Assembly: GCA_030430495.1 (NCBI GenBank) | Contig: JAUIKM010000039.1 | Coordinates: 1-55,199 of the forward strand | Reading direction: 5' to 3' | DNA: 55,199 nt | Source of the DNA: a bacterium | Lineage (GTDB): Bacteria > Bacteroidota > Ignavibacteria > Kapaibacteriales > UBA7675 | Shown: piece by piece, positions 1-55,199 of the stretch | How positions within the stretch are numbered: position 1 is the stretch's first letter | Layout of the letters: every line of letters starts with the position of its first letter | Notes under the pieces: model-generated | The model's database searches: none | What the model was told of the DNA's origin: nothing | What the model saw: only the letters and a program-made list of their open reading frames with translations | Program-made: the position numbers and the translations under genes

Positions 1-2
1 AC

Positions 3-479
3 TTTATCGTCAGTGCGCGTGATACGGTTTGGTACACCGACGATCTGGCGCAAACATGGACCAGACTGCCCGGCTACCTTGAAAAATTTGAGATTATTTA
101 TTCCCTGTGCCTCGACTCATCCGACTACCTGTATGTCGGAACACAGAATGGCCGCATCTACCGCAGCCGCGAACCCATTTACTCCGTCACCGGACTTAAC
201 ACTCCCGAACCGACCGACTCTGAGTTTAACTTCTCACTGTCTCCAAACCCGACGGCTAGAGACTTAACACTTGACTTCACACTTGAGACTCAGGGACTTG
301 TGACTGCTGAGCTGTTCGACATGCGCGGCGTGTTGGTTAAACAAGTCTTCTCACGGCAGTACTCCGCCGGTTCGCACCGCACGACTAACAAAATGGATTT
401 TGTTGTGGCGGGTGTGTATGTGCTGAAATTGAGCCGAGGATCCAAAGTGTTAACTACATTGGTCACATTTATTCGCTGA
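3..479 (+). CDS. C-terminal part of a T9SS-sorted extracellular protein (5' end outside window)
   Basis: An open frame runs from the window edge to the TGA at 477-479 with no in-frame start, so only the last ~158 residues are visible. The first ~55 residues resemble BNR/Asp-box propeller repeats (DDLAQTWTRLPG, then VGTQNGRIYRS). The last ~85 residues are a type A T9SS sorting domain: FSLSPNPTARDLTLDF, then LFDMRGVLVK, then AGVYVLKLSRG, ending near a short basic terminus. The protein is therefore probably exported by the Por machinery and attached to the surface or released. Function beyond that is unknown because the N-terminal part is missing. Confidence 0.85.
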   Translation, partial: FIVSARDTVWYTDDLAQTWTRLPGYLEKFEIIYSLCLDSSDYLYVGTQNGRIYRSREPIYSVTGLNTPEPTDSEFNFSLSPNPTARDLTLDFTLETQGLVTAELFDMRGVLVKQVFSRQYSAGSHRTTNKMDFVVAGVYVLKLSRGSKVLTTLVTFIR

Positions 480-557
480 GGAATACACAGGCGACGCACA
501 AGAGTGATCTGCCGAAAGACTTAACAAACCGGCGCTGACAACCGCAAAGCACCCAGT

Positions 558-2792
558 CTACCCCACCCCGCGCATCAACGCCTGCAACGTCGCCGGCGGC
601 GCGTCGTCCAGCTCGCGCGTAAAACAACTCCGACAGCGCTGCCAGGCCTTGCGCGCCTCGCCGGTCTGGTCGGTGTCCAGCAGAATCTCCAGCATTGCGT
701 GCCAGGCGTCGTGGTTGAGTTCGTCCTGCGCAAGTACGGTGCGCAGCACCTGAACCGCCTGCTGCGGCGCGCCGTCGTCATAGTACAGCTGCGCCAGCTT
801 GAGCGAAGCCGCGGTGAATTCTTCCTGCAGGCTCAGGCGCTCGTGTTCGCTCCAGGCCTCGCCCACGTCTTCCGGCAGCAGTGCACCGCGGTACAGCTCC
901 AGCGCCTCCGCCAGGCGCTCGGCCTTGTCGCCGCCGTCCTTCAACCTGCGCGCCGCCGCGCAGTCTTCCGCAAACCGAATGAAATCGATCTCCGCGCCCT
1001 CGCCCAGGTCAAGGCTGTAAGACTTGTCGTTGATCAGGATGTACGTCGAGGGCGTGTGCGGTTTGAGGCCCGGCTCCAGCGCCTTGCGCAGGTAGGACAC
1101 CGCGTTCCACAGCGAGGGCGTCAGGTTGCGGCCGCCCGCCTCGCCCCAGATCGCGTTGATGATGAAGTCCGCGTTCAACTGCTGTTTGTAGTTGATCAGC
1201 AGCAATTTAAAGATGTCGCGCGCCTTCTTGCGCTTCCAGTCGTCGGCGTTTAACTCGCGACCGTCAATCTCCACGGCAAAGCGCCCGAGCGTCCGCACCA
1301 CAAATCGCGGCGCGCCGGGCGCGGCCTCTTCGTCCAGTTCTTCCAGTCGTTTGCGGCGCAGATCGCGCAGCGTCTGCCGCAGGTCGTCAACCAGCGCAAA
1401 ACCGCCCGAAGGCACGCTACGCCCGGCGCTCAGCAGCGCCGCATTCAGTTCCGCGTCCAGCAGGGCGCGCTCCGCCTTGCGCCGTTTTTCTTCGTCTTCC
1501 TCGCGCCGCACCATCTCCGCGTGCTCGCGCTCCAGACGCCGCGCCGCGCGTTCATCGCCGCGCCGCCTGCGCCACTGCGCCTCCAGCAGACAGAGCTGCG
1601 CCAGCAGTTCCGTGCGCCCCTGCCCCCGCGCCTGCTCGCGCGCCGTGTTCAGCTCATCTTCAATGTCAGCCGCCGCGTCCGTTTGCAGCACTATCTCAAT
1701 GCGCAGCACCGCCGATTCCGTCTGCGCTTCCACATTGCGCACTTCCTGCGCCAACTGCCGCGCCTGGTCCACGTAGCGCGAGGCCGAGTCCAGTTCTTTC
1801 ATCGCCAGCAGCGTGCCGGCGATATGCTGCAGACAGGAAGCCTGTGCATAACTTTCGTTCAGGTCCGTAAACAGGCGCATCGCCTCCGTCAGGTCCTCCA
1901 GCGCGCCGGCGTAGTTGCCCAGGCCCGCATGCGCCTGCCCCAGTGAGAGGCGCGAGTGCGCCAGGCTGAACGTGTCGTTCAGCTCACCGGCTTTTGCGAC
2001 GGCGCGGTACAACCATTGCAGTGCGTTGGCGTGACGCCCCAGCCGGATGTTCAGCTCGCCGATGTTGACCATGCCGCGCGACTGGAACATGTTCGGCCGC
2101 AGGTTGGACGCCATTTCCAGGCTGTCCATAAAACACTGCAACGCGCCCTCGTGGTCCTTTATCTGCGTGCGGATGGCGCCCAGGCTGTTCAGTGTGCGAG
2201 CCTGCAGGTAGCGGAAGCCGTTCTCGCGCGCCGCTTTCAGCGCTTTGTTCTGGAAAACCAGGGCCGACTGATATTCGCCCAGCTTGCGGTAGACCACGCC
2301 GATGTTGTTCTGGACTATGACGGTCAGCTCGGGGTCCTGCTCGCTCTCGTGCATCAGCAGCGCGCGTGAAAAATATTCGAGCGCCTCGTCGAATTGCCCC
2401 GTCAGTTCGCAGGCCGAGCCCATGATGTTCAGCGTGCGCGCTATGCCCAGAATTTCGTGGCGTTCTTCGTACTCCGGCAATACCTCGTTGAGCACGGCCA
2501 GCGCTTCGTCGGCTTTGCCCTGCTCGGCCAGGCAGCGGCCCAGCGTGCGTTTTACGGTCAGGCGCAGCGGGTCCAGCCCCAGTTCTTCGCACTCGCGCAG
2601 GGACTCGCGGCAAATATCGATGGCTTCACTGCCGGCGAATTCCGCGTAGTTGTGCGCCAGCACGTACAGTCGCTCCGCCCGTTCCGCTCCGGGCGGCAGG
2701 CTGCGCGCCGCTTCCAGCTCTCCCCTGAAATCCTTTCTTTGCCCCATTTGTCCAAAATACGCCATTTTCCGCACATCGGGCGCCTCCGCCAT
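558..2792 (-). CDS. TPR-rich transcriptional regulator with C-terminal SARP-type winged helix and BTAD
   Basis: About 744 residues. Residues ~20-440 form repeated TPR helices (A-x-x-x-L-G/N patterns typical of MalT/SARP sensor arms), followed by a charged coiled-coil stretch (~430-480). A winged-helix DNA-binding domain of the OmpR/SARP type follows at ~497-612 (VRTLGRFAVEIDG, KARDIFKLLL, LWNAVSYLRKAL). A bacterial transcriptional activation domain (BTAD) closes the protein at ~613-744. The order is unusual, since classical SARPs begin with the winged helix. I chose ATG 2792 rather than the upstream TTG at 2858 because GGAGGAAAGG lies just before it. It is divergent from the small gene at 2908, with ~115 bp between them. 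Target genes are unknown. Confidence 0.85.
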   Translation of the reverse strand: MAEAPDVRKMAYFGQMGQRKDFRGELEAARSLPPGAERAERLYVLAHNYAEFAGSEAIDICRESLRECEELGLDPLRLTVKRTLGRCLAEQGKADEALAVLNEVLPEYEERHEILGIARTLNIMGSACELTGQFDEALEYFSRALLMHESEQDPELTVIVQNNIGVVYRKLGEYQSALVFQNKALKAARENGFRYLQARTLNSLGAIRTQIKDHEGALQCFMDSLEMASNLRPNMFQSRGMVNIGELNIRLGRHANALQWLYRAVAKAGELNDTFSLAHSRLSLGQAHAGLGNYAGALEDLTEAMRLFTDLNESYAQASCLQHIAGTLLAMKELDSASRYVDQARQLAQEVRNVEAQTESAVLRIEIVLQTDAAADIEDELNTAREQARGQGRTELLAQLCLLEAQWRRRRGDERAARRLEREHAEMVRREEDEEKRRKAERALLDAELNAALLSAGRSVPSGGFALVDDLRQTLRDLRRKRLEELDEEAAPGAPRFVVRTLGRFAVEIDGRELNADDWKRKKARDIFKLLLINYKQQLNADFIINAIWGEAGGRNLTPSLWNAVSYLRKALEPGLKPHTPSTYILINDKSYSLDLGEGAEIDFIRFAEDCAAARRLKDGGDKAERLAEALELYRGALLPEDVGEAWSEHERLSLQEEFTAASLKLAQLYYDDGAPQQAVQVLRTVLAQDELNHDAWHAMLEILLDTDQTGEARKAWQRCRSCFTRELDDAPPATLQALMRGVG

Positions 2793-2840
2793 AATTTGAC
2801 CTTTCCTCCGCTTCACTGCCCGCGAACGCAGGCATTTCCG

Positions 2841-2846
2841 TATATT
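2841..2846 (+). promoter_or_regulatory. Possible -10 element (TATATT) before the 2908 gene
   Basis: TATATTGCG lies ~60 bp upstream of the ATG at 2908. It is the same word found as the -10 box before the three secreted paralogues at 38.8-42.3 kb. I do not see a good -35 at 17 bp, so this is a weak call. Confidence 0.35.
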
Positions 2847-2907
2847 GCGCCGGGGCAACCCGCCCGCTGTTTTTCAATTCTAGCGAACTATTCCTGCAGG
2901 TCCCTAC

Positions 2908-3198
2908 ATGGAACTCGAGGTCAGTCCCAAGCCAAATTCCGATGAAATTGAGGTTCGCGGTGAAATCGTCGACCTTGACGGCGAGGACGTCTCCGCGGCC
3001 GTCGTGATTCTCAGCTCGCCCGACGTCACATTGCGCGCCAACAGTTCCTTCGAGGGCCAGTTTCGCTTTGGCGACGTCCCCCCCGGCCTGTACAAACTCA
3101 GCGCCAACCACGCCGAATACGGCCGCATTGAACTCTCCGAAATCAGCGTCGAAGCCGGCAGCGAGTACTTTTTGACGCTCACTCTGGCGCCGGACTGA
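2908..3198 (+). CDS. Small carboxypeptidase-regulatory-like beta-sandwich protein
   Basis: A 96-residue protein with the pattern of a carboxypeptidase D regulatory-like (transthyretin fold) domain: a GEIVDLDGEDV strand-turn, then SFEGQFRFGDVPPGLYKLSANHAEYG, then a C-terminal strand LTLTLAPD. There is no signal peptide, so it is predicted to be cytoplasmic, which is odd for a domain usually found in exported Bacteroidota proteins. AGG sits 9 bases before the ATG. It is divergent from the TPR/SARP regulator at 558-2792, which makes it a candidate target or partner (inference only). Confidence 0.65.
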   Translation: MELEVSPKPNSDEIEVRGEIVDLDGEDVSAAVVILSSPDVTLRANSSFEGQFRFGDVPPGLYKLSANHAEYGRIELSEISVEAGSEYFLTLTLAPD

Positions 3199-3234
3199 CC
3201 CGTTTTTTGGTTTCCTGATTGCAGCGCCGCTGCG

Positions 3235-3290
3235 GCCTCGCCAGGCTCACCCTTCCGGCTTGCTTTCTGACTCTTTTGTTAACCACCGAG
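3235..3290 (+). repeat. Interspersed intergenic repeat, family B
   Basis: Contains CGGCTTGCTTTCTGACTCTT followed by TTGTTAACCACCG. The same arrangement (CTTCGCC, a variable stretch, CGGCTTG(C)TTT, pyrimidines, then TTGTT(T/A)ACCACCG) recurs at 6241-6296 and 31760-31829, with a variant at 55072-55122. All copies are intergenic. Confidence 0.6.
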
Positions 3291-3320
3291 TTCGCAACCG
3301 CACGCCGCGGCCGTATCAGT

Positions 3321-3360
3321 AAAAAAAGCACGCCCCGAACCTGTTAAACAGGTCGGGGCG
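3321..3360 (-). terminator. Intrinsic terminator of the 3410-5632 gene
   Basis: The stem CGCCCCGA-ACCTG / CAGGT-CGGGGCG (3331-3360) encloses TTAA. Read on the minus strand it is followed by GCTTTTTTT (3321-3329). It lies ~50 bp past the stop at 3410. Confidence 0.85.
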
Positions 3361-3409
3361 TTCCTTTGTTAAACAATCTCACAGCCGCGTGTGAACTGTC
3401 TGTTTCAGG

Positions 3410-5632
3410 TCAGAATTTGAACAGTTTTGCGCTGCCCTGCGTGCGGCCCGCCGCGTCGCGCAGCGTCACCAAATACACGGCGGCGTCCAGCTGCCGCACA
3501 TCCAGCTGGATTGTGTGCGCACCCGCAATACTGTTCCAGCTGTGCTCCCGAACCACGCGCCCGCGCAGATCGCTGATTTCAATCGTCCAGGCGCTGCGCT
3601 CATCCGCCTCCAACCTTACTTCCAGCGCGCCGTCTGTCGGATTCGGACTCAGGCTGAAAACCACCTCGCTCTCAGTTGTTAAGGCCGGATTCACGCCGCG
3701 CCGCGCGCCCGCCGTGTTGAAGTCGAAGTAGGCCGCGTATGCCGACGACTGCCCGTTGCAGTTCGAGCGCGCGCGGAACGAGTAGTTCTTTTTATCGCTC
3801 AGGCCGGACACGAGCTGCTGATTGTCCGCCACCGCGCTGTACGTCGCTTCCAGCACGCGCGCGCCGTTGTTGCGCTTCTGGTACAACTCGACGTCGTAGG
3901 ACTCCACGTCCATGTCGTCCCAGCTCAACAAAGCCGTGGACGCACTCTGCGCCGAAGCCGCCTGCCCCGTCGGGACGGGCGCAGCGTTGCACAGCAGCGT
4001 CGTGAAGTTCTGCGAAGCGCTGAAGACCGACTCGCCGCCGCTGCAGACCGTTTTGATCTGCCATTCGTACTGCGTGTCCCCATCCAGTCCCGTCAGCGTG
4101 TGGTCCGTCCCGCTTAAACTGCCGATCGTATTCCAGCCGCCCGCGCCGACGGCGCGCCACTGCACGGTGTAACTGACGGCGCTTGTCACGGCGCTCCAGT
4201 TGCAGCGCGCCGTGGTTTTGTCGATCTGATCGCTAAACAGTCCGCCCGGTGTTAAACACACGCTGCCGCCGTCCGAGCTGATGATCAGCGGCTGTTGTTG
4301 ATACTGCAAAAAATAACTCAGGTCTGCTGGCGTTTTGTTCGGCCCCGCGTACAGGACGGTCCGGTACATGCGCAAGAAATTCCCCGGCGCGCTGAACGGA
4401 TCGGTGTCCGGAATGTTAACCAGCTCCGGGCCGCTGTAGCCGTAGGCCGAGTTGTCGCCCGTGCAGGCGTCCGCGCCTGTATTGTCGGCCGCATCCACGT
4501 AGCGGGAGGTCGCCGCATCCAGCATCACATTGGTTTCCAGCTGGTGCACCATGTACATGCTGCCCTGCGGCCCGCTCATCAGTTCATATGTTAACTCGCC
4601 GGTCGCCGCCGCGTCCGGCACGCCGTCGACACTTAAACCGCCCGGGTTCAGGTTGTTGTAATAGGTCATGCCGATGGCATTGGCGTTGTAGTCGTACACG
4701 TCCATATTGCCCGCAATCGCGTGCACGCGAAGCTTGGTCACGATCTGCTCGTGATCGGCGTAAAAGAAGTGATTGCGCTCCACCAGCGGCCCGCTCAGCG
4801 AGCCCAGATAAGCGCGGATGGCGCGGATCGGCCCGCCGATGTTCGCTGTAAAAACGCCCTCGCCGTACGAATAGCCCTCATCCGTATGCGAACAGGCGTA
4901 GTTCGGAAAGAGCTGTTTGTGGCGGTCCAGAATGTCGACGCCCGTGCCGCGCAGAATGCTGATCTCATCGTGAATCCAGCGATCCGAAAAGTGCTGTGTG
5001 TACGCGTTGGTCACAACAGTTGAGTTTTCCGGATTAAACCCGAACTGCGAGTTATAAGGCGGCGGGTTTAACAACACAAAGTTGTACGCCACGTCGGGCG
5101 TGAACGTCGGCGGTGAATATCCGCCGGGTCGTTCGAACAGATACAAATACTTTGTTGTACCATTAACCGGGTCGTCCACCTGAATCTCGACGCGCTCGGA
5201 GCCGTTCGGAACCACGCCCGGATAACTGCCCGCCGGAGCCTGGTCGGAGGCGTCGGAACAGCGCAGCACAAGCTCGTCGTCGGCGTCAAAAGTCGGGTCG
5301 TCGTCCGCGCCGGTAAAAGTATTTTCGTCCGTGTACACCAGCAGGTCGATGTCGATGCGATTGCACTCGCTGATAGAGAGCGTACACACGCCGTCCTCAA
5401 AATACATGTCGTGGCCGTTTTTAACCGCGCGCTCGTCAACCTGCATCGGCACGTCCGTCCACACGCCGTCCGTGTAATTGAACGCAATGATTCCGTCCGT
5501 CTGGTATCCCAGAAATGCGGGCAATTCACTTCCGGTCAGGACGACCGGAGCGGCGTCGCGCGCCGCCGCCGGAGTGTTAAACAGGACAATGGGCAGTGCC
5601 GCAAGGCACAGAAATCGAAAGACAACTCTCAT
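3410..5632 (-). CDS. Secreted T9SS cargo with two fibronectin type III-like domains
   Basis: About 740 residues. The ATG at 5632 was chosen because GAAGGA precedes it and a signal peptide follows (MRVVFRFLCLAALPIVLF, cleavage near AAA-RDA); the open frame extends upstream without a plausible start. The N-terminal ~430 residues are an unrecognised beta-rich region with an acidic stretch (TDENTFTGADDDPTFDADD) that could bind calcium. Two fibronectin III-like domains follow (each with an SxTxAxLSW or YxVQW pattern and ending YxxxxxxxC). A T9SS sorting domain ends the protein (FSLSPNPTDGALEVRL, LRGRVVREH, AAVYLVTLRD). It is a single transcription unit ending in the hairpin at 3331-3360. The role of the large N-terminal region is unknown. 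Confidence 0.85.
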   Translation of the reverse strand: MRVVFRFLCLAALPIVLFNTPAAARDAAPVVLTGSELPAFLGYQTDGIIAFNYTDGVWTDVPMQVDERAVKNGHDMYFEDGVCTLSISECNRIDIDLLVYTDENTFTGADDDPTFDADDELVLRCSDASDQAPAGSYPGVVPNGSERVEIQVDDPVNGTTKYLYLFERPGGYSPPTFTPDVAYNFVLLNPPPYNSQFGFNPENSTVVTNAYTQHFSDRWIHDEISILRGTGVDILDRHKQLFPNYACSHTDEGYSYGEGVFTANIGGPIRAIRAYLGSLSGPLVERNHFFYADHEQIVTKLRVHAIAGNMDVYDYNANAIGMTYYNNLNPGGLSVDGVPDAAATGELTYELMSGPQGSMYMVHQLETNVMLDAATSRYVDAADNTGADACTGDNSAYGYSGPELVNIPDTDPFSAPGNFLRMYRTVLYAGPNKTPADLSYFLQYQQQPLIISSDGGSVCLTPGGLFSDQIDKTTARCNWSAVTSAVSYTVQWRAVGAGGWNTIGSLSGTDHTLTGLDGDTQYEWQIKTVCSGGESVFSASQNFTTLLCNAAPVPTGQAASAQSASTALLSWDDMDVESYDVELYQKRNNGARVLEATYSAVADNQQLVSGLSDKKNYSFRARSNCNGQSSAYAAYFDFNTAGARRGVNPALTTESEVVFSLSPNPTDGALEVRLEADERSAWTIEISDLRGRVVREHSWNSIAGAHTIQLDVRQLDAAVYLVTLRDAAGRTQGSAKLFKF

Positions 5633-6342
5633 GACAACATCCTTCGTGAATAGTGATTGTATCTGAAGATGGACCGGTAGTGTGTTTGGTTTGGTCCCTG
5701 ATTTGATACGCGATTGCGGCGGCATCACGACCTTCTCCACCGACGTGGGTTTGCACGCAACTGAAAACGCGCAGCGTCCCGACCGACGAACAATCGCCCG
5801 TGATTCCGGCAAGGCAGTGTTTGTATTGAGTGCAGTATAAGAGAGGGTACGTCGTACCCGCGAACTCTGACCGTCGAGCCCGTGTTGTTTGTTAACGCGG
5901 AATTGTTAAAACAGGGTGAGACTGAACATGGCGGAACAACGCCGAAACGTTAATGATCGGTTTCGGCAGTACTGGCGCTCACACTGTCCTCGCACAATGT
6001 ACTTGCTCCCGCATATCCGACCCTGTCGCAGACCGGATTTCAGCACGCCGACTGCCGCGGCGGTCACAGGTACAATTGTGTTTGAGAATATCACTTTTTA
6101 ATCCAACGCACAAATAAAATGTGGCGCCGCGGTCACAAAGCCATTTCCATGTTGACAAAACCGGAAAGTTGTGCATCGGCTTCCCCGCCCCTGGAAAGCG
6201 ATTGAAGCGAACCAGTCCGGAGCAATTTCCACAGCCGCCCACTTCGCCGCCGCGCCGGAGCTTGCGGCTTGTTTCTCCCTTTTGTTAACCACCGCGTAAC
6301 AAGCAGATGATCGCACGGTCACCGCGCTTTTTTGTAAGCGCG
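5633..6342. other. Intergenic region without a convincing gene
   Basis: About 710 bp between the T9SS cargo and argH. Short open frames here have no ribosome site or recognisable product. The stretch holds one family B repeat (6241-6296). I see no clear promoter for the minus-strand gene at 5632. Confidence 0.6.
6241..6296 (+). repeat. Interspersed intergenic repeat, family B
   Basis: ACTTCGCC, a variable stretch, then GCGGCTTGTTTCTCCCTTT and TGTTAACCACCGCG. It matches the copies at 3235-3290 and 31760-31829 and lies just past the 3' end of argH, the last gene of the arginine operon. Confidence 0.6.
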
Positions 6343-7704
6343 TCAGGAATGCCGCGTCGCGGAGAGGTCCCCCGCGGCGAGTTCGGCCAGCGCAGTGTCC
6401 ACGCGTTCAAAATCAAAGCGCTGCAATTCATCATCCAGCATGGCGCTGATCAGTTCAATGCCGGGATTGCCGATACTGCCCAGGTGCGTGTGCCGGAGGT
6501 TGCGGTTCGGAACAAAACTGCCCGCCGCCACGTCGTCCGCCACGCGGCGGTAGGCGTCGCGGAACGGCACGCCCTCGGCCACCAGATTATTAACGTTTTC
6601 CACCGTAAAGGCAGCGTCGTAGAGTTCGGCGTCCATGATGCCGGCGCGCGGCTCCAGGCGGCCCACAATTGCGCGCATCATGCGCAGGCAGCGCCGCAGC
6701 ACGCCGATGGCCGGAATCAGATGTTCTTTTAACAATTGCACGTCGCGGTGATAACCGGAAGTCAGGCCCGCGCAGATCATCGCCATTTCATTCGGCAGCG
6801 CCTGCAGGCGATTGCCCTGCGCCCGCAACAGCTCGAACACGTCGGGATTGTGTTTGTGCGGCATAATCGACGAGCCCGTGCTCAGCTCCGGCGGAAGCGA
6901 GATGAAACGCAGGTTGTCGCAGGAGTAAAAACACACGTCGGCCGACATGCGCGCGATTGTTGCGCCCAACGTCGACAGCGCCCAGGCCATGCTGCGCTCC
7001 ATTTTACCGCGCGTCATCTGCGCGTGCACAACATTGACATTCGCCGCTTCAAAACCCAGCAGTCGCGTGGTTAACATGCGGTCCACCGGAATCGAACTGC
7101 CGTAACCCGCCGCCGATCCGAGTGGATTGCGGTTGGCCTGACGCCAGGCCGCCTGCAGCGCAAACAAGTCTTCCGCTAAACTTTCGGCGTACGCGCCGAA
7201 CCACAGACCAAAGGACGAGGGCATCGCCACCTGCAGGTGAGTGTAACCCGGCAGCAGTTTGTCCTTGTGTTTAAACGACAGGCGCAACAGTTCGCGCGCC
7301 AGGTCCGCCGTCTGCTCGGCGATGGCGCGAATCTCGGCGCGCAGATACATCTTGAGATCGACCAACACCTGGTCGTTGCGCGAGCGCGCCGTGTGAATGC
7401 GCTTGCCGATCTCGCCCAGGCTGCGCGTCAGCAGCAGTTCAACCTGTGAGTGAATATCTTCGACGCCGGACTCGATCCGCAGTTCGCCGCTGCGGGCCGC
7501 CGGCAGCAGACCGCGCAGTTCCGCCGTCAGGGCCGCGCCGTCGGACTCCGTCAACAGGTCGATCGACATTAACATCTGCACATGTGCAATCGAGCCGAGA
7601 ATATCGTATTCGGCCAGGTGCAGGTCGAGCCGGGCGTCCTCGCCGCTGGTAAACAATTCCACTTCGCGATCCAGCGCGATGCCTTTTTCCCACAGTTTAG
7701 ACAT
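6343..7704 (-). CDS. argH: Argininosuccinate lyase
   Basis: A 453-residue enzyme that splits argininosuccinate into arginine and fumarate, the last step of arginine synthesis, in the cytoplasm. The fumarase/aspartase superfamily signature GSSIMPHKHNP is intact, as are the TARSRNDQV and GYTHLQVAMP segments that form the active site. Length is normal for ArgH. It is the last gene of the minus-strand arg operon, 81 bp after the deacylase gene. Confidence 0.95.
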   Translation of the reverse strand: MSKLWEKGIALDREVELFTSGEDARLDLHLAEYDILGSIAHVQMLMSIDLLTESDGAALTAELRGLLPAARSGELRIESGVEDIHSQVELLLTRSLGEIGKRIHTARSRNDQVLVDLKMYLRAEIRAIAEQTADLARELLRLSFKHKDKLLPGYTHLQVAMPSSFGLWFGAYAESLAEDLFALQAAWRQANRNPLGSAAGYGSSIPVDRMLTTRLLGFEAANVNVVHAQMTRGKMERSMAWALSTLGATIARMSADVCFYSCDNLRFISLPPELSTGSSIMPHKHNPDVFELLRAQGNRLQALPNEMAMICAGLTSGYHRDVQLLKEHLIPAIGVLRRCLRMMRAIVGRLEPRAGIMDAELYDAAFTVENVNNLVAEGVPFRDAYRRVADDVAAGSFVPNRNLRHTHLGSIGNPGIELISAMLDDELQRFDFERVDTALAELAAGDLSATRHS

Positions 7705-7785
7705 AGTCTCTTACACCCTGCGCCGGTGCGTCCACATCCGGCTGATCATTCGTGAACAAACAAAAATATCAGGTCGCAAACGGCG

Positions 7786-8874
7786 TCAGAATTCCCGCGT
7801 CAGCGCGTTTAACAGGTGGTCGTACACCTGCAATCCCAGGCGCAGTTCTTCCACCTCAACGTATTCATCCGCCGTGTGCGAACGCTGCGAACGCCCCGGC
7901 CCGATTTTAAGCGAAGGCGCCGTCAGCAGCGCCTGATCGGACATCGTCGGCGAACCGAAACAACGCAGGCCGATGCCGCGCGCCGCACACACCAGCGGAT
8001 GATCGGCGGCTATGCTCGACGAACGCAGGCGCATCGAACGCGCGCGCACCTCGGATTCCAGCAACTCCCGCACCGCACTTAACACTTCCTCCAAGGTGTA
8101 GACGTCCGTCACGCGCACGTCCACCACAAACTCACAGCGGTCCGGCACGACGTTGTGCTGCGTGCCGGCCCTGATCTGCGTCACCGTCATTTTAACATCG
8201 CCCAGCAGCTCGGAGCGGCGTTCAAAACGGAAATCCCCGAGGCGTTTAATATCGCGCATGGCAATTTCGATGGCGTTGACGCCCACGTTGCGCGCGGCGT
8301 GGCCCGAGCGCCCATGCGCCGTGCAGTCCAGCACCAGCAGGCCCTTTTCTCCCACCGCCGCTTCCATTTCCGTCGGCTCGCCGATGATCGCCGCATCGAT
8401 CGGCGGGATGTGTTGCAGCAGCAGACTGATGCCGCCCTCGCCGGCGCTCTCTTCCTCCGCGCCCGCGCCGTACACCAGGTTAAACGGCAGGTCCGCGCGT
8501 TCAAAAAAGCGCAGAAAAGTCAGTGCCAGACACACGAGCGACGCGCCCGCGTCATTGCTGCCCAGGCCGTACAGTTTCCCGTCGTCGACCTGCGGTTGAA
8601 ACGGATCGCGCGTCCAGTCGCGGTTGGGGCGCACCGTGTCGTGATGCGAGTGCATCAGGATCGTCGGTTTGCCCGGCCTGAAGTGTTTGTTGAGCGCCCA
8701 GATGTTGTTGCCGATGCGCTCCGTCGCCGCACCGCGCCGCTGCAGAAATTCGTTTAACAGATCGGCTGTTTTATCTTCTTCGCGACTGAACGACTGAATC
8801 GCAATCAATTGCGAAAGCAGAGAAACAGCCGTGCCGAGTTCTGCGTCAAAGACGTCGCCCGTAGTGTGTGTCAT
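7786..8874 (-). CDS. M20 metallopeptidase-family N-acylcitrulline/N-acylornithine deacylase (ArgE/DapE-like)
   Basis: About 362 residues from ATG 8874, the start next to the end of argB; the open frame extends further upstream inside argB. M20 hallmarks are present: the metal-ligand segment MHSHHDTV, GSNDAGAS, the catalytic GAEEESAGEGG, and the third ligand region IGEPTEMEAAVGEKG. Its place next to the argF'-type carbamoyltransferase suggests it removes the acyl group from N-acylcitrulline, as in Xanthomonas and Bacteroides, rather than from acylornithine. The exact acyl group (acetyl or succinyl) cannot be read from this sequence. Confidence 0.85.
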   Translation of the reverse strand: MTHTTGDVFDAELGTAVSLLSQLIAIQSFSREEDKTADLLNEFLQRRGAATERIGNNIWALNKHFRPGKPTILMHSHHDTVRPNRDWTRDPFQPQVDDGKLYGLGSNDAGASLVCLALTFLRFFERADLPFNLVYGAGAEEESAGEGGISLLLQHIPPIDAAIIGEPTEMEAAVGEKGLLVLDCTAHGRSGHAARNVGVNAIEIAMRDIKRLGDFRFERRSELLGDVKMTVTQIRAGTQHNVVPDRCEFVVDVRVTDVYTLEEVLSAVRELLESEVRARSMRLRSSSIAADHPLVCAARGIGLRCFGSPTMSDQALLTAPSLKIGPGRSQRSHTADEYVEVEELRLGLQVYDHLLNALTREF

Positions 8875-8891
8875 ACCGCATGGTTCCGGGA

Positions 8892-9677
8892 TTAAACAAT
8901 TGTCGTTCCAACGCGCTCGCCGTTGAGTGCGTCGTGCAGCGCTTCGTAAGCGCAAATATTGACCGAGTTTACACCGGCCGCATGTGCCGCAAAGGCGTTG
9001 TCCAGTTTGGGCAGCATCCCGCGATGGATGCGTCCTTCCTGTTTAAGTCGGGCATACTCCGCCGCATCCAGCTCGCCGATCAGACTGCCGACGTCGCCAA
9101 GGTCGTGCAGCACGCCGGGCAGCTCAAAACAGTAACTTAAACAGCAGGGCCGTTGCGGCGCCAACGCCGCCGCAATCTCGGCCGCAATCGTGTCGGCATT
9201 GGTGTTCAACAACTGGCCCGCGCCGTCATGCGTCAATGCGCAGATTACCGGCGTGACGCCGCGGCGCAGCAGTATCTCCAGCGCACCGGCGTTGACGCGT
9301 TCAACGTCGCCGACAAAACCGAAGTCGATCGGCTGCGGCGGGCGTCGGCGCGCGCGCAGGATGTCCATGTCCGCACCGCTGAGCCCCAGGGCGTCGAGTC
9401 CCAGCGCCTGCAGTTCCGCCACGAGTTGTTTGTTGATCAGACCGGCGTAGACCATCACGACTACTTCCAGCGTGTCGGCGTCGGTCACGCGGCGGCCGTC
9501 GTGTTTCACTGTTTCCAGCCCGAGGCGGGCGCTCAGCTCGCCGGCGCGTGCGCCGCCGCCGTGCACCAGAATGATGTTGTGCGCGGACGCCTGCATCTGC
9601 CGCAGCGCCGCCTCGCGTTTAACCGGATCGTCCAGAATACCGCTGCCGAACTTGACAATGTGCACCGGCGTGGTCAT
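8892..9677 (-). CDS. argB: N-acylglutamate kinase
   Basis: A 261-residue amino acid kinase that phosphorylates the gamma-carboxyl of N-acetyl- (or N-succinyl-) glutamate. Seen: the N-terminal VKFGSGIL lysine motif, the glycine loop LVHGGGARAGE, DGRRVTDADTL (substrate arginine region), and LNTNADTIAAEIAAAL. The ATG overlaps the stop of argF' by four bases (ATGA), showing translational coupling. The allosteric N-terminal helix of arginine-inhibited kinases is absent. Confidence 0.93.
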   Translation of the reverse strand: MTTPVHIVKFGSGILDDPVKREAALRQMQASAHNIILVHGGGARAGELSARLGLETVKHDGRRVTDADTLEVVVMVYAGLINKQLVAELQALGLDALGLSGADMDILRARRRPPQPIDFGFVGDVERVNAGALEILLRRGVTPVICALTHDGAGQLLNTNADTIAAEIAAALAPQRPCCLSYCFELPGVLHDLGDVGSLIGELDAAEYARLKQEGRIHRGMLPKLDNAFAAHAAGVNSVNICAYEALHDALNGERVGTTIV

Positions 9678-10624
9678 CGCCCTTCTCCCAGAATCGACTG
9701 CAAAACGGCCTGCGCGGCGAACACGCGGTTGCCGGCCTGTTCAATGACAATCGACTGCGGTCCGTCCAGCACGTCGTCGCCTATAACGACATTGCGGCGC
9801 ACCGGCAGACAGTGCATCACTTTGGCCTTGTTGCTGTTGCGCAGTTTGTCGGCCGTCACCTGCCAGCTGTCCAGGCCGCCGCCGACCGCGCCGTAGTCGG
9901 ACCAGGACGACCAGTTTTTAACGTAGACAAAATCAGCGCCTTCCAATGCGACGTCCTGATTGTGTTCAATACGCGCCCCTTCCGTAAACTCGGGCGCCAG
10001 TTCAAAACCTTTGGGATGTGTAATCACCAGATCGTGTTTAAACAGGCGCGCCCATTCGGCAAAAGAATTCGGCACCGCCTGCGGCAGCGCGCGCGGATGC
10101 GGCGCCCAGGTCATCACAACTTTGGGGCGTGCGACGGCGGCATGTTCCGCTATCGTCAGCATGTCGGCCAGCGACTGCAGCGGGTGGCGCACGGCGCTCT
10201 CCAGGCTGATCAGCGGGCGACCGCAGTATTGACGAAAGGCATTTAACATCTGCTCGGCGTAGTCCTGACTGCGATCTTTCAGTCCCGCAAAAGCGCGCAG
10301 GCCGATAATGTCGCAATACGCGCCCATCACTGCGGCGGCTTCGCGCACGTGCTCGGCCGCGCCGGCGTTCATCACCGCGCCGTCTTCAAACTCCAGCTTC
10401 CAGCCGTCTTCGTTGACGTTCAGCACGATTACTTCCATGCCGAGGTTGCGCGCGGCCAGCTGCGTGCTCATGCGCGTGCGCAGGCTGGGGTTCATGAAAA
10501 TCAGGCCGAGCGTCTTGCCGCGGCCGATCCACCGGCGCGCACGCGGATCCGTTTTGATCTCGCGCGCCAGATTTAACAATACTTCGGCTTGTTCAACATC
10601 GGCGGCCGATAAGAACTGTTTCAC
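9674..10624 (-). CDS. argF': N-acylornithine carbamoyltransferase (SOTCase/AOTCase family)
   Basis: 316 residues from a GTG at 10624. AAGGAG lies 9 bases before that GTG, and its GTGA overlaps the stop of argC. The carbamoyl-phosphate loop is FMNPSLRTR. The segments TWAPHPRALPQAVPNSF and MHCLPVRRN mark the Bacteroidota-type enzyme acting on N-succinyl- or N-acetylornithine rather than ordinary ornithine carbamoyltransferase. The residue matching Pro90 of the Bacteroides succinyl enzyme (Glu92 in the Xanthomonas acetyl enzyme) appears to be Ala, in GAAEHVREA, so specificity is uncertain. It makes N-acylcitrulline for the neighbouring deacylase. Confidence 0.93.
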   Translation of the reverse strand: MKQFLSAADVEQAEVLLNLAREIKTDPRARRWIGRGKTLGLIFMNPSLRTRMSTQLAARNLGMEVIVLNVNEDGWKLEFEDGAVMNAGAAEHVREAAAVMGAYCDIIGLRAFAGLKDRSQDYAEQMLNAFRQYCGRPLISLESAVRHPLQSLADMLTIAEHAAVARPKVVMTWAPHPRALPQAVPNSFAEWARLFKHDLVITHPKGFELAPEFTEGARIEHNQDVALEGADFVYVKNWSSWSDYGAVGGGLDSWQVTADKLRNSNKAKVMHCLPVRRNVVIGDDVLDGPQSIVIEQAGNRVFAAQAVLQSILGEGR

Positions 10625-11616
10625 GATTGCACTCCTTCGGCGGCAGCCGTTAAACCGCATGTCTGCGGCAGGTTAAACATGAGGTTGGCGTTCTGCACCG
10701 CTTGTCCGGCCGCGCCTTTTACCAGGTTGTCGATCACGGACACCACGTGCACGGTGCCCTTGTTTACCTGCACGTGAACCAGACAGTTGTTGGTGTGGAT
10801 CACCTGCGCCAGATCGGGCTGTTCATCCACGACGTGCACAAAGGGATGAATCTCATAACAGGTTTTAAACCACTTGCGCAGGGATTCTGTGTCCGCAAAG
10901 TCCATGCGCGTCGTAACGGACGCCAGGATTCCACGCGTGAACGGCCCGCGCAGCGGCACAAAGTCGAGCTCCGCTTTGCCGCCGCCGGCGCGCTCCAGCG
11001 TCGTAGTTATCTCCGGCAGGTGCGGATGTGTAAACACGTTGTAGGCCTGCACATTTTCGTTGCGCCAGGGATAGTGCGTCGTCGGTCGCGGCGCATAACC
11101 CGCGCCGCTCGCGCCGGTGATGGCCGTCACGTTAAGCCGCGCAAGCGGCCTGCCGCTCCACGCCAGCGGAAGAGCGGCAAGCAATATGCAGGTGGCAAAA
11201 CAGCCGGGGTTGGCAACGTTGCCGTCACTGTATTTTGCCTTGGCTTCAGCAGCTGTGTGGATTAGCTCGGGCAGGCCGTACAGAAAGCCGGCGCTTTCGT
11301 CCGAACCGGCGCGGAAGTCGCGGCTCAGGTCGACGATGCGCGTGCCGGCCGGCAGATTCAACTCTTTTAAGGTGGCGGCGGAAGCGCCGTGGCCGCGGCA
11401 CAGAAAGACCAGGTCGACGTCCGCATCGAGCGCGGCCGTGCATACCAGATCTGTCGCGCCGCGCAGACGCGGATGCACCTCGCCCAGCGGCTTGCCCGCG
11501 GCGCTGCCGCTGACGGCGGCGCACAATTCAACATGCGGATGGCGCATCAGGCGCAGCGCCAGTTCTCCCGCGGCGTAACCCGCCGCACCGATAATTGCCG
11601 TTTTAATCGTTTGCAT
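10621..11616 (-). CDS. argC: N-acyl-gamma-glutamyl-phosphate reductase
   Basis: A 331-residue NADPH-dependent reductase producing the acylglutamate semialdehyde. The Rossmann motif is IIGAAGYAAGELAL, and the active-site cysteine sits in NPGCFATC. GASGAGYAPRPTTHY and RGILASVTTRM are typical of the type 1 ArgC family. The gene overlaps argG upstream by 14 bp and the carbamoyltransferase downstream by four bases. Confidence 0.95.
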   Translation of the reverse strand: MQTIKTAIIGAAGYAAGELALRLMRHPHVELCAAVSGSAAGKPLGEVHPRLRGATDLVCTAALDADVDLVFLCRGHGASAATLKELNLPAGTRIVDLSRDFRAGSDESAGFLYGLPELIHTAAEAKAKYSDGNVANPGCFATCILLAALPLAWSGRPLARLNVTAITGASGAGYAPRPTTHYPWRNENVQAYNVFTHPHLPEITTTLERAGGGKAELDFVPLRGPFTRGILASVTTRMDFADTESLRKWFKTCYEIHPFVHVVDEQPDLAQVIHTNNCLVHVQVNKGTVHVVSVIDNLVKGAAGQAVQNANLMFNLPQTCGLTAAAEGVQS

Positions 11617-12865
11617 GCCGCTCCGCGTTTGAGTTTAACAAATCCACGTGCACGTGGTTAAACACGGCGGCCGCGTTGGACGCCACCTTCGCAAAGCCGC
11701 GCACGTCCGTCCCGCTGAAGCGCGCGCCGCCCTCGCCGTACGCGCCGAACTCGGCGCGCATCAGGTCGTGCGGAGACTCGACGCCCAGCAGCTCAAAGCG
11801 GTGCGGCGCACAGTGCACAAAAACTTTGCCGTCGACGAACTTCTGGCTGTCCGTCAGAAATGCTTCAATATTGCGCATGGCCTGCTCGCCGAAATGACCT
11901 TCGTGCAGCAGCGCCGCGTACTCCGCCGCCAGCCGCTCCTTGATCGTCGCCTGACGCGCCGTCAGCACGTGTTTTTCCAGCAGGTGGTGCGCCTTCAGAA
12001 TAATCAGCGGCGCGGCCGCCTCAAAACCGACGCGCCCCTTCAGCCCCACTATGCTGTCGCCCACGTGAATGTCGCGGCCGATACCAAAAGGCTGCGTGCG
12101 CTCCTGCAGCGCACTGATCAGTTCGGCCGGCGTGTTAAACGTCGCACCGTCGATGGCGAAGGGTTCGCCCTGTTTGAACTCGAGTGTTAATGTCTCCGGC
12201 ACAGTTTTGCTGACCGGCGTCGGCCAGGCCGCTTCGGGCAGCGGCTGGTCGGAAGTCAGCGTTTCGTGGCCGCCGACGCTTGTACCCCACAGTCCTTTGT
12301 TAATCGAGTAGGGCGCGCGCGTCCAGTCGCTCGTGTCGCCGGCGGCGCGCAGGGCGGCCACGGCGTCTTCGCGGCGCACGCCCGCATCGCGGATGGGCGT
12401 GATAATCGGAATGTCTGGACAGATGCTGTTAAACGCCATGTCAAAGCGCACCTGATCGTTCCCCGCGCCGGTGGAACCGTGCGCCACGTAGTCCGCGCCG
12501 GCGGACAGCGCAAAACGCGCTATCGCCTCCACCTGGATGGCGCGCTCGGCGCTGACGGACAGCGGGTATACATTGCCGCGCAGGGCGTTGCCGAAAATCA
12601 GGTAGCGCAGACAGCTCGCGTAGTATACGTCCGCGCACAGCAGCGTCGTGTGCCGCTCCGCTCCCAGCGCGCTCGCTCGCTCCTCCAGGGCCTCCAGTTC
12701 CGCTGCGTCAAAACCGCCGGTATCGACCGTGACCGTGTGCACGCGGTAGTCCTGTTTAAGTTGCAGCACGCAGTAACTCGTGTCGAGCCCGCCGCTGTAC
12801 GCCAGTACGAGCAGCGGTTTTTCACCCGCCGTCTGTTTACTGTTGTGATTGTTTTCTGCGCTCAT
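11603..12865 (-). CDS. argG: Argininosuccinate synthase
   Basis: A 420-residue ligase joining citrulline and aspartate with ATP. Seen: the PP-loop AYSGGLDTSYCVL, the citrulline/aspartate segment HGSTGAGNDQVRFD, and SINKGLWG. It belongs to the Bacteroidota form with an asparagine-rich, non-conserved N-terminus. It follows the GNAT gene by only 6 bp, so the two are almost certainly co-transcribed. Confidence 0.95.
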   Translation of the reverse strand: MSAENNHNSKQTAGEKPLLVLAYSGGLDTSYCVLQLKQDYRVHTVTVDTGGFDAAELEALEERASALGAERHTTLLCADVYYASCLRYLIFGNALRGNVYPLSVSAERAIQVEAIARFALSAGADYVAHGSTGAGNDQVRFDMAFNSICPDIPIITPIRDAGVRREDAVAALRAAGDTSDWTRAPYSINKGLWGTSVGGHETLTSDQPLPEAAWPTPVSKTVPETLTLEFKQGEPFAIDGATFNTPAELISALQERTQPFGIGRDIHVGDSIVGLKGRVGFEAAAPLIILKAHHLLEKHVLTARQATIKERLAAEYAALLHEGHFGEQAMRNIEAFLTDSQKFVDGKVFVHCAPHRFELLGVESPHDLMRAEFGAYGEGGARFSGTDVRGFAKVASNAAAVFNHVHVDLLNSNAERHAND

Positions 12866-12871
12866 AGTTGT

Positions 12872-13510
12872 TTAACTCGTTTCTGCGTTTTCCGGATGTT
12901 GCTCGTTTTGTTTAAGCTCTTCAGCGGCCTTGTCCGCGGCGGGCGGCGTGGGCCGGTACAGCATCGCCGTGCAGAGGCACATACTGCGTTTGGTGCGCTG
13001 CAGCACGTCGACATTGGGACAGGTGTTGCAGCCGCGCCAGAATTCTTCGTCTTCCGTCAGCTCCGAATAGTGCACCGGCAGATACCCCAGTTCCGAGTTG
13101 ATCTTCATGACGGCGGCGCTGGTGGTAATGCCGAAAATGCGCGCATTCGGGAACATGCGGCGCGAATGCTCGAACGCAAATTGTTTAATGCGCCGCGCCA
13201 GCCCGCTCTTGCGAAACTCCTCGCCCACGATTAAACCGGAGTTGGCCACGTAGCGCTTTTCACTCCAGGTTTCGATGTAGCAGAATCCCGCCAGAACGGC
13301 CGCTTCGTCGCTCTGCCGCGCCAGTGCAATAATCGCCTTGGATTCGCCCATTTTTGTTTTGATGTAGTCCGGCGAGCGGCGTGCAATACCGGTACCGCGC
13401 TTCTGCGCCGCGTCGGCAATCAGGTCGCAGATTGCCTCGGCAAAATGTGTATGCGATTCGTCGGCCGCCTGAACCGTAATGGTCCAGTCGTGCAGCAAGG
13501 GCTGATTCAC
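12872..13510 (-). CDS. GNAT N-acyltransferase at the head of the arg operon (candidate N-acylglutamate synthase)
   Basis: 212 residues with a GTG start. The GNAT core is visible: acyl-CoA loop region VGEEFRKSGLARRIKQFAFEH, preceded by the beta4 strand YVANSGLIV. The C-terminal third is cysteine-rich (RGCNTCPNV, then MCLCTAMLY), which could bind a metal. No other gene in the operon supplies the first step, so its likely job is to acylate glutamate with acetyl- or succinyl-CoA. A GNAT gene at this place in Bacteroides arg operons has been linked to that step. The function is inferred from context. Confidence 0.75.
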   Translation of the reverse strand: MNQPLLHDWTITVQAADESHTHFAEAICDLIADAAQKRGTGIARRSPDYIKTKMGESKAIIALARQSDEAAVLAGFCYIETWSEKRYVANSGLIVGEEFRKSGLARRIKQFAFEHSRRMFPNARIFGITTSAAVMKINSELGYLPVHYSELTEDEEFWRGCNTCPNVDVLQRTKRSMCLCTAMLYRPTPPAADKAAEELKQNEQHPENAETS

Positions 13511-13890
13511 GTTGAATCCGATTGATTGGAATAAATGGAATGGCAGGCAACGGTGCGTTCAGTTTCACCGGCCCGGACAGTTAACACAACAAATGGAAGT
13601 CAGTGGTAATCAGGTCCTGAGGTGAAATCGCCTGAGGCAGGCGCGCCTGCTGCTTCGTCGCCTGAAGGGAGCGGCGACGCCGCGGACTTTGAGGTCGGTA
13701 TGTACAAGTGCCGATTGCATTATGCGAATGTTTCCCGGCTGTGGGCCGAAAAACGAGTGCGAATATACCTGCTTGCGGCGCGGAATCAAAATTAATTTTC
13801 GATCGCACCTGCCCTGCGAGCCTGTGCACCGCTCTGTGACGGGCCATTTCTCTCGCGCTGACAAACAAAAATGGCTTTGCAGGGAAGATG
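13511..13890. other. Intergenic region between the glycosylation cluster and the arg operon
   Basis: About 380 bp. It must hold the arg operon promoter, but I cannot identify it. It includes GGTGAAATCGCCTG at 13619-13632, identical to a stretch near 37498 just upstream of the large protease gene. Overlapping short frames lack ribosome sites and homology. Confidence 0.5.
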
Positions 13891-15021
13891 TTACGGAGTC
13901 GCCTCTTCGTTCGCCTTGCCGGACTCCGCCGGCGGCTCTTCCTGAGTTTTCTCCTGTTTGTCTTCGCTCACAGCCCACCAGGAATTCTGCGGCGAGGTAA
14001 CAGCCATGCGGCATTGCTCGCTCTCGGTGTTAACAATCCCGGGCCGCCGAATGCCGTCCAGGATCATCACGTCGTAGAGTTCGCGCACCTCCCCTTCGTA
14101 TTTGAGCCAGCCCGCCACCTGGCCCGAGGGCTCGTGGATGATGGCGACGCCGCAGTTGAGTTCGCGTTTTGCTATCGGCAGATCGTCAAAACCGGAAGAA
14201 GATTCGCGCAGGGTCGACATGCCGATGAAGAGGTAGTCGCCGCGTTTGTCCAGGCCGCGCAGGAAACCGTCCAGCTCGGCGATAATCTCCATGTCGCCCG
14301 TTTTCGTGTTGCAGCGCACCACCTGGCCCGTAGCCGAAAACAGCATGTAGAGTGTGTCGCCGACGAGCAAAGGCGAATGCGGCATCGGCAGGTGTTCGGC
14401 CACGACGGTGTTGTTGGGCACGTCGATCAGCACGCCGCCGGCCGCCTTGTCCTTGCGCCACGCGCCGCCGGAATTGGTGCGCCCCAGCGCCGTGACAAAG
14501 CGCACGTTTTCATCTTTGTCGAGCGCCATTCCGTTCAAGTGACAGCGGTCGTCGGGCGTTAACGCGGTGATAAACGGCGGCGTCCAGACCGGCGCAAAAC
14601 TGTAGGCCTCGCCGAGCAGAACCAGGCAGGAAAAACGCGTGTTAACGGCCAGCAGTCCCTTGCTGGTAAGTTCCACGTCGTGCACGTCCAGATCGCCGGT
14701 GTAATACGTGGCGCGCGGCGTGAACAGTGCGTCGTAGGCGCGCGGCTTGCGCGGATAGGTCTGCGCCAGCTGCGGTGCGTTCACCAGAATATGCGTTTCG
14801 GTCTTGGTCGCCAGCGCCAGCATGTCGCCGCGGCGGGACATGCCCATGGCGCGCTGAAAGGTGCGCGGCAGCTGCACAAGTTTTTCGGACCCCGCCGCGC
14901 TGATCATCAGCACCTTGCCGGTCTGAAATGTCGTCACAGCCAGCGAACATTCGAGCGCGTCGAGGATCTGCGGAAAAGAAGGCGAATAAGTGTAAGCAAA
15001 CGCATCGGGAACGAGGGCCAT
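13891..15021 (-). CDS. TIGR03032/DUF4915-like beta-propeller protein of glycosylation cluster
   Basis: A 376-residue protein resembling the TIGR03032 (DUF4915) family: SLAVTTFQTGKVLMIS near the start, FQRAMGMSRRGDMLALAT, YYTGDLDVHDVELT, and HPHSPLL-like LPMPHSPLLVGDTLY. The repeated strands suggest a propeller. The C-terminal ~25 residues are a charged, low-complexity tail rich in Glu and Lys. It has no signal peptide. It is the third gene of a minus-strand set with a glycosyltransferase and a GT41 enzyme (gap ~50 bp). Its biochemical role is unknown, but the family often sits beside TPR glycosyltransferase genes. Confidence 0.75.
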   Translation of the reverse strand: MALVPDAFAYTYSPSFPQILDALECSLAVTTFQTGKVLMISAAGSEKLVQLPRTFQRAMGMSRRGDMLALATKTETHILVNAPQLAQTYPRKPRAYDALFTPRATYYTGDLDVHDVELTSKGLLAVNTRFSCLVLLGEAYSFAPVWTPPFITALTPDDRCHLNGMALDKDENVRFVTALGRTNSGGAWRKDKAAGGVLIDVPNNTVVAEHLPMPHSPLLVGDTLYMLFSATGQVVRCNTKTGDMEIIAELDGFLRGLDKRGDYLFIGMSTLRESSSGFDDLPIAKRELNCGVAIIHEPSGQVAGWLKYEGEVRELYDVMILDGIRRPGIVNTESEQCRMAVTSPQNSWWAVSEDKQEKTQEEPPAESGKANEEATP

Positions 15022-15071
15022 GTTCGACTCAGTGTAATGTTAAATCGGGACGATACAGTTAAACAGTATTT

Positions 15072-17252
15072 TCAGACTTTGAAGTGTTCGCGCGGCGCGC
15101 CGTCGCGCCAACGATTAAACATCTGCGTGCAGGCGCGTTCCATCGAAGCGACGAAGTGCGGCATGTTGTACAGGTTCGATTCGGCGCGCACATCGTGCAA
15201 CTTGCTGCGCAGCCGTGAGTAGGCCTGCGAATCCGATGCATAGTGTATCGCTTTTTCGAGGTATTCCTCGTCGCTTGTGCACACCAGTTCGGGCAAGCCG
15301 GCGGAGCGTACGATCGATCCGGCCAGGCGCTGCGCAAAGCGGTCGCCCAGGCGCGCCAGCAGCGGAATGCTCATCAGCGCGCCCACGGCCGTGGCTCCGG
15401 CGCCGAAGGAGAAGGTATCGATAAACAGATCGGCCAGGGCAAAGCGCGCGTTGTGTTCGTCCAGCGGCATTTTGTCGGCAAACACCAGGCGCGCCGGGTC
15501 GATGCCGCGCGCCGCGGCTTCCCTGCGCAGGTTCGCGCTGATCTGTTTTTCGTTTGTCATGTCCTGCAGCCAGAGGACGCCGTTCGGCACGGCTTTGAGC
15601 AGGCGGCACCAGACGTCGAAGACCTGCGGGTCGATTTTGTAGGGCGCGTTCAGATTGCAGAAAACAAAGGCGTCGTCCGGCAGACCGAAGTCCGCGCGCT
15701 TCATCGGCTTGTCGCTCAAACGCATTGCTGAACAGCCGACGGCGTTCGGCAGCCAGATAAACTTCTCGCGGTAGCCCGCTTCCAGCTCGTGCGGCAGGCA
15801 GGTCTCGTCGCCGATGACGTAGTCGATCCAGTCAGCGCCCATCGTGTCCAGATAGCCCAGGTACTGCGCCTGCACCGGCGCGGCGCGCAGAGCGCCGATC
15901 TCCGGCCGCGCGTGTGTAGTATAACCGCCCAGGTCGATCAACACGTCAATGCGGTCGTCGTAAATACGCCGCGCCGACGCCTCGTGTGAATCCTGGTTAA
16001 TATCCACAAATACATCAACGCCATTGATGACATTGTCGCGATAGAAATTGTTGTCTTCAGGTTTAACCAGCGAGTAGGCGTAAATCTCATACTTGTCGCG
16101 GTCGTGGTGGCGGTACATCTCGTGCAGGATTGTGTTGACGGCATGCGTGCGGAAATCCGGCGAGATATAACCGATGCGCAGTTTGCCTTCGCGCGGGCGG
16201 TCGTGATTAAACTGTAGCCGGTCGCGCAGGGCGATTGTGCGGCGTTCAATCAGATCGGCGTATTTGGCGCCGACGCCCAGGTGCACCTCGGGTTCAAAGT
16301 CAAAGTAGTTTAAGTGCAGTGGGCTGACGCTGGGCGTGTCGTCCGAATGTTCCTGCCCGACGTAATCCGTGGCAATGTGTTTAAACAGATCGGTGTCCGC
16401 GTCGCGATGCGTCCAGTCGCACAGCATGGCGCGGATAAACGTCAGACTGTACTGCGCATGCATGTGTTTCGGGTCGGCTTTCAGCGCGTTTTCATAGGCG
16501 TCGATGGCCTGCACCGCACGCGAGTAGAAACCGAAAATATCGCCGATGCGCGACCAGGCCGGCGCAAAACCGGGCCTGACTTTCAGGGCCTTGTGCGCCC
16601 AGTTCATCGCCGCTTCGTATTCGCCCAGTTCAAACAGAACGTTGGAGATGGCCACGTAGGGCTTGGGCAGATGCCGCGCCAGGTCGTGCGCTTTTTTGAA
16701 GAGGCGCAGCGCCGGTTTAATCTCGCCTTCGGCCTGGCAGACGAGGCCGAGCGAGAAAATCGGCTGTACGAAGTTCGGGTCGATTTTTATGGCGCGGCTA
16801 TAGCAGCTGCGCGCTTCGGCGTATTCCTCGCGCTTGCGGAAGTAGTTGCCCAGTTTGTGCCAGGCAAAGGCAAAAACCGGCTGAATCTCCAGGGCGCGCT
16901 GCAGATGTTGCCGCGCCTCATCCGCGCGGTCCAGCTCGGTCAGCACGTTGGCCAGGTTGTAGTGTGCCTCGGCGGAATTCGGTTGCAGCCGCAACGCCCG
17001 GCGCAGCGCCTGTTCGGCTTCGCCGTAGCGCTCAAGTTTCTTGTAAACCGTTCCCAGATCGTTGCAGGAGGCCGCGTCGCCCGGTTGCAGGGCGATGGCG
17101 GCGCTCAGCGCTTGCTCGGCCATGTCCAGCTTGCCGAGTTTTATCGACAGCAGCGCCAGGTTGCGTTGCAATTCGGGATCGTTGGGACGCTCCTGTATGG
17201 CGCGCTGCAGTTGCAGCACCGAAGCGTTTTCAGCAGCAGATTCCATGCACAT
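15072..17252 (-). CDS. TPR-containing O-GlcNAc transferase-like protein (OGT/SPY type, GT41)
   Basis: 726 residues. About nine TPR units occupy residues ~10-270 (for example GDAASCNDLGTVYKKLERYG, then AHYNLANVLTEL). The GT41 catalytic half follows, with KLRIGYISPDFRTHAV, DVLIDLGGYTTHARPE, the sugar-nucleotide region FCNLNAPYKIDPQVFDVW, and DTFSFGAGATAVGALM. The family transfers a sugar from a nucleotide donor to Ser/Thr, or in some bacteria to Asn, of proteins in the cytoplasm. The second in-frame ATG (17246) has a better-spaced GGA. It sits 49 bp after the upstream glycosyltransferase gene in one operon. Confidence 0.9.
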   Translation of the reverse strand: MCMESAAENASVLQLQRAIQERPNDPELQRNLALLSIKLGKLDMAEQALSAAIALQPGDAASCNDLGTVYKKLERYGEAEQALRRALRLQPNSAEAHYNLANVLTELDRADEARQHLQRALEIQPVFAFAWHKLGNYFRKREEYAEARSCYSRAIKIDPNFVQPIFSLGLVCQAEGEIKPALRLFKKAHDLARHLPKPYVAISNVLFELGEYEAAMNWAHKALKVRPGFAPAWSRIGDIFGFYSRAVQAIDAYENALKADPKHMHAQYSLTFIRAMLCDWTHRDADTDLFKHIATDYVGQEHSDDTPSVSPLHLNYFDFEPEVHLGVGAKYADLIERRTIALRDRLQFNHDRPREGKLRIGYISPDFRTHAVNTILHEMYRHHDRDKYEIYAYSLVKPEDNNFYRDNVINGVDVFVDINQDSHEASARRIYDDRIDVLIDLGGYTTHARPEIGALRAAPVQAQYLGYLDTMGADWIDYVIGDETCLPHELEAGYREKFIWLPNAVGCSAMRLSDKPMKRADFGLPDDAFVFCNLNAPYKIDPQVFDVWCRLLKAVPNGVLWLQDMTNEKQISANLRREAAARGIDPARLVFADKMPLDEHNARFALADLFIDTFSFGAGATAVGALMSIPLLARLGDRFAQRLAGSIVRSAGLPELVCTSDEEYLEKAIHYASDSQAYSRLRSKLHDVRAESNLYNMPHFVASMERACTQMFNRWRDGAPREHFKV

Positions 17253-17301
17253 TCCAGCAGAGGTTGCGATTGAATTGCGCCAATTTACAAAAAGGCGCAG
17301 A

Positions 17302-18999
17302 CTATGCTTGCGGCAGGCGTCCTTTCAGTCCTTCGTTCCAGGCCATCAGATACTCGGGATTGAGGTCCTTGAGCGTTTCAGCCGCGTGCCGCAGCGCGCG
17401 GTGCATCGTCAGAAGCCAGTCGCAGTGGCGCTGCGCGGACGCGTCGTTGCCGACAGATTCGTATTGACGCCACAGCTGATAGCGCAGATCGGCGGCGTCG
17501 GGATACAATTCCACAAACTGCTCGGCAAAGTCGGGATCGACGCATTTTTTCAGGTAGCCGATCAGATTGCGCAGCAGCATCGCGCGGTAGAAGTCGCGTT
17601 CGTGTTCGCCTGCGGCGCGCAGCCGGCCCAGCAGCTCCTCCCAGCAGGCGCGCCGCCCGGCGGGATCGTTTAACAGAATCGCCTTCGATAAAACAAAACG
17701 CAGATCGCCGGGGAACTGCGCAATACACTGCTCCACCGTTTCCAGCGCCGCCGCCGGCGCTGTTTTCGAGAGCGTGCGCACCTGCAGCAGAAAGAGGTCC
17801 GGATCGTCGGGATACTGCTCCGCCTGCGACGCCGATTGTTCCAGCACCGCCCCGAACTGCCGGCCGGCGTACAGTTTGTTTAACCGCGCCATCGCCTGGC
17901 CGTGTGGGCCCTGCGGCTGCGAACGGCCTTTCACTTCGTGATAACCGGCGCCCACAGGCCAGTCAAACTCCGGCGACTGCTGCGGGAAGTGTCGTTCGTA
18001 GAGCTGCGCGCGTTGTGTGTTTAACGGCCCCACGCGCTCGCCTGCCACGTAGGCGTGGCAGCGGCTGCCGTCCGCACGACGTTTATGTGCGTCGCGCATG
18101 TACGCGCGCAGCAGGCCGTCCAGCTCCTGCGGGCTGCTGTAGGGAACAATGTCGGTTTTGTTAATAAACTCGCGGTAGGGCAGGCTGTCCGGTAAAATCG
18201 GCGTAACGGAACGCCCCGCCAGTTCCAGCGCTTTGACATCGCTGCGGCAGCGGTTGTAGTCCGTATCCAGCAAGGGCGCAAGGCCGATGTCGAGGTTGTC
18301 CAGAAAGCGATAGTACGCGTCCATATCGCCCCAGGGCGTAAAACTGACGCGCGCCGCAGGCAGCCCCAACTCGCCCGGCAGACTGGTATTGCCCATTAAA
18401 CAAAACGTCGAATCCGGGAAGTCGTTCAACACCCCTTCAATAATGCGTTTAAGCGAGAGGATGTCCGCCACGTGCCCGATGGAGCCGGCCCAACCAAAAC
18501 ACAGGGCGCCGCTCTCCGAACCGCGATTGTGTTTAAATGCCGGCGGCGCGGCGGGCAGATAGTTCGGCACAATTGTGATGTTCTCCGCCTGGGGCCGCAG
18601 CAGCTCGGCCAGTCCGGGACCGGTCACGATCAGTCCGTCGGCGGCGTGCATGAGCCGTTCGTAGGCGCGCCACAACATCGGCGAACGCCAGGCAGACGCA
18701 GCGGGTGAAGCGGCCGGCGGCGCGTAGAAATTGTCGTTGTACTCCGCCAGGGTTTGCAGCCCGCGTTTGCGGCGCTCGCGCACCAGGCGCAGCATATCCG
18801 GGTCGCTCTGCTGATAGAGCACCAGCAGGTCGGCTTTCAGGCCCCATTCGTAGCGCTCGGCCGCCTCGGTATCGAGATTGATGATGCGCCAGTCTTCCCG
18901 CTGTTGCGCAAGGTGTTGCGCCGGCCAGCGCATGCGGTAGGCGCTGTCCCCTTCGTTATTCATCGTCACAATCTGCAGAACGGTACGCGGCTGCGGCAT
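17302..18999 (-). CDS. Glycosyltransferase (GT4-like) with C-terminal TPR-like tail
   Basis: 565 residues from ATG 18999, chosen because GAGGAGA lies 6-12 bases upstream; the longer frame to 19116 has no such site. The N-terminal half is a GT-B fold: LQIVTMNNEGDSAYRMRW, then LIVTGPGLAELL and ITIVPNYLP as the domain linker, and the donor site GWAGSIGHVADIL followed by DIGLAPLLDTDYNRCRSDVKALE. The last ~200 residues look helical and TPR-like (FLLQVRTLSKTAPAAALETV). It is the first gene of the three-gene glycosylation operon. Donor and acceptor are unknown. Confidence 0.85.
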   Translation of the reverse strand: MPQPRTVLQIVTMNNEGDSAYRMRWPAQHLAQQREDWRIINLDTEAAERYEWGLKADLLVLYQQSDPDMLRLVRERRKRGLQTLAEYNDNFYAPPAASPAASAWRSPMLWRAYERLMHAADGLIVTGPGLAELLRPQAENITIVPNYLPAAPPAFKHNRGSESGALCFGWAGSIGHVADILSLKRIIEGVLNDFPDSTFCLMGNTSLPGELGLPAARVSFTPWGDMDAYYRFLDNLDIGLAPLLDTDYNRCRSDVKALELAGRSVTPILPDSLPYREFINKTDIVPYSSPQELDGLLRAYMRDAHKRRADGSRCHAYVAGERVGPLNTQRAQLYERHFPQQSPEFDWPVGAGYHEVKGRSQPQGPHGQAMARLNKLYAGRQFGAVLEQSASQAEQYPDDPDLFLLQVRTLSKTAPAAALETVEQCIAQFPGDLRFVLSKAILLNDPAGRRACWEELLGRLRAAGEHERDFYRAMLLRNLIGYLKKCVDPDFAEQFVELYPDAADLRYQLWRQYESVGNDASAQRHCDWLLTMHRALRHAAETLKDLNPEYLMAWNEGLKGRLPQA

Positions 19000-19378
19000 A
19001 TCCCGTCTCCTCGGCTGTTGCGCTTTCAGGCTTGACGCGGACGGCCACTCCGCCGCGCAGGCACAAAGATACGGAGAGTGGCGGATTGTCCCCGGCGCGC
19101 ATTTGCAGACAGACACTTCGGGCCACTCGAAGAAATCGCGCTTTGCGCTCTTTTAAATCCGCTTTTGTTTGTCATCGGGGTGGAAGCCCGCAGTCATTGA
19201 GCTGGTGTTCAACGCGCCGGTCACAAATGAAAAAGAGCTGTGTGCCCGGTGGCTCACAGCACTTACGTAGTTTTACGTATTTCTTGTGCGATTCGTCGTT
19301 TTCAGCGTTTTTGGCGCGACTGTTCGCTTGTTTGCCGCACACCTCGAACAAATCCATCACGCCTCCTGCGACCCGCGA
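19000..19378. other. Intergenic region
   Basis: About 380 bp between the glycosylation operon and the 3' end of the phosphate transporter gene. It holds the possible -7 box at 19064-19071. Around 19155-19180 there is a fragment (CCGCTTTTGTTTGTCATCGG) that resembles the end of the interspersed repeats. No gene is supported here. Confidence 0.5.
19064..19071 (-). promoter_or_regulatory. Possible Bacteroidota -7 element for the glycosylation operon
   Basis: Read on the minus strand the sequence is TATCTTTG, an exact match to the Bacteroidota -7 consensus TAnnTTTG, ~65 bp upstream of the start at 18999. I see no clear -33 TTTG. Confidence 0.4.
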
Positions 19379-21694
19379 TCAGTTGCTCGCTTCCAGCGAC
19401 TCCACCTGATCGTTCGGCGGCAATGTCGGCGCGACGCCGGACGCCACCATCAACTTTTCTGCACCATGGAACTCGGCGCGGTAATACACCTTGACAAAAC
19501 GCGCCGCCAGCGCCGCCACATCCTTGAATTGCAGCAGAATAATCGAGTAGAGATTGCTGTTGCGCGCGCTCATGTCGCCCGCCCGGATGCTCTCGGCCAG
19601 CTTGCTAAGGCTGGCTTCAATCGATTCGATCAGCGCCGTCTTGCGCTGCATCACCAGGATGTATTTGAGGTCCTGCGCTTCGGATTCGCGCAGGATGGCG
19701 ACGACCGCCGCCAGGTGCTGATCAATGCTCTCCAACAGATTTGCCAGCGTCGTCTGCTGCGACGCGTCCAGCGGCAGGTGCAGGTTGGCGACGTGCTCAT
19801 GACAGTGTCGAACCAACAGCATCGAAGTGTCGGCAAGGTCGCGTTCCAGGTCGTGCACCAGAATGAAAAAACGGCTCGTGCTCGTCGATTCCTCGCGGAT
19901 ATTGCGCACCAGGCTGTGCAGACCCGCCTGACGCGATTCAACACTGCGTTTGATGCGCAACACGCCCTTCCTGGCTTCGGCCAGTTCCGCGCCGTTTTCG
20001 CGATTGAGACCCTCGATGGCCGAGCGCAGGATCGTGCGCAGCGACGTGAGCATCTGCGCCGCGCCGTCGATGCCGGCGCGCCGCACGGCGGCCGGCTCGC
20101 TGACCACGTTTTTCAGCAGCCTGGCCTGTTCGTCCTTTTCTTTCTCCTGCGTGCGGTGGAACACCATGCCGCGCGTCACAAGTACCAGAAGAAGAGCCAG
20201 AAGTAGAATCACGCCCCAGAATTCCAGGTAATAAATGACCGTGGCAAACAGGCCCGCCGCCGTAAAGGCGATCAGCGCCGTCATGAACCAGCCGGAAATG
20301 ACGCTCAGAACACCCGCCACGCGGAAGATCGCGCTGTCGCGTCCCCAGGCGCGGTCCGCCAGCGAAGCGCCCATCGCAACCATGAACGAGACATAGGTCG
20401 TCGATAGCGGCAGTTTCATCGATGTGGCGATCGAAATCAGGATGCTGGCGACCGTCAGGTTGACGGACGCGCGCACCAGGTCAAAAGCGGTGTCGTCGCT
20501 CTCTTTGACGTCCGGCGCGCGGAAGTTCGTTTCAATTTTGGACATGGCGCCGTAGGGAATCACGCCGCGCAGCACGCGCCCCAGGCCGACGGAGCCGCGC
20601 ACCAGAATGCGCGCCAGCGCGTTCGGCGCAAAACGCTCGGAGCCTTCTTCCTGACGCCCCAGATTCACTTCGGTTTCGGTGACGGTGCGCGCCTTGCGCG
20701 AGAACCAGAGCGTGCCGACCATGACAAGACCGGCGATCACCAGCAGGGAGGTCGGCGTGCGGACGGCGGCGGCAAGCGCCTCCATCGACATCTGATCGGG
20801 CGTCAGCCCGCTGCCGTTCCAGAGTTCAAAGGACTGCAACGCGGCAATCGGCACGCCGATGAAGTTCACGAGGTCGTTGCCGGCAAAAGCCATGGCCAGC
20901 GCAAAGGTGCCGAACAGCACGATGGGCCGCAGGATCTGGACCTTGAACACGCGGATCAGCACGGCGGCGACAATCGTCCAGAAGACAAAAGATAGGCCGA
21001 GCAGCATCATGGAGTTGTCCATGACCCAGCCGACCGTGCCGTCGCCCAGGAACGTCACGTTTTTCAGTCCCTTGATCACCAGGAAATAACTGAGTGCGGT
21101 CATCGCCGCACCGGCCCAGAAGATGCCGACGGATTTGAGGCGTTCGCTGTAGTTGAAACTGAGCAGCAATCGCGAGAAGTACTGCAGAATCAAACCGACG
21201 GTGAAAGCGATGCCGACGGAAAGCAGAATGCCGAGAATGATCTGGAGCGCCTTGCCCCAGTGAATAAAGTCGGCCAGAGTCTGCCCGGCAATATCGGAGT
21301 GCCCCAGCTTCAGAAGCGCAATCGCCACGGAAGCGCCGAGCAACTCAAAGACAATCGAGACGGTGGTCGAGGTCGGCAGGCCAAAGGTGTTAAACAGGTC
21401 CAGCAGTATCACGTCGGTGATCATCACGGCCAGGAATATGACCATGATCTCAGCGAACAGGAAGTTCTCCGGCACGATGATGCCCTTCCGGGCCACCTCC
21501 ATCATGCCGCTGGAAAACATCGCGCCGACGACTATCCCCAGGCTGGCGACAATCATTATTATGTGCCGCGGCGCCACGCGCGAACCAATTGCCGAATTGA
21601 GGAAGTTGACCGCGTCATTGCTGACGCCCACCATCAGATCTGAGATGGCAAGTATGAACAGAACGACTACCAGAAAGACGTAATATTCGTACAT
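19379..21694 (-). CDS. PiT-family inorganic phosphate transporter with C-terminal PhoU-like domain
   Basis: About 771 residues. Ten or more membrane segments occupy residues ~1-510, with the duplicated PiT signature (GVSNDAVNFLNSAIGS near the start, and AMAFAGNDLVNFIGVP), LPTSTTVSIVFELLGASVA, and its inverted partner KLPLSTTYVSFMVAMGASLA. The final ~250 residues are soluble, helical and PhoU-like (FILVHDLERDLADTSMLL). The family carries phosphate coupled to protons or cations across the inner membrane. The fused regulatory tail could sense load or signal. The ATG at 21694 (MYEYYVF) or 21706 could be the start. Confidence 0.88.
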   Translation of the reverse strand: MYEYYVFLVVVLFILAISDLMVGVSNDAVNFLNSAIGSRVAPRHIIMIVASLGIVVGAMFSSGMMEVARKGIIVPENFLFAEIMVIFLAVMITDVILLDLFNTFGLPTSTTVSIVFELLGASVAIALLKLGHSDIAGQTLADFIHWGKALQIILGILLSVGIAFTVGLILQYFSRLLLSFNYSERLKSVGIFWAGAAMTALSYFLVIKGLKNVTFLGDGTVGWVMDNSMMLLGLSFVFWTIVAAVLIRVFKVQILRPIVLFGTFALAMAFAGNDLVNFIGVPIAALQSFELWNGSGLTPDQMSMEALAAAVRTPTSLLVIAGLVMVGTLWFSRKARTVTETEVNLGRQEEGSERFAPNALARILVRGSVGLGRVLRGVIPYGAMSKIETNFRAPDVKESDDTAFDLVRASVNLTVASILISIATSMKLPLSTTYVSFMVAMGASLADRAWGRDSAIFRVAGVLSVISGWFMTALIAFTAAGLFATVIYYLEFWGVILLLALLLVLVTRGMVFHRTQEKEKDEQARLLKNVVSEPAAVRRAGIDGAAQMLTSLRTILRSAIEGLNRENGAELAEARKGVLRIKRSVESRQAGLHSLVRNIREESTSTSRFFILVHDLERDLADTSMLLVRHCHEHVANLHLPLDASQQTTLANLLESIDQHLAAVVAILRESEAQDLKYILVMQRKTALIESIEASLSKLAESIRAGDMSARNSNLYSIILLQFKDVAALAARFVKVYYRAEFHGAEKLMVASGVAPTLPPNDQVESLEASN

Positions 21695-21891
21695 CGGAGC
21701 CCGCAAAATTAAGTCCGGAATCTACCAGGGATGTGGCAAATTACGGCGCCTGATATTACGGAATTGTTGCCGCTTCGTTAAAAGTCGATGCCAAATTCAG
21801 CGTGCGCGGCGGCCCGCCGCGGTCGTTTGTCGACAGGGCGTTTTTTCGCATTTTGGCGCTTCCCTTTTTCACGTTTTTCTTCAGGAGATCC

Positions 21892-22266
21892 ATGAACTCA
21901 CTGACTCTTAATCTGATGGTCGGGGACGTCGACGCGGCGGTGGACTGGTACCGAAAGCACCTCGGCTTCGAGGCCGTGATGCAGGTGCCGGAAGAACGCC
22001 CGTTCGTCTGGGCGATGACGGGCAACAACGGCGCTGTGATCATGTTTCAGTCGCGCGAAAGTTTAAGCGGTGAACTGTCCAACTTTGCTGACATGCCGAT
22101 CGGCGGCGCGCTGACGCTCTACCTCAAAATCGGCGATCCCGACGAAATCTATGAACGCATCAAGGACGACGTCGACATCGTCAAGCCGCCCTACACCGCG
22201 CCCTACGGCGCGCGCGAGTTCGTCCTGCGCGACCTCAACGGCCTGTATCTGACGCTCGCCGACTGA
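21892..22266 (+). CDS. VOC (glyoxalase/bleomycin-resistance) superfamily protein
   Basis: 124 residues from ATG 21892, chosen for AGGAGA 7 bases upstream. A typical VOC half-barrel pair: LMVGDVDAAVDWYRKHLGFEAV, a middle strand ALTLYLKIGDPDEIYERIK, and a closing strand REFVLRDLNGLYLTLAD. A metal-binding Glu or His at the usual points cannot be assigned with confidence. The substrate is unknown. It stands alone on the plus strand between the phosphate transporter and the desaturase genes. Confidence 0.85.
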   Translation: MNSLTLNLMVGDVDAAVDWYRKHLGFEAVMQVPEERPFVWAMTGNNGAVIMFQSRESLSGELSNFADMPIGGALTLYLKIGDPDEIYERIKDDVDIVKPPYTAPYGAREFVLRDLNGLYLTLAD

Positions 22267-22382
22267 AGAAAGACGTCGGCCGCCGGCCGTACGCCGGGAA
22301 GTGCAAATTCAGTCAAACCTCCCCGGCCCGCCGCCGCGCGTGCTCAACGACCGGCGCGGCGCAGTCCAGCTTCGCTCCCGCC

Positions 22383-22443
22383 GACGAACAAAAAAGTCAG
22401 AAGAGCCTGAGGCGCAAGCAAAGCGCAGAGCCTCAAAGCGATC
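22383..22443 (+). repeat. Interspersed intergenic repeat, family A
   Basis: Begins GACGAACAAAAAAGTCAGAA, then GAGCCTGAG, AAGCAAAGCGCAG, and ends GCCTCAAAGCGATC. It is shared with 29233-29294 and 32010-32067, all intergenic. It contains internal inverted segments (GAGGCGC / GCGC...CCTC). Confidence 0.7.
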
Positions 22444-22500
22444 AGTAATCAGTCGGTCCCACAGCCGCAAACGAACAGCCGCAAACAGGTTTAAAACAAA

Positions 22501-22534
22501 CAACGCACACGCCCCGGACGGGACATGTGCGTTG
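22501..22534. terminator. Bidirectional terminator between VOC and desaturase genes
   Basis: Perfect 9-bp stem CAACGCACA / TGTGCGTTG. A T-rich run (GTTTGTTTT) follows on the minus strand and TGCAATTTT on the plus strand. Confidence 0.7.
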
Positions 22535-22569
22535 TGCAATTTTAAAGCGATCCGGTCAAGCCGGAAATA

Positions 22570-23760
22570 TCAGGCCGCGGCCGGCGCGTAGGAAAGCTCG
22601 GCCAGGATGGAACGCCACTGCCTGCGCTGCTCCAGAAACTCGCTGCGCAACGCCTGAGCGCGGGCCTTGAGATTCTTCGTCAGACTCTTGTCCGTATCGG
22701 CGGCGCGACGTTTGCTCTGCAGCCACTGCTTGCGCGCCTCAATGTACTCCTCCAGCGCCTTGACGCAGGTCTGGTAGGCCTGATCCAGACGGTGGCGCAG
22801 CTCCTCCGACAATTTGACCGCGTGCGGCTCTTCCAGCAGACGCTGGTACTCGGTTTTGATGCGCGCCTGCTCGATCTGCAGGTCCGACACTTTTTTGAGG
22901 TTTTTGGCCATTCCGACCATGGAAAGGGACTTGATCAGCCATTTGGCCGGATCGTAGTGGTACCAGATGTGACCGTTGCGATAGTCGTACTGGAAACGGT
23001 GATGGTAGTTGTGATAACCCTCGCCGTAGGTAAACAGCGCCAGGAAACCGTTGTCGCGCGCCGTCGTCGTGCGGTCGTAGTTCTGACCGCCCCAGATGTG
23101 CGCCAGCGAGTTGATCGCAAAGGTAAAGTGATGATTCAGCACGAGACGCAGCAGTCCCGCCAGCAGGAAGGTGCCCCACACGTCGCCGTGCAGATAACCG
23201 ATCAGGACCGGCAGACCGATGTTGAAGATCACCGTAATCCAGGTGTAGTACTTGTGCTGCCACGCCACGATCGGGTCGTGCAGCAGGTCGCGTACATTGG
23301 AAAAGTCTTCGCGGCCGGCGGCTTCGTTTTTGTAGATCCACCCCATATGGGAATACCAGAAACCGCGTTTGGCCGAGTAGGGATCGAGTTCGTTGTCGTC
23401 GACGTGCGTATGGTGTTTGCGGTGATCCGACGACCAATGCACGATGCTGTTCTGCAGCGCGCCCGCGCCGCCGATGGCGTAGAAGAGGCGCGGCAGCCAG
23501 TGCGACTGATAGGTTTTGTGCGACCAGAGGCGATGGTAACCGGCCGTAATCGACATACCGGTGAACATCATGAACACAAAAAACATCACCCACTCAAACA
23601 TATCATAGCCGTGTGTGAAGCCATACCAGGGCACCACGGTAGCTGCGGCTATGGGCGTCAGGATCAAAAACAGCAATACGGGCCAGCGAATCGCCCCTTT
23701 GGGGTAGGGATTCTGCGGATACTTCTTTTCGAGTACATTCTCAGGCTGGTATTTGAACAT
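22570..23760 (-). CDS. Membrane acyl-CoA (delta-9 type) fatty acid desaturase
   Basis: A 396-residue integral membrane di-iron desaturase that introduces a cis double bond into fatty acyl chains. All three histidine boxes are visible: HRLWSH at residues 76-81, HRKHH at 113-117, and GYHNYHH near residue 250. Hydrophobic segments lie at ~27-47 and ~57-75 and in the middle. The last ~110 residues are a charged, helical extension with heptad-like spacing, longer than in most bacterial homologues. The gene is a single unit facing the VOC gene; the electron donor gene is not nearby. Confidence 0.92.
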   Translation of the reverse strand: MFKYQPENVLEKKYPQNPYPKGAIRWPVLLFLILTPIAAATVVPWYGFTHGYDMFEWVMFFVFMMFTGMSITAGYHRLWSHKTYQSHWLPRLFYAIGGAGALQNSIVHWSSDHRKHHTHVDDNELDPYSAKRGFWYSHMGWIYKNEAAGREDFSNVRDLLHDPIVAWQHKYYTWITVIFNIGLPVLIGYLHGDVWGTFLLAGLLRLVLNHHFTFAINSLAHIWGGQNYDRTTTARDNGFLALFTYGEGYHNYHHRFQYDYRNGHIWYHYDPAKWLIKSLSMVGMAKNLKKVSDLQIEQARIKTEYQRLLEEPHAVKLSEELRHRLDQAYQTCVKALEEYIEARKQWLQSKRRAADTDKSLTKNLKARAQALRSEFLEQRRQWRSILAELSYAPAAA

Positions 23761-24259
23761 AGGTACTAAATGGTCTTAGTGCGGAAAGGCTTACGACTGA
23801 ACGCGAAATAGAGTACAGGCCGATCACTCGCATCTCGCGGGAAAGTACTTTGTGTCCCCGTGCGTCGCAAAGCCGCCAACCGATAGTTTCAAAATTCTGT
23901 ACGCGGACCTTAGACGGGCGGCACTCCGGTAGAGTGCACGCCGCACATTTCAAACTCCGAATATAGGCATTCCTGAATTCATGAAGGATGACATTTGGCC
24001 GCTGCGAAGAAAAATCGCCGATTTCAGCTCTTTTTGGACGCTTTTTCCTACAGCCTCGCCACAGGCCTCCCGGCGCTCATTTAGCTGCGACGACAGCAAA
24101 TACCTTTTTAAAGCCGCTTTTGTTCGTCGGCGCGCCAGAAGGACGGAGTCTCCGAGCGGCGCACATTTTTTGTGTCCTTCGGCGCGAATGTTTAACATGG
24201 AGCCGCGCGGTCAGGATCTTCACTCCCTGTTTCAGCACGAAACACAACGGAGCTAAACC
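23761..24259. other. Divergent intergenic region (desaturase / small TPR gene)
   Basis: About 500 bp. It carries no supported gene. Around 24110-24145 is GCCGCTTTTGTTCGTCGGCG, similar to the end of the interspersed repeats. Confidence 0.5.
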
Positions 24260-24655
24260 ATGGACAGAACGACTTTACTCGACATTCGCCGGCTGGCGGC
24301 CGCGGGCGCGTGGCGCAGAGCGCTCAGGCAGATCGACGCCATTCTGGCGCAGGACGCCGGCGACGCCCTGGCCTGGTGCGAACGCGGCACGCTGCTCCTG
24401 CTGCACGAACCGCAGCGCACCGGGGACGCCATGGCGGCCTTCGACACAAGCATCAAACTCGACGCCGGCAACCCGATGTCGCTCTACAACCGCGGCTGCC
24501 TGCACGCACATAATAATGACTTCAGCGCCGCCGCGCGCGACGTAGCCGCGGCGATCGCCCTGGACGGCGACTGTCTGGACATGGCGCGCGAAGACGAGTC
24601 GTTCAGCGTCGCGCGGACGATTCCGCAGTTTCAGGCTGTATTGTCCGCACAATAA
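24260..24655 (+). CDS. Small TPR protein
   Basis: 131 residues with about three TPR-like helical pairs (AWRRALRQIDAILAQDAGDA, then GDAMAAFDTSIKLDAGNP and LYNRGCLHAHNNDFSAAARD). There is no signal peptide. GGAG lies 10 bases before the ATG. Such proteins act as protein-binding scaffolds; no partner can be inferred from the neighbours. Confidence 0.75.
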   Translation: MDRTTLLDIRRLAAAGAWRRALRQIDAILAQDAGDALAWCERGTLLLLHEPQRTGDAMAAFDTSIKLDAGNPMSLYNRGCLHAHNNDFSAAARDVAAAIALDGDCLDMAREDESFSVARTIPQFQAVLSAQ

Positions 24656-24741
24656 CGTGCATCGAACTTTGGCCGAACACTCAGCGGCGTACTCGCCGCA
24701 GGAAGCTCCCCGCTGATTTCTCGCTCACCGCAAAACGCACC

Positions 24742-24796
24742 ATCCTGACTTCGCACTCACCGCACTACTCACGATCCTGACTTCGCACTCACCGCA
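24742..24796 (+). repeat. Two-copy direct repeat, period 32 bp
   Basis: A 23-bp unit (ATCCTGACTTCGCACTCACC plus GCA) occurs at 24742-24764 and 24774-24796. A further degenerate copy of CGCTCACCGCA precedes it at ~24722. It lies upstream of the poly-gamma-glutamate hydrolase gene. Confidence 0.8.
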
Positions 24797-24924
24797 TTGC
24801 GCTCCGTTGCACCGGCCTCACATGTGCCGACTGCAATCGTTAAACGGCTGAAAACGCGCATAAAACGGCGTTTGGCGGCGCAAGTGTTAACTTCGCTAAA
24901 GCCGGAGCGACCCGGCGGTGAGTG

Positions 24925-24951
24925 TTTGGTGAGTGCCCCCCCGTAGCTTTG
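24925..24951 (+). promoter_or_regulatory. Possible Bacteroidota promoter before the 25001 gene
   Basis: TAGCTTTG at 24944-24951 matches the -7 consensus TAnnTTTG. TTTG at 24925-24928 may be the -33 box, though the 15-bp spacer is shorter than the usual 19. The resulting leader is ~40 nt. Confidence 0.45.
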
Positions 24952-25000
24952 TATCAACGAAACAGACAACTCCCTTGTACATACTCTACGGGTTAACACA

Positions 25001-25777
25001 ATGCAATTCAGCAACACCTTTACTTCGCTCCGCACCATGTTTGCGGTACTCATTCTCGGCGCCTTTGTACTGAGCGCCTGTACGGACAACGCCGTCGAAC
25101 CCATTGCGGGCAGCGGCGAACTGACGACGAACGATCTGCCCGAAGGCGGCATCGAAAAGGACGGCGGCCACGATCATCTGGCGGCCGACACCTACGACGA
25201 CTTTGAAGAACTTAAACAAGCCGAACCGGATGCCTACGCTATCAAAACGCGCTACCGTCGCTCCAAACTGATTGTCATGGCAATTCACGGCGGCGGCATC
25301 GAAGCCGGCACGAGCGAACTGGCGTCGGACATCGCGGGTAACGACCACGACTTCTACGCTTTTGAGGGAACCAAAGGTTGCTGCAACTCGACGCTGCACA
25401 TTACGAGCACGAAATTTGACGAACCGACCGCTCTCGACATGGTCGACGCGGCCGACCGCTGCGTCTCGCTGCACGGCTTCGGCAGCCTGACGCCGAAGGT
25501 TTACGTCGGTGGACGCGACACGCAACTGAAAAACGCGATTTACAATTCGCTGATCGCCTGGGGATTCCCGGCCGACAAAAATCCGCCGTCGGATTACACC
25601 GGCACGAACATTAACAACATTTGCAACAAAACGAGCAACAATGCGGGCGTGCAGCTGGAAATTTCCAAAGGTCTGCGCCAGTCGATGTTCGACGACTTCG
25701 GCAGTGCGTCGGGACGCGCCAATTCGAAGAACCTCGAATTCCTCAAGTTCCTGATCGCCGTGCGCAGCGCGCTGTAA
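25001..25777 (+). CDS. Lipoprotein of the poly-gamma-glutamate hydrolase family
   Basis: 258 residues. A lipoprotein signal (FAVLILGAFVLSAC) puts the acylated cysteine at residue 27. The body resembles the zinc-dependent poly-gamma-glutamate hydrolase family known from Bacillus phages: a start YDDFEELKQAE, the metal-binding AIHGGGIEAGTSELA near residue 95, SLHGFGSLTPKVYVGG near residue 160, and a C-terminal QLEISKGLRQ segment with the conserved Glu. The family cleaves gamma-linked glutamate polymers. Here it would act outside the inner membrane. No capsule synthesis gene is in the window, so a scavenging or defensive role is possible. It is a single-gene unit with strong terminators after it. 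Confidence 0.85.
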   Translation: MQFSNTFTSLRTMFAVLILGAFVLSACTDNAVEPIAGSGELTTNDLPEGGIEKDGGHDHLAADTYDDFEELKQAEPDAYAIKTRYRRSKLIVMAIHGGGIEAGTSELASDIAGNDHDFYAFEGTKGCCNSTLHITSTKFDEPTALDMVDAADRCVSLHGFGSLTPKVYVGGRDTQLKNAIYNSLIAWGFPADKNPPSDYTGTNINNICNKTSNNAGVQLEISKGLRQSMFDDFGSASGRANSKNLEFLKFLIAVRSAL

Positions 25778-25808
25778 AGCAACCTGTTAAACAGACGATG
25801 TGCTCCTG

Positions 25809-25848
25809 AAAGCTTGTCGGCAGAGCGTTGCCGGCAAGCTTTTGTTTA
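25809..25848 (+). terminator. Intrinsic terminator after the poly-gamma-glutamate hydrolase gene
   Basis: The stem AAAGCTTG-T-CGGCA / TGCCG-G-CAAGCTTT has loop GAGCGT and is followed by TGTTT. It lies ~30 bp past the stop. Confidence 0.85.
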
Positions 25849-25891
25849 ATCTGCGTCGTTGGTCAACAACGGCAGCGGTTGAACAAAAGAG

Positions 25892-25922
25892 GCCGCCGGT
25901 ACTTTGTATCGGCGGCTTTTTC
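25892..25922 (+). terminator. Second terminator in tandem
   Basis: The stem GCCGCCG / CGGCGGC is followed by TTTTTCTTT, ~45 bp after the first terminator. No gene lies between the two. Confidence 0.8.
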
Positions 25923-26066
25923 TTTGATTGTCGGCGGGAGCGACGCCGCGAGCCTCCGCATGCGCCGACGAACCAAAGAGCGCAAATGGGACGGAGTTGC
26001 GTACATTGTGTCGTCGATAGCGAATAAAACGGAGATCCGGAGAACAACAATCTGGAACGGGTTCAC

Positions 26067-27329
26067 ATGGCACGAGTGTTGACGGTATTTGTTGTTTTAC
26101 TGATAAACAGCGGCATCCTCGCCGCCGGCGTGCGCGAAGACGTACAAGACGCACTGGCGAACAATGCTTCGACGGACGAGGCAGCCCTGCTCTCTCTGAT
26201 GCGGGCGACGCAGGACGCCGCCGCAGGCATCGAGTCGCTGCGCTTTGAATTCAGCTACGAACACAAATTCATGGGCCGCGAGGACACGAACCGCTACCAC
26301 GGCACTTGTGTGCTGCGCCGCGCGCCGCAGGACAGCGCCTTTGAATACCACTTCCACATGGACTATCGCCACAACGGCAATCGCGTGGAATTTGTGTATG
26401 ACGGCGGCGACACACTCTTTGCGATCTTCCACGACAAACAAAAAGCCTTCTACATGTCGCCCTTGCGCGGGAACATTGAGTACACGAACATGGAGGCAAA
26501 CAGCTTTGCGCTCAAAAGTGAACTGCTGCAAGGCATGACGCGGGAAAACAACGCGTATGACTTAACGGGTTTTGCCCTCACCGAAGACAGTCAAAGCGGC
26601 GACGTTAACATCCTGCTGCAGAACGCCGGTTCCTTCGGCGGCGCTGAATCGCACACTTACAGTCGCTTCATTTACGATGCCGCGCGTCGACTGAAGTTTT
26701 TCGAAGAGTTCTACGATCTGGGTTCGATATCGCAGTACACCTTACTGCAAATTCACAGCATGGAGCTGAATCCGGCGGGCGAAATCGACGCCGACATCAG
26801 CGACTATTCGATACCCGACGACTACGAGATCATCGACTTCATCGATTTTCACAAACGCGAGCGCCCGGTGATTGAGCCGCTGACGGTGGGATCGCAGGCG
26901 CCGCCGCTACAGGCGAGATTGCTGAGCGGCGAAGACTTTAAACTCGCGCCGGAGCCGGGGACTGTTTATCTGCTGGACTTCTGGTACATCAACTGCGCGC
27001 CCTGTCAGCTTGCGGTGCCGACACTCAAGGACTTGCAGCAGGAATTCGGCGGACTCGGGCTGCGGATAGTCGGGGTTAACAGAACGGACAACACAGAAGA
27101 CGGCCGCGAGCGCATGCGGCGCTATGTGGATAAACACGACATCACCTGGCCGCAGGTGCTGAGCGGCAGCGCGCTCGACTCCAGTTTCGGCGCGAGATCG
27201 TATCCGACTTTTTGTCTGATCGACGAAGAAGGCGCCGTGCGCTGGTTCTTCAACGGTTTTTCGGCGGAAGCCATGACGGAACTGCGCGCCGAAGTCAAGG
27301 CCCTGCTCAAGCCCGAAGATGAAGAGTGA
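26067..27329 (+). CDS. Exported TlpA/ResA-like thiol-disulfide oxidoreductase with N-terminal LolA-like region
   Basis: 420 residues. An N-terminal signal peptide (MARVLTVFVVLLINSGILAA) is followed by ~240 residues of beta-rich sequence, like the outer-membrane lipoprotein-sorting (DUF2092/LolA-like) folds found before thioredoxins in this phylum (FEFSYEHKFMGREDTNRYHG). Residues ~275-415 form a thioredoxin domain of the TlpA type: VGSQAPPLQARLLSGEDFKL, active site WYINCAPC near 306-313, and the cis-proline segment RSYPTFCLID. It is likely to reduce or exchange disulfides in the periplasm. It is monocistronic on the plus strand. Confidence 0.88.
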   Translation: MARVLTVFVVLLINSGILAAGVREDVQDALANNASTDEAALLSLMRATQDAAAGIESLRFEFSYEHKFMGREDTNRYHGTCVLRRAPQDSAFEYHFHMDYRHNGNRVEFVYDGGDTLFAIFHDKQKAFYMSPLRGNIEYTNMEANSFALKSELLQGMTRENNAYDLTGFALTEDSQSGDVNILLQNAGSFGGAESHTYSRFIYDAARRLKFFEEFYDLGSISQYTLLQIHSMELNPAGEIDADISDYSIPDDYEIIDFIDFHKRERPVIEPLTVGSQAPPLQARLLSGEDFKLAPEPGTVYLLDFWYINCAPCQLAVPTLKDLQQEFGGLGLRIVGVNRTDNTEDGRERMRRYVDKHDITWPQVLSGSALDSSFGARSYPTFCLIDEEGAVRWFFNGFSAEAMTELRAEVKALLKPEDEE

Positions 27330-27461
27330 CCGGCAACTTTAAACGCGGCTACAAACAAAAAAAACGACGCGAGCGGAAGAATGATCTCCCGGCACGCGCC
27401 GTTGCACAGTCAGGTTCAAACGTTCCCATCGGGGAATTTTACGTGTGCGTTTTAAGCGGCC

Positions 27462-28865
27462 TCAGGGCATCCAGACGATCTGACGCTGGAACTGTTCGTC
27501 GCCGGCGTGCAGGATGAGCAGGTAGGTTCCCGCCGGCAGTTGAGCGCCGTTGGCCAGGCGTCCGCTCCAGTTGAGCGTCTGTTGGCCGCTGAAGGCATCG
27601 GCGTTAAACAACTCGGCGACGAGGTTGCCGCGGACATCGCGAATTTCCAGTTTAACATTCACCACCTGAGACACATTGAAGGACAATGTGCTGAACGAGT
27701 TGGCCGGATTCGGATACGGCGCTTCAAGCGAGGCGTGGGCCGAAAGCATGCCCGACTCAACGCCCGTCGTCGTGCCGGTAAACGGATCGCTGAATTTTGG
27801 ATCGCTGACAAAGGCCTGATCCGTCAAAGTCAACATAAAGGCCACCAGACCGGCTTTTTGCTCGGCGCTGAAGTTAAAGCCGCCCGGAGGAAAACCGGGC
27901 ACCGCACCGCCGGGACCGCGGCCGGTAATGCCGCTGCTGTAGTGTTCAACAACTTCTTCCAGCGTTTCCATGCGGCCGTCGTGCATATAGGGGCCGGTCA
28001 GCTCGATATTGCGCAGCGAGGGCGATTTGAACGAGTTGATATCGCCGGGATCGCCGGTGACGTCGAACTTGCCGTGGTCGTCGCCGTAATCGCCCAGGCC
28101 GTTGGTACGCGAGCCGGGACTGTGGATCACGGGGCCGGAGTGGCAGCGCGCGCAGTTCTGCATGAAGACCGTTTTGCCGAGATTTTCAGAGTTGGAATAA
28201 TTCGGGAAAGGCGTCATCGGGTTGCGGGTCGTCGCCAGGCCTTCATCGTAGCGCGAGCGGTAGGAAATCATCGAACGCAGGAACTGCGCCAGCGCCTTTG
28301 AAATCCGATCGCTCGTGACTTCGGGCGATCCAAAAGCCGCTTCAAACAGGCCGGGATAATAAGACAGATCGGCGAGTTTCAGTTCGAGGGCTTCGAGCGT
28401 CATGCCCATTTCGGTGCCGTCCTGGATGGGCATCAGCACCTGTTCTTCGATAGTATTGGCGCGCTCATCCCAGAAAAAGCCGCTGTCGTCGTAAGCCAGG
28501 TTGGCCGTCGCCATCGAATTGCGCCCGGTAAGTCCGCCCTCAAACCCCACGCTGAACACGGTTCCGTCGACAAATGCCTTGTCCTGTGCGTGACAGGAGG
28601 CGCACGCCGTCGAGTTGTTGGCGGAGAGATTGACGTCGTAAAACAAAACGCGCCCGAGCGTCGCGCCCGCGTCGGTAACCGGATTGTCGGCCGGCGTATT
28701 GACCGGCGTGTTGTTGAAGTGCCCGGGCAGCACCTGATTGGCGTAGTTGTAGGGCGTTTCCGGCAATTCCGGACTCTGGCTAAAACTCTCTATAGGCACG
28801 GTGGATTGCAACACGAATGTAAACAAACCGGCCAGGAGTGCGACAGACATTTTTGGGTACGTCAT
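27462..28865 (-). CDS. Di-haem cytochrome c peroxidase/MauG-family protein with T9SS sorting domain
   Basis: 467 residues. A signal peptide starts MSVALLAGLFTFVLQ, and the start at 28865 has GAGGAC just upstream. Two haem c sites are visible: CASCH near residue 88 and CARCH near residue 239. The typical AFVDG after the first, and PSLRNIELTGPYMHDGRM before the distal histidine region, place it in the cytochrome c peroxidase/MauG family. The last ~80 residues are a T9SS sorting domain (PYPNPANSFSTLSFNV, VRGNLVAEL, AGTYLLILHAG). It would act outside the cell or on the outer membrane, reducing peroxide or oxidising a surface substrate. Confidence 0.92.
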   Translation of the reverse strand: MTYPKMSVALLAGLFTFVLQSTVPIESFSQSPELPETPYNYANQVLPGHFNNTPVNTPADNPVTDAGATLGRVLFYDVNLSANNSTACASCHAQDKAFVDGTVFSVGFEGGLTGRNSMATANLAYDDSGFFWDERANTIEEQVLMPIQDGTEMGMTLEALELKLADLSYYPGLFEAAFGSPEVTSDRISKALAQFLRSMISYRSRYDEGLATTRNPMTPFPNYSNSENLGKTVFMQNCARCHSGPVIHSPGSRTNGLGDYGDDHGKFDVTGDPGDINSFKSPSLRNIELTGPYMHDGRMETLEEVVEHYSSGITGRGPGGAVPGFPPGGFNFSAEQKAGLVAFMLTLTDQAFVSDPKFSDPFTGTTTGVESGMLSAHASLEAPYPNPANSFSTLSFNVSQVVNVKLEIRDVRGNLVAELFNADAFSGQQTLNWSGRLANGAQLPAGTYLLILHAGDEQFQRQIVWMP

Positions 28866-29127
28866 GTTGTCCTCTTTCCAATAAAGCCGAGATTAAAAGA
28901 TCGTCATGCGCTCAGAAATGCAGCGCCTTGAGCGATTGTTACGCTCCGCCGCATTTTTTTTTCGCAAAAAACGCGAACGCGGCGGACGACGCGGCCGCGG
29001 GCAAACGGTCCGGCGGCGGCAGACCTTGATACACGGGAAGGACGGCGCAAGGACGGAACGGGATGCGGCAACGGAACGATGCGCGGCGGGCCACAATGCG
29101 CCGCCACACGCGGCGGAAAACAGAAAG

Positions 29128-29153
29128 GGACGCCGACGAAGGTCGACGTCCCC
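29128..29153 (-). terminator. Possible terminator of the phosphoesterase gene
   Basis: GGGACG-CC-GAC / GTC-GA-CGTCCC is an imperfect stem with loop GAAG. On the minus strand it is followed by TTTCTGTTTTCC. Confidence 0.45.
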
Positions 29154-29232
29154 TGGTGGACTTTTGACAGGATGACAAGAGTGAAACCCGGAGGCCTCGC
29201 GACGAACATGCGGCGCAACGGTTTGTCACTCA

Positions 29233-29294
29233 CCGACAAACAGGAACTTCAAAAGAGCCTGAGACCGAAGCAAAGCGCAGGGCTCAAAGCGATC
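29233..29294 (+). repeat. Interspersed intergenic repeat, family A
   Basis: CCGACAAACAGGAACTTCAA, then AAGAGCCTGAG, GAAGCAAAGCGCAG and GGCTCAAAGCGATC. A close match to the copies at 22383 and 32010. Confidence 0.7.
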
Positions 29295-29331
29295 ATGCCC
29301 GCGCCGGTGTTAAACAACAGCCGAATGCACC

Positions 29332-30771
29332 TCAGTTGCAAACGGAATACTCGGCAGGCGTGGCGCTGACGACGCAGCAGCCATAAACCTTCAGTTGCGC
29401 CAGAATACCGGGAGTTACTTTGGCCGAACCGACGCCATAAAATTTGCCGTACTTCTGGCGATCGGCATTGTTTTGCATAATGGCGGTAACGGCAGAAGCA
29501 TCCAATCCCTGCTGATTGTACTCATCGTTAAACTCGTACTCGTCCTCCCAATCGTCGGCGTCGACGTAGGCGGCATTCGGAAAATAACAGGTTGGAATGG
29601 TTTTGCGCTGCGCGCCGGAGCGGCCGATGTTTAAGTAGTAGGTATCGTAGTCGTGAATGGTTCCGCTTTTGCGGCCGAATTCATAGACCTGGAAAGCCGG
29701 GTTGTTGTCAAAAATGGGACTGACGGCAGGCGCGATTTTTGTCAGGAGCTCACCGCCCTCGTAGTTAATCACGCGGTAGTCGTCCATGTGCGTATGCCCG
29801 GCAAAGGAGAACTGGACAACGTCGGGAAATTCTTCCAGCAAGCGAATAAAATAGTCCATGGCGTCCTGCTCCCAGAATCCGACGGCCGCGCCGGACTGAC
29901 TGGTCGAATACGCGTTAAGTCCGGGCGGGATGTGCATGAGCAGCCAGACTTTCTGTTTTTCGCGTTGCGCCGCGGCAAGTTCATTGCGCAGCCACCGCAA
30001 CTCACAGATCGAATTGGGGCGTTTATCACAAAGCTGCATGCCGCGGAAAGGCTCGCCGTCGGCGCATGTACTTGCCGGGTAACCGGGGTGCATAAAAACT
30101 GTGTTAAGTACAATCATGGTGTGGTGCGGCATGCCGGGGATCGAACGTTTGTAATAACCGCCGATGGCAAGGTCGTCGCGCACAACATCAACTTCGTGTT
30201 TGGGCAGATGCATGTAAGGCGTCCAGGTTTCGGCGAATTGTTTAAGAAACAGTCCGCCTGCCTGGATCATGTAGTCGCCGCAGAGCGCATCGTCATTGCC
30301 CAGGGTCGGGATGACGGGTACGCCTTTAAAGTACTTGTCAAATTGCAGCCCCATAAACGCAATGACTTTCTGCGTAAACGCCGCATAGCCGTCGTTGCTG
30401 CCGAAACAGGCGATATACTGCGAATACCACTCATGCGCCAGGAAGTCGCCGGGATAAATGATAAACATCGGATCTTCAACTTCCGAGCCGGCGTTTTCCA
30501 GGGCGGACTGCATTAACCAGAAGTTGGAATCGTAGCCATAGGAGCTGACCAATCCGTCTTTAAACTGGTTTTTATACATCGCCTCCCATTCGGTCACGTC
30601 GGCATTGGCCAGCGCGCGCGTAAAGGTGGAATCGCCAAAGGGGTTAAAGTGAATATCCGAAATCAGCAAAAATTCGGCGGTTTCGTCCTGCGCCTGTACG
30701 ACGCCCAGACCAAGCGCAAAAAACAGGCAAAGTGTTAAACACCGAATGTTCCATCGATTCCAGGCCGGCAT
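29332..30771 (-). CDS. Exported metallophosphoesterase, acid sphingomyelinase-like
   Basis: 479 residues with a signal peptide (LTLCLFFALGLGVVQA-QDE). The calcineurin-type two-metal motifs are intact: SDIHFNPF, YPGDFLAHEW, TLGNDDALCG, LMHIPPGLN and AGHTHMDDYR. The order and the GNDD variant fit the acid sphingomyelinase-like phosphodiesterases, which act on phosphodiesters or nucleotides outside the cell. Several cysteines (CADGEPFRGMQLCDKR, YGCC) suggest disulfides. No T9SS domain is seen, so it is probably periplasmic. The natural substrate is unknown. Confidence 0.88.
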   Translation of the reverse strand: MPAWNRWNIRCLTLCLFFALGLGVVQAQDETAEFLLISDIHFNPFGDSTFTRALANADVTEWEAMYKNQFKDGLVSSYGYDSNFWLMQSALENAGSEVEDPMFIIYPGDFLAHEWYSQYIACFGSNDGYAAFTQKVIAFMGLQFDKYFKGVPVIPTLGNDDALCGDYMIQAGGLFLKQFAETWTPYMHLPKHEVDVVRDDLAIGGYYKRSIPGMPHHTMIVLNTVFMHPGYPASTCADGEPFRGMQLCDKRPNSICELRWLRNELAAAQREKQKVWLLMHIPPGLNAYSTSQSGAAVGFWEQDAMDYFIRLLEEFPDVVQFSFAGHTHMDDYRVINYEGGELLTKIAPAVSPIFDNNPAFQVYEFGRKSGTIHDYDTYYLNIGRSGAQRKTIPTCYFPNAAYVDADDWEDEYEFNDEYNQQGLDASAVTAIMQNNADRQKYGKFYGVGSAKVTPGILAQLKVYGCCVVSATPAEYSVCN

Positions 30772-31002
30772 GGAGTACCCCGTTCAAATTGTATCGGATT
30801 CAGATTGTTAAGCCGGATGCAGCGCCGGCAACACATGGCAGAGCCGCATCCGCATTTGCACAAACCACAAAAATACACATTTCGCGCGAATGCCCCGAAT
30901 TGCACCGGACGCGGTGCGGGCTTTAAACCAACAAGGCCTGCGCCCGACTGTGATTGCGGACGCAGGCGCTGCGTACAACAGCAGATAAAAACGAGGCGGA
31001 CG

Positions 31003-31379
31003 TCAGGACACGGCGTGCAATCCGATGCGGTTGCCCTCTATGTCGCGAATCTGGGCGATCACGCCGTATTCGCCAATGCCCTTTTTCGGCACAATGATTT
31101 CACCGCCGTTGGCCACCGCGCGTTCGCAGCTTGCATCGATGTCCGAGACGTGAAAATAGAGTAGGCTTCCGACCATGGCGGGCTCGTATCCCCCGGTTTT
31201 AATCAATGCGCCGGTACATCCGGGACCGTTTTCAACTGAGGAAAAATGACCATCCGGGCGGGCCCCATCCGGTGGTTCTGCATTTCAATTTCGAACGTGG
31301 CCTGACAAAAGTTTTTGGTGCGTTCGATGTCAACAACAGCAATTTCAAACCAGTTAACAGAATTTGATCCGGCAGACAC
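31003..31379 (-). pseudogene. VOC-superfamily gene broken by a frameshift
   Basis: From GTG 31379 the frame reads NWFEIAVVDIERTKNF, then EMQNHRMGPARMVIFP, a VOC N-terminal half. The matching C-terminal half (ENGPGCTGALIKTGGYEPAM, then LYFHVSDIDASCERA and VPKKGIGEYGVIAQIRDIEGN) continues in another frame and ends at 31003. One missing base near 31236-31246, where a run of five T (minus strand) lies, restores a normal ~125-residue protein. It may be a real pseudogene, a slippery-run variant, or a sequencing error. Confidence 0.75.
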
Positions 31380-31759
31380 AGGGCAGGTTCCTGGTTGGCG
31401 CCAAAGTGTTTAATGCGTCGCATTTGCGGCAGTGTTCACTTCGGCGATGGTATAAACAAGCAGTTATATAAAAGCGGCATACAGGTGAATGTTCAAGGTA
31501 CAACGGGACAATTCACATTTGCACGTGGCCCACCTATGAGGCGTCGCAGGCCGCCCTGCAGGCGGATCGCGAGCCGAACGAACAGCGCAGAAGGCGGCAT
31601 TCACCACCACCACACTGAGTGCGAGGCGGGATAGCGATCAACGGAGATCGCCCGCCGTTGCTTAACGTCTGATTAACTGCGGCTCATTTAAACTGGCAAC
31701 TGATTATCGCCACAAAACCGACCACACGCATGTTTAACTTTCACTTCGGGACTGGACCT

Positions 31760-31829
31760 GAGGCGCTTCGCCACCTCCCTGTGAGTTCGGCGGCTTGCTT
31801 TTCATTCTTGTTTACCACCGGGTGATCGG
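31760..31829 (+). repeat. Interspersed intergenic repeat, family B
   Basis: AGGCGCTTCGCC, a variable stretch, then CGGCGGCTTGCTTTTCATTC and TTGTTTACCACCGGGTG. It matches the copies at 3235 and 6241. Confidence 0.6.
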
Positions 31830-31847
31830 CTACGTGTTGACAAATTG

Positions 31848-32008
31848 CCGGACGCGGAGATTTGTACGCGGGGACTTGTTGTCAGCTCGAAGACTCGACG
31901 TTTTAAACGCGGGGACGTCGGGTTTGAGGTTCGGGGACTTGAAGCGGACGCGGAGCTGTTGATGCGATGACTTGAGACAGACGCGATGACTTGATGCCGG
32001 AAACGCGA
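31848..32008 (+). repeat. Degenerate short tandem repeats
   Basis: Units such as ACGCGGGGACTTG, ACGCGGGGACGT, TTCGGGGACTTGA and GCGATGACTTGA (twice) recur at irregular 15-30 bp steps, leading straight into a family A repeat. Confidence 0.65.
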
Positions 32009-32009
32009 T

Positions 32010-32067
32010 GACGAACAGAAGAGTCATAAGAGCCTGAGATGGAGCGAAGCGACAGCTCAAAGCGATC
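32010..32067 (+). repeat. Interspersed intergenic repeat, family A
   Basis: GACGAACAGAAGAGTCATAA, GAGCCTGAG, GAGCGAAGCG, then CAGCTCAAAGCGATC. Third copy of the family. Confidence 0.7.
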
Positions 32068-32559
32068 GGGCAAAAAGTGCCGAGGGCGATGCCGTTGCGC
32101 ACGGATACAAGCGCGAAATGGCCGTTTACTGCAAATCAGGATGTGATCGGGCCGGCGGAAAATTCGAAGGGATTTGAGGGCAGCCTGGAAGTAAAAACGT
32201 CGATACTGCGCTGGAATCGGCGATTTTGGCGTAAAAGTGCGGAGTTCAGCCCCTGCAAGGCGCAACACCCCCGCCGCCTGTCCATTTTTTCGCCCATTTT
32301 CAACACCCCGAGGCACGACCCATCAGCCTCGAATTTCGTGGATTTTTTTCGGAAAGGCACTTCCCTGCTTGCGGGATTTCCCCGGCGCGGCGCGGCCGAA
32401 CCTCCGGATGGTTCGACTCCCGCAACATGCGCAGGCGACAACCGCCCCGCAAGCAGAAAAACGCGAACGGCACACTTTCAGCCCTGAACGCTGCGTAAAA
32501 CGTGGGTGAACGCATTCCGCAGGCATGCTCCGGGACGTGTGCGCGGGACAGGGAAAGCG

Positions 32560-32593
32560 AAAAAAGGCCCGACCATCGCCGAAAGGCCGGGCC
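32560..32593 (-). terminator. Terminator of the large protease gene
   Basis: GGCCCG-A-CC / GG-C-CGGGCC stem; on the minus strand it is followed by TTTTTTCGC. It lies ~30 bp past the stop at 32622. Confidence 0.8.
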
Positions 32594-32621
32594 GTGTGAC
32601 GATCCCCTAAGCAATAAAATT

Positions 32622-35600
32622 CTAACGCAGAACCAGTTTCTCGCTGACAATGCGCCCGTCCGGCGTCAAAGCCTTCACCAGGTAAACGCCGGGCGTGTAT
32701 GTGCCGATGTCGAGCGGCAGAGCGATGTTCGGGCTGTTTAACAGCGGCGAACGATACAGCTCGCGCCCCATCAGGTCCGACAGAATAAGCTGCACGGCCC
32801 GTCCGTCAGGGTTGTTTAACTCGATCATCACTTCACCGTCGGTCGGGTTGGGCGTGAGCATCAGACGTCCGTCAAAGGTCTGGTCGATGTCGGCATGCGG
32901 CTGGTCCAGATCTGCGTCCGCCTGTCCCGGGCGCAGAAAAGTCTGCGCAAGACAGGTGTAGACGTTTTTGTCCGCCGTGCTGCCGTCGCCCAGCTGACCG
33001 TAAATGTTGTAGCCCGAACAGCAATCCGTGCCGCCGCCGCGATGAATAATACCGTGGAAAGTGCCGGCGCCAATATCGACGGCGTCGTTAACTCCCGTAG
33101 CCGTCACCGGAGTTAACTGCTGCGTGGTATTCATGCCGTCGCCCAACTGGCCAACCGAATTAAATCCCCAGCCGTGGACTTCGCCGTTGTCGCTCAGAGC
33201 GGTGCTGTGGTAACCGCCGGCCGTAATTTTGACCACGGGCGCCAGACCGGGCACCACGCCGGGCGTGTTGCGGTCCACAAGCGTGCCGTCGCCCAGCTGC
33301 CCCAGACCGTTGTATCCCCAGGTTAACACCTGGCCGGTACTTAACAGCGCCATGCTGTGATACTGGCCGGCCTCGACGGAAATCGCTTTTTCAACTTCGC
33401 CGATGGAACCTACGCGCACCGGCGTTGTGATGCTGGCGGTCGTTGTGCCGTTGCCGATCTGGCCGTAGAAATTGTATCCCCAGGCCCAGACCGTACCGTC
33501 GTTTTTCAGCGCCAGCGTGTGATACAGACCGACGGCTACGTCGACGACGTCGGTTATACCGGACACAAGAATGGGCACATCACTGTCTGTTGTCGTGCCG
33601 TTGCCGAGCTGACCGTAGAAGTTGTAACCCCAGGTGTGCACGCGGCCGTCGCTGGTGACCGCCGCACTGTGGCCGACGCCGGCGGAGACGTCGACGACAT
33701 TGCTCAGCGCCGTCACCTGTACCGGTGAATTCTGCTGCAGCGTGTTGCCGATGCCCAGCTGGCCCTGGGAATTGTTGCCCCAGGTCCAGAGCTCGCCGTT
33801 TGTTTTAATCGCAAAGTTGTATTCATAGCCGGCGTCGATCGACTGCACGGAGCTTAAACCGGGCACAAGCGTCGGCGTCAACTTGTCGACGGTCGTGCCG
33901 TCGCCCAACTGACCGAACTTGTTGCGGCCCCAGGTGTAGACCGTACCGGCGGAAACGCGCAGGCCCATTGAATGCAGATAGCCGCCGTCGACGAAAAGAT
34001 TGTCCGTCATCGACGCAAAGGCCTCCTGACAACTGTACTGCGTGGTGTTAAGCGTTGTGCCGTTGCCGATCTGCCCCGAGTAGTTGTAACCGGAGGCGCA
34101 GACCGAGCCGTCCTGTTTAACAAGCAGCGAATGCCAGCCGTGGCCGCCCAGGTCGGCAACGCCGCTGATGTTAATCGCCGCGACGGGTGTGTTGCGGTCG
34201 CTTGTTGTGCCGTCGCCAAGCTGACCGCTGTCGTTGCGCCCAAAGGCTTCCACCGTCGCGTTGTCCAGCAGCACGGTGCTGTGGAAACGCCCGGCGGAAA
34301 TCGTTTGAATGTCGCTGAGCCCGGCAACGGCGACCGGCGCGGTGCGATCGGTGTTGCTGCCGTCGCCAAGCTGGCCGTAGAGGTTCCAGCCCCAGGTGCG
34401 AACCGTGCCGTCGGCCAGCAAAGCCATGCTGTGTTTATCGCCGCAGGCGATGCGACGCACGCTGGACAGATTCGGAATCTGCACGGGCACGTTGCTGCCG
34501 GAGAGCAGCGGAATGCCCAGCTGGCCGTTGGAATTTGCGCCCCAGGCCCAGACCGTGCCGTCGGCTTTCAAGGCCAGGGTATGCGACTCGCCGGCGGCGA
34601 GCATGACGACGTCGCTGATGTTAACCTGAACGGGCATGTCGCGCTGCGTCGTGGTTCCGTCGCCCAGCTGGCCGTCGCCGTTGCGGCCCCAGGCCCAGAC
34701 CGTACCGTCGCTTTCGAGCGCAAAAGCGTGGAAACGCCCGGCGGCGATCGTTGTGATGTCGGACAGCGCGCTTATTTCCTCAAGCTCATTGCGGTCCCAG
34801 ACGGTGCCGGTGCCGAGCTGGCCGTAGTAGCCATAACCACAGGACCAGACGGTGCCGTCGTTCAACAGAACATATGATGTGTACGCGCCGCCCGCAAGCT
34901 CCACCGCGCCGCTGACGTTTAACATGCGAACGGGCCGCGAACGCGCGCCGTAGGCCGCATTGCCAAGCTGACCGTAAAAATTGTGTCCCCAGGCCCAGAC
35001 CGACCCGTCGGACGGCAGAATTGCCATGCTGTGATAATTGCCCGCCTCGACGATCGGGTTGTCGTTGCTGATGTCAAAATAGCGCGAGAGCGAGTCGTTC
35101 CAGGGATTGGTATCCTGATCGTCCAGCACGGTTGTGAAGATTGAAAACTCGTTGTAGTTCGCGCCGCTCGCAATCGGGAAACCCGTCGCTTTGGGGAATA
35201 CCACTGTTTTACTTTCACCCGGCGCGAGGTCCGACAATGTTAAGGTGCGCTCGTAGACGTCGTGGTTGAGCACGCGGTGACGAATTCGCACACGCAGCGG
35301 CACGTCGCTTAACATCTGCGTGCCGTTGTTGCGCACGCTCACCGTCGGACGGAAAGGCGAATGCAGCGCCGTGTTCGGCGCGGGGATCGTGTATTCGACG
35401 GGCTGCGCGTCGTACTTGCCGTTGATGCTGAAAGTACTCGCGCTCTGATCGACCACGGCGGAGTTCTCCCAGTTCATTACGCGCACGCGCGCCTCATCGG
35501 TCGTATACGTCGGTACAACCCAGGCGTATGTGCCCGTTCCGGCGTCGGTTTTGGATATGACGTCGTACCAGGTTTCACCGTCATCCGGCGTCCACTCGAT

Positions 35601-37460
35601 GCGCACAAAACTGATACTGCCGCTGACGGCCCAGGTGATGTTGATCGTTGTGTCGGCGCAGAGTGTGTCGCCGCCATTGGGGTAGTTAAGCGTCACCGCG
35701 CCGGCAAGCGTCGGGATAATTCTGAACGGACGCGAGTAAATGTTGTTAAGGTCGTTTTCATCGCCGGCCAGCTCTATTGTGGCCACGCCGTCATACGTGC
35801 CGGGCGTTGCGAGGGACAGAGCGGAAAACACGACGTCCGTTTCGGCGCCGGCATTCAAGGTGTTTATGAGCTGCGTGCTGGTGGCGACAACCGTATTGGT
35901 CGTGCTCTCGCGGATGTCGTAGCGCACGGTAATATTGCTCTGGTTGTTGCTGCCGGCATTGCGGAAACGGGCCGTGGGAGTCACCGACGCAAGGCTGCCG
36001 TAAATGCCGCCGTTGGCCGGAAAACTCATGGCCCTTACTTCCAGATCGTCGGCATAGGCGTCTGCCACGGGATGTACGCAGGCGCGGCCTTCGGTGTAAT
36101 TGCGCATATAGGTTGAAACGCGCGGGTGGAAGTGATTGCGGCGCGGGTTACAGTAACTCATCACCGTACCAAGGCGCATGTTGGGGGCTGTTAAACAGGA
36201 CGTGCCGCCGCCGCCCAGCGAACAGGAGTCGACCGGCGGATTCCAGAAACAGTTCTGCGTGTGGTTGGCCGCAAAGTTGTGGCCCGTTTCGTGCGACACC
36301 AGATAAATGTCGTAGAGATAACCCGTCGGCGGATAGGTCGACAGATAGTTAACGCCGCTGACGGCGTACTGCACCGTATTGCAGAGGCCGCCGATGTACG
36401 CGCGGCCGCCGCCGAAAGCGCCGCTGAACAAATGCACCAGGGCGCGTTCCACGTACCCCATGTTGGCGTTCCAGTAACTGCGCACCTCGCTCAGACCGGC
36501 GGACGTATTTGTACCGGGGAATGGATCCTCGGTCGTCCAGACGCGAATGTAGGGAACGGTTAACAGGACGTTCAGATCGCGGTCGTACACGGCCGAACAG
36601 GCGCCCATCACGGACAGCGAGTAGTTAACCGTGCGCGAAATATTCTGCTGATGATCGTTGTAGTATTCGTTGTCGCATTCGATGGCGACGGGGACGTCGA
36701 GCGGCGTTTCGTCGATCTGGATTTTGTCCGAGCCGCGTTTGTGCGTCGCTCCGCCGTATTCGGTTAACAACTGTTCAAACCGACCTTCGTTCATTGGCTC
36801 GTCGTTGGTCGTGCAGAAATGGTCGTCGTGGTCGTGATCGTCAAGATCGAGGTATTTTTCCGAACAGACCGCCATCACCGATTGATGACCGGGCGTGTGG
36901 TCCAGCGGCCCGATCACGTAGCGCTCGTGGATGCCTTTGGCTTCGTCGTTAAACTCGACGTATCCCAGGGTGTATTCGGGGAACACGGACAGGTACACAA
37001 AAGAACCCGGATGCCCCTCCACCGCGCCGGCCATAAAAAGGGCGCGGTCGTGTTTAATCGGCACATCGCCGTCGGCGGTTCCGGCCACCACGCGGGCGTC
37101 GGCGCTCAGAAGGTTAAACGTCCGCAGCTGAAGATTTACGGCATAACCGGGCGACAGCTCAAACTTTTCGAGGTAGACATCGACATTCCGCCGCGAGTCG
37201 AACTCGTCATACTCGGCGGCGCTCATGGTAAAAAAAGCCGCGTAGAGTGGCACGGCCGCGGTTGCGGCAGCCGGACGTTCCAGCTGCCGGAACAGGCCCT
37301 CGCCGTACTGCGTGGCGCTCCCCGCATGTGAAATCGGGGAATGCGAGTGGATCGCCTTTGATTTGGCGGCATCGTCGGCATGCGGCCGATACTGCGCCAG
37401 AAGGGCGTGTGAATTTAACAGAACGGCACAAACAATCAGGAGGTGGGTTAAACGGGACAT
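32622..37460 (-). CDS. Secreted M12-type metalloprotease with two RCC1-repeat propellers and T9SS sorting domain
   Basis: 1612 residues from ATG 37460, chosen for GGGAG upstream and the signal peptide after it (LTHLLIVCAVLLNSHALLA). The frame runs on for 385 codons antisense to DinB without a real start. A propeptide-like region comes first. The reprolysin/astacin-like zinc site HETGHNFAANH lies near residue 390 and the Met-turn GTVMSYC near 430. Residues ~480-800 hold Ig-like strands. Fourteen RCC1 repeats (WGxNxxGQLGDGT pattern) follow at ~800-1510, then a T9SS domain (LTPNPTDGEVMIEL, PGVYLVKALTPDG). Repeats 7 and 14 both carry the CxSGYN variant with a second Cys, marking two seven-bladed propellers. 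Confidence 0.9.
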   Translation of the reverse strand: MSRLTHLLIVCAVLLNSHALLAQYRPHADDAAKSKAIHSHSPISHAGSATQYGEGLFRQLERPAAATAAVPLYAAFFTMSAAEYDEFDSRRNVDVYLEKFELSPGYAVNLQLRTFNLLSADARVVAGTADGDVPIKHDRALFMAGAVEGHPGSFVYLSVFPEYTLGYVEFNDEAKGIHERYVIGPLDHTPGHQSVMAVCSEKYLDLDDHDHDDHFCTTNDEPMNEGRFEQLLTEYGGATHKRGSDKIQIDETPLDVPVAIECDNEYYNDHQQNISRTVNYSLSVMGACSAVYDRDLNVLLTVPYIRVWTTEDPFPGTNTSAGLSEVRSYWNANMGYVERALVHLFSGAFGGGRAYIGGLCNTVQYAVSGVNYLSTYPPTGYLYDIYLVSHETGHNFAANHTQNCFWNPPVDSCSLGGGGTSCLTAPNMRLGTVMSYCNPRRNHFHPRVSTYMRNYTEGRACVHPVADAYADDLEVRAMSFPANGGIYGSLASVTPTARFRNAGSNNQSNITVRYDIRESTTNTVVATSTQLINTLNAGAETDVVFSALSLATPGTYDGVATIELAGDENDLNNIYSRPFRIIPTLAGAVTLNYPNGGDTLCADTTINITWAVSGSISFVRIEWTPDDGETWYDVISKTDAGTGTYAWVVPTYTTDEARVRVMNWENSAVVDQSASTFSINGKYDAQPVEYTIPAPNTALHSPFRPTVSVRNNGTQMLSDVPLRVRIRHRVLNHDVYERTLTLSDLAPGESKTVVFPKATGFPIASGANYNEFSIFTTVLDDQDTNPWNDSLSRYFDISNDNPIVEAGNYHSMAILPSDGSVWAWGHNFYGQLGNAAYGARSRPVRMLNVSGAVELAGGAYTSYVLLNDGTVWSCGYGYYGQLGTGTVWDRNELEEISALSDITTIAAGRFHAFALESDGTVWAWGRNGDGQLGDGTTTQRDMPVQVNISDVVMLAAGESHTLALKADGTVWAWGANSNGQLGIPLLSGSNVPVQIPNLSSVRRIACGDKHSMALLADGTVRTWGWNLYGQLGDGSNTDRTAPVAVAGLSDIQTISAGRFHSTVLLDNATVEAFGRNDSGQLGDGTTSDRNTPVAAINISGVADLGGHGWHSLLVKQDGSVCASGYNYSGQIGNGTTLNTTQYSCQEAFASMTDNLFVDGGYLHSMGLRVSAGTVYTWGRNKFGQLGDGTTVDKLTPTLVPGLSSVQSIDAGYEYNFAIKTNGELWTWGNNSQGQLGIGNTLQQNSPVQVTALSNVVDVSAGVGHSAAVTSDGRVHTWGYNFYGQLGNGTTTDSDVPILVSGITDVVDVAVGLYHTLALKNDGTVWAWGYNFYGQIGNGTTTASITTPVRVGSIGEVEKAISVEAGQYHSMALLSTGQVLTWGYNGLGQLGDGTLVDRNTPGVVPGLAPVVKITAGGYHSTALSDNGEVHGWGFNSVGQLGDGMNTTQQLTPVTATGVNDAVDIGAGTFHGIIHRGGGTDCCSGYNIYGQLGDGSTADKNVYTCLAQTFLRPGQADADLDQPHADIDQTFDGRLMLTPNPTDGEVMIELNNPDGRAVQLILSDLMGRELYRSPLLNSPNIALPLDIGTYTPGVYLVKALTPDGRIVSEKLVLR

Positions 37461-38189
37461 AACTCTCCCTGGGGACTCGCCTGGTGCGGTCCGAATGGTG
37501 AAATCGCCTGTTGAAAGGCGACGTACAAATTGTGTTGATTGACGGCAGCGATCCGTTTTAACCGGTCGGAGAATTGCAGCCCGAGGATTAACGCGGACAG
37601 TGATGTATACCGGACAAACGGAAACAAGATAGAATTGCAACGGCGCGGCGTTGAGTTCAACGGCGCTGTTTCTTGAAATCATTGGTCGTGAACAGATTGT
37701 CCCGACGCGGCGATTTCGGGGCCGGAAAGAATCTACAATCAAATTGTGCACAAAAACAAGAACTATCTTTTGGCACGGCAACAAATGATCGACTCTGTTG
37801 CCGAGCTTTCCCCACCAGCAGATTAACCGACGCGTCACTATCTCGCCGGGACGGGATTGCCGCTTGTTTAAATAATTCATGGTGCGCGCTCCCGGCATGA
37901 CCTCGACAGCCGACTTTTGTTTGTCCCGCAGTTCCAGGCTGGATGGCCGCGAACCGGCTGAACGGCGTGCAGCCGGAGCCTGCAGGACTAACAGGAAGGG
38001 ATTGAAAAAGCAAGCGGGAACCGCGAAGCTGGTCAGGGCATTCGGCTGTAATGCAAAAAAGCGCGGTCGGAAGATTAGTTTGATTGATCGGGTTTTATCA
38101 AATTTGCACGACGGGTTGGTTCGAATGCCGCAAAGCGTCCGACCGTACCACCAAACAGTCCCTACAATTCTTTTCCGGAGCTTGTCAGA
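37461..38189. other. Divergent intergenic region (protease / DinB)
   Basis: About 730 bp without a supported gene. GGTGAAATCGCCTG at ~37498 repeats the word seen at 13619. Overlapping frames on both strands look like GC-rich noise. Confidence 0.5.
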
Positions 38190-38693
38190 ATGGCTATAAG
38201 CGAAGCCCTGCTGCCTGAGTACGACATGGAAATGGCGAGCACGCGCAAGATTCTCGAGCGCATTGACGATGCAAAATTCAGCTGGAAACCGCACGAAAAA
38301 TCCTACTCGATGGGCGACCTTGCGACGCACGTCGCCACGCTGCCCTTGTGGGGCGTCATGACGGTGCATGGCGACCACTACGACGTTACGGACCCGAATA
38401 ATCCGCCGCCGGCCAAAGCTGCGAACAAAGCTGAAGTGCTGGCGATGTTTGACAAAAGTGCGGCGGATGCGCGCGAGGCGATCGCCGGCGCCGACGACGC
38501 GGTCATGATGCAACCGTGGAGCCTGAAAGCGGACGGCGCGGTAAAATTCACGATGCCAAAAGCGGCCGTGCTGCGCTCGTTTGTGATGAATCACATGATT
38601 CACCACCGCGCGCAACTGGGAATGTACCTGCGCATGAACGACATCGCGCTGCCCCAGATATACGGCCCGACCGCCGACGAAAGTTCAATGTAG
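38190..38693 (+). CDS. DinB-family (four-helix, metal-binding) protein
   Basis: 167 residues with the DinB/YfiT arrangement: MEMASTRKILERI in helix 1, FSWKPHEKSYSMGDLATHVA with the first metal histidine, and NHMIHHRAQLGMYLR with the other two. GGAG is ~10 bases before the ATG. The family includes mycothiol- and bacillithiol-dependent transferases and many of unknown role, usually stress-related. It ends at a strong shared terminator. Confidence 0.9.
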   Translation: MAISEALLPEYDMEMASTRKILERIDDAKFSWKPHEKSYSMGDLATHVATLPLWGVMTVHGDHYDVTDPNNPPPAKAANKAEVLAMFDKSAADAREAIAGADDAVMMQPWSLKADGAVKFTMPKAAVLRSFVMNHMIHHRAQLGMYLRMNDIALPQIYGPTADESSM

Positions 38694-38747
38694 TGCTCAT
38701 ACAAGCGGATGAAGCCGTACGCACATGCACATTAAACGTTTTTAAAC

Positions 38748-38783
38748 AACAAAACCCCGCCGGAACACCTGCGGGGTTTTGTT
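38748..38783. terminator. Strong bidirectional terminator between DinB and paralogue 1
   Basis: Perfect 13-bp stem AACAAAACCCCGC / GCGGGGTTTTGTT with a 10-base loop. T-runs appear on both strands, so it can stop DinB (plus) and paralogue 1 (minus). Confidence 0.9.
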
Positions 38784-38819
38784 TTATCTGCCAATTCCGT
38801 TCGGAGTGTTCCGATGGAA

Positions 38820-39389
38820 TTATTGCGAGGCTTTCATCGTCGCCGTGCTGCCGGCCGTGAACGTGATGCGGCTGTCCGTAGCGTCGTTCGTCGTAAACGT
38901 AACGTCTTTGGCCAGTTCGTATTCAACGGCGTCTTCCGACGGCCATGAGCGGATATTGTCAACCGACTTCAGAACCAGCGGATCTTTGGTCGTGTATTTT
39001 TTACCGTTCATTTCAAGGCGAACGAACGATTTCACAACGGCGGAAGCCGGGTAGAAAGGCACACCGTCGGCGCTGTTGCTTCTCAGCGTGATGGTGCTTT
39101 CCTGATCTTCGTCATTGGTGGCCGTACCCTTGTTTTTCTTCTCGCGGTCTTCCACATTCAGTTCTTTGCACTTGATCGTGACGACTTTCTCGGTGTCCGA
39201 GACGTCTTTCGGATCGCTGCCGTCCATGAAGTTAACACCGCCCATGGTCACGGTAACGCCGTCGATAACAACTTCGCACAGCGTCGAGCCTTCGCAGTCG
39301 TAGTCGCAAAGGTTCTGGGCATTAACATTGGCCGTAAAGGCAAAAACGAGGGCAGCAGCGGAAAGACCGCTTAAAACATTGCGTAACAT
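38820..39389 (-). CDS. Secreted protein of unknown function, paralogue 1 of 3
   Basis: 189 residues: signal peptide MLRNVLSGLSAAALVFAF, cleavage near VNA-QNL, then a cysteine cluster CDYDCEGSTLC. The family core shows VxMGGVNFMDGSDP, IKCKEL, GVPFYPASAVVKSFVRLE, KSVDNIRSWPSEDAVEYELA and a closing AGSTATMK. I recognise no known family; the strand pattern suggests a beta-rich secreted domain. It is most similar to the gene at 40053. A long leader with its own promoter (39744-39772) precedes it. AGGA is ~8 bases before the ATG. Function unknown. Confidence 0.85.
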   Translation of the reverse strand: MLRNVLSGLSAAALVFAFTANVNAQNLCDYDCEGSTLCEVVIDGVTVTMGGVNFMDGSDPKDVSDTEKVVTIKCKELNVEDREKKNKGTATNDEDQESTITLRSNSADGVPFYPASAVVKSFVRLEMNGKKYTTKDPLVLKSVDNIRSWPSEDAVEYELAKDVTFTTNDATDSRITFTAGSTATMKASQ

Positions 39390-39737
39390 AGTAAGATTCC
39401 TGTGTAATTGAAGTGGATTAAAAAACCAAATGGTACACTAAATGTATGCTGTGCAAGGATGTGCGCATCATCCCCGCCGCACGCGTGGGCTGAAAAATTT
39501 TCTGTTGTAGTTTCAGGCCGTGTGTGGAATTGTCACTCCAGACTGCGTCTCCGTATTAATACAGCGACTCAAAACACGGTGTTGTTAATTCCCGGCTCCG
39601 GGCAGAGGACGGGATGACTTCTCGCTTCCGGGCGTTCGAATCTCGTTAACAGGCCGGCGGCAGTATTCCTGTTGTTCAGAACGCGTCGGAATGAAGCATG
39701 CGTTAAGTGGCTAAAGAACGGGGCAGTTTCACAAACG
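39390..39737 (-). promoter_or_regulatory. Long untranslated leader of paralogue 1 with conserved hairpin
   Basis: About 348 nt between the predicted start of transcription and the ATG. It carries a hairpin at 39457-39473 (minus-strand stem GGATG/CATCC, loop ATGCGCA) and, 12 bases upstream of it in the transcript, CAGCCCAC preceded by CAGAAAATTT. The same elements occur at matching places in the leader of paralogue 2, as does TTAACGAGATT farther upstream. Probably a regulatory RNA leader; the ligand or partner is unknown. Confidence 0.6.
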
Positions 39738-39743
39738 CGCCGC

Positions 39744-39772
39744 AATATAGCGCACAGGCATGCACGGTGCAA
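39744..39772 (-). promoter_or_regulatory. Promoter of paralogue 1 (TTGCAC-17-TATATT)
   Basis: On the minus strand, TTGCAC (39767-39772), 17 bases, then TATATT (39744-39749) followed by GCG. Confidence 0.75.
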
Positions 39773-39966
39773 GACTTTGTTTAAATTCTTTGCACAATTT
39801 TTCAATCTGAAGTACTTGCCGCTCGGCTGTTGACGCACACCGCGCTCGCGTGTGTGACGCACGGCGGCAGGCCGGCGGCACATTGACTGTTGTACTTCGG
39901 GCTGACGGCCGTTACAGAGCGCCTGGACGGCGCGAGTGATGCAACACACGCCGGACAGGCAGAACA

Positions 39967-40008
39967 AGCGCACCCCGGCGTGTATGCCCGCCGGGGTGCG
40001 CTTTTTTT
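39967..40008. terminator. Terminator downstream of paralogue 2
   Basis: 14-bp stem AGCGCACCCCGGCG / CGCCGGGGTGCGCT, with TTTTTTT on the plus side and TTGTTCT on the minus side. It separates paralogue 2 from the promoter of paralogue 1. Confidence 0.8.
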
Positions 40009-40052
40009 CATGCCTTTTTAAACACAAAGCTGTGCTTTTGCAGGCAGAAGTT

Positions 40053-40619
40053 TTATTGACGGGCTTTCATCGTCGCCGTGCTGCCGGCCTGGAAGGTCAC
40101 TTTGCTCGTGCCGTTCTCGTTGACGAGCGTGACATCTTCGACCAATTCGTATTCGACGGCTTCTTCCGACGGCCAGGAGCGAATTCTGTCGACCGACTTC
40201 AGGACCAGCGGCTCGCGGCTGAAGTATTTACGGCCATTGAGTTCGAGTTTGATGTGCGATTTAACAACGGCGGAAGCCGGGTAGAAAGGTACACCGGAGC
40301 TGCTGTTGCTCGTAATCGTGATATTGGACTCCTGGTTTTCGTCGTTCGTGGCCGTGCCTTTGTTCTGGTTGTTTTTGTCGCGCAGCTTCAACTCTTTGCA
40401 CTTGATTTTAACTTCTTTTTCGTTCGGCGCGGTATCAACCGGGTCCGTGCCGTCCATGAAGTTAACGCCGCCCATGGTCACGGGTACACCGTCGATGATG
40501 ACTTCACACAGAGTCGAGCCTTCACAATCGTAGTCGCACAGCGTTTGAGCGTTGACGCTGTAGGTAAATGCAAGCATCAGCGCCAGAGCGCCGAGGCCGG
40601 AAATAACGTTTCGCAACAT
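40053..40619 (-). CDS. Secreted protein of unknown function, paralogue 2 of 3
   Basis: 188 residues, about two-thirds identical to paralogue 1 by eye. Signal peptide MLRNVISGLGALALMLAF, cleavage near VNA-QTL, then CDYDCEGSTLC, TMGGVNFMDGTDP, GVPFYPASAVVKSHIKLEL, RIRSWPSEEAVEYEL and AGSTATMK. The middle segment KLRDKNNQNKGTATNDENQ is polar and the most variable. It has a promoter at 40982-41010, a ~355-nt leader and a terminator of its own, so each copy is a separate transcription unit rather than part of an operon. Function unknown. Confidence 0.85.
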   Translation of the reverse strand: MLRNVISGLGALALMLAFTYSVNAQTLCDYDCEGSTLCEVIIDGVPVTMGGVNFMDGTDPVDTAPNEKEVKIKCKELKLRDKNNQNKGTATNDENQESNITITSNSSSGVPFYPASAVVKSHIKLELNGRKYFSREPLVLKSVDRIRSWPSEEAVEYELVEDVTLVNENGTSKVTFQAGSTATMKARQ

Positions 40620-40975
40620 AGTAGACTTCCTGTAGGTAGAGTTAACAAATCGAATAATGGCAATAAAAAAACCTGTGGATTCAAAGACGTGCGCATCGCC
40701 TCGGCATCCATTGGTGGGCTGGTAAATTGTCTGAAACGCCGAATATCGGTACTGTCCGGAGCGCTTTACTGGCTAAGGTACGCGCTTGACAAGTGTACAG
40801 GCCTGGTATTTCCGGGACAAGGTATTCGGCGGAAATTATTGTTTTCAATCTCGTTAATTCGACTCCCCTGCTCACTTCGTGGCAAGTACTGATCCCGCGT
40901 GGCAGCGTCGGGACAGCCGGCTGAACACACGTGGAATAAACACATGTATTACAGGAGAGACGTTGGCAGTTAACG
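40620..40975 (-). promoter_or_regulatory. Long untranslated leader of paralogue 2 with conserved hairpin
   Basis: About 356 nt. A hairpin at 40685-40701 (minus-strand stem AGGCG/CGTCT, the same loop ATGCGCA) lies 66 bases upstream of the ATG, against 68 in paralogue 1. CAGCCCAC follows the same spacing, with CAGACAATTT before it. Stem differences from leader 1 keep the pairing. Confidence 0.6.
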
Positions 40976-40981
40976 CGGCGC

Positions 40982-41010
40982 AATATATAGCATCACCTCA
41001 ACGTGTGCAA
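40982..41010 (-). promoter_or_regulatory. Promoter of paralogue 2 (TTGCAC-17-TATATT)
   Basis: TTGCAC (41005-41010) and TATATT (40982-40987) with a 17-base spacer on the minus strand. Confidence 0.75.
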
Positions 41011-41146
41011 GTGCTTTCTGAGAATTCGCAGTAATTTTCATATTCAAAGTAATTCCGACGCGCGCCGTACAAAGCGGCCGGAATCTTCGATGGCGTACCA
41101 CTCGCCGAACGCACCCCGACTGAATCCCGAGGCCGCACGGTGCTAC

Positions 41147-41187
41147 AAAGCAGCCGCGGCGCAATTGGCGCGCCGCGGCTGCTCTTT
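41147..41187 (-). terminator. Probable terminator of paralogue 3
   Basis: 12-bp stem GCAGCCGCGGCG / CGCCGCGGCTGC (41150-41182), followed by TTTGT on the minus strand. A second inverted repeat, GGTATTGCCCC / GGGGCAATACC (41228-41250), lies between it and the stop codon. Confidence 0.6.
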
Positions 41188-41259
41188 ATACACACAGATT
41201 CGCCGAACGGTCCATCCGGATTTCAGCGGTATTGCCCCCGGGGCAATACCCCGGAAACA

Positions 41260-41847
41260 TCAATCGGATTTTTTCATCGTCACCGTACTGCCGGCCTGAA
41301 TCGTCAGTTCGCTGGACTCGCCCTGGAACGTCACGTCTTCAGCTACTTCGTACTCAACAAAATCCTCACTCGGCCAGGACTGAACATCTCCCATCGAATT
41401 CAGCACGATCGGATCAGCGCTCGTATAGGCTTTTCCGTTCAATTCAATATCCACATAGGAGTATACCGTGGCCGATGCCGGGTAAAACGGCACACCGCCG
41501 GCTTGACGACTCTGCAGTGCCACGCGCGAGTCCGCGCCCGCGGTATTCGTGGCATTGCCCTGATATGTGTTGTTCGAATTGCTGAAGTTGAGGTCCTTAC
41601 AAGCGATCGGTACTTCTTTGTTTTCGTTGTCGATATCCTCGATCGGGTCGCCTTCCATAAGGTTAACACCCGCCACGACAACAGGCATGCCGTCGACGAT
41701 AAGTGTGCAGAGAGCGCTGCCCGAGCAATTAATGTCGCAAGGAGGAGGCGGAGGAGGAGGCGTACCTGCAGTAACAGTTGAGTTGTTGGCGCTGAACGCA
41801 AAGATACATGCGGCAAGGCCCAAAGCGGAAATAACAATGCGTAACAT
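41260..41847 (-). CDS. Secreted protein of unknown function, paralogue 3 of 3 (divergent)
   Basis: 195 residues, the most divergent of the trio. The signal peptide (MLRIVISALGLAACIFAF) is followed by a proline run (GTPPPPPPP) that replaces the short linker of the other two, then CDINCSGSALC, VAGVNLMEGDP, IACKDL, GVPFYPASATVYSYVDIEL, WPSEDFVEYEVAEDVTF and AGSTVTMK. The conserved cysteines and the FYPASA and WPSE motifs show common origin. It has its own promoter (42286-42314) and a ~430-nt leader. Function unknown. Confidence 0.85.
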   Translation of the reverse strand: MLRIVISALGLAACIFAFSANNSTVTAGTPPPPPPPCDINCSGSALCTLIVDGMPVVVAGVNLMEGDPIEDIDNENKEVPIACKDLNFSNSNNTYQGNATNTAGADSRVALQSRQAGGVPFYPASATVYSYVDIELNGKAYTSADPIVLNSMGDVQSWPSEDFVEYEVAEDVTFQGESSELTIQAGSTVTMKKSD

Positions 41848-42279
41848 AGTTTACATTCCTGTAAATGTGGTTTATACAAAAGAATAAATATGAATGTATA
41901 TCAGACGGGACGCGGCACAGAGCCCGTCACCGTCGTTGTGAGCAGACGGTTTCGGTCGGCATGCGGCGGCATGTCGGATCGTTTGTTTCAGGCATCAAAC
42001 AAAGCAGCGGGAAGCCGGTAAAACAGCGGCTTCATATTGGGCATTGAGCAGTTCGGCAAACTCAATACAGTCAACAGTCAGGTCGGCATGCTTTTTTCCC
42101 GCCGCGGTTAAAGAGCGAGGCGGACTGAAGGCGCTTCCGGTTAAACACACTACAACGCAGAGGAAATGGCAGCGTCGGCCGAGAGAACGCTGTTTAGCGG
42201 GAATGCACGTGAGAGTAACGACAGTGGAGTTCGCTTTCGAGGGCCGGTAACGACAGTGGAACACCTTCTTTTAACGAAC
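41848..42279 (-). promoter_or_regulatory. Long untranslated leader of paralogue 3
   Basis: About 430 nt. It shares the final CAGGAATGTAAACTATG context with the other leaders. A hairpin GACGGG/CCCGTC (41904-41928) sits ~57 bases before the ATG but lacks the ATGCGCA loop. A 13-base unit CCACTGTCGTTAC (minus strand) is repeated at 42215-42227 and 42247-42259, 32 bp apart. Confidence 0.5.
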
Positions 42280-42285
42280 GGCGAA

Positions 42286-42314
42286 AATATAGCGCGACAA
42301 TTTAGTCGAAGCAA
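42286..42314 (-). promoter_or_regulatory. Promoter of paralogue 3 (TTGCTT-17-TATATT)
   Basis: TTGCTT (42309-42314), 17 bases, TATATT (42286-42291) on the minus strand. Confidence 0.7.
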
Positions 42315-42399
42315 ATATATTATTTAAACACTGTTTTAAAGGCGGCAAACGCAGTACAAAATCAGAATGTCGCAGTGACCGGTCCACTTGCACCGCCGC

Positions 42400-42984
42400 T
42401 CAGGACTCTGCATCGCGGCCGCTGTCCGTCGGCCGGCCGGCAGGCGGATCAAAGTATGCAGAGCCGTGCAGCTTCTCGCAGTCCGCTTTGTCCGTCCAGT
42501 ATATCAGCCTGGTTTTCCCCGGGCGCTTGAAGCCGCTGCGCACGTTGCGGTGAATTCTGGCGGCGACGGTGCGCGAGGCGAGGTTGTCGGGAGCGACGAT
42601 GGAAATGACGCGCTCCTGCCGCAATTGTTCAAAGGCGTGGTTGCGGCAGGCTGCGGCCGCTTCGCTTGCATAGCCCCGGCGTCTGTGTTGAGCCGCGACG
42701 TGATATCCGATTTCGAGCCGACGGCCCTCGTCGATGTCTTGCCACACCAGGCCGCAGTCGCCGATCAGCTCATCGTTGGACTTCAGGCACAGAGCCCAGA
42801 GGCTGACGCCGTCGCGTTTGTACACGTCGCGCCAGCGGATGACCCAGCCGGCCACCATGCGCGGGTCCGTCATACGTGGATAAAACCGCCGGGCCAGCTC
42901 GTCGTTGAACACCGTTTGCATGGTGTCGACGTCGTCGTGCTCAAACGGCCGCATGTACAACCGCTCCGTCTCAGGTATGTGCAT
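42400..42984 (-). CDS. GNAT acetyltransferase, RimJ/RimL type
   Basis: About 194 residues. Start set at MHIPETERLYMRPF (42984), the usual place relative to the TERLxxRPF motif; ATG 42999 is an alternative and neither has a strong ribosome site. Seen: ELIGDCGLVW, RRLEIGYHVAAQHRRRGYAS with the acetyl-CoA loop QHRRRGYA, and VAPDNLASRTVAARI. The family acetylates protein N-termini, small amines or antibiotics. The C-terminal ~20 residues are polar and unlike the family. Substrate unknown. Confidence 0.88.
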   Translation of the reverse strand: MHIPETERLYMRPFEHDDVDTMQTVFNDELARRFYPRMTDPRMVAGWVIRWRDVYKRDGVSLWALCLKSNDELIGDCGLVWQDIDEGRRLEIGYHVAAQHRRRGYASEAAAACRNHAFEQLRQERVISIVAPDNLASRTVAARIHRNVRSGFKRPGKTRLIYWTDKADCEKLHGSAYFDPPAGRPTDSGRDAES

Positions 42985-43122
42985 AGTTTTTCGCTGCATG
43001 CGGTTGTGTCGTCGCAGCGCCTTCGCGCGGTCGACCAATCCACAGTTAAAAGACGCAGGCAGTTAAACATGTCGGCGGTACGACGACCGCACAGCCACTG
43101 CGCCTGCTGTTAAACACCCCGC

Positions 43123-43923
43123 TCAGACCGCGGGCGGTCGCTTGCGAATGAGCACACGCGCCTTGTTGCCCATGTTAAACTTTTGTATAAGACCGGCGTC
43201 GCCGCCCTTGTTGGAATAGGTCTGCCAGCGCAGCAGGTCAAAACCGCACTCGCGCGCCATGCGGCTGAAAGGCCGCAGAGAATACTCGTTGCAATGCCCC
43301 GGCACGTAGTCGGCCGGCCAGGATTTGCGATGAATGCGCAGCCCTGCCAACAGGCGTTTAAACTTCAGGTCCAGCGCTTCAATATTGGGGAATTCCAGCA
43401 GGGCAATACCGCCGTCGACCAGCAGGTCGTTGATCGATCGCAGCGCGCTGCCGCCGTCGGACAGATGTTCAAGGACGTGCCGCAGAATGACGACATCAAA
43501 GCGCTCGCCGGAGGTGTGAAACTGCTGAAAATCGGCGACGTCGACCTCGATGTCCAATTCCCGTTTGATGTTCCGCGCCAGGAAAGGTGAAAGCTCCAGA
43601 CCGCGCACGGTAAAGCCGGCTTCGCGCAGCAGATAGAGCAGGCGCCCGTTGCCGCAGCCGATGTCCAGCACGCGCGCGGGCGGTTCCACGTAGCGCCGCA
43701 GCCACTCGCAGCTGGCCGCCTGTGTGCGATTTGTTTTACTTGCTGAGTCAAATGGATCGGGCCAGACGTCGGCGTACTTTTCCTGGTTCAAACCGCCGCT
43801 CAGGTCATAGTTGACCAGGCCGCACTCGCCGCAGCGGTAGAAGCGGTACTGGCGCTCTGCGCCCTGCGTGTAGTACAATCGTAGGTGGTCGGCGGAACCG
43901 CACAACCGGCATGCAAACGGCAT
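43123..43923 (-). CDS. SAM-dependent methyltransferase with N-terminal zinc-ribbon-like region
   Basis: 266 residues. CRLCG and CGECG near residues 5-35 form a likely zinc ribbon. The class I methyltransferase core follows: motif I VLDIGCGNGRLLYLL, GLELSP, FDVVILRHVLEHL and DGGIALLEFPN. This arrangement is common in methyltransferases of cell-surface sugar or natural product clusters (Methyltransf_23). No partner genes of that kind are adjacent. Target unknown. Confidence 0.88.
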   Translation of the reverse strand: MPFACRLCGSADHLRLYYTQGAERQYRFYRCGECGLVNYDLSGGLNQEKYADVWPDPFDSASKTNRTQAASCEWLRRYVEPPARVLDIGCGNGRLLYLLREAGFTVRGLELSPFLARNIKRELDIEVDVADFQQFHTSGERFDVVILRHVLEHLSDGGSALRSINDLLVDGGIALLEFPNIEALDLKFKRLLAGLRIHRKSWPADYVPGHCNEYSLRPFSRMARECGFDLLRWQTYSNKGGDAGLIQKFNMGNKARVLIRKRPPAV

Positions 43924-44177
43924 GGCTGCCCTCTCCCTCTGAATCCCCGACCCGCATCTGCCGCGGGCCCTGCGCGGGTCGCTGCAACACCCGCCGATAA
44001 ATAGAGCGCCCGTAAAATGCTAAAAAGCGCGGCGTCCGGCAAGGCCGCCGTCGTCGATGTCGGGGCGGCATAGCTCCGCCTCCGGCCACTTTGTGTAGAT
44101 TTGCACGTTCCGGATGCACCGGGACTGCGTTTGCACTGCTTCGACTTCGAATCACGACGCCGGAGGCCCGGTCCACG

Positions 44178-45101
44178 ATGTCCGAATTGCTCGACCCCGT
44201 TCTCAACTTCTTTGCGCTTTACGCCGGCGACGCGGCGGCGCTGAGTACCGCCTTTGCCTGGTCGGCGGCGGTGATATTTTTCCGCCAGGCCGGCTACAGC
44301 GTCTCTCCCCTCAACCTCAACATCTTCAAGAGCTGCATCGCCTCGGTGCTGTTTGTCATCAGCCTGATGATTGCCGGCGGCCCGTGGATTCCCGACCTCT
44401 CGTGGAACGACTGGCTGCGCCTGGCGGTCAGCGCCGTCCTGGGTATCACGCTGGGAGACATGTTGTTCCTGATGTCGCTCAACCGCCTCGGCGCGGGCCT
44501 GCAGGCGATTGTGGACTGCCTCTACGCGCCATTCGTTATCGTCATGGCCTTTGTGTTTCTGGACGAGACGCTGCCGGCGACGGCGCTGTTCGGCGGCGCA
44601 CTGGTGGTTTCGGCTGTGCTGACGGCGGCGCGCCTGAAGTCCATTGAATCACAGGCCGAACGGCGTACCACCGTTGTCGGAATAGCTTACGGCGTGGCGG
44701 CGCAGATCTGCGTCGCCGTCTCGATCATTCTGATTCGCGATCTGGTGCGCAGCGAGTCGATTCTGTGGATTACGAGTTTCCGCTTTGTGACCGGCTCCCT
44801 GCTGCTCTTTCCGATCTTTTTTGCGCGCTCGCACAGTCGCATACGCGATGTCTTCCGGCCCGGCCCGGCCTGGCGCCCGATGATTCTGGGCGCGGTGCTG
44901 GGCCCCTACCTGGCGACGATCTTCTGGCTGCTCGGTTTTCGGCACACCATGGCCGGACGCGCCGGCATCTACAACCAGCTGTCCACGATTATTATCATTG
45001 TCCTGGCGGCCATTTTTCTACACGAACCGCTTACGCGGCGCAAACTCGTGGCGGTGACGCTCGGAATTGCGGGCGGGATTGTCGTTGCGCTGAGCGCCTG
45101 A
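44178..45101 (+). CDS. EamA/DMT-superfamily transporter
   Basis: 307 residues from ATG 44178, with GGAGG 11 bases upstream. Two EamA repeats with ten predicted membrane helices (LSTAFAWSAAVIFFRQAGY in the first, GIAYGVAAQICVAVSIILI opening the second). The pattern GDMLFLMSLNRLGAGLQAI and HEPLTRRKLVAVTLGIAG at the ends of the halves is typical of drug/metabolite exporters. Substrate unknown. It converges with the next gene, 17 bp apart. Confidence 0.9.
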   Translation: MSELLDPVLNFFALYAGDAAALSTAFAWSAAVIFFRQAGYSVSPLNLNIFKSCIASVLFVISLMIAGGPWIPDLSWNDWLRLAVSAVLGITLGDMLFLMSLNRLGAGLQAIVDCLYAPFVIVMAFVFLDETLPATALFGGALVVSAVLTAARLKSIESQAERRTTVVGIAYGVAAQICVAVSIILIRDLVRSESILWITSFRFVTGSLLLFPIFFARSHSRIRDVFRPGPAWRPMILGAVLGPYLATIFWLLGFRHTMAGRAGIYNQLSTIIIIVLAAIFLHEPLTRRKLVAVTLGIAGGIVVALSA

Positions 45102-45118
45102 GGTCGATCGCCGCCGTT

Positions 45119-46168
45119 CTAACGCCCCGTCGGCATTTTGCGGACGAGCGTATACGTGGCGAAGAGATCGTTCCGCAGGTCCATCCCCTGTTTGTCCCAG
45201 CCGAGCACCGAACCGAGGGCGCGCGCAAAGCGCGAGTCGTCGACATCAAAGGCCACGACGCGGAAACCGGCGTGCTCAAACTGTTCGCGATCAAACGGCG
45301 AGCGGCCGTCGGCCCAGGGTTTGTAGGGTTTATCCGGCGGCGACTGGGCCGGATGCAGGTTGTAAATCAGGAAAATTCCATCATCCGCCAGCGCCTCGTT
45401 GACGCGCTGCAGAAAGACCGAATCCGTCACGCCCAGGTCGATCAGCTGCGCGGGATTCGCCTCGCGCTCCGGTTTCAGGTAACCGCGCTTGAGCGTGTTT
45501 TTGGACGTAAACAGCATGTTGTCCTTCCCCAGGCCGTCGACGATGGACTGATCGGCGGGAAACGAACCAAAGTAGAGTTCAACGCTGCCGCGTTCGCCTG
45601 GTTTGACGTGTGCGCCGCGCGCAAAACTGCCGCGGTCTTCGGCAAAACTGTAGAGCTCCCGCAGCAGCGGATCCACTTCGATGCCGCTTACCTGTGCGCC
45701 GCAGCGCGCCATCAATTTCAGCTGGCCGATGGATCCAAAGCCAAAGTCCACGACATGCGATTTTTCCAGGCCCTCAAATCCGGCAATGGCCGCCAGGTCG
45801 ATCAGCCGTACGTAGGCCAGCGGCGAGCCGTAGCGCGTCTCAAAATAGAATGTGGCGTCCAGCTCCTTTAACTCGTAGCCGACGCGTGCGGCGCTGTCCA
45901 GGTCCTCGTAGTCGTACGTGTTCAGCGCCGATCTGTCCTCGGCCCGGTACCACAGGCGGCGCGGCTCCACAATCGGTTTAAGCGCCGTCGTGGCGTTCAG
46001 GAAGGCCCCGGCCGCCGGCGAGGACACCAGTTGCTGCAGAAACACGGACTCGCGCTCCATGCGCAGGTAGATCGTGCTGTCGCTCTGCGCCTGCATCGAC
46101 GCCGCACACCCGATGACAAACAAAAAAATCAGGCCAATACCTGTGGGAAAATACAGCGCTGTCCGCAT
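45119..46168 (-). CDS. Predicted lipoprotein with a class I methyltransferase-like domain
   Basis: 349 residues. The N-terminus (PTGIGLIFLFVIGCAAS) is a signal peptide with a plausible lipobox, Cys at residue 21. Residues ~130-220 look like a SAM methyltransferase core: VVDFGFGSIGQLKLMA (motif I with an altered glycine pattern), then SGIEVDPLLREL, and later FLIYNLHP. SAM is not known in the periplasm, so either the signal is misread or the fold has another use. Function unknown. Confidence 0.65.
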   Translation of the reverse strand: MRTALYFPTGIGLIFLFVIGCAASMQAQSDSTIYLRMERESVFLQQLVSSPAAGAFLNATTALKPIVEPRRLWYRAEDRSALNTYDYEDLDSAARVGYELKELDATFYFETRYGSPLAYVRLIDLAAIAGFEGLEKSHVVDFGFGSIGQLKLMARCGAQVSGIEVDPLLRELYSFAEDRGSFARGAHVKPGERGSVELYFGSFPADQSIVDGLGKDNMLFTSKNTLKRGYLKPEREANPAQLIDLGVTDSVFLQRVNEALADDGIFLIYNLHPAQSPPDKPYKPWADGRSPFDREQFEHAGFRVVAFDVDDSRFARALGSVLGWDKQGMDLRNDLFATYTLVRKMPTGR

Positions 46169-46475
46169 GAATCGTCATCTCCTCGGTTTTGCCGGCAGCC
46201 TGGCCGTGTTGTCGCCGGAATGTTCGCCGCGGCCGCGCGCAATATGCCAAAAAATGGGCAGACCTGTTAACAGGAGTTTAACGCGGGCCGATCGTGCAGA
46301 ACGCGCCATGTGCAGGTGCATCGCAGCCCGGAACATCGCGGAAAGCCCTGCTGTTAATGCGGCCGGCGGCGGGCCGATCCAAAAATCCGCCCCGCCGTAT
46401 TTTTGGGTGGCTGAAAAAGCGCGAAGTGTTATTTTGCAGCGTCAGACGCTTGACAAATCGCTATCGGAGACAATT

Positions 46476-46886
46476 ATGAGCACAAACGAGCAGGCCCCCT
46501 GGACCATACTCGACATGAATTTTTTCAGCATTTATGTCGACGACATGCAGGCGGCGGTGAAGTTTTACAGCAAGGTTTTTGGCCCGCCGGGCTATCGCGA
46601 AGGCGAAATCCGCGGCTGGAAAATGGGCGCCACCTGGTTTACCATTCTGCCGGGTTCGCAGGCCAATGCGCCCGGACGAAATCCGCGCAACTGTGAAATT
46701 GCGCTGCAGGTGGGAACGCGCCGGGAAGTTGACAATCTCTACAAAGCGCTTGTCGATGCCGGTGCGGAAGCCGGATGGACGCCCGAAGACACCGAGATGT
46801 ACGTGCCGATGCACTACGGCTACGTCAACGACCCCTTCGGCGTGCGTTTTGATGTTTACTGCATGATCGAAAATGGCGATCAATAG
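46476..46886 (+). CDS. VOC (glyoxalase) superfamily protein
   Basis: 136 residues from ATG 46476, with CGGAGA 7 bases before it; the long upstream open frame overlaps the lipoprotein gene and is not real. ILDMNFFSIYVDDMQAAVKFYSKVF opens the first half, and YVNDPFGVRFDVY closes the second. Metal ligands and substrate cannot be assigned. Possible -10 (TTATTTTG) upstream near 46429. Confidence 0.85.
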   Translation: MSTNEQAPWTILDMNFFSIYVDDMQAAVKFYSKVFGPPGYREGEIRGWKMGATWFTILPGSQANAPGRNPRNCEIALQVGTRREVDNLYKALVDAGAEAGWTPEDTEMYVPMHYGYVNDPFGVRFDVYCMIENGDQ

Positions 46887-47058
46887 CGCCGCTTAAACAG
46901 ATCCGCACCTTGCCAGGCCCTTTAAAACCATTTTCTGTTTAACCACCGCGTGAGCAGTCGGCATTCACCGTGCCGAACTCAAACAGCATCCGGCCGGGAT
47001 GTTCGCGTCCGTCTGAATTTCACCAGTCAACAGATTGTGCGCGGCTGTGTTCCGGCAT

Positions 47059-47985
47059 TTACATTTCCCGTGAGGCGACAACTGCGTCCGCATCCGCCCT
47101 TTCCTCTTCGGCGTGCAGACGACGGATTTTATAGTGCAGCCGGAACATGTCGACTTTGCCGATGCGCACCGCGTGATCCGTGCGCACAAAACCATCTTTA
47201 ACGTAGAGATGAAATTCCTCTTTCAGCCAGGGAAGGTAGATCACGTCCCAGCCGTCGCGGCTGCGCACCAGGCGGTAGAACCCGACGTCGCCGAACTTGC
47301 TGCCGGCGGAGACCAGTTTAAATGATCCGTCGGGCATCGCCTCGGGCCGCAGGAACACCACAATACTGCCGCGCGGCACGGGAAAACTGACCTTGACGCA
47401 GGGCGAGCCGTAGCCGGGCGCGGGCGCAGCCGAATACAGGCCGGCGTAGAGCACACGACCGTCGACGGCGCGACGACGCAGCCAGCCCGTGTAGCGGTGT
47501 TTACCGCTGCCGCGCTCGACCATCGGCAGAACTTCACTCGTCATCCCGCGCGAAAGTTCCATGGCCGAAAGCGGAAAGTTAAACTGATCGATACTGTGAC
47601 TTACGAAGTGCGTCAGGCACCACAGGCCGATACGCAGACCAAGGCGCGTCTCGCTCCAGGCGTCGAGTTCATGGCGCGCCGTTTGTTCGTAAAAATCGCG
47701 GATGGGTTGTGCAACGCTATCGGGGTTAAACTGCGGACCGCGCAGGTCGTCAAAACTGCGCAGCAGGCCGCAGGAGGCGTCGGGACGGATTTCGAGTTCT
47801 TCGTTGTCGGCCAGCCAATCGTAAAACTGCGGGCCGATCTGCTCGTCCGGGCCCATCGGGCATTCAAGCCAGGGAGCGTCTTTCAGGTGGACCCGGCGGC
47901 CCAGCCACGCCGCGCCGAGGTCGACGCAGGCCGACGCAAAACGCGCGGACAGACGCTGCAATGCGGAAGGAGATTTTGGAGGCAT
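47059..47985 (-). CDS. Hypothetical protein, unrecognised
   Basis: 308 residues without a signal peptide or membrane segment. Notable features: GPQFYDWLADNEELEIRPD, RHELDAWSETRLGLRIGLW, QFNFPLSAMELSRGMTSEV and RDGWDVIYLPWLKEEFHLY, followed by a basic C-terminus. The aromatic, charged pattern suggests an enzyme-like globular protein, but I cannot place it in a family. It stands alone on the minus strand between two VOC genes. Confidence 0.75.
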   Translation of the reverse strand: MPPKSPSALQRLSARFASACVDLGAAWLGRRVHLKDAPWLECPMGPDEQIGPQFYDWLADNEELEIRPDASCGLLRSFDDLRGPQFNPDSVAQPIRDFYEQTARHELDAWSETRLGLRIGLWCLTHFVSHSIDQFNFPLSAMELSRGMTSEVLPMVERGSGKHRYTGWLRRRAVDGRVLYAGLYSAAPAPGYGSPCVKVSFPVPRGSIVVFLRPEAMPDGSFKLVSAGSKFGDVGFYRLVRSRDGWDVIYLPWLKEEFHLYVKDGFVRTDHAVRIGKVDMFRLHYKIRRLHAEEERADADAVVASREM

Positions 47986-48053
47986 GATTGTACCATCGTT
48001 TGGTTAACGGACCTTGACAGCCTGACAAGCGCCGTACACACGATGGACGATAG

Positions 48054-48094
48054 CGACGGCGAGGCGGGTAATGCAATCTATCGCTTCGCCGTCG
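48054..48094 (-). repeat. Inverted repeat after the VOC gene
   Basis: CGACGGCGA (48054-48062) and TCGCCGTCG (48086-48094) form a 9-bp stem ~20 bp past the stop at 48113. No T-run follows, so its role as a terminator is uncertain. Confidence 0.4.
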
Positions 48095-48112
48095 AACGCC
48101 CCAACTTACGCA

Positions 48113-48472
48113 TTAATTTTGAGATTGTTGCCAGAGTCCCAGCATATTTCCCTCGGGATCTTTGAACCATGCAAAACGCGCGGAACCGCCCGGAATATCT
48201 ATCGGGCCGATCACCGTGGAGCCGCCGTTGGCGCTGATTTTTTCCAGCGATTCTTCAATGGAATCAACCGTCATGTAGATCATGACGTAGTTGTGCGGCT
48301 CGTGGCCCAGCGCCGTGATTGCGCCGTTAATCCCTTCGCCCGTTTGTGTGTCCATCTGGTTTGAATTGGGCCCGTAGGGCGTGGCTTTCCAATCGAAAAC
48401 CGCCTGATAAAACGCGCTCATTTTGTCTTTGTCCCTGGCGCCAATGTCAAAGTATCCAACTGTACCGGCCAT
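48113..48472 (-). CDS. VOC (glyoxalase) superfamily protein
   Basis: 119 residues from ATG 48472, with GAGG 7-10 bases upstream. The frame continues upstream antisense to the GrpB gene and is not coding there. Seen: GTVGYFDIGARDKDKMSAFYQ, then NYVMIYMTVDSIEESLEKI, VIGPIDIPGGSARFAWFKDPEGNMLGLWQ. This is the common YdhR/CatE-like pattern in which the closing Glu or Gln may bind a metal. Substrate unknown. Divergent from GrpB, sharing a ~120-bp promoter region. Confidence 0.88.
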   Translation of the reverse strand: MAGTVGYFDIGARDKDKMSAFYQAVFDWKATPYGPNSNQMDTQTGEGINGAITALGHEPHNYVMIYMTVDSIEESLEKISANGGSTVIGPIDIPGGSARFAWFKDPEGNMLGLWQQSQN

Positions 48473-48595
48473 TTTTACCTCGTAGTTCTTTGTATATTGG
48501 GTGCATTCGCAGCCGCCCCTTGTTAACAAGGACAACTGCACAAAAGCGATTCTGATGAACAAAATAGCGTTTTGTAACAAAAGCGGAAACGTTAA

Positions 48596-49180
48596 GTGGC
48601 ATACAAGGTCGTAATTGTCGACTATCGACCGGAGTGGGCGCGGCAGTACAGCCGCCTGGCGCAGGAGATAAGGACGTTCGCCGGCCCGCTTGCAGCGCGC
48701 ATCGATCACATCGGGTCGACGTCCGTACCCGGACTTGCCGCCAAGGATCTCATCGACATCCAGCTGAGCGTTGAATCGCTCGACTGCGTTAACGAGCTGG
48801 CCGACCGCCTGCATCCGCTGCAACTGGAATACATGCCGGAATACAACGAAGACCACATTCCGCCGGGCAGTCCGCTGCAGGACAAACAACAATGGACCAA
48901 GGCCTACTTCAGACGGCGCGGCGGTGAAATTACACCAGACGTCAACCTGCACGTGCGCGTCCGCGGCAGCGCCAATCAACGCTACGCCCTCCTCTTCCGC
49001 GACTTTCTCCGCGCCGATCCTTTGACGGCGGCGGCCTACGCCGAACTTAAACGCCGCATAGCGCATCACCATCCGGACTCGATAGCGGACTACATCGACA
49101 TCAAAGACCCGGCATTTGATCTTATCATGGGCGCGGCGGAAATGTGGGCGCGCCACAACGGCTGGCAGCCGCCGCTCTGA
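48596..49180 (+). CDS. GrpB/UPF0157 nucleotidyltransferase-fold protein
   Basis: 194 residues with a GTG start. HIGSTSVPGLAAKDLIDIQL is the GrpB signature with the nucleotidyltransferase GS and DxD-like residues, and NLHVRVRGSANQRYALLFRDFLR is the second conserved block. The family is widespread and its reaction is uncertain. TATATTGGG at ~48495 is a likely -10. Confidence 0.92.
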   Translation: MAYKVVIVDYRPEWARQYSRLAQEIRTFAGPLAARIDHIGSTSVPGLAAKDLIDIQLSVESLDCVNELADRLHPLQLEYMPEYNEDHIPPGSPLQDKQQWTKAYFRRRGGEITPDVNLHVRVRGSANQRYALLFRDFLRADPLTAAAYAELKRRIAHHHPDSIADYIDIKDPAFDLIMGAAEMWARHNGWQPPL

Positions 49181-49268
49181 CTACACATCGACTCGCTTCC
49201 GACTTTTGCCTCATTTCGACCACTTAAACAGCCGAAACAGCCTCTTTTTGTTTGCCACGGGAGCGACG

Positions 49269-50099
49269 TCACAAACCGCCGAGTTTGCGACTGAAGGCAT
49301 CGCGGTTGGCGCGTGCGCGGCGGCGTTCGCCTTCGATGTCGGTCAGCGCGCGCGCGGCAATTCGCTCCAGCCGGCGTTGGACGATCGCGCCGGCGGAAGT
49401 AAACAACTCGTCCACAGCGTCGACAATGCGCGCGCGGTCGGCGTCCGCCGGCAGCCACTGCGGCGGCATCGCTTCCACACAGTCGCGCAGCACGCGGCGT
49501 TGCACGTCGCTCCAGCTAAAGTCAACATTAACTTCGGGCATAAAACAACAGTGCTGGCGCAGGCTGTCGACCGTGGCGTCCGTTTCGAGGTTGCCGCCGG
49601 CGATGCAGGCGTGTAACTGCAACGCAGCGCCAAAGTCGTGAACCACCGGTTGTTTGTGGTACAACATGATATTGGGATTGTTCTGACGGCGATCCACGTT
49701 CAGCAACAGAATGTCAAAGGCAAATAGCCGCTCGGCGGGGATGTCGCTGCGTTGCTGCACCTGCTCGAATGTTAAATTCTGCGCGCCGTCCAGATACGGC
49801 AGCGCCGGGTTCGGCCCCATACTGCCCGTCGCCAGGTCGCGCAGCTCCGGGTCCACAATCGACTGCACAAATTCCGCATCCGTCGTCATTACCCGTACCT
49901 CGGGCGCGTTAAATCCGCATGCGCGCGCCAGGTGCAGGCCCAGCCACTCCATCGCGGAAACGTACATGCCCTCCGATGTCCATTTGAGCACCCAGGTATT
50001 GCCGTCCGAACCCTTGACCACGCCGGGAGAAGCCGAACCGCGCCGCAGTACTTGTTGCAGCGAAACGGCGCGCAGTGCAGACTCTGAGCTATTCATCAT
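49269..50099 (-). CDS. HipA-like kinase-fold protein
   Basis: About 276 residues from MMNSSESAL (50099). The kinase features are GVVKGSDGNTWVLKW (nucleotide-binding strands and lysine), LFAFDILLLNVDRRQNNPN (catalytic loop with Asp-Arg and Asn) and VVHDFGAAL (metal-binding DFG). This is the HipA-like single-domain form, without the usual HipB partner next to it. HipA kinases phosphorylate glutamyl-tRNA synthetase, but this family is diverse, so the target here is unknown. Confidence 0.8.
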   Translation of the reverse strand: MMNSSESALRAVSLQQVLRRGSASPGVVKGSDGNTWVLKWTSEGMYVSAMEWLGLHLARACGFNAPEVRVMTTDAEFVQSIVDPELRDLATGSMGPNPALPYLDGAQNLTFEQVQQRSDIPAERLFAFDILLLNVDRRQNNPNIMLYHKQPVVHDFGAALQLHACIAGGNLETDATVDSLRQHCCFMPEVNVDFSWSDVQRRVLRDCVEAMPPQWLPADADRARIVDAVDELFTSAGAIVQRRLERIAARALTDIEGERRRARANRDAFSRKLGGL

Positions 50100-50241
50100 G
50101 TGAAACCCAATGGTTAACAAAAGAAGGCTGTTGTGGAATGTTCAGGAAACATCGGTCGCCGGCGCGGAAGCGCATACTCGGCATTCCCACCCTGTTGCGA
50201 ATAAAGGAGGCGCATATTGTTAAACACATGGTGCGGTTCAA

Positions 50242-51114
50242 TTATTCGGCCAGCAGTTCCTCCCGTGCGGCGGCAATCATATCGAGTTCGGACTGAGCAA
50301 CGGCGGGAAACTCCGGCCGCATACCTTGCAGCGCTTCGAGGATAACCCGTCCGATAGCGAGGCGGGCAAAGGGTTTACTGTCGGCCGGAATAACGTACCA
50401 GGGCGCGTGATCGCGGGAGGTGTGCCGCAGGGCCTGCGAATAGGCGTGCATATACTGATCCCAGAATTTGCGCTCGCGGATATCACCGGACGAGAATTTC
50501 CAGTGTTTTTCCTTGCGTTCGATGCGGTCCAGAAAACGCCGCTTTTGTTCGGCCCGCGAAATGTGCAGATAAAACTTGACGATGTGTGTGCCGGTCTCGG
50601 CCAGAATGCGTTCAAACTTGCGGATCTGTTCAAAACGATCCAGCCAGAATTGTTCGTCGACCTTGTCGACGGAGTCGATGCCGGGCATGCGCTCAGCCAG
50701 CAGCAGTTCCGGATGCACGCGCGTTATCAGCACGTTTTCATAGTACGATCTGTTAAAAATTGCGATCGTGCCTTTTTGCGGCAGTTTGGCGTAGTGCCGC
50801 CACAAATAATTGTAGTCGAGTTCCAGTGCGCTGGGATGTTTAAAACTCGACACAATCACGCCCTGCGGGTTAACGCCGCTCATCAGGCGTCGCACGGCGC
50901 TGTCCTTGCCGGAGGCGTCCATGCCCTGGAGCACGACGAGGAGCGACTGCCGGTTTTCGGCGTACATGCGGTACTGCAGGCGGTCAATTTCGCGCGTGCA
51001 GTCGGCCAGGTATTTTTTCAGTGTTTTGCGGTCCTCCAGATCCGGCAACAAACAGGGCCGCCGGTCGAGATCGGGATCGCAGTCCTCCCGCACCTTAAAC
51101 AAGTCGATATTCAT
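50242..51114 (-). CDS. ppk2: Polyphosphate kinase 2 family protein
   Basis: 290 residues from ATG 51114, with GGAG 9 bases upstream. PPK2 transfers phosphate between polyphosphate and nucleoside di- or monophosphates. Walker A is VLQGMDASGKDSAVR, Walker B is AIFNRSYYENVL, and the lid region holds ILAETGTHIVKFYLHIS and HWKFSSGDIRER. All match the family at full length. Subclass (ADP or AMP preferring) cannot be decided. A phosphate transporter lies 29 kb away and is not linked. Confidence 0.93.
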   Translation of the reverse strand: MNIDLFKVREDCDPDLDRRPCLLPDLEDRKTLKKYLADCTREIDRLQYRMYAENRQSLLVVLQGMDASGKDSAVRRLMSGVNPQGVIVSSFKHPSALELDYNYLWRHYAKLPQKGTIAIFNRSYYENVLITRVHPELLLAERMPGIDSVDKVDEQFWLDRFEQIRKFERILAETGTHIVKFYLHISRAEQKRRFLDRIERKEKHWKFSSGDIRERKFWDQYMHAYSQALRHTSRDHAPWYVIPADSKPFARLAIGRVILEALQGMRPEFPAVAQSELDMIAAAREELLAE

Positions 51115-51283
51115 ACGCCGCGCTCCGGGTAACCAGGTGAAACATCCGACCACGAAGGCGGAGCGGGGCGGCGGCCCGGCGCGCCAGGGGATCGAAACTC
51201 CGCGCTAAATACACAATTTCGGCGAATTGGTGAGCAATGAGGCAGGCGCGCGAGCGGCGGGAGGTTCAGCTTGCAGCACATTT

Positions 51284-51292
51284 TTTTATATT
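51284..51292 (+). promoter_or_regulatory. Possible -10 element before the glycoside hydrolase gene
   Basis: TATATTGGG after a T-run, ~70 bp upstream of ATG 51363. A good -35 at 17 bases is not seen. Confidence 0.35.
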
Positions 51293-51362
51293 GGGCGCTT
51301 GCCGCGTGCACCGGATCGCGGAGCACATCCCTACTCACAAGTGTAACCAACGGGAGAGTTTT

Positions 51363-52808
51363 ATGGCGCAGAACGCTGCGATCACCGGTCCTTCCACATG
51401 GACCGTCGAAGGCACCCGCCTGAAATTGAACGGAGAAGACATTTGCCTCAACGGCGTATGTTATTCCCCGACGCCGAAGGGCTTCGGCATTTTTTCGCCG
51501 CAGATAGGCGACTGGTTTTACGACAAGCTGGGCGCGATGTGGAGCAGCGACAACAGCAACGACCGCGGCGACCTGAGGACCATGCGCGAGCTGGGCGTCA
51601 ACCACCTGCGCACCTATTTCTGGTGGGTGTGGCAATGGCCGACGCCGGAGCAGGAGAACAGCATTGACTGGGTTAAACGGCGCGGCTGGAGAGACGCCGG
51701 CGCGGCGACTTTTGACCATACGCGTTTTCTGGACGAGTGCCAGGCGAACGGCATTCACGTCATGATCGGCCTGGCGGTTAATAGTGGTGATATTTTTGAG
51801 AGCGATCCTTCGCTGCGGCCGGCCTACCGCGAGCTGTACGTTGACACGGCACGTGAAATCGGCAGGCGCTACGGCGCGCATCCGGCGGTGATGGGCCTGT
51901 GCGTCGGCAATGAACAGAACCAGCCCGGGCGCAATGAAAACCCCGACTTCTGGGCCGGCCTGAGTGAGATGTCGCAAGCCTTCCGCGCTACGGCGACGAA
52001 CAAGATTACAATGATCGCGTTTCAAAACGACGCCAACCTGTTTAAGACAAAAGTGAACGGCGCGCCGCTGCAGGAAATCTACAAACGCGACTACGACGCT
52101 TACGGACTTAACATTTACGGCGACCTGAACAGTTCGCTGAACGAGTACCGCTCGCAGGTCGTTGAGGCCGAAGGCGGTAAGTGGGCGCTGCCGCTGATCG
52201 TCAGCGAGTGGGGCGTCGGCGGGGGTAAAAACGTCGAGAACCCCAAATACAACGACCCCGCGTTTAACTTCCCCAAAACGCGGCAGGTGATGACCAATAG
52301 CGGACCGGAAGACGTGCCGATCGGCCCGCTGGAGGGACCGCCCTTCGGCATAGCCCTGGCGCGCGAATTTAACGACGCCGAATTCCGGACCGCCTGTGAC
52401 AATTTGCGGAAGTACTACGGGCAGATTCGCGACAACAGCAGTTTTGTGGCGGGGTCGGAGTACTTCGCCTGGTCGGACGAATGGTGGAAAAACAACACGG
52501 ATCAAAAACTCATTGAAGCGATCGACAACGGCAGTCTGCGGCTGGATCAATGGGGACGGTTTGCTTCACCCTGGCCGATGCCGCCGGACTTCAATGGGCT
52601 GGTGGAACACAAGATTCCGACGCGCATTACCGAGCAGGATGCCGGAGCCAGCCCCGACTGGCCGGAGGAATTCTGGGGACTCTACGCGCTGGAAAACAAT
52701 CCAAACGGGCCGATCGGCTGGACGGAATACGGCTACATGTACAATGCCGACGCCCTGCGTGCGCGGCCGACCGTCGAAGCGTTAAAAGAAGTCTTCAGCC
52801 AGGGCTGA
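51363..52808 (+). CDS. Clan A (TIM-barrel) glycoside hydrolase-like protein, cytoplasmic
   Basis: 481 residues from ATG 51363, with GGGAGAG just upstream. Barrel motifs: LNGVCYSPTPKGFG at the start, LGVNHLRTYFWWVW, VMGLCVGNEQNQPGRNE with the Asn-Glu acid/base, and LPLIVSEWGVGG with the nucleophile Glu. The pattern fits clan A families that act on beta-glucans or related glycans (GH2/5/72-like). I cannot choose between them. There is no signal peptide, which is unusual for such an enzyme. It ends at the terminator at 52835. Confidence 0.85.
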   Translation: MAQNAAITGPSTWTVEGTRLKLNGEDICLNGVCYSPTPKGFGIFSPQIGDWFYDKLGAMWSSDNSNDRGDLRTMRELGVNHLRTYFWWVWQWPTPEQENSIDWVKRRGWRDAGAATFDHTRFLDECQANGIHVMIGLAVNSGDIFESDPSLRPAYRELYVDTAREIGRRYGAHPAVMGLCVGNEQNQPGRNENPDFWAGLSEMSQAFRATATNKITMIAFQNDANLFKTKVNGAPLQEIYKRDYDAYGLNIYGDLNSSLNEYRSQVVEAEGGKWALPLIVSEWGVGGGKNVENPKYNDPAFNFPKTRQVMTNSGPEDVPIGPLEGPPFGIALAREFNDAEFRTACDNLRKYYGQIRDNSSFVAGSEYFAWSDEWWKNNTDQKLIEAIDNGSLRLDQWGRFASPWPMPPDFNGLVEHKIPTRITEQDAGASPDWPEEFWGLYALENNPNGPIGWTEYGYMYNADALRARPTVEALKEVFSQG

Positions 52809-52834
52809 AACGCGCGCAGTTAAACAAATCACAG

Positions 52835-52872
52835 CGGCCCGCTCAGTTGAGTTGCTGAACGGGCCGTTTTTT
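52835..52872 (+). terminator. Intrinsic terminator of the glycoside hydrolase gene
   Basis: Stem CGGCCCG-C-TCAG / CTGA-A-CGGGCCG followed by TTTTTT (52867-52872). It also overlaps the 3' end of the convergent membrane protein gene. Confidence 0.88.
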
Positions 52873-53276
52873 CAGTCGCGCCGCACGCCGGGCAGGCGAA
52901 CACCATAAAACCACTGTCCCGCTGCAAACAGCCCAACGACCAGGGCCACGAGCGCCACGAGCCATTTGCCGGCGGCCGACAAGTTAAACGGATCAAACAC
53001 CAGCACGACGACGCTGGCGAAGACCCAGGTGCAGTCCTGCCAGATGATGCTCAACACTGCCGTGCGGTTGAGGCGCGAGGACAGACTGATCACCGCGACA
53101 TAAGCGCCAAAGAGCAGCAGACAACTGCCGACGGCAATACACCAGATGCCCTTCCCCGCCACGCCCATCAGATCGCTCAGGGGCGAGGCCAGCATAATCA
53201 TGAGTACGGCATTCACGATGGAGAATGCCGCATTGAGGCGCAGGAACCACTGCAAAGTTTTAACATTGTGCGCCAT
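52872..53276 (-). CDS. Small four-helix integral membrane protein
   Basis: 134 residues with four hydrophobic segments (about 12-32, 42-63, 74-95, 103-123) and a short basic tail GVRLPGVRRD. No catalytic motif is seen. It lies 25 bp after the SRPBCC gene, likely in one transcript, facing an AraC-type regulator. Function unknown. Confidence 0.82.
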   Translation of the reverse strand: MAHNVKTLQWFLRLNAAFSIVNAVLMIMLASPLSDLMGVAGKGIWCIAVGSCLLLFGAYVAVISLSSRLNRTAVLSIIWQDCTWVFASVVVLVFDPFNLSAAGKWLVALVALVVGLFAAGQWFYGVRLPGVRRD

Positions 53277-53301
53277 ACTCTCACCTTTCCGTTTATGCGA
53301 T

Positions 53302-53769
53302 TCAGGCAGCGGCGGCCGTTGCCGTCGGCGAGACCTGCACCGACTCGGCGCGTTGTTTAAGTGCGCTGTTCATGGCTCTGAACTGAGCCGACAGTTGTTC
53401 GCCGAAACGGCGTATAAACAGACCCGCCAGCACGCCGCTGAACAATTCTTCGTGGAGCAGCACGGTACTGCCATCCGCCTGAGGTTTCAATTGAAACGAG
53501 TGCTCACCATCGAACAAGCCCTTAAACAGCACGTGCCCGCGCCAGGCCAGGATGCTGTTCGGTTGGTAGTCGATCACCTGCGGCCGGAATTTCTGAGTGC
53601 CGCCCAGCGGCGAATTCATGCAGACCGTTAACGTGGCGCCGGGGCGCAGCTCGCCTGCGAGTTCTGTCATAAACGGATTCCACGTGTTGTACTCGGAGCC
53701 GTTGCACAGAATGCCCCAGACGACTTCCGGCGCGGCGTCGATTGTGATTGCGGTTTGAACGGTATGCAT
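53302..53769 (-). CDS. SRPBCC (START/Bet v 1-like) domain protein
   Basis: About 155 residues from ATG 53769, with GGTGGA upstream. AITIDAAPEVVWGILCN and NTWNPFMTELAGELRPGAT are the usual opening of polyketide-cyclase-like SRPBCC proteins. A late helix AGLFIRRFGEQLSAQFRAMNSAL lines the pocket. The fold binds hydrophobic ligands, which are unknown here. It pairs with the membrane protein at 52872 and is divergent from the AraC regulator. Confidence 0.88.
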   Translation of the reverse strand: MHTVQTAITIDAAPEVVWGILCNGSEYNTWNPFMTELAGELRPGATLTVCMNSPLGGTQKFRPQVIDYQPNSILAWRGHVLFKGLFDGEHSFQLKPQADGSTVLLHEELFSGVLAGLFIRRFGEQLSAQFRAMNSALKQRAESVQVSPTATAAAA

Positions 53770-53910
53770 GATTTCCACCAGAACATTATTCAGATGTGTG
53801 TTCCACTGTTGTTTGATTGCAAGTTAGGTCGCAGCCGGCCGCGGCGGTAATCTGCGCGCGCCATTGAATTGTCATTTTGCGCCACGAGCCAAAAGCCATA
53901 ATTTTGGCGC

Positions 53911-54939
53911 ATGACCTTCAGTGGACGATTCATAGCCAACCTGCTCGACGTGGCGGTGGAACGCGGCGCAAACCGCGACATTCTGCTGGGCGTGGCGGGG
54001 TTAAACGCACAGGTGTTGCAGAACGAAGAGACCCGCGTTGAGACCGAGGTGTACAACGACTTCGTCGCGGCGGCGGTACGGGAGTGCGATGATCCGCTGT
54101 TTGGCCTGCACGCCGGCGAGCGACTGAATATCGCGGCGGCGGGAGTGATTTCCCAGATCGTTCAATCCTGTTCGACCGTGCGCCAGGCGCTCGAAATGTG
54201 CTGCGAATTTGCGATGCTCGGCTGCCGCGCCCTGCCGCTGGAGATGCATGCGGAGGGCGACGCCGTCTTTCTCTCAATGACGCCCGACGCGAAGTGGCTT
54301 GAGCAGTCCGCCGCGGCGGTGCGGCAAACGCTGGACGGCGTCATTGCGTTTACCTTGCGCGAATACCACATGCTGGTCCAGTTCAGTCGCATGCCGCTGG
54401 AAGTGCGTCTGTGCCGGGCCCGACCCGCGCGGGTGACGGAGTACGAGCGAGTCTTCGGCTGCCCGACGGCGTTCAACAGTCCGCAGGACGGCATTCTGTT
54501 TCCGCGCGCGATGCTGGACCAGGCGATCCACAGCGCCAACTACGAGTTGCTGCACCTGCTGGTCGACTTTGCCAGACAAAAGGTCGCGGAAATTGAGCAG
54601 GGCGATCCGGTTGAGCGACGCGTGCGCAATGCCGTGCTGGCGATGCTGCATCCGCGCTTCCCGAGTGTCGATCAGGTGGCTGCACACCTGAACGTGAGCG
54701 TCCGCACATTGCAGCGGCGTCTGACGGAGCGCGGACTGAGCTTTCGTGTGATCCTCGACGATCTGCGCAATGACTTTGCACTGCGTTACCTGCGCCGCGC
54801 CGATCTGCCGATCGCCGAAGTCGCCGACCTGTTGAACTATTCCGACAGCGCCAATTTCATTCGGGCCTTCAGGCGACGTCACGATGTCTCGCCGAGCCAG
54901 TGGCGGCGGCAATCGACGGCTGGTACAAGCGGTGGCTGA
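53911..54939 (+). CDS. AraC-family regulator (ArgR/OruR-like arrangement)
   Basis: 342 residues. The N-terminal ~200 residues match the arabinose-binding-like effector domain of the OruR/ArgR/VqsM class (FGLHAGERLNIAAAGVISQ, ALEMCCEFAM). The C-terminal two helix-turn-helix units are intact: VDQVAAHLNVSVRTLQRRLTE and IAEVADLLNYSDSANFIRAF, ending at the usual SPSQWRR. It is divergent from the SRPBCC and membrane pair (~140 bp between starts), so those are its most likely targets. Confidence 0.9.
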   Translation: MTFSGRFIANLLDVAVERGANRDILLGVAGLNAQVLQNEETRVETEVYNDFVAAAVRECDDPLFGLHAGERLNIAAAGVISQIVQSCSTVRQALEMCCEFAMLGCRALPLEMHAEGDAVFLSMTPDAKWLEQSAAAVRQTLDGVIAFTLREYHMLVQFSRMPLEVRLCRARPARVTEYERVFGCPTAFNSPQDGILFPRAMLDQAIHSANYELLHLLVDFARQKVAEIEQGDPVERRVRNAVLAMLHPRFPSVDQVAAHLNVSVRTLQRRLTERGLSFRVILDDLRNDFALRYLRRADLPIAEVADLLNYSDSANFIRAFRRRHDVSPSQWRRQSTAGTSGG

Positions 54940-55199
54940 TCCGCCGTCTGGTCGATCCGGGTGCGGCCGCAGCCTGGACAGCCGGCCGACGCACTTTGTG
55001 CATAAACGCGCACGATTCTCAACCAAACACTGTTTTTCGCGGTCTTTTCACCCTCCGACGCACTCCCGGCGGATCGCTTCGCCGTCGCAGACTTCCGGCT
55101 TGCTTTTTTCTTTTTGTTCGTCACGCGGTCGGAAACGCCGCGTCGCCGCGCGAACAGTTTTTTTGTTCGAAACCTCACGTCATCGCAATTGAAGTGCGC
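54940..55199. other. Intergenic region at the window end
   Basis: About 260 bp holding a repeat-like stretch (55072-55122) and no supported gene. Confidence 0.5.
55072..55122 (+). repeat. Interspersed intergenic repeat, family B variant
   Basis: GATCGCTTCGCC, a variable stretch, then CCGGCTTGCTTTTTTCTTTT and TGTTCGTCACGCGG. The first part also resembles the reverse complement of family A (GATCGCTTTGAG...TTTGTTCGTC), linking the two families. Confidence 0.5.

Follow-up and report, generated by a model that had tools for sequence, protein, structure and literature searches.

Three tandem genes for exported proteins with a predicted DynF-like barrel fold in a Kapaibacteriales bacterium

The tandem genes and their products

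The window, i.e. the whole stretch of 55,199 nucleotides analysed here, carries on its minus strand three intact paralogous genes, which are arranged head to tail in tandem, all start with ATG and are flanked by unrelated genes, namely a DinB-family gene on one side and a GNAT acetyltransferase gene on the other. An earlier note on this DNA had described three tandem secreted paralogues of 188-195 residues with a set of common motifs, and the open reading frames of 189, 188 and 195 amino acids indeed carry all of these, i.e. CDxxC/CDINC with a further conserved cysteine, GVPFYPASA, SWPSE and AGSTxTMK. Four conserved cysteines are present in each protein, and the signal peptides claimed for the trio can be read from the sequence in all three. 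The features of the locus are as follows:

up to 38693, plus strand: DinB-family gene (end of the gene)
38748-38783, minus strand: terminator hairpin after gene 1, with a U-rich tail, convergent with the DinB gene; fold of the hairpin-containing stretch -25 kcal/mol
38820-39389, minus strand: gene 1, secreted protein with predicted barrel, 189 aa; signal peptide, then QNLCDYDCEGSTLC
39390-39737, minus strand: inferred 5' leader of gene 1, 348 nt, without conserved structure or ORF
39744-39772, minus strand: predicted promoter of gene 1, TTGCAC-17-TATATT
39963-40006, minus strand: strong hairpin after gene 2, fold -44 kcal/mol; best T-run on the plus strand
40053-40619, minus strand: gene 2, secreted protein with predicted barrel, 188 aa; mature form modelled by AlphaFold2
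40620-40975, minus strand: inferred 5' leader of gene 2, 356 nt
40982-41010, minus strand: predicted promoter of gene 2, TTGCAC-17-TATATT
41144-41188, minus strand: strong hairpin after gene 3, fold -41 kcal/mol
41221-41257: second hairpin of gene 3, directly after the stop codon
41260-41847, minus strand: gene 3, secreted protein with predicted barrel, 195 aa; proline run after the signal peptide
41848-42279, minus strand: inferred 5' leader of gene 3, 432 nt
42286-42314, minus strand: predicted promoter of gene 3, TTGCTT-17-TATATT
42400-43038: GNAT acetyltransferase gene, upstream of the trio

The products of genes 1 and 2 are 71% identical and those of genes 1 and 3 51%. With dN/dS values of 0.28-0.37 among these copies, amino-acid sites have changed much less than synonymous sites, i.e. 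these are real genes under purifying selection. Their products are acidic proteins (pI 4.1-4.9) of about 18 kDa, with GRAVY values of -0.27 to -0.56. An important question is where such proteins reside after export. No match to the T9SS C-terminal sorting domain (Por_Secre_tail) was obtained with Pfam in the three proteins; this domain is found in products of neighbouring genes. Inspection by eye revealed no lipobox with a cysteine at the cleavage site, where the sequences read VNAQxLCDYDC and TAGTPPPPPPPC, and no transmembrane segment is apparent from sequence beyond the three signal peptides. Having neither a type IX sorting tail nor a lipobox nor outer-membrane features, the proteins most likely occur in free form in the periplasm or the medium.

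No lipid or metabolite pathway was recognised among the neighbouring genes. The reading frame at 32622-38615 on the minus strand encodes a very long T9SS-type protein, in which a reprolysin-like metallopeptidase domain is combined with CARDB/Ig domains and many RCC1 repeats. This frame overlaps the DinB gene at its N-terminal end, where it is probably over-extended.

Promoters, long leaders and downstream hairpins

Each of the three genes is preceded by its own TTGC-N19-TATATT site, with the TATATT hexamer located 354, 362 and 438 nt upstream of the ATG of genes 1, 2 and 3, respectively, which agrees with the earlier claim of separate promoters and leaders of 350-430 nt. The 55-kb window contains exactly three such sites, as compared with 0.05 expected, and 100 shuffles of the window never produced three, but since the pattern was picked after seeing the sites in the window, it is the sites elsewhere that provide an independent test. 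Exact sites occur at distances of 402 and 410 nt upstream of two orthologues that lie in tandem in a metagenome-assembled genome (MAG) from another genus, Candidatus Kapaibacterium sp. IP29b_bin.46 (JANQRB010000172.1). In the genome under study, a distant paralogue on contig 13 has an exact site 478 nt upstream, and one member of a pair of paralogues on contig 17 has a one-base variant 408 nt upstream. The exact motif is absent from the 700 bases upstream of the paralogues on contigs 28 and 63 and of the single family genes on contigs 31 and 71, so the long leader is not a family-wide feature.

In the entire genome there are 22 TTGC-N19-TATATT sites versus three for the pattern read backwards, and most of the others lie 29-300 nt before unrelated genes. 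A special regulon behind this motif was rejected, because the motif precedes many unrelated genes and is about equally enriched in two relatives. Thus, genes of this lineage probably use TTGC-N19-TATATT as a general promoter form, and it is the long leader that is unusual. Family members have longer leaders than the remaining motif-bearing genes do (Mann-Whitney P 0.0013), in a post hoc comparison for which the start codons of the latter were called mechanically. A regulatory RNA within the leaders was considered and discarded: a search of Rfam for riboswitches and known leader RNAs returned nothing at the gathering score, folding is not clearly better than that of shuffled sequence (z -0.65, -1.58 and -0.81 for genes 1, 2 and 3), and the leaders of the three window genes have little sequence in common and no shared small ORF. 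The differential expression that the earlier note had suggested for the trio is thus a conjecture. On contig 70 (L096), a TTGC-N19-TATATT site lies 402 nt before a ribonuclease G/E-like gene (named from sequence). This arrangement is reminiscent of rne in E. coli with its long autoregulated leader.

At the other end of the genes, a strong GC-rich hairpin is found within 37-72 nt of each stop codon of the trio. On the coding strand, only gene 1 is followed by a good U-tract, those of genes 2 and 3 being weak, and the gene-1 hairpin, being convergent with the DinB gene, probably serves both strands. The earlier statement that every gene has its own terminator is therefore well supported by the sequence for gene 1, whereas for genes 2 and 3 it is plausible. 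Strong hairpins are also located downstream of both orthologues in the Kapaibacterium MAG. An operon would be characterized by short gaps and by the absence of internal promoters and terminators; the intergenic gaps are 663 and 640 nt long, and each includes a promoter motif and a hairpin. Taken together, these signals support separate predicted transcription units for the trio, in a layout that is kept in another genus.

Size, distribution and duplication of the family

Using a profile of the three window proteins iterated over the genome, we found 27 domains of this family here; the Kapaibacterium MAG has 11, and 121 further genomes of the order gave no match. A narrower profile run against 395 genomes of the phylum, a draw that did not include the Kapaibacterium MAG, recovered this genome only, and a plasmid search yielded no relatives of the window protein. 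Thus, the trio does not constitute the 'small set' of factors it had been taken for but belongs to a lineage-specific expansion. Apart from the trio, contig 28 carries a tandem array of three single-domain genes and contig 63 one of eight two-domain genes; contigs 31, 13 and 71 have one family gene each, and contig 17 has two divergent ones.

In the array on contig 63 (L009, 3890-14294), eight genes follow one another, and the secreted product of each contains the predicted barrel domain twice. Two of the eight genes are 92% identical, which suggests a recent duplication within the array. Upstream of it (395-2149), a reading frame of 584 residues contains part of a barrel domain, matches TIG weakly and ends in a membrane segment at the C-terminus; it is possibly an anchored member of the family. 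The Kapaibacterium MAG has a three-gene version of this two-domain array (L048, 1882-5195). The tandem pair on contig 17 (L080, 5342-6980) is divergent and features a cysteine- and tryptophan-rich insert, e.g. HRVRICRWYCGWCCIPTYYTIC.

The closest counterpart of the trio is the tandem pair in the Kapaibacterium MAG, with about 50-62% identity to the window proteins. Motifs, promoter position and downstream hairpins are the same, but there are two copies rather than three, with other neighbouring genes and a duplication of their own. In a tree of 37 family domains, the window trio groups with this pair (100/99), and within this group genes 1 and 2 pair with each other (98/93), as do the two Kapaibacterium copies (97/94), which indicates that tandem copies arose separately in the two genera. 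Yet all five copies keep the promoter-leader layout, and duplication of the whole unit is thus a simpler explanation of the separate promoters than the 'investment in separate control' that the earlier note had read into them.

Searches of Pfam, NCBIfam, PHROGs and, by sequence, the PDB revealed no known relatives of the window proteins; hits to GpP-like proteins and MiiA were weak and far below the cut-offs. A viral origin was also dismissed, as the single match on a viral contig (L038) is due to an unrelated short ORF that contains CDIDCEGSTNC by chance, and a fold search of BFVD returned nothing at E<=0.001. As a sequence family, these proteins are undescribed in the libraries searched and narrowly distributed. 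To this extent the novelty that had been proposed for the trio is borne out, but its predicted fold has one known relative.

The predicted barrel and its possible role

Two AlphaFold2 models, built on three and five sequences, respectively, and of medium confidence, are both all-beta (pLDDT 66 and pTM 0.64 for the first, pLDDT 74 and pTM 0.74 for the second), and in structure searches both rank DynF of Micromonospora chersina (PDB 6UBL) first. The first model matches DynF with a Foldseek probability of 1.00, E 6.8e-4 and Z 12.3, followed by PagL with Z 11.1, and the second with a probability of 1.00, E 2.1e-4 and Z 14.5 over 156 residues, where the next match has Z 9.4. The window proteins are therefore predicted to form a DynF-type eight-stranded beta-barrel, and profile search and structure prediction, which had been suggested earlier as a check, place the family, among the genomes searched, in this genome and the Kapaibacterium MAG only and point to DynF for the fold.

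DynF has been reported as an eight-stranded barrel with a new fold, which encloses palmitic acid and has a putative function (PMC8725005). This palmitate may be a passenger from E. coli. DynF and the models are of similar length and alike in their loops inserted in strands, but DynF lacks a signal peptide, is encoded in an enediyne gene cluster and matches the Pfam family DUF6073 (PF19550). The window proteins, by contrast, combine a signal peptide with four conserved cysteines and show no significant sequence relation to DynF. They remain unmatched by PF19550 at E<=1 (cut-off 25 bits), and the best match of this profile in the genome, with 12.4 bits, falls on contig 17 but outside the paralogues known from that contig. 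With hhalign, the comparison of the window family with DUF6073 (three sequences) is not significant, as column-shuffled profiles score as high, and a local match with DynF in a collinear place, the stretch EP(I/L)xL...(V/I)RSxP, is not significant either (P 0.026). The relation to DynF/DUF6073 is thus structural and predicted, and we do not file the window proteins as DUF6073 members. The earlier view that they have no known family holds for their sequence, but not for their predicted fold. There is precedent for the export of such a domain, since a DUF6073 protein encoded on a Paracoccus aminophilus plasmid (L045, 2851-3720) has an apparent signal peptide, which suggests that exported DynF-like barrels are more widespread. 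A much weaker likeness, with Z about 6-7 and without sequence similarity, exists to YceI-like proteins and bacterial lipocalins (BcnB, YceI, the polyisoprenoid-binding TT1927b), i.e. small exported beta-barrels holding apolar ligands. A separate YceI-like protein, named from its sequence, is encoded on contig 48.

How could these findings fit together? A complete monocistronic unit, consisting of promoter, long leader, gene and hairpin terminator, would have been duplicated in tandem to yield three genes, each giving rise to a soluble, acidic and Sec-exported protein with a DynF-like eight-stranded barrel. Outside of the cytoplasm, the four conserved cysteines would probably be disulphide-bonded, and, by analogy to DynF, the barrel would most likely enclose a hydrophobic ligand, i.e. 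a fatty acid, another lipid or a small secreted metabolite. If so, the paralogues may operate as extracytoplasmic carriers or sequesterers, perhaps differing in specificity. Having a barrel fold in common with DynF does not demonstrate ligand binding, and we regard this joint reading as evenly balanced between right and wrong.

Its main rival, which we consider rather unlikely, is that the proteins are beta-domains with a structural or adhesive role at the cell surface or in the extracellular matrix, with the barrel being a stable module that is copied and paired but holds no ligand. Surface modules typically show such large tandem expansions of secreted proteins with one or two domains, this genome exports many T9SS surface proteins, and the frame next to the contig-63 array combines a partial domain and a weak TIG match with a C-terminal membrane segment. 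However, no anchor is present in the members in the window, be it a T9SS tail, a lipobox or a transmembrane segment after the signal, and the similarity of the models to DynF favours a hollow barrel. A lineage-specific array of secreted proteins, the copies of which differ, might also bring to mind intercellular factors acting in immunity, toxin sequestration or competition, with paralogues fitted to different targets, and lipocalin-like antibiotic sequesterers of the YceI family (BcnB, 7bwl) are among the weaker fold matches. Such a function seems improbable, as dN/dS values of 0.13-0.37 give no sign of diversifying selection, a Z near 6-7 for BcnB-type matches is common to many barrels and partner toxin genes were not recognised nearby. 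Least probable are small outer-membrane barrels like OmpX or PagL: these two and OmpW do appear among the fold matches, but the strands are mostly only 4-8 residues long, the proteins are acidic, with their negative GRAVY values and no C-terminal aromatic residue, and DynF scores far higher in the better model.

Returning to the ligand-holding barrel, a more far-reaching reading, which is tentative and which we would not expect to hold in full, is that exported, ligand-binding barrels of the DynF type form an undescribed family restricted to this lineage, the copies of which have diverged to accommodate different extracellular lipids or metabolites and of which at least the clade in the window is controlled via long leader RNAs kept across genera. 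A large family of exported proteins that has the predicted fold of DynF but belongs to a different phylum would show this barrel to be a general, evolvable container and not a peculiarity of the synthesis of enediynes, and would offer many natural variants for ligand-binding tests. Furthermore, long leaders conserved across a gene clade in a poorly studied group of bacteria raise the question of how the synthesis of exported proteins is controlled in these organisms.

Follow-up and report, generated by a model that had tools for sequence, protein, structure and literature searches.

Genes 1 and 2, two tandem paralogues of an uncultured bacterium, carry upstream of their start codons a small hairpin with the same seven-base loop. 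We lean towards reading it as an ordinary leader hairpin with a passive role, which both copies inherited. The firmest new result of the analysis concerns its surroundings: a promoter pattern that recurs far upstream of genes of this family, together with the long leaders it implies. The window, i.e. the whole stretch of DNA analyzed, comprises 55,199 nucleotides; genes 1–3, their leaders and their predicted promoters all lie on its minus strand.

Genes and predicted far-upstream promoters

The three genes form a tandem array with start codons at positions 39389, 40619 and 41847. Gene 1 (38820–39389) encodes a β-rich protein of 189 amino acids with an N-terminal signal-like segment. Gene 2 (40053–40619) encodes a 188-residue paralogue with 71% identity to gene 1, and gene 3 (41260–41847) one of 195 residues (about 50% identity to gene 1). 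The products are predicted to be secreted, β-rich proteins of approximately 190 residues. The only fold match in the PDB below an E-value of 0.001 was DynF (E = 1.1e-4, TM-score 0.60, 17% identity; pLDDT of the model 74.8).

A profile built from five close proteins retrieved 18 family genes, 13 in the genome of the window (G000) and five in a genome of a sister genus (G002). Among genomes of the class 2 out of 294 were matched (that of the window itself and, with a weak match, a second one), and among those of the order 2 out of 123, G000 and G002. A search of a genome-contig collection yielded one locus, from a Candidatus Kapaibacterium MAG, which appears to be the same sequence as contig C67 of G002; this MAG is the nearest named relative. 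Viral contigs gave no match to the protein profile. The family is diverse, secreted and often organized in tandem arrays, at 38820–41847 as well as on contigs C28, C31, C63, C71 and C13 of G000. Elsewhere in the window a very long open reading frame extends from 32622 to about 37600 (minus strand). By eye, we read its translation as containing RCC1-like repeats, a region resembling a metalloprotease and, at the C-terminus, a sorting-like tail.

Genes 1–3 are each followed by a G+C-rich inverted repeat (38745–38785, 39966–40003 and 41145–41190), possibly a terminator on both strands. Since these terminator-like repeats stand between the genes, each gene is probably its own transcription unit. 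Predicted promoters of the form TTGCAC-N17-TATATT are found for gene 1 at 39744–39772 (354 nt before the ATG) and for gene 2 at 40982–41010 (362 nt before the ATG). The predicted promoter of gene 3, TTGCTT-N17-TATATT, is located at 42286–42314, 438 nt before the ATG, and is followed by a leader without the hairpin.

The exact pattern TTGC-N19-TATATT occurs 354–478 nt upstream of 6 out of 18 family genes in two genera. These include both close homologues in G002 (contig C67; 402 and 410 nt before the ATG) and a distant family member on contig C13 of G000 (478 nt). In the 5.6-Mb genome G000 the pattern has 22 sites compared with 3 for the reversed control, and in G002 39 sites compared with 5. 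A literature search on promoters and transcription starts in Kapabacteria found no paper on this group. Because the exact promoter pattern sits this far upstream, the hairpins most likely lie inside long 5' leaders of about 350 nt. We infer that transcription starts at the far promoters, which would place the hairpin in the RNA, about 65 nt ahead of either start codon. The long leaders of the six family genes appear to have a common architecture and little common sequence.

The hairpin in leaders 1 and 2

The hairpin of leader 1, GGATG-ATGCGCA-CATCC, occupies positions 39473–39457, with a predicted fold reaching from about 39482 to 39446, and is separated by 67 nt from the start codon of gene 1. 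In leader 2 the corresponding hairpin, AGGCG-ATGCGCA-CGTCT, is found at 40701–40685 (predicted fold about 40715–40671), 65 nt from the start codon of gene 2; its third pair is a G·U. Both are preceded on the 5' side by a conserved stretch, CAGAAAATTT-TT-CAGCCCAC at 39485–39504 in leader 1 and CAGACAATTT-AC-CAGCCCAC at 40714–40733 in leader 2. The CAGCCCAC box ends 11 nt (leader 1) and 12 nt (leader 2) upstream of the stems, and CAGAxAATTT precedes it in both leaders. The hairpin, its loop and these upstream motifs had been described in a first-pass annotation and are borne out by the sequence of both leaders; the distances given there (68 and 66 nt to the start codon, 12–13 nt to the box) agree with ours within counting convention.

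The loop does not differ between the two leaders, and the nine nucleotides GATGCGCAC are likewise invariant. Among the five stem pairs, two carry a double change (G-C to A-U and U-A to C-G), one goes from A-U to G·U and the remaining two are the same in both leaders. Loop and flanks are invariant, whereas three out of five stem pairs are altered yet still pair. All five changes in the stem arms are transitions. Below the 5-bp stem one more pair is common to both leaders (a G·U in each), followed by a mismatch in leader 2. The earlier statement that pairing is kept is therefore correct for the two double changes and for the 5-bp stems as such, but it passed over the G·U pair in leader 2.

When the predicted leaders are folded at full length, the pairs of the stem reach probabilities of 0.96–0.99 in both, and the minimum-energy fold lengthens the hairpin below the 5-bp stem. 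The stem-loop should thus probably form in both mRNAs, as far as the folding model goes. About half of the shuffled leaders (60 per leader) hold at least one equally confident hairpin. The folding z-scores are -0.6 to -1.3 for 60-nt windows over the hairpins and -0.3 and -1.7 for the two whole leaders. As PMC8250186 states, a fold obtained from one sequence does not count as evidence that the structure is functional.

All five close leaders contain a 60-nt window with a minimum free energy of -15 to -21 kcal/mol that starts no more than about 140 nt from the ATG, and a last window that folds weakly (-2.7 to -6.2 kcal/mol), whatever the sequence. Separate hairpins, more unusual and unrelated in sequence, are present in leader 3 (windows with z-scores of -4.1 and -4.4) and in the homologue gB (z = -2.2). 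The strongly folding 60-nt windows near the start codon are located at 41934–41875 on the minus strand (z = -4.1) and, for gB, at 2731–2790 of locus L012 (z = -2.2).

Descent, covariation and spread among homologues

The loop sequence itself is unremarkable in the window, with 17 occurrences of ATGCGCA compared with 18.6 expected. Leaders 1 and 2 agree at 47% of their aligned positions, with the hairpin block as the best-conserved part (37 out of 60 columns identical in the best window). The local alignment of the leader core scores 23.9, compared with a maximum of 19.6 in 2,000 shuffles; since it exceeds all of them, we regard the block as truly homologous. Four-fold sites with the same amino acid in genes 1 and 2 are 58% identical (38 out of 66), whereas 33% would be expected at random, so the duplication is old and not saturated. 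This speaks against the possibility, raised in the first-pass annotation, that the similarity reflects only a recent duplication.

The identity of the block, 75% (42 out of 56 aligned positions), exceeds that of the four-fold sites with a Fisher P of 0.056 and a binomial P of 0.005, for a block that was chosen after looking. On the strength of this comparison, common descent would explain most of the likeness within the block, and homology by itself makes shared hairpins likely. The high conservation of the block within otherwise 47%-identical leaders and its core alignment score nevertheless count against a purely passive hairpin. So do the three changed pairs that still pair between fixed flanks and loop, which would fit selection.

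All covariation tests were carried out with two related leader sequences. Over the whole alignment of leaders 1 and 2 the hairpin is the sole shared helix of at least 5 bp. Column permutation of the whole leader produced such a helix with at least two double changes in 9.2% of 1,500 trials (P about 0.09), and permutation within the chosen 75-column block did so in 0.8% of 20,000 (P = 0.008). With randomly placed transitions the pairing of the helix survives in 6% (leader 1 to leader 2) or 25% (leader 2 to leader 1) of cases, and with unrestricted changes in 0.4–1.3%. The shuffle control of the covariation test gave 119 out of 500, again for only two sequences. Covariation depends on the depth and quality of the alignment, as stated in PMC11234323.

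Taken together, the hairpin and its changes seem to go only weakly beyond chance and are suggestive at most. Selection on stem pairing is unproven, given two related sequences, the leader-wide P of about 0.09 and ordinary folding z-scores. The annotation had read the compensating changes as an RNA structure under selection. From this claim the location in RNA is retained, with predicted promoters upstream and a predicted stem; selection is not established.

We compared the upstream regions of all 18 family genes in G000 and G002. ATGCGCA is present in two of them, which are the two seeds, and the element is missing from leader 3, from both close homologues in G002 and from 13 more distant family members. 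Two covariance models were seeded with leaders 1 and 2, one of 86 columns (R1) and one of the hairpin alone (R2). R1 recovered the seeds alone from G000 and had no match in G001 or G002; R2 found the seeds alone across the three genomes. When R2 was run with filters off on 97 kb of sequence from the window and the family loci, its best match after the seeds had an E-value of 0.28. The covariance search proposed in the annotation thus retrieved nothing beyond its seeds. A weak match of R1 in locus L015 (E = 1.8) was rejected because it covers the flank and not the hairpin. A third genomic combination of CAGCCCAC and ATGCGCA, on contig C52, was discarded as chance, as it lies within a long open reading frame and its spacing differs. 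Because leader 3 and both close homologues in G002 have no such stem, a situation that the annotation itself had named as contrary to its reading, the hairpin does not belong to the family as a whole. It is possible that it is private to the two paralogues.

The motif CAGCCCA was observed in 7 out of 18 family upstream regions, compared with 0.76 expected, and, leaving out the seeds, in 5 out of 16 (0.67 expected); the reverse strand has no copy. It is located at -103, -102, -97 and -146 in G000, at -380 and -389 upstream of the close homologues in G002, and at -573 in another family upstream region. CAGCCCA is possibly a genuine, if weak, motif, but one not tied to the hairpin.

Possible roles of the hairpin

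Based on these results we favor the following reading. Paralogues 1 and 2 would each be transcribed from their own promoter about 355–360 nt upstream, giving a long 5' leader. About 56 nt of this leader (from CAGAxAATTT to CACAG) would have been inherited from the duplicated ancestor and can still be aligned. The inherited stretch holds the stem-loop, which is predicted to form in both mRNAs, ahead of a ribosome-binding region that is AT-rich and open. There it possibly affects mRNA stability or access, and it would do so without a dedicated ligand.

The main rival, which we consider possible but hold with some doubt, is an RNA element with a dedicated function that only the two paralogues possess. 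An RNA-binding protein or a small RNA would recognize the loop AUGCGCA, presented by the stem downstream of CAGCCCAC, and the two genes would be co-regulated. The two double changes with pairing kept, the invariant GATGCGCAC and the low P within the block are in line with this, as are the position of the hairpin within the predicted transcript and the recurrence of CAGCCCA upstream of other family genes. The leader-wide permutation result, however, points the other way, as do the missing element in the 16 other family regions and the covariance searches that returned the seeds alone. CAGCCCA, moreover, is found near -380 to -390 rather than near -100 in the close G002 homologues.

It is improbable that the conserved unit is a DNA site, in which a transcription factor binds the inverted repeat and the CAGCCCAC box, or in which these mark a second, gene-proximal promoter, with the RNA hairpin as a by-product. 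That short boxes (CAGCCCAC, GATGCGCAC) are conserved more than the pairing would fit such a site, but the block lies about 250–290 nt downstream of the predicted promoter. The best proximal promoter candidates match at 8 out of 10 positions (leader 1) and 7 out of 10 (leader 2), in different places. As to a coding explanation for the leaders, the overlapping open reading frames in leaders 1 and 2 show no correspondence by eye.

A transcription attenuator, with the hairpin and the seven T of leader 2 as a conditional terminator, is very unlikely and was rejected: leader 2 does have GG-TTTTTTT where the predicted lower stem ends, but a terminator scan found no minus-strand site in 38700–42500, and the six-T run of leader 1 lies about 20 nt past the extended stem, so that a T run is adjacent in leader 2 only. 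A riboswitch, as suggested in the annotation, is equally unsupported and was dismissed, since none of 4,227 Rfam families reached its gathering score in the window. The leaders resemble the riboswitches and cis-regulatory leaders of Rfam in the position of the structure within the 5' leader near the start codon; they differ in having a single small hairpin without a conserved ligand-binding core or an evident switch partner.

Hairpins with self-complementary loops that engage in kissing interactions are a known type, and six of the seven bases of the AUGCGCA loop form a palindrome, UGCGCA, with a duplex energy of about -8.3 kcal/mol. Among random loops of 7 nt, 3% contain a palindrome of 6 nt. 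A lineage-specific kissing loop, through which leaders 1 and 2 would pair with themselves or each other and tie the fates of the mRNAs, with loop and CAGCCCAC kept and the stems drifting in a compensated way, is the least probable of the readings considered.

Structured leaders before genes of secreted proteins are a known kind. Long structured 5' leaders are found in mRNAs that encode abundant envelope or secreted proteins, such as E. coli ompA and S-layer genes of the slpA type. Leaders 1 and 2 share with these a predicted long leader, a stable hairpin, an open ribosome-binding region and a gene for a secreted protein. The stabilizing hairpin of ompA is located at the extreme 5' end, whereas the hairpin described here lies about 250 nt inside the predicted leader. 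That leaders 1 and 2 are one more instance of this kind is unproven. The case mainly illustrates that two related sequences can hint at covariation without establishing any. Should the pairing truly be under selection, the hairpin would add a new leader RNA to a bacterial lineage in which RNA biology has so far been little studied.
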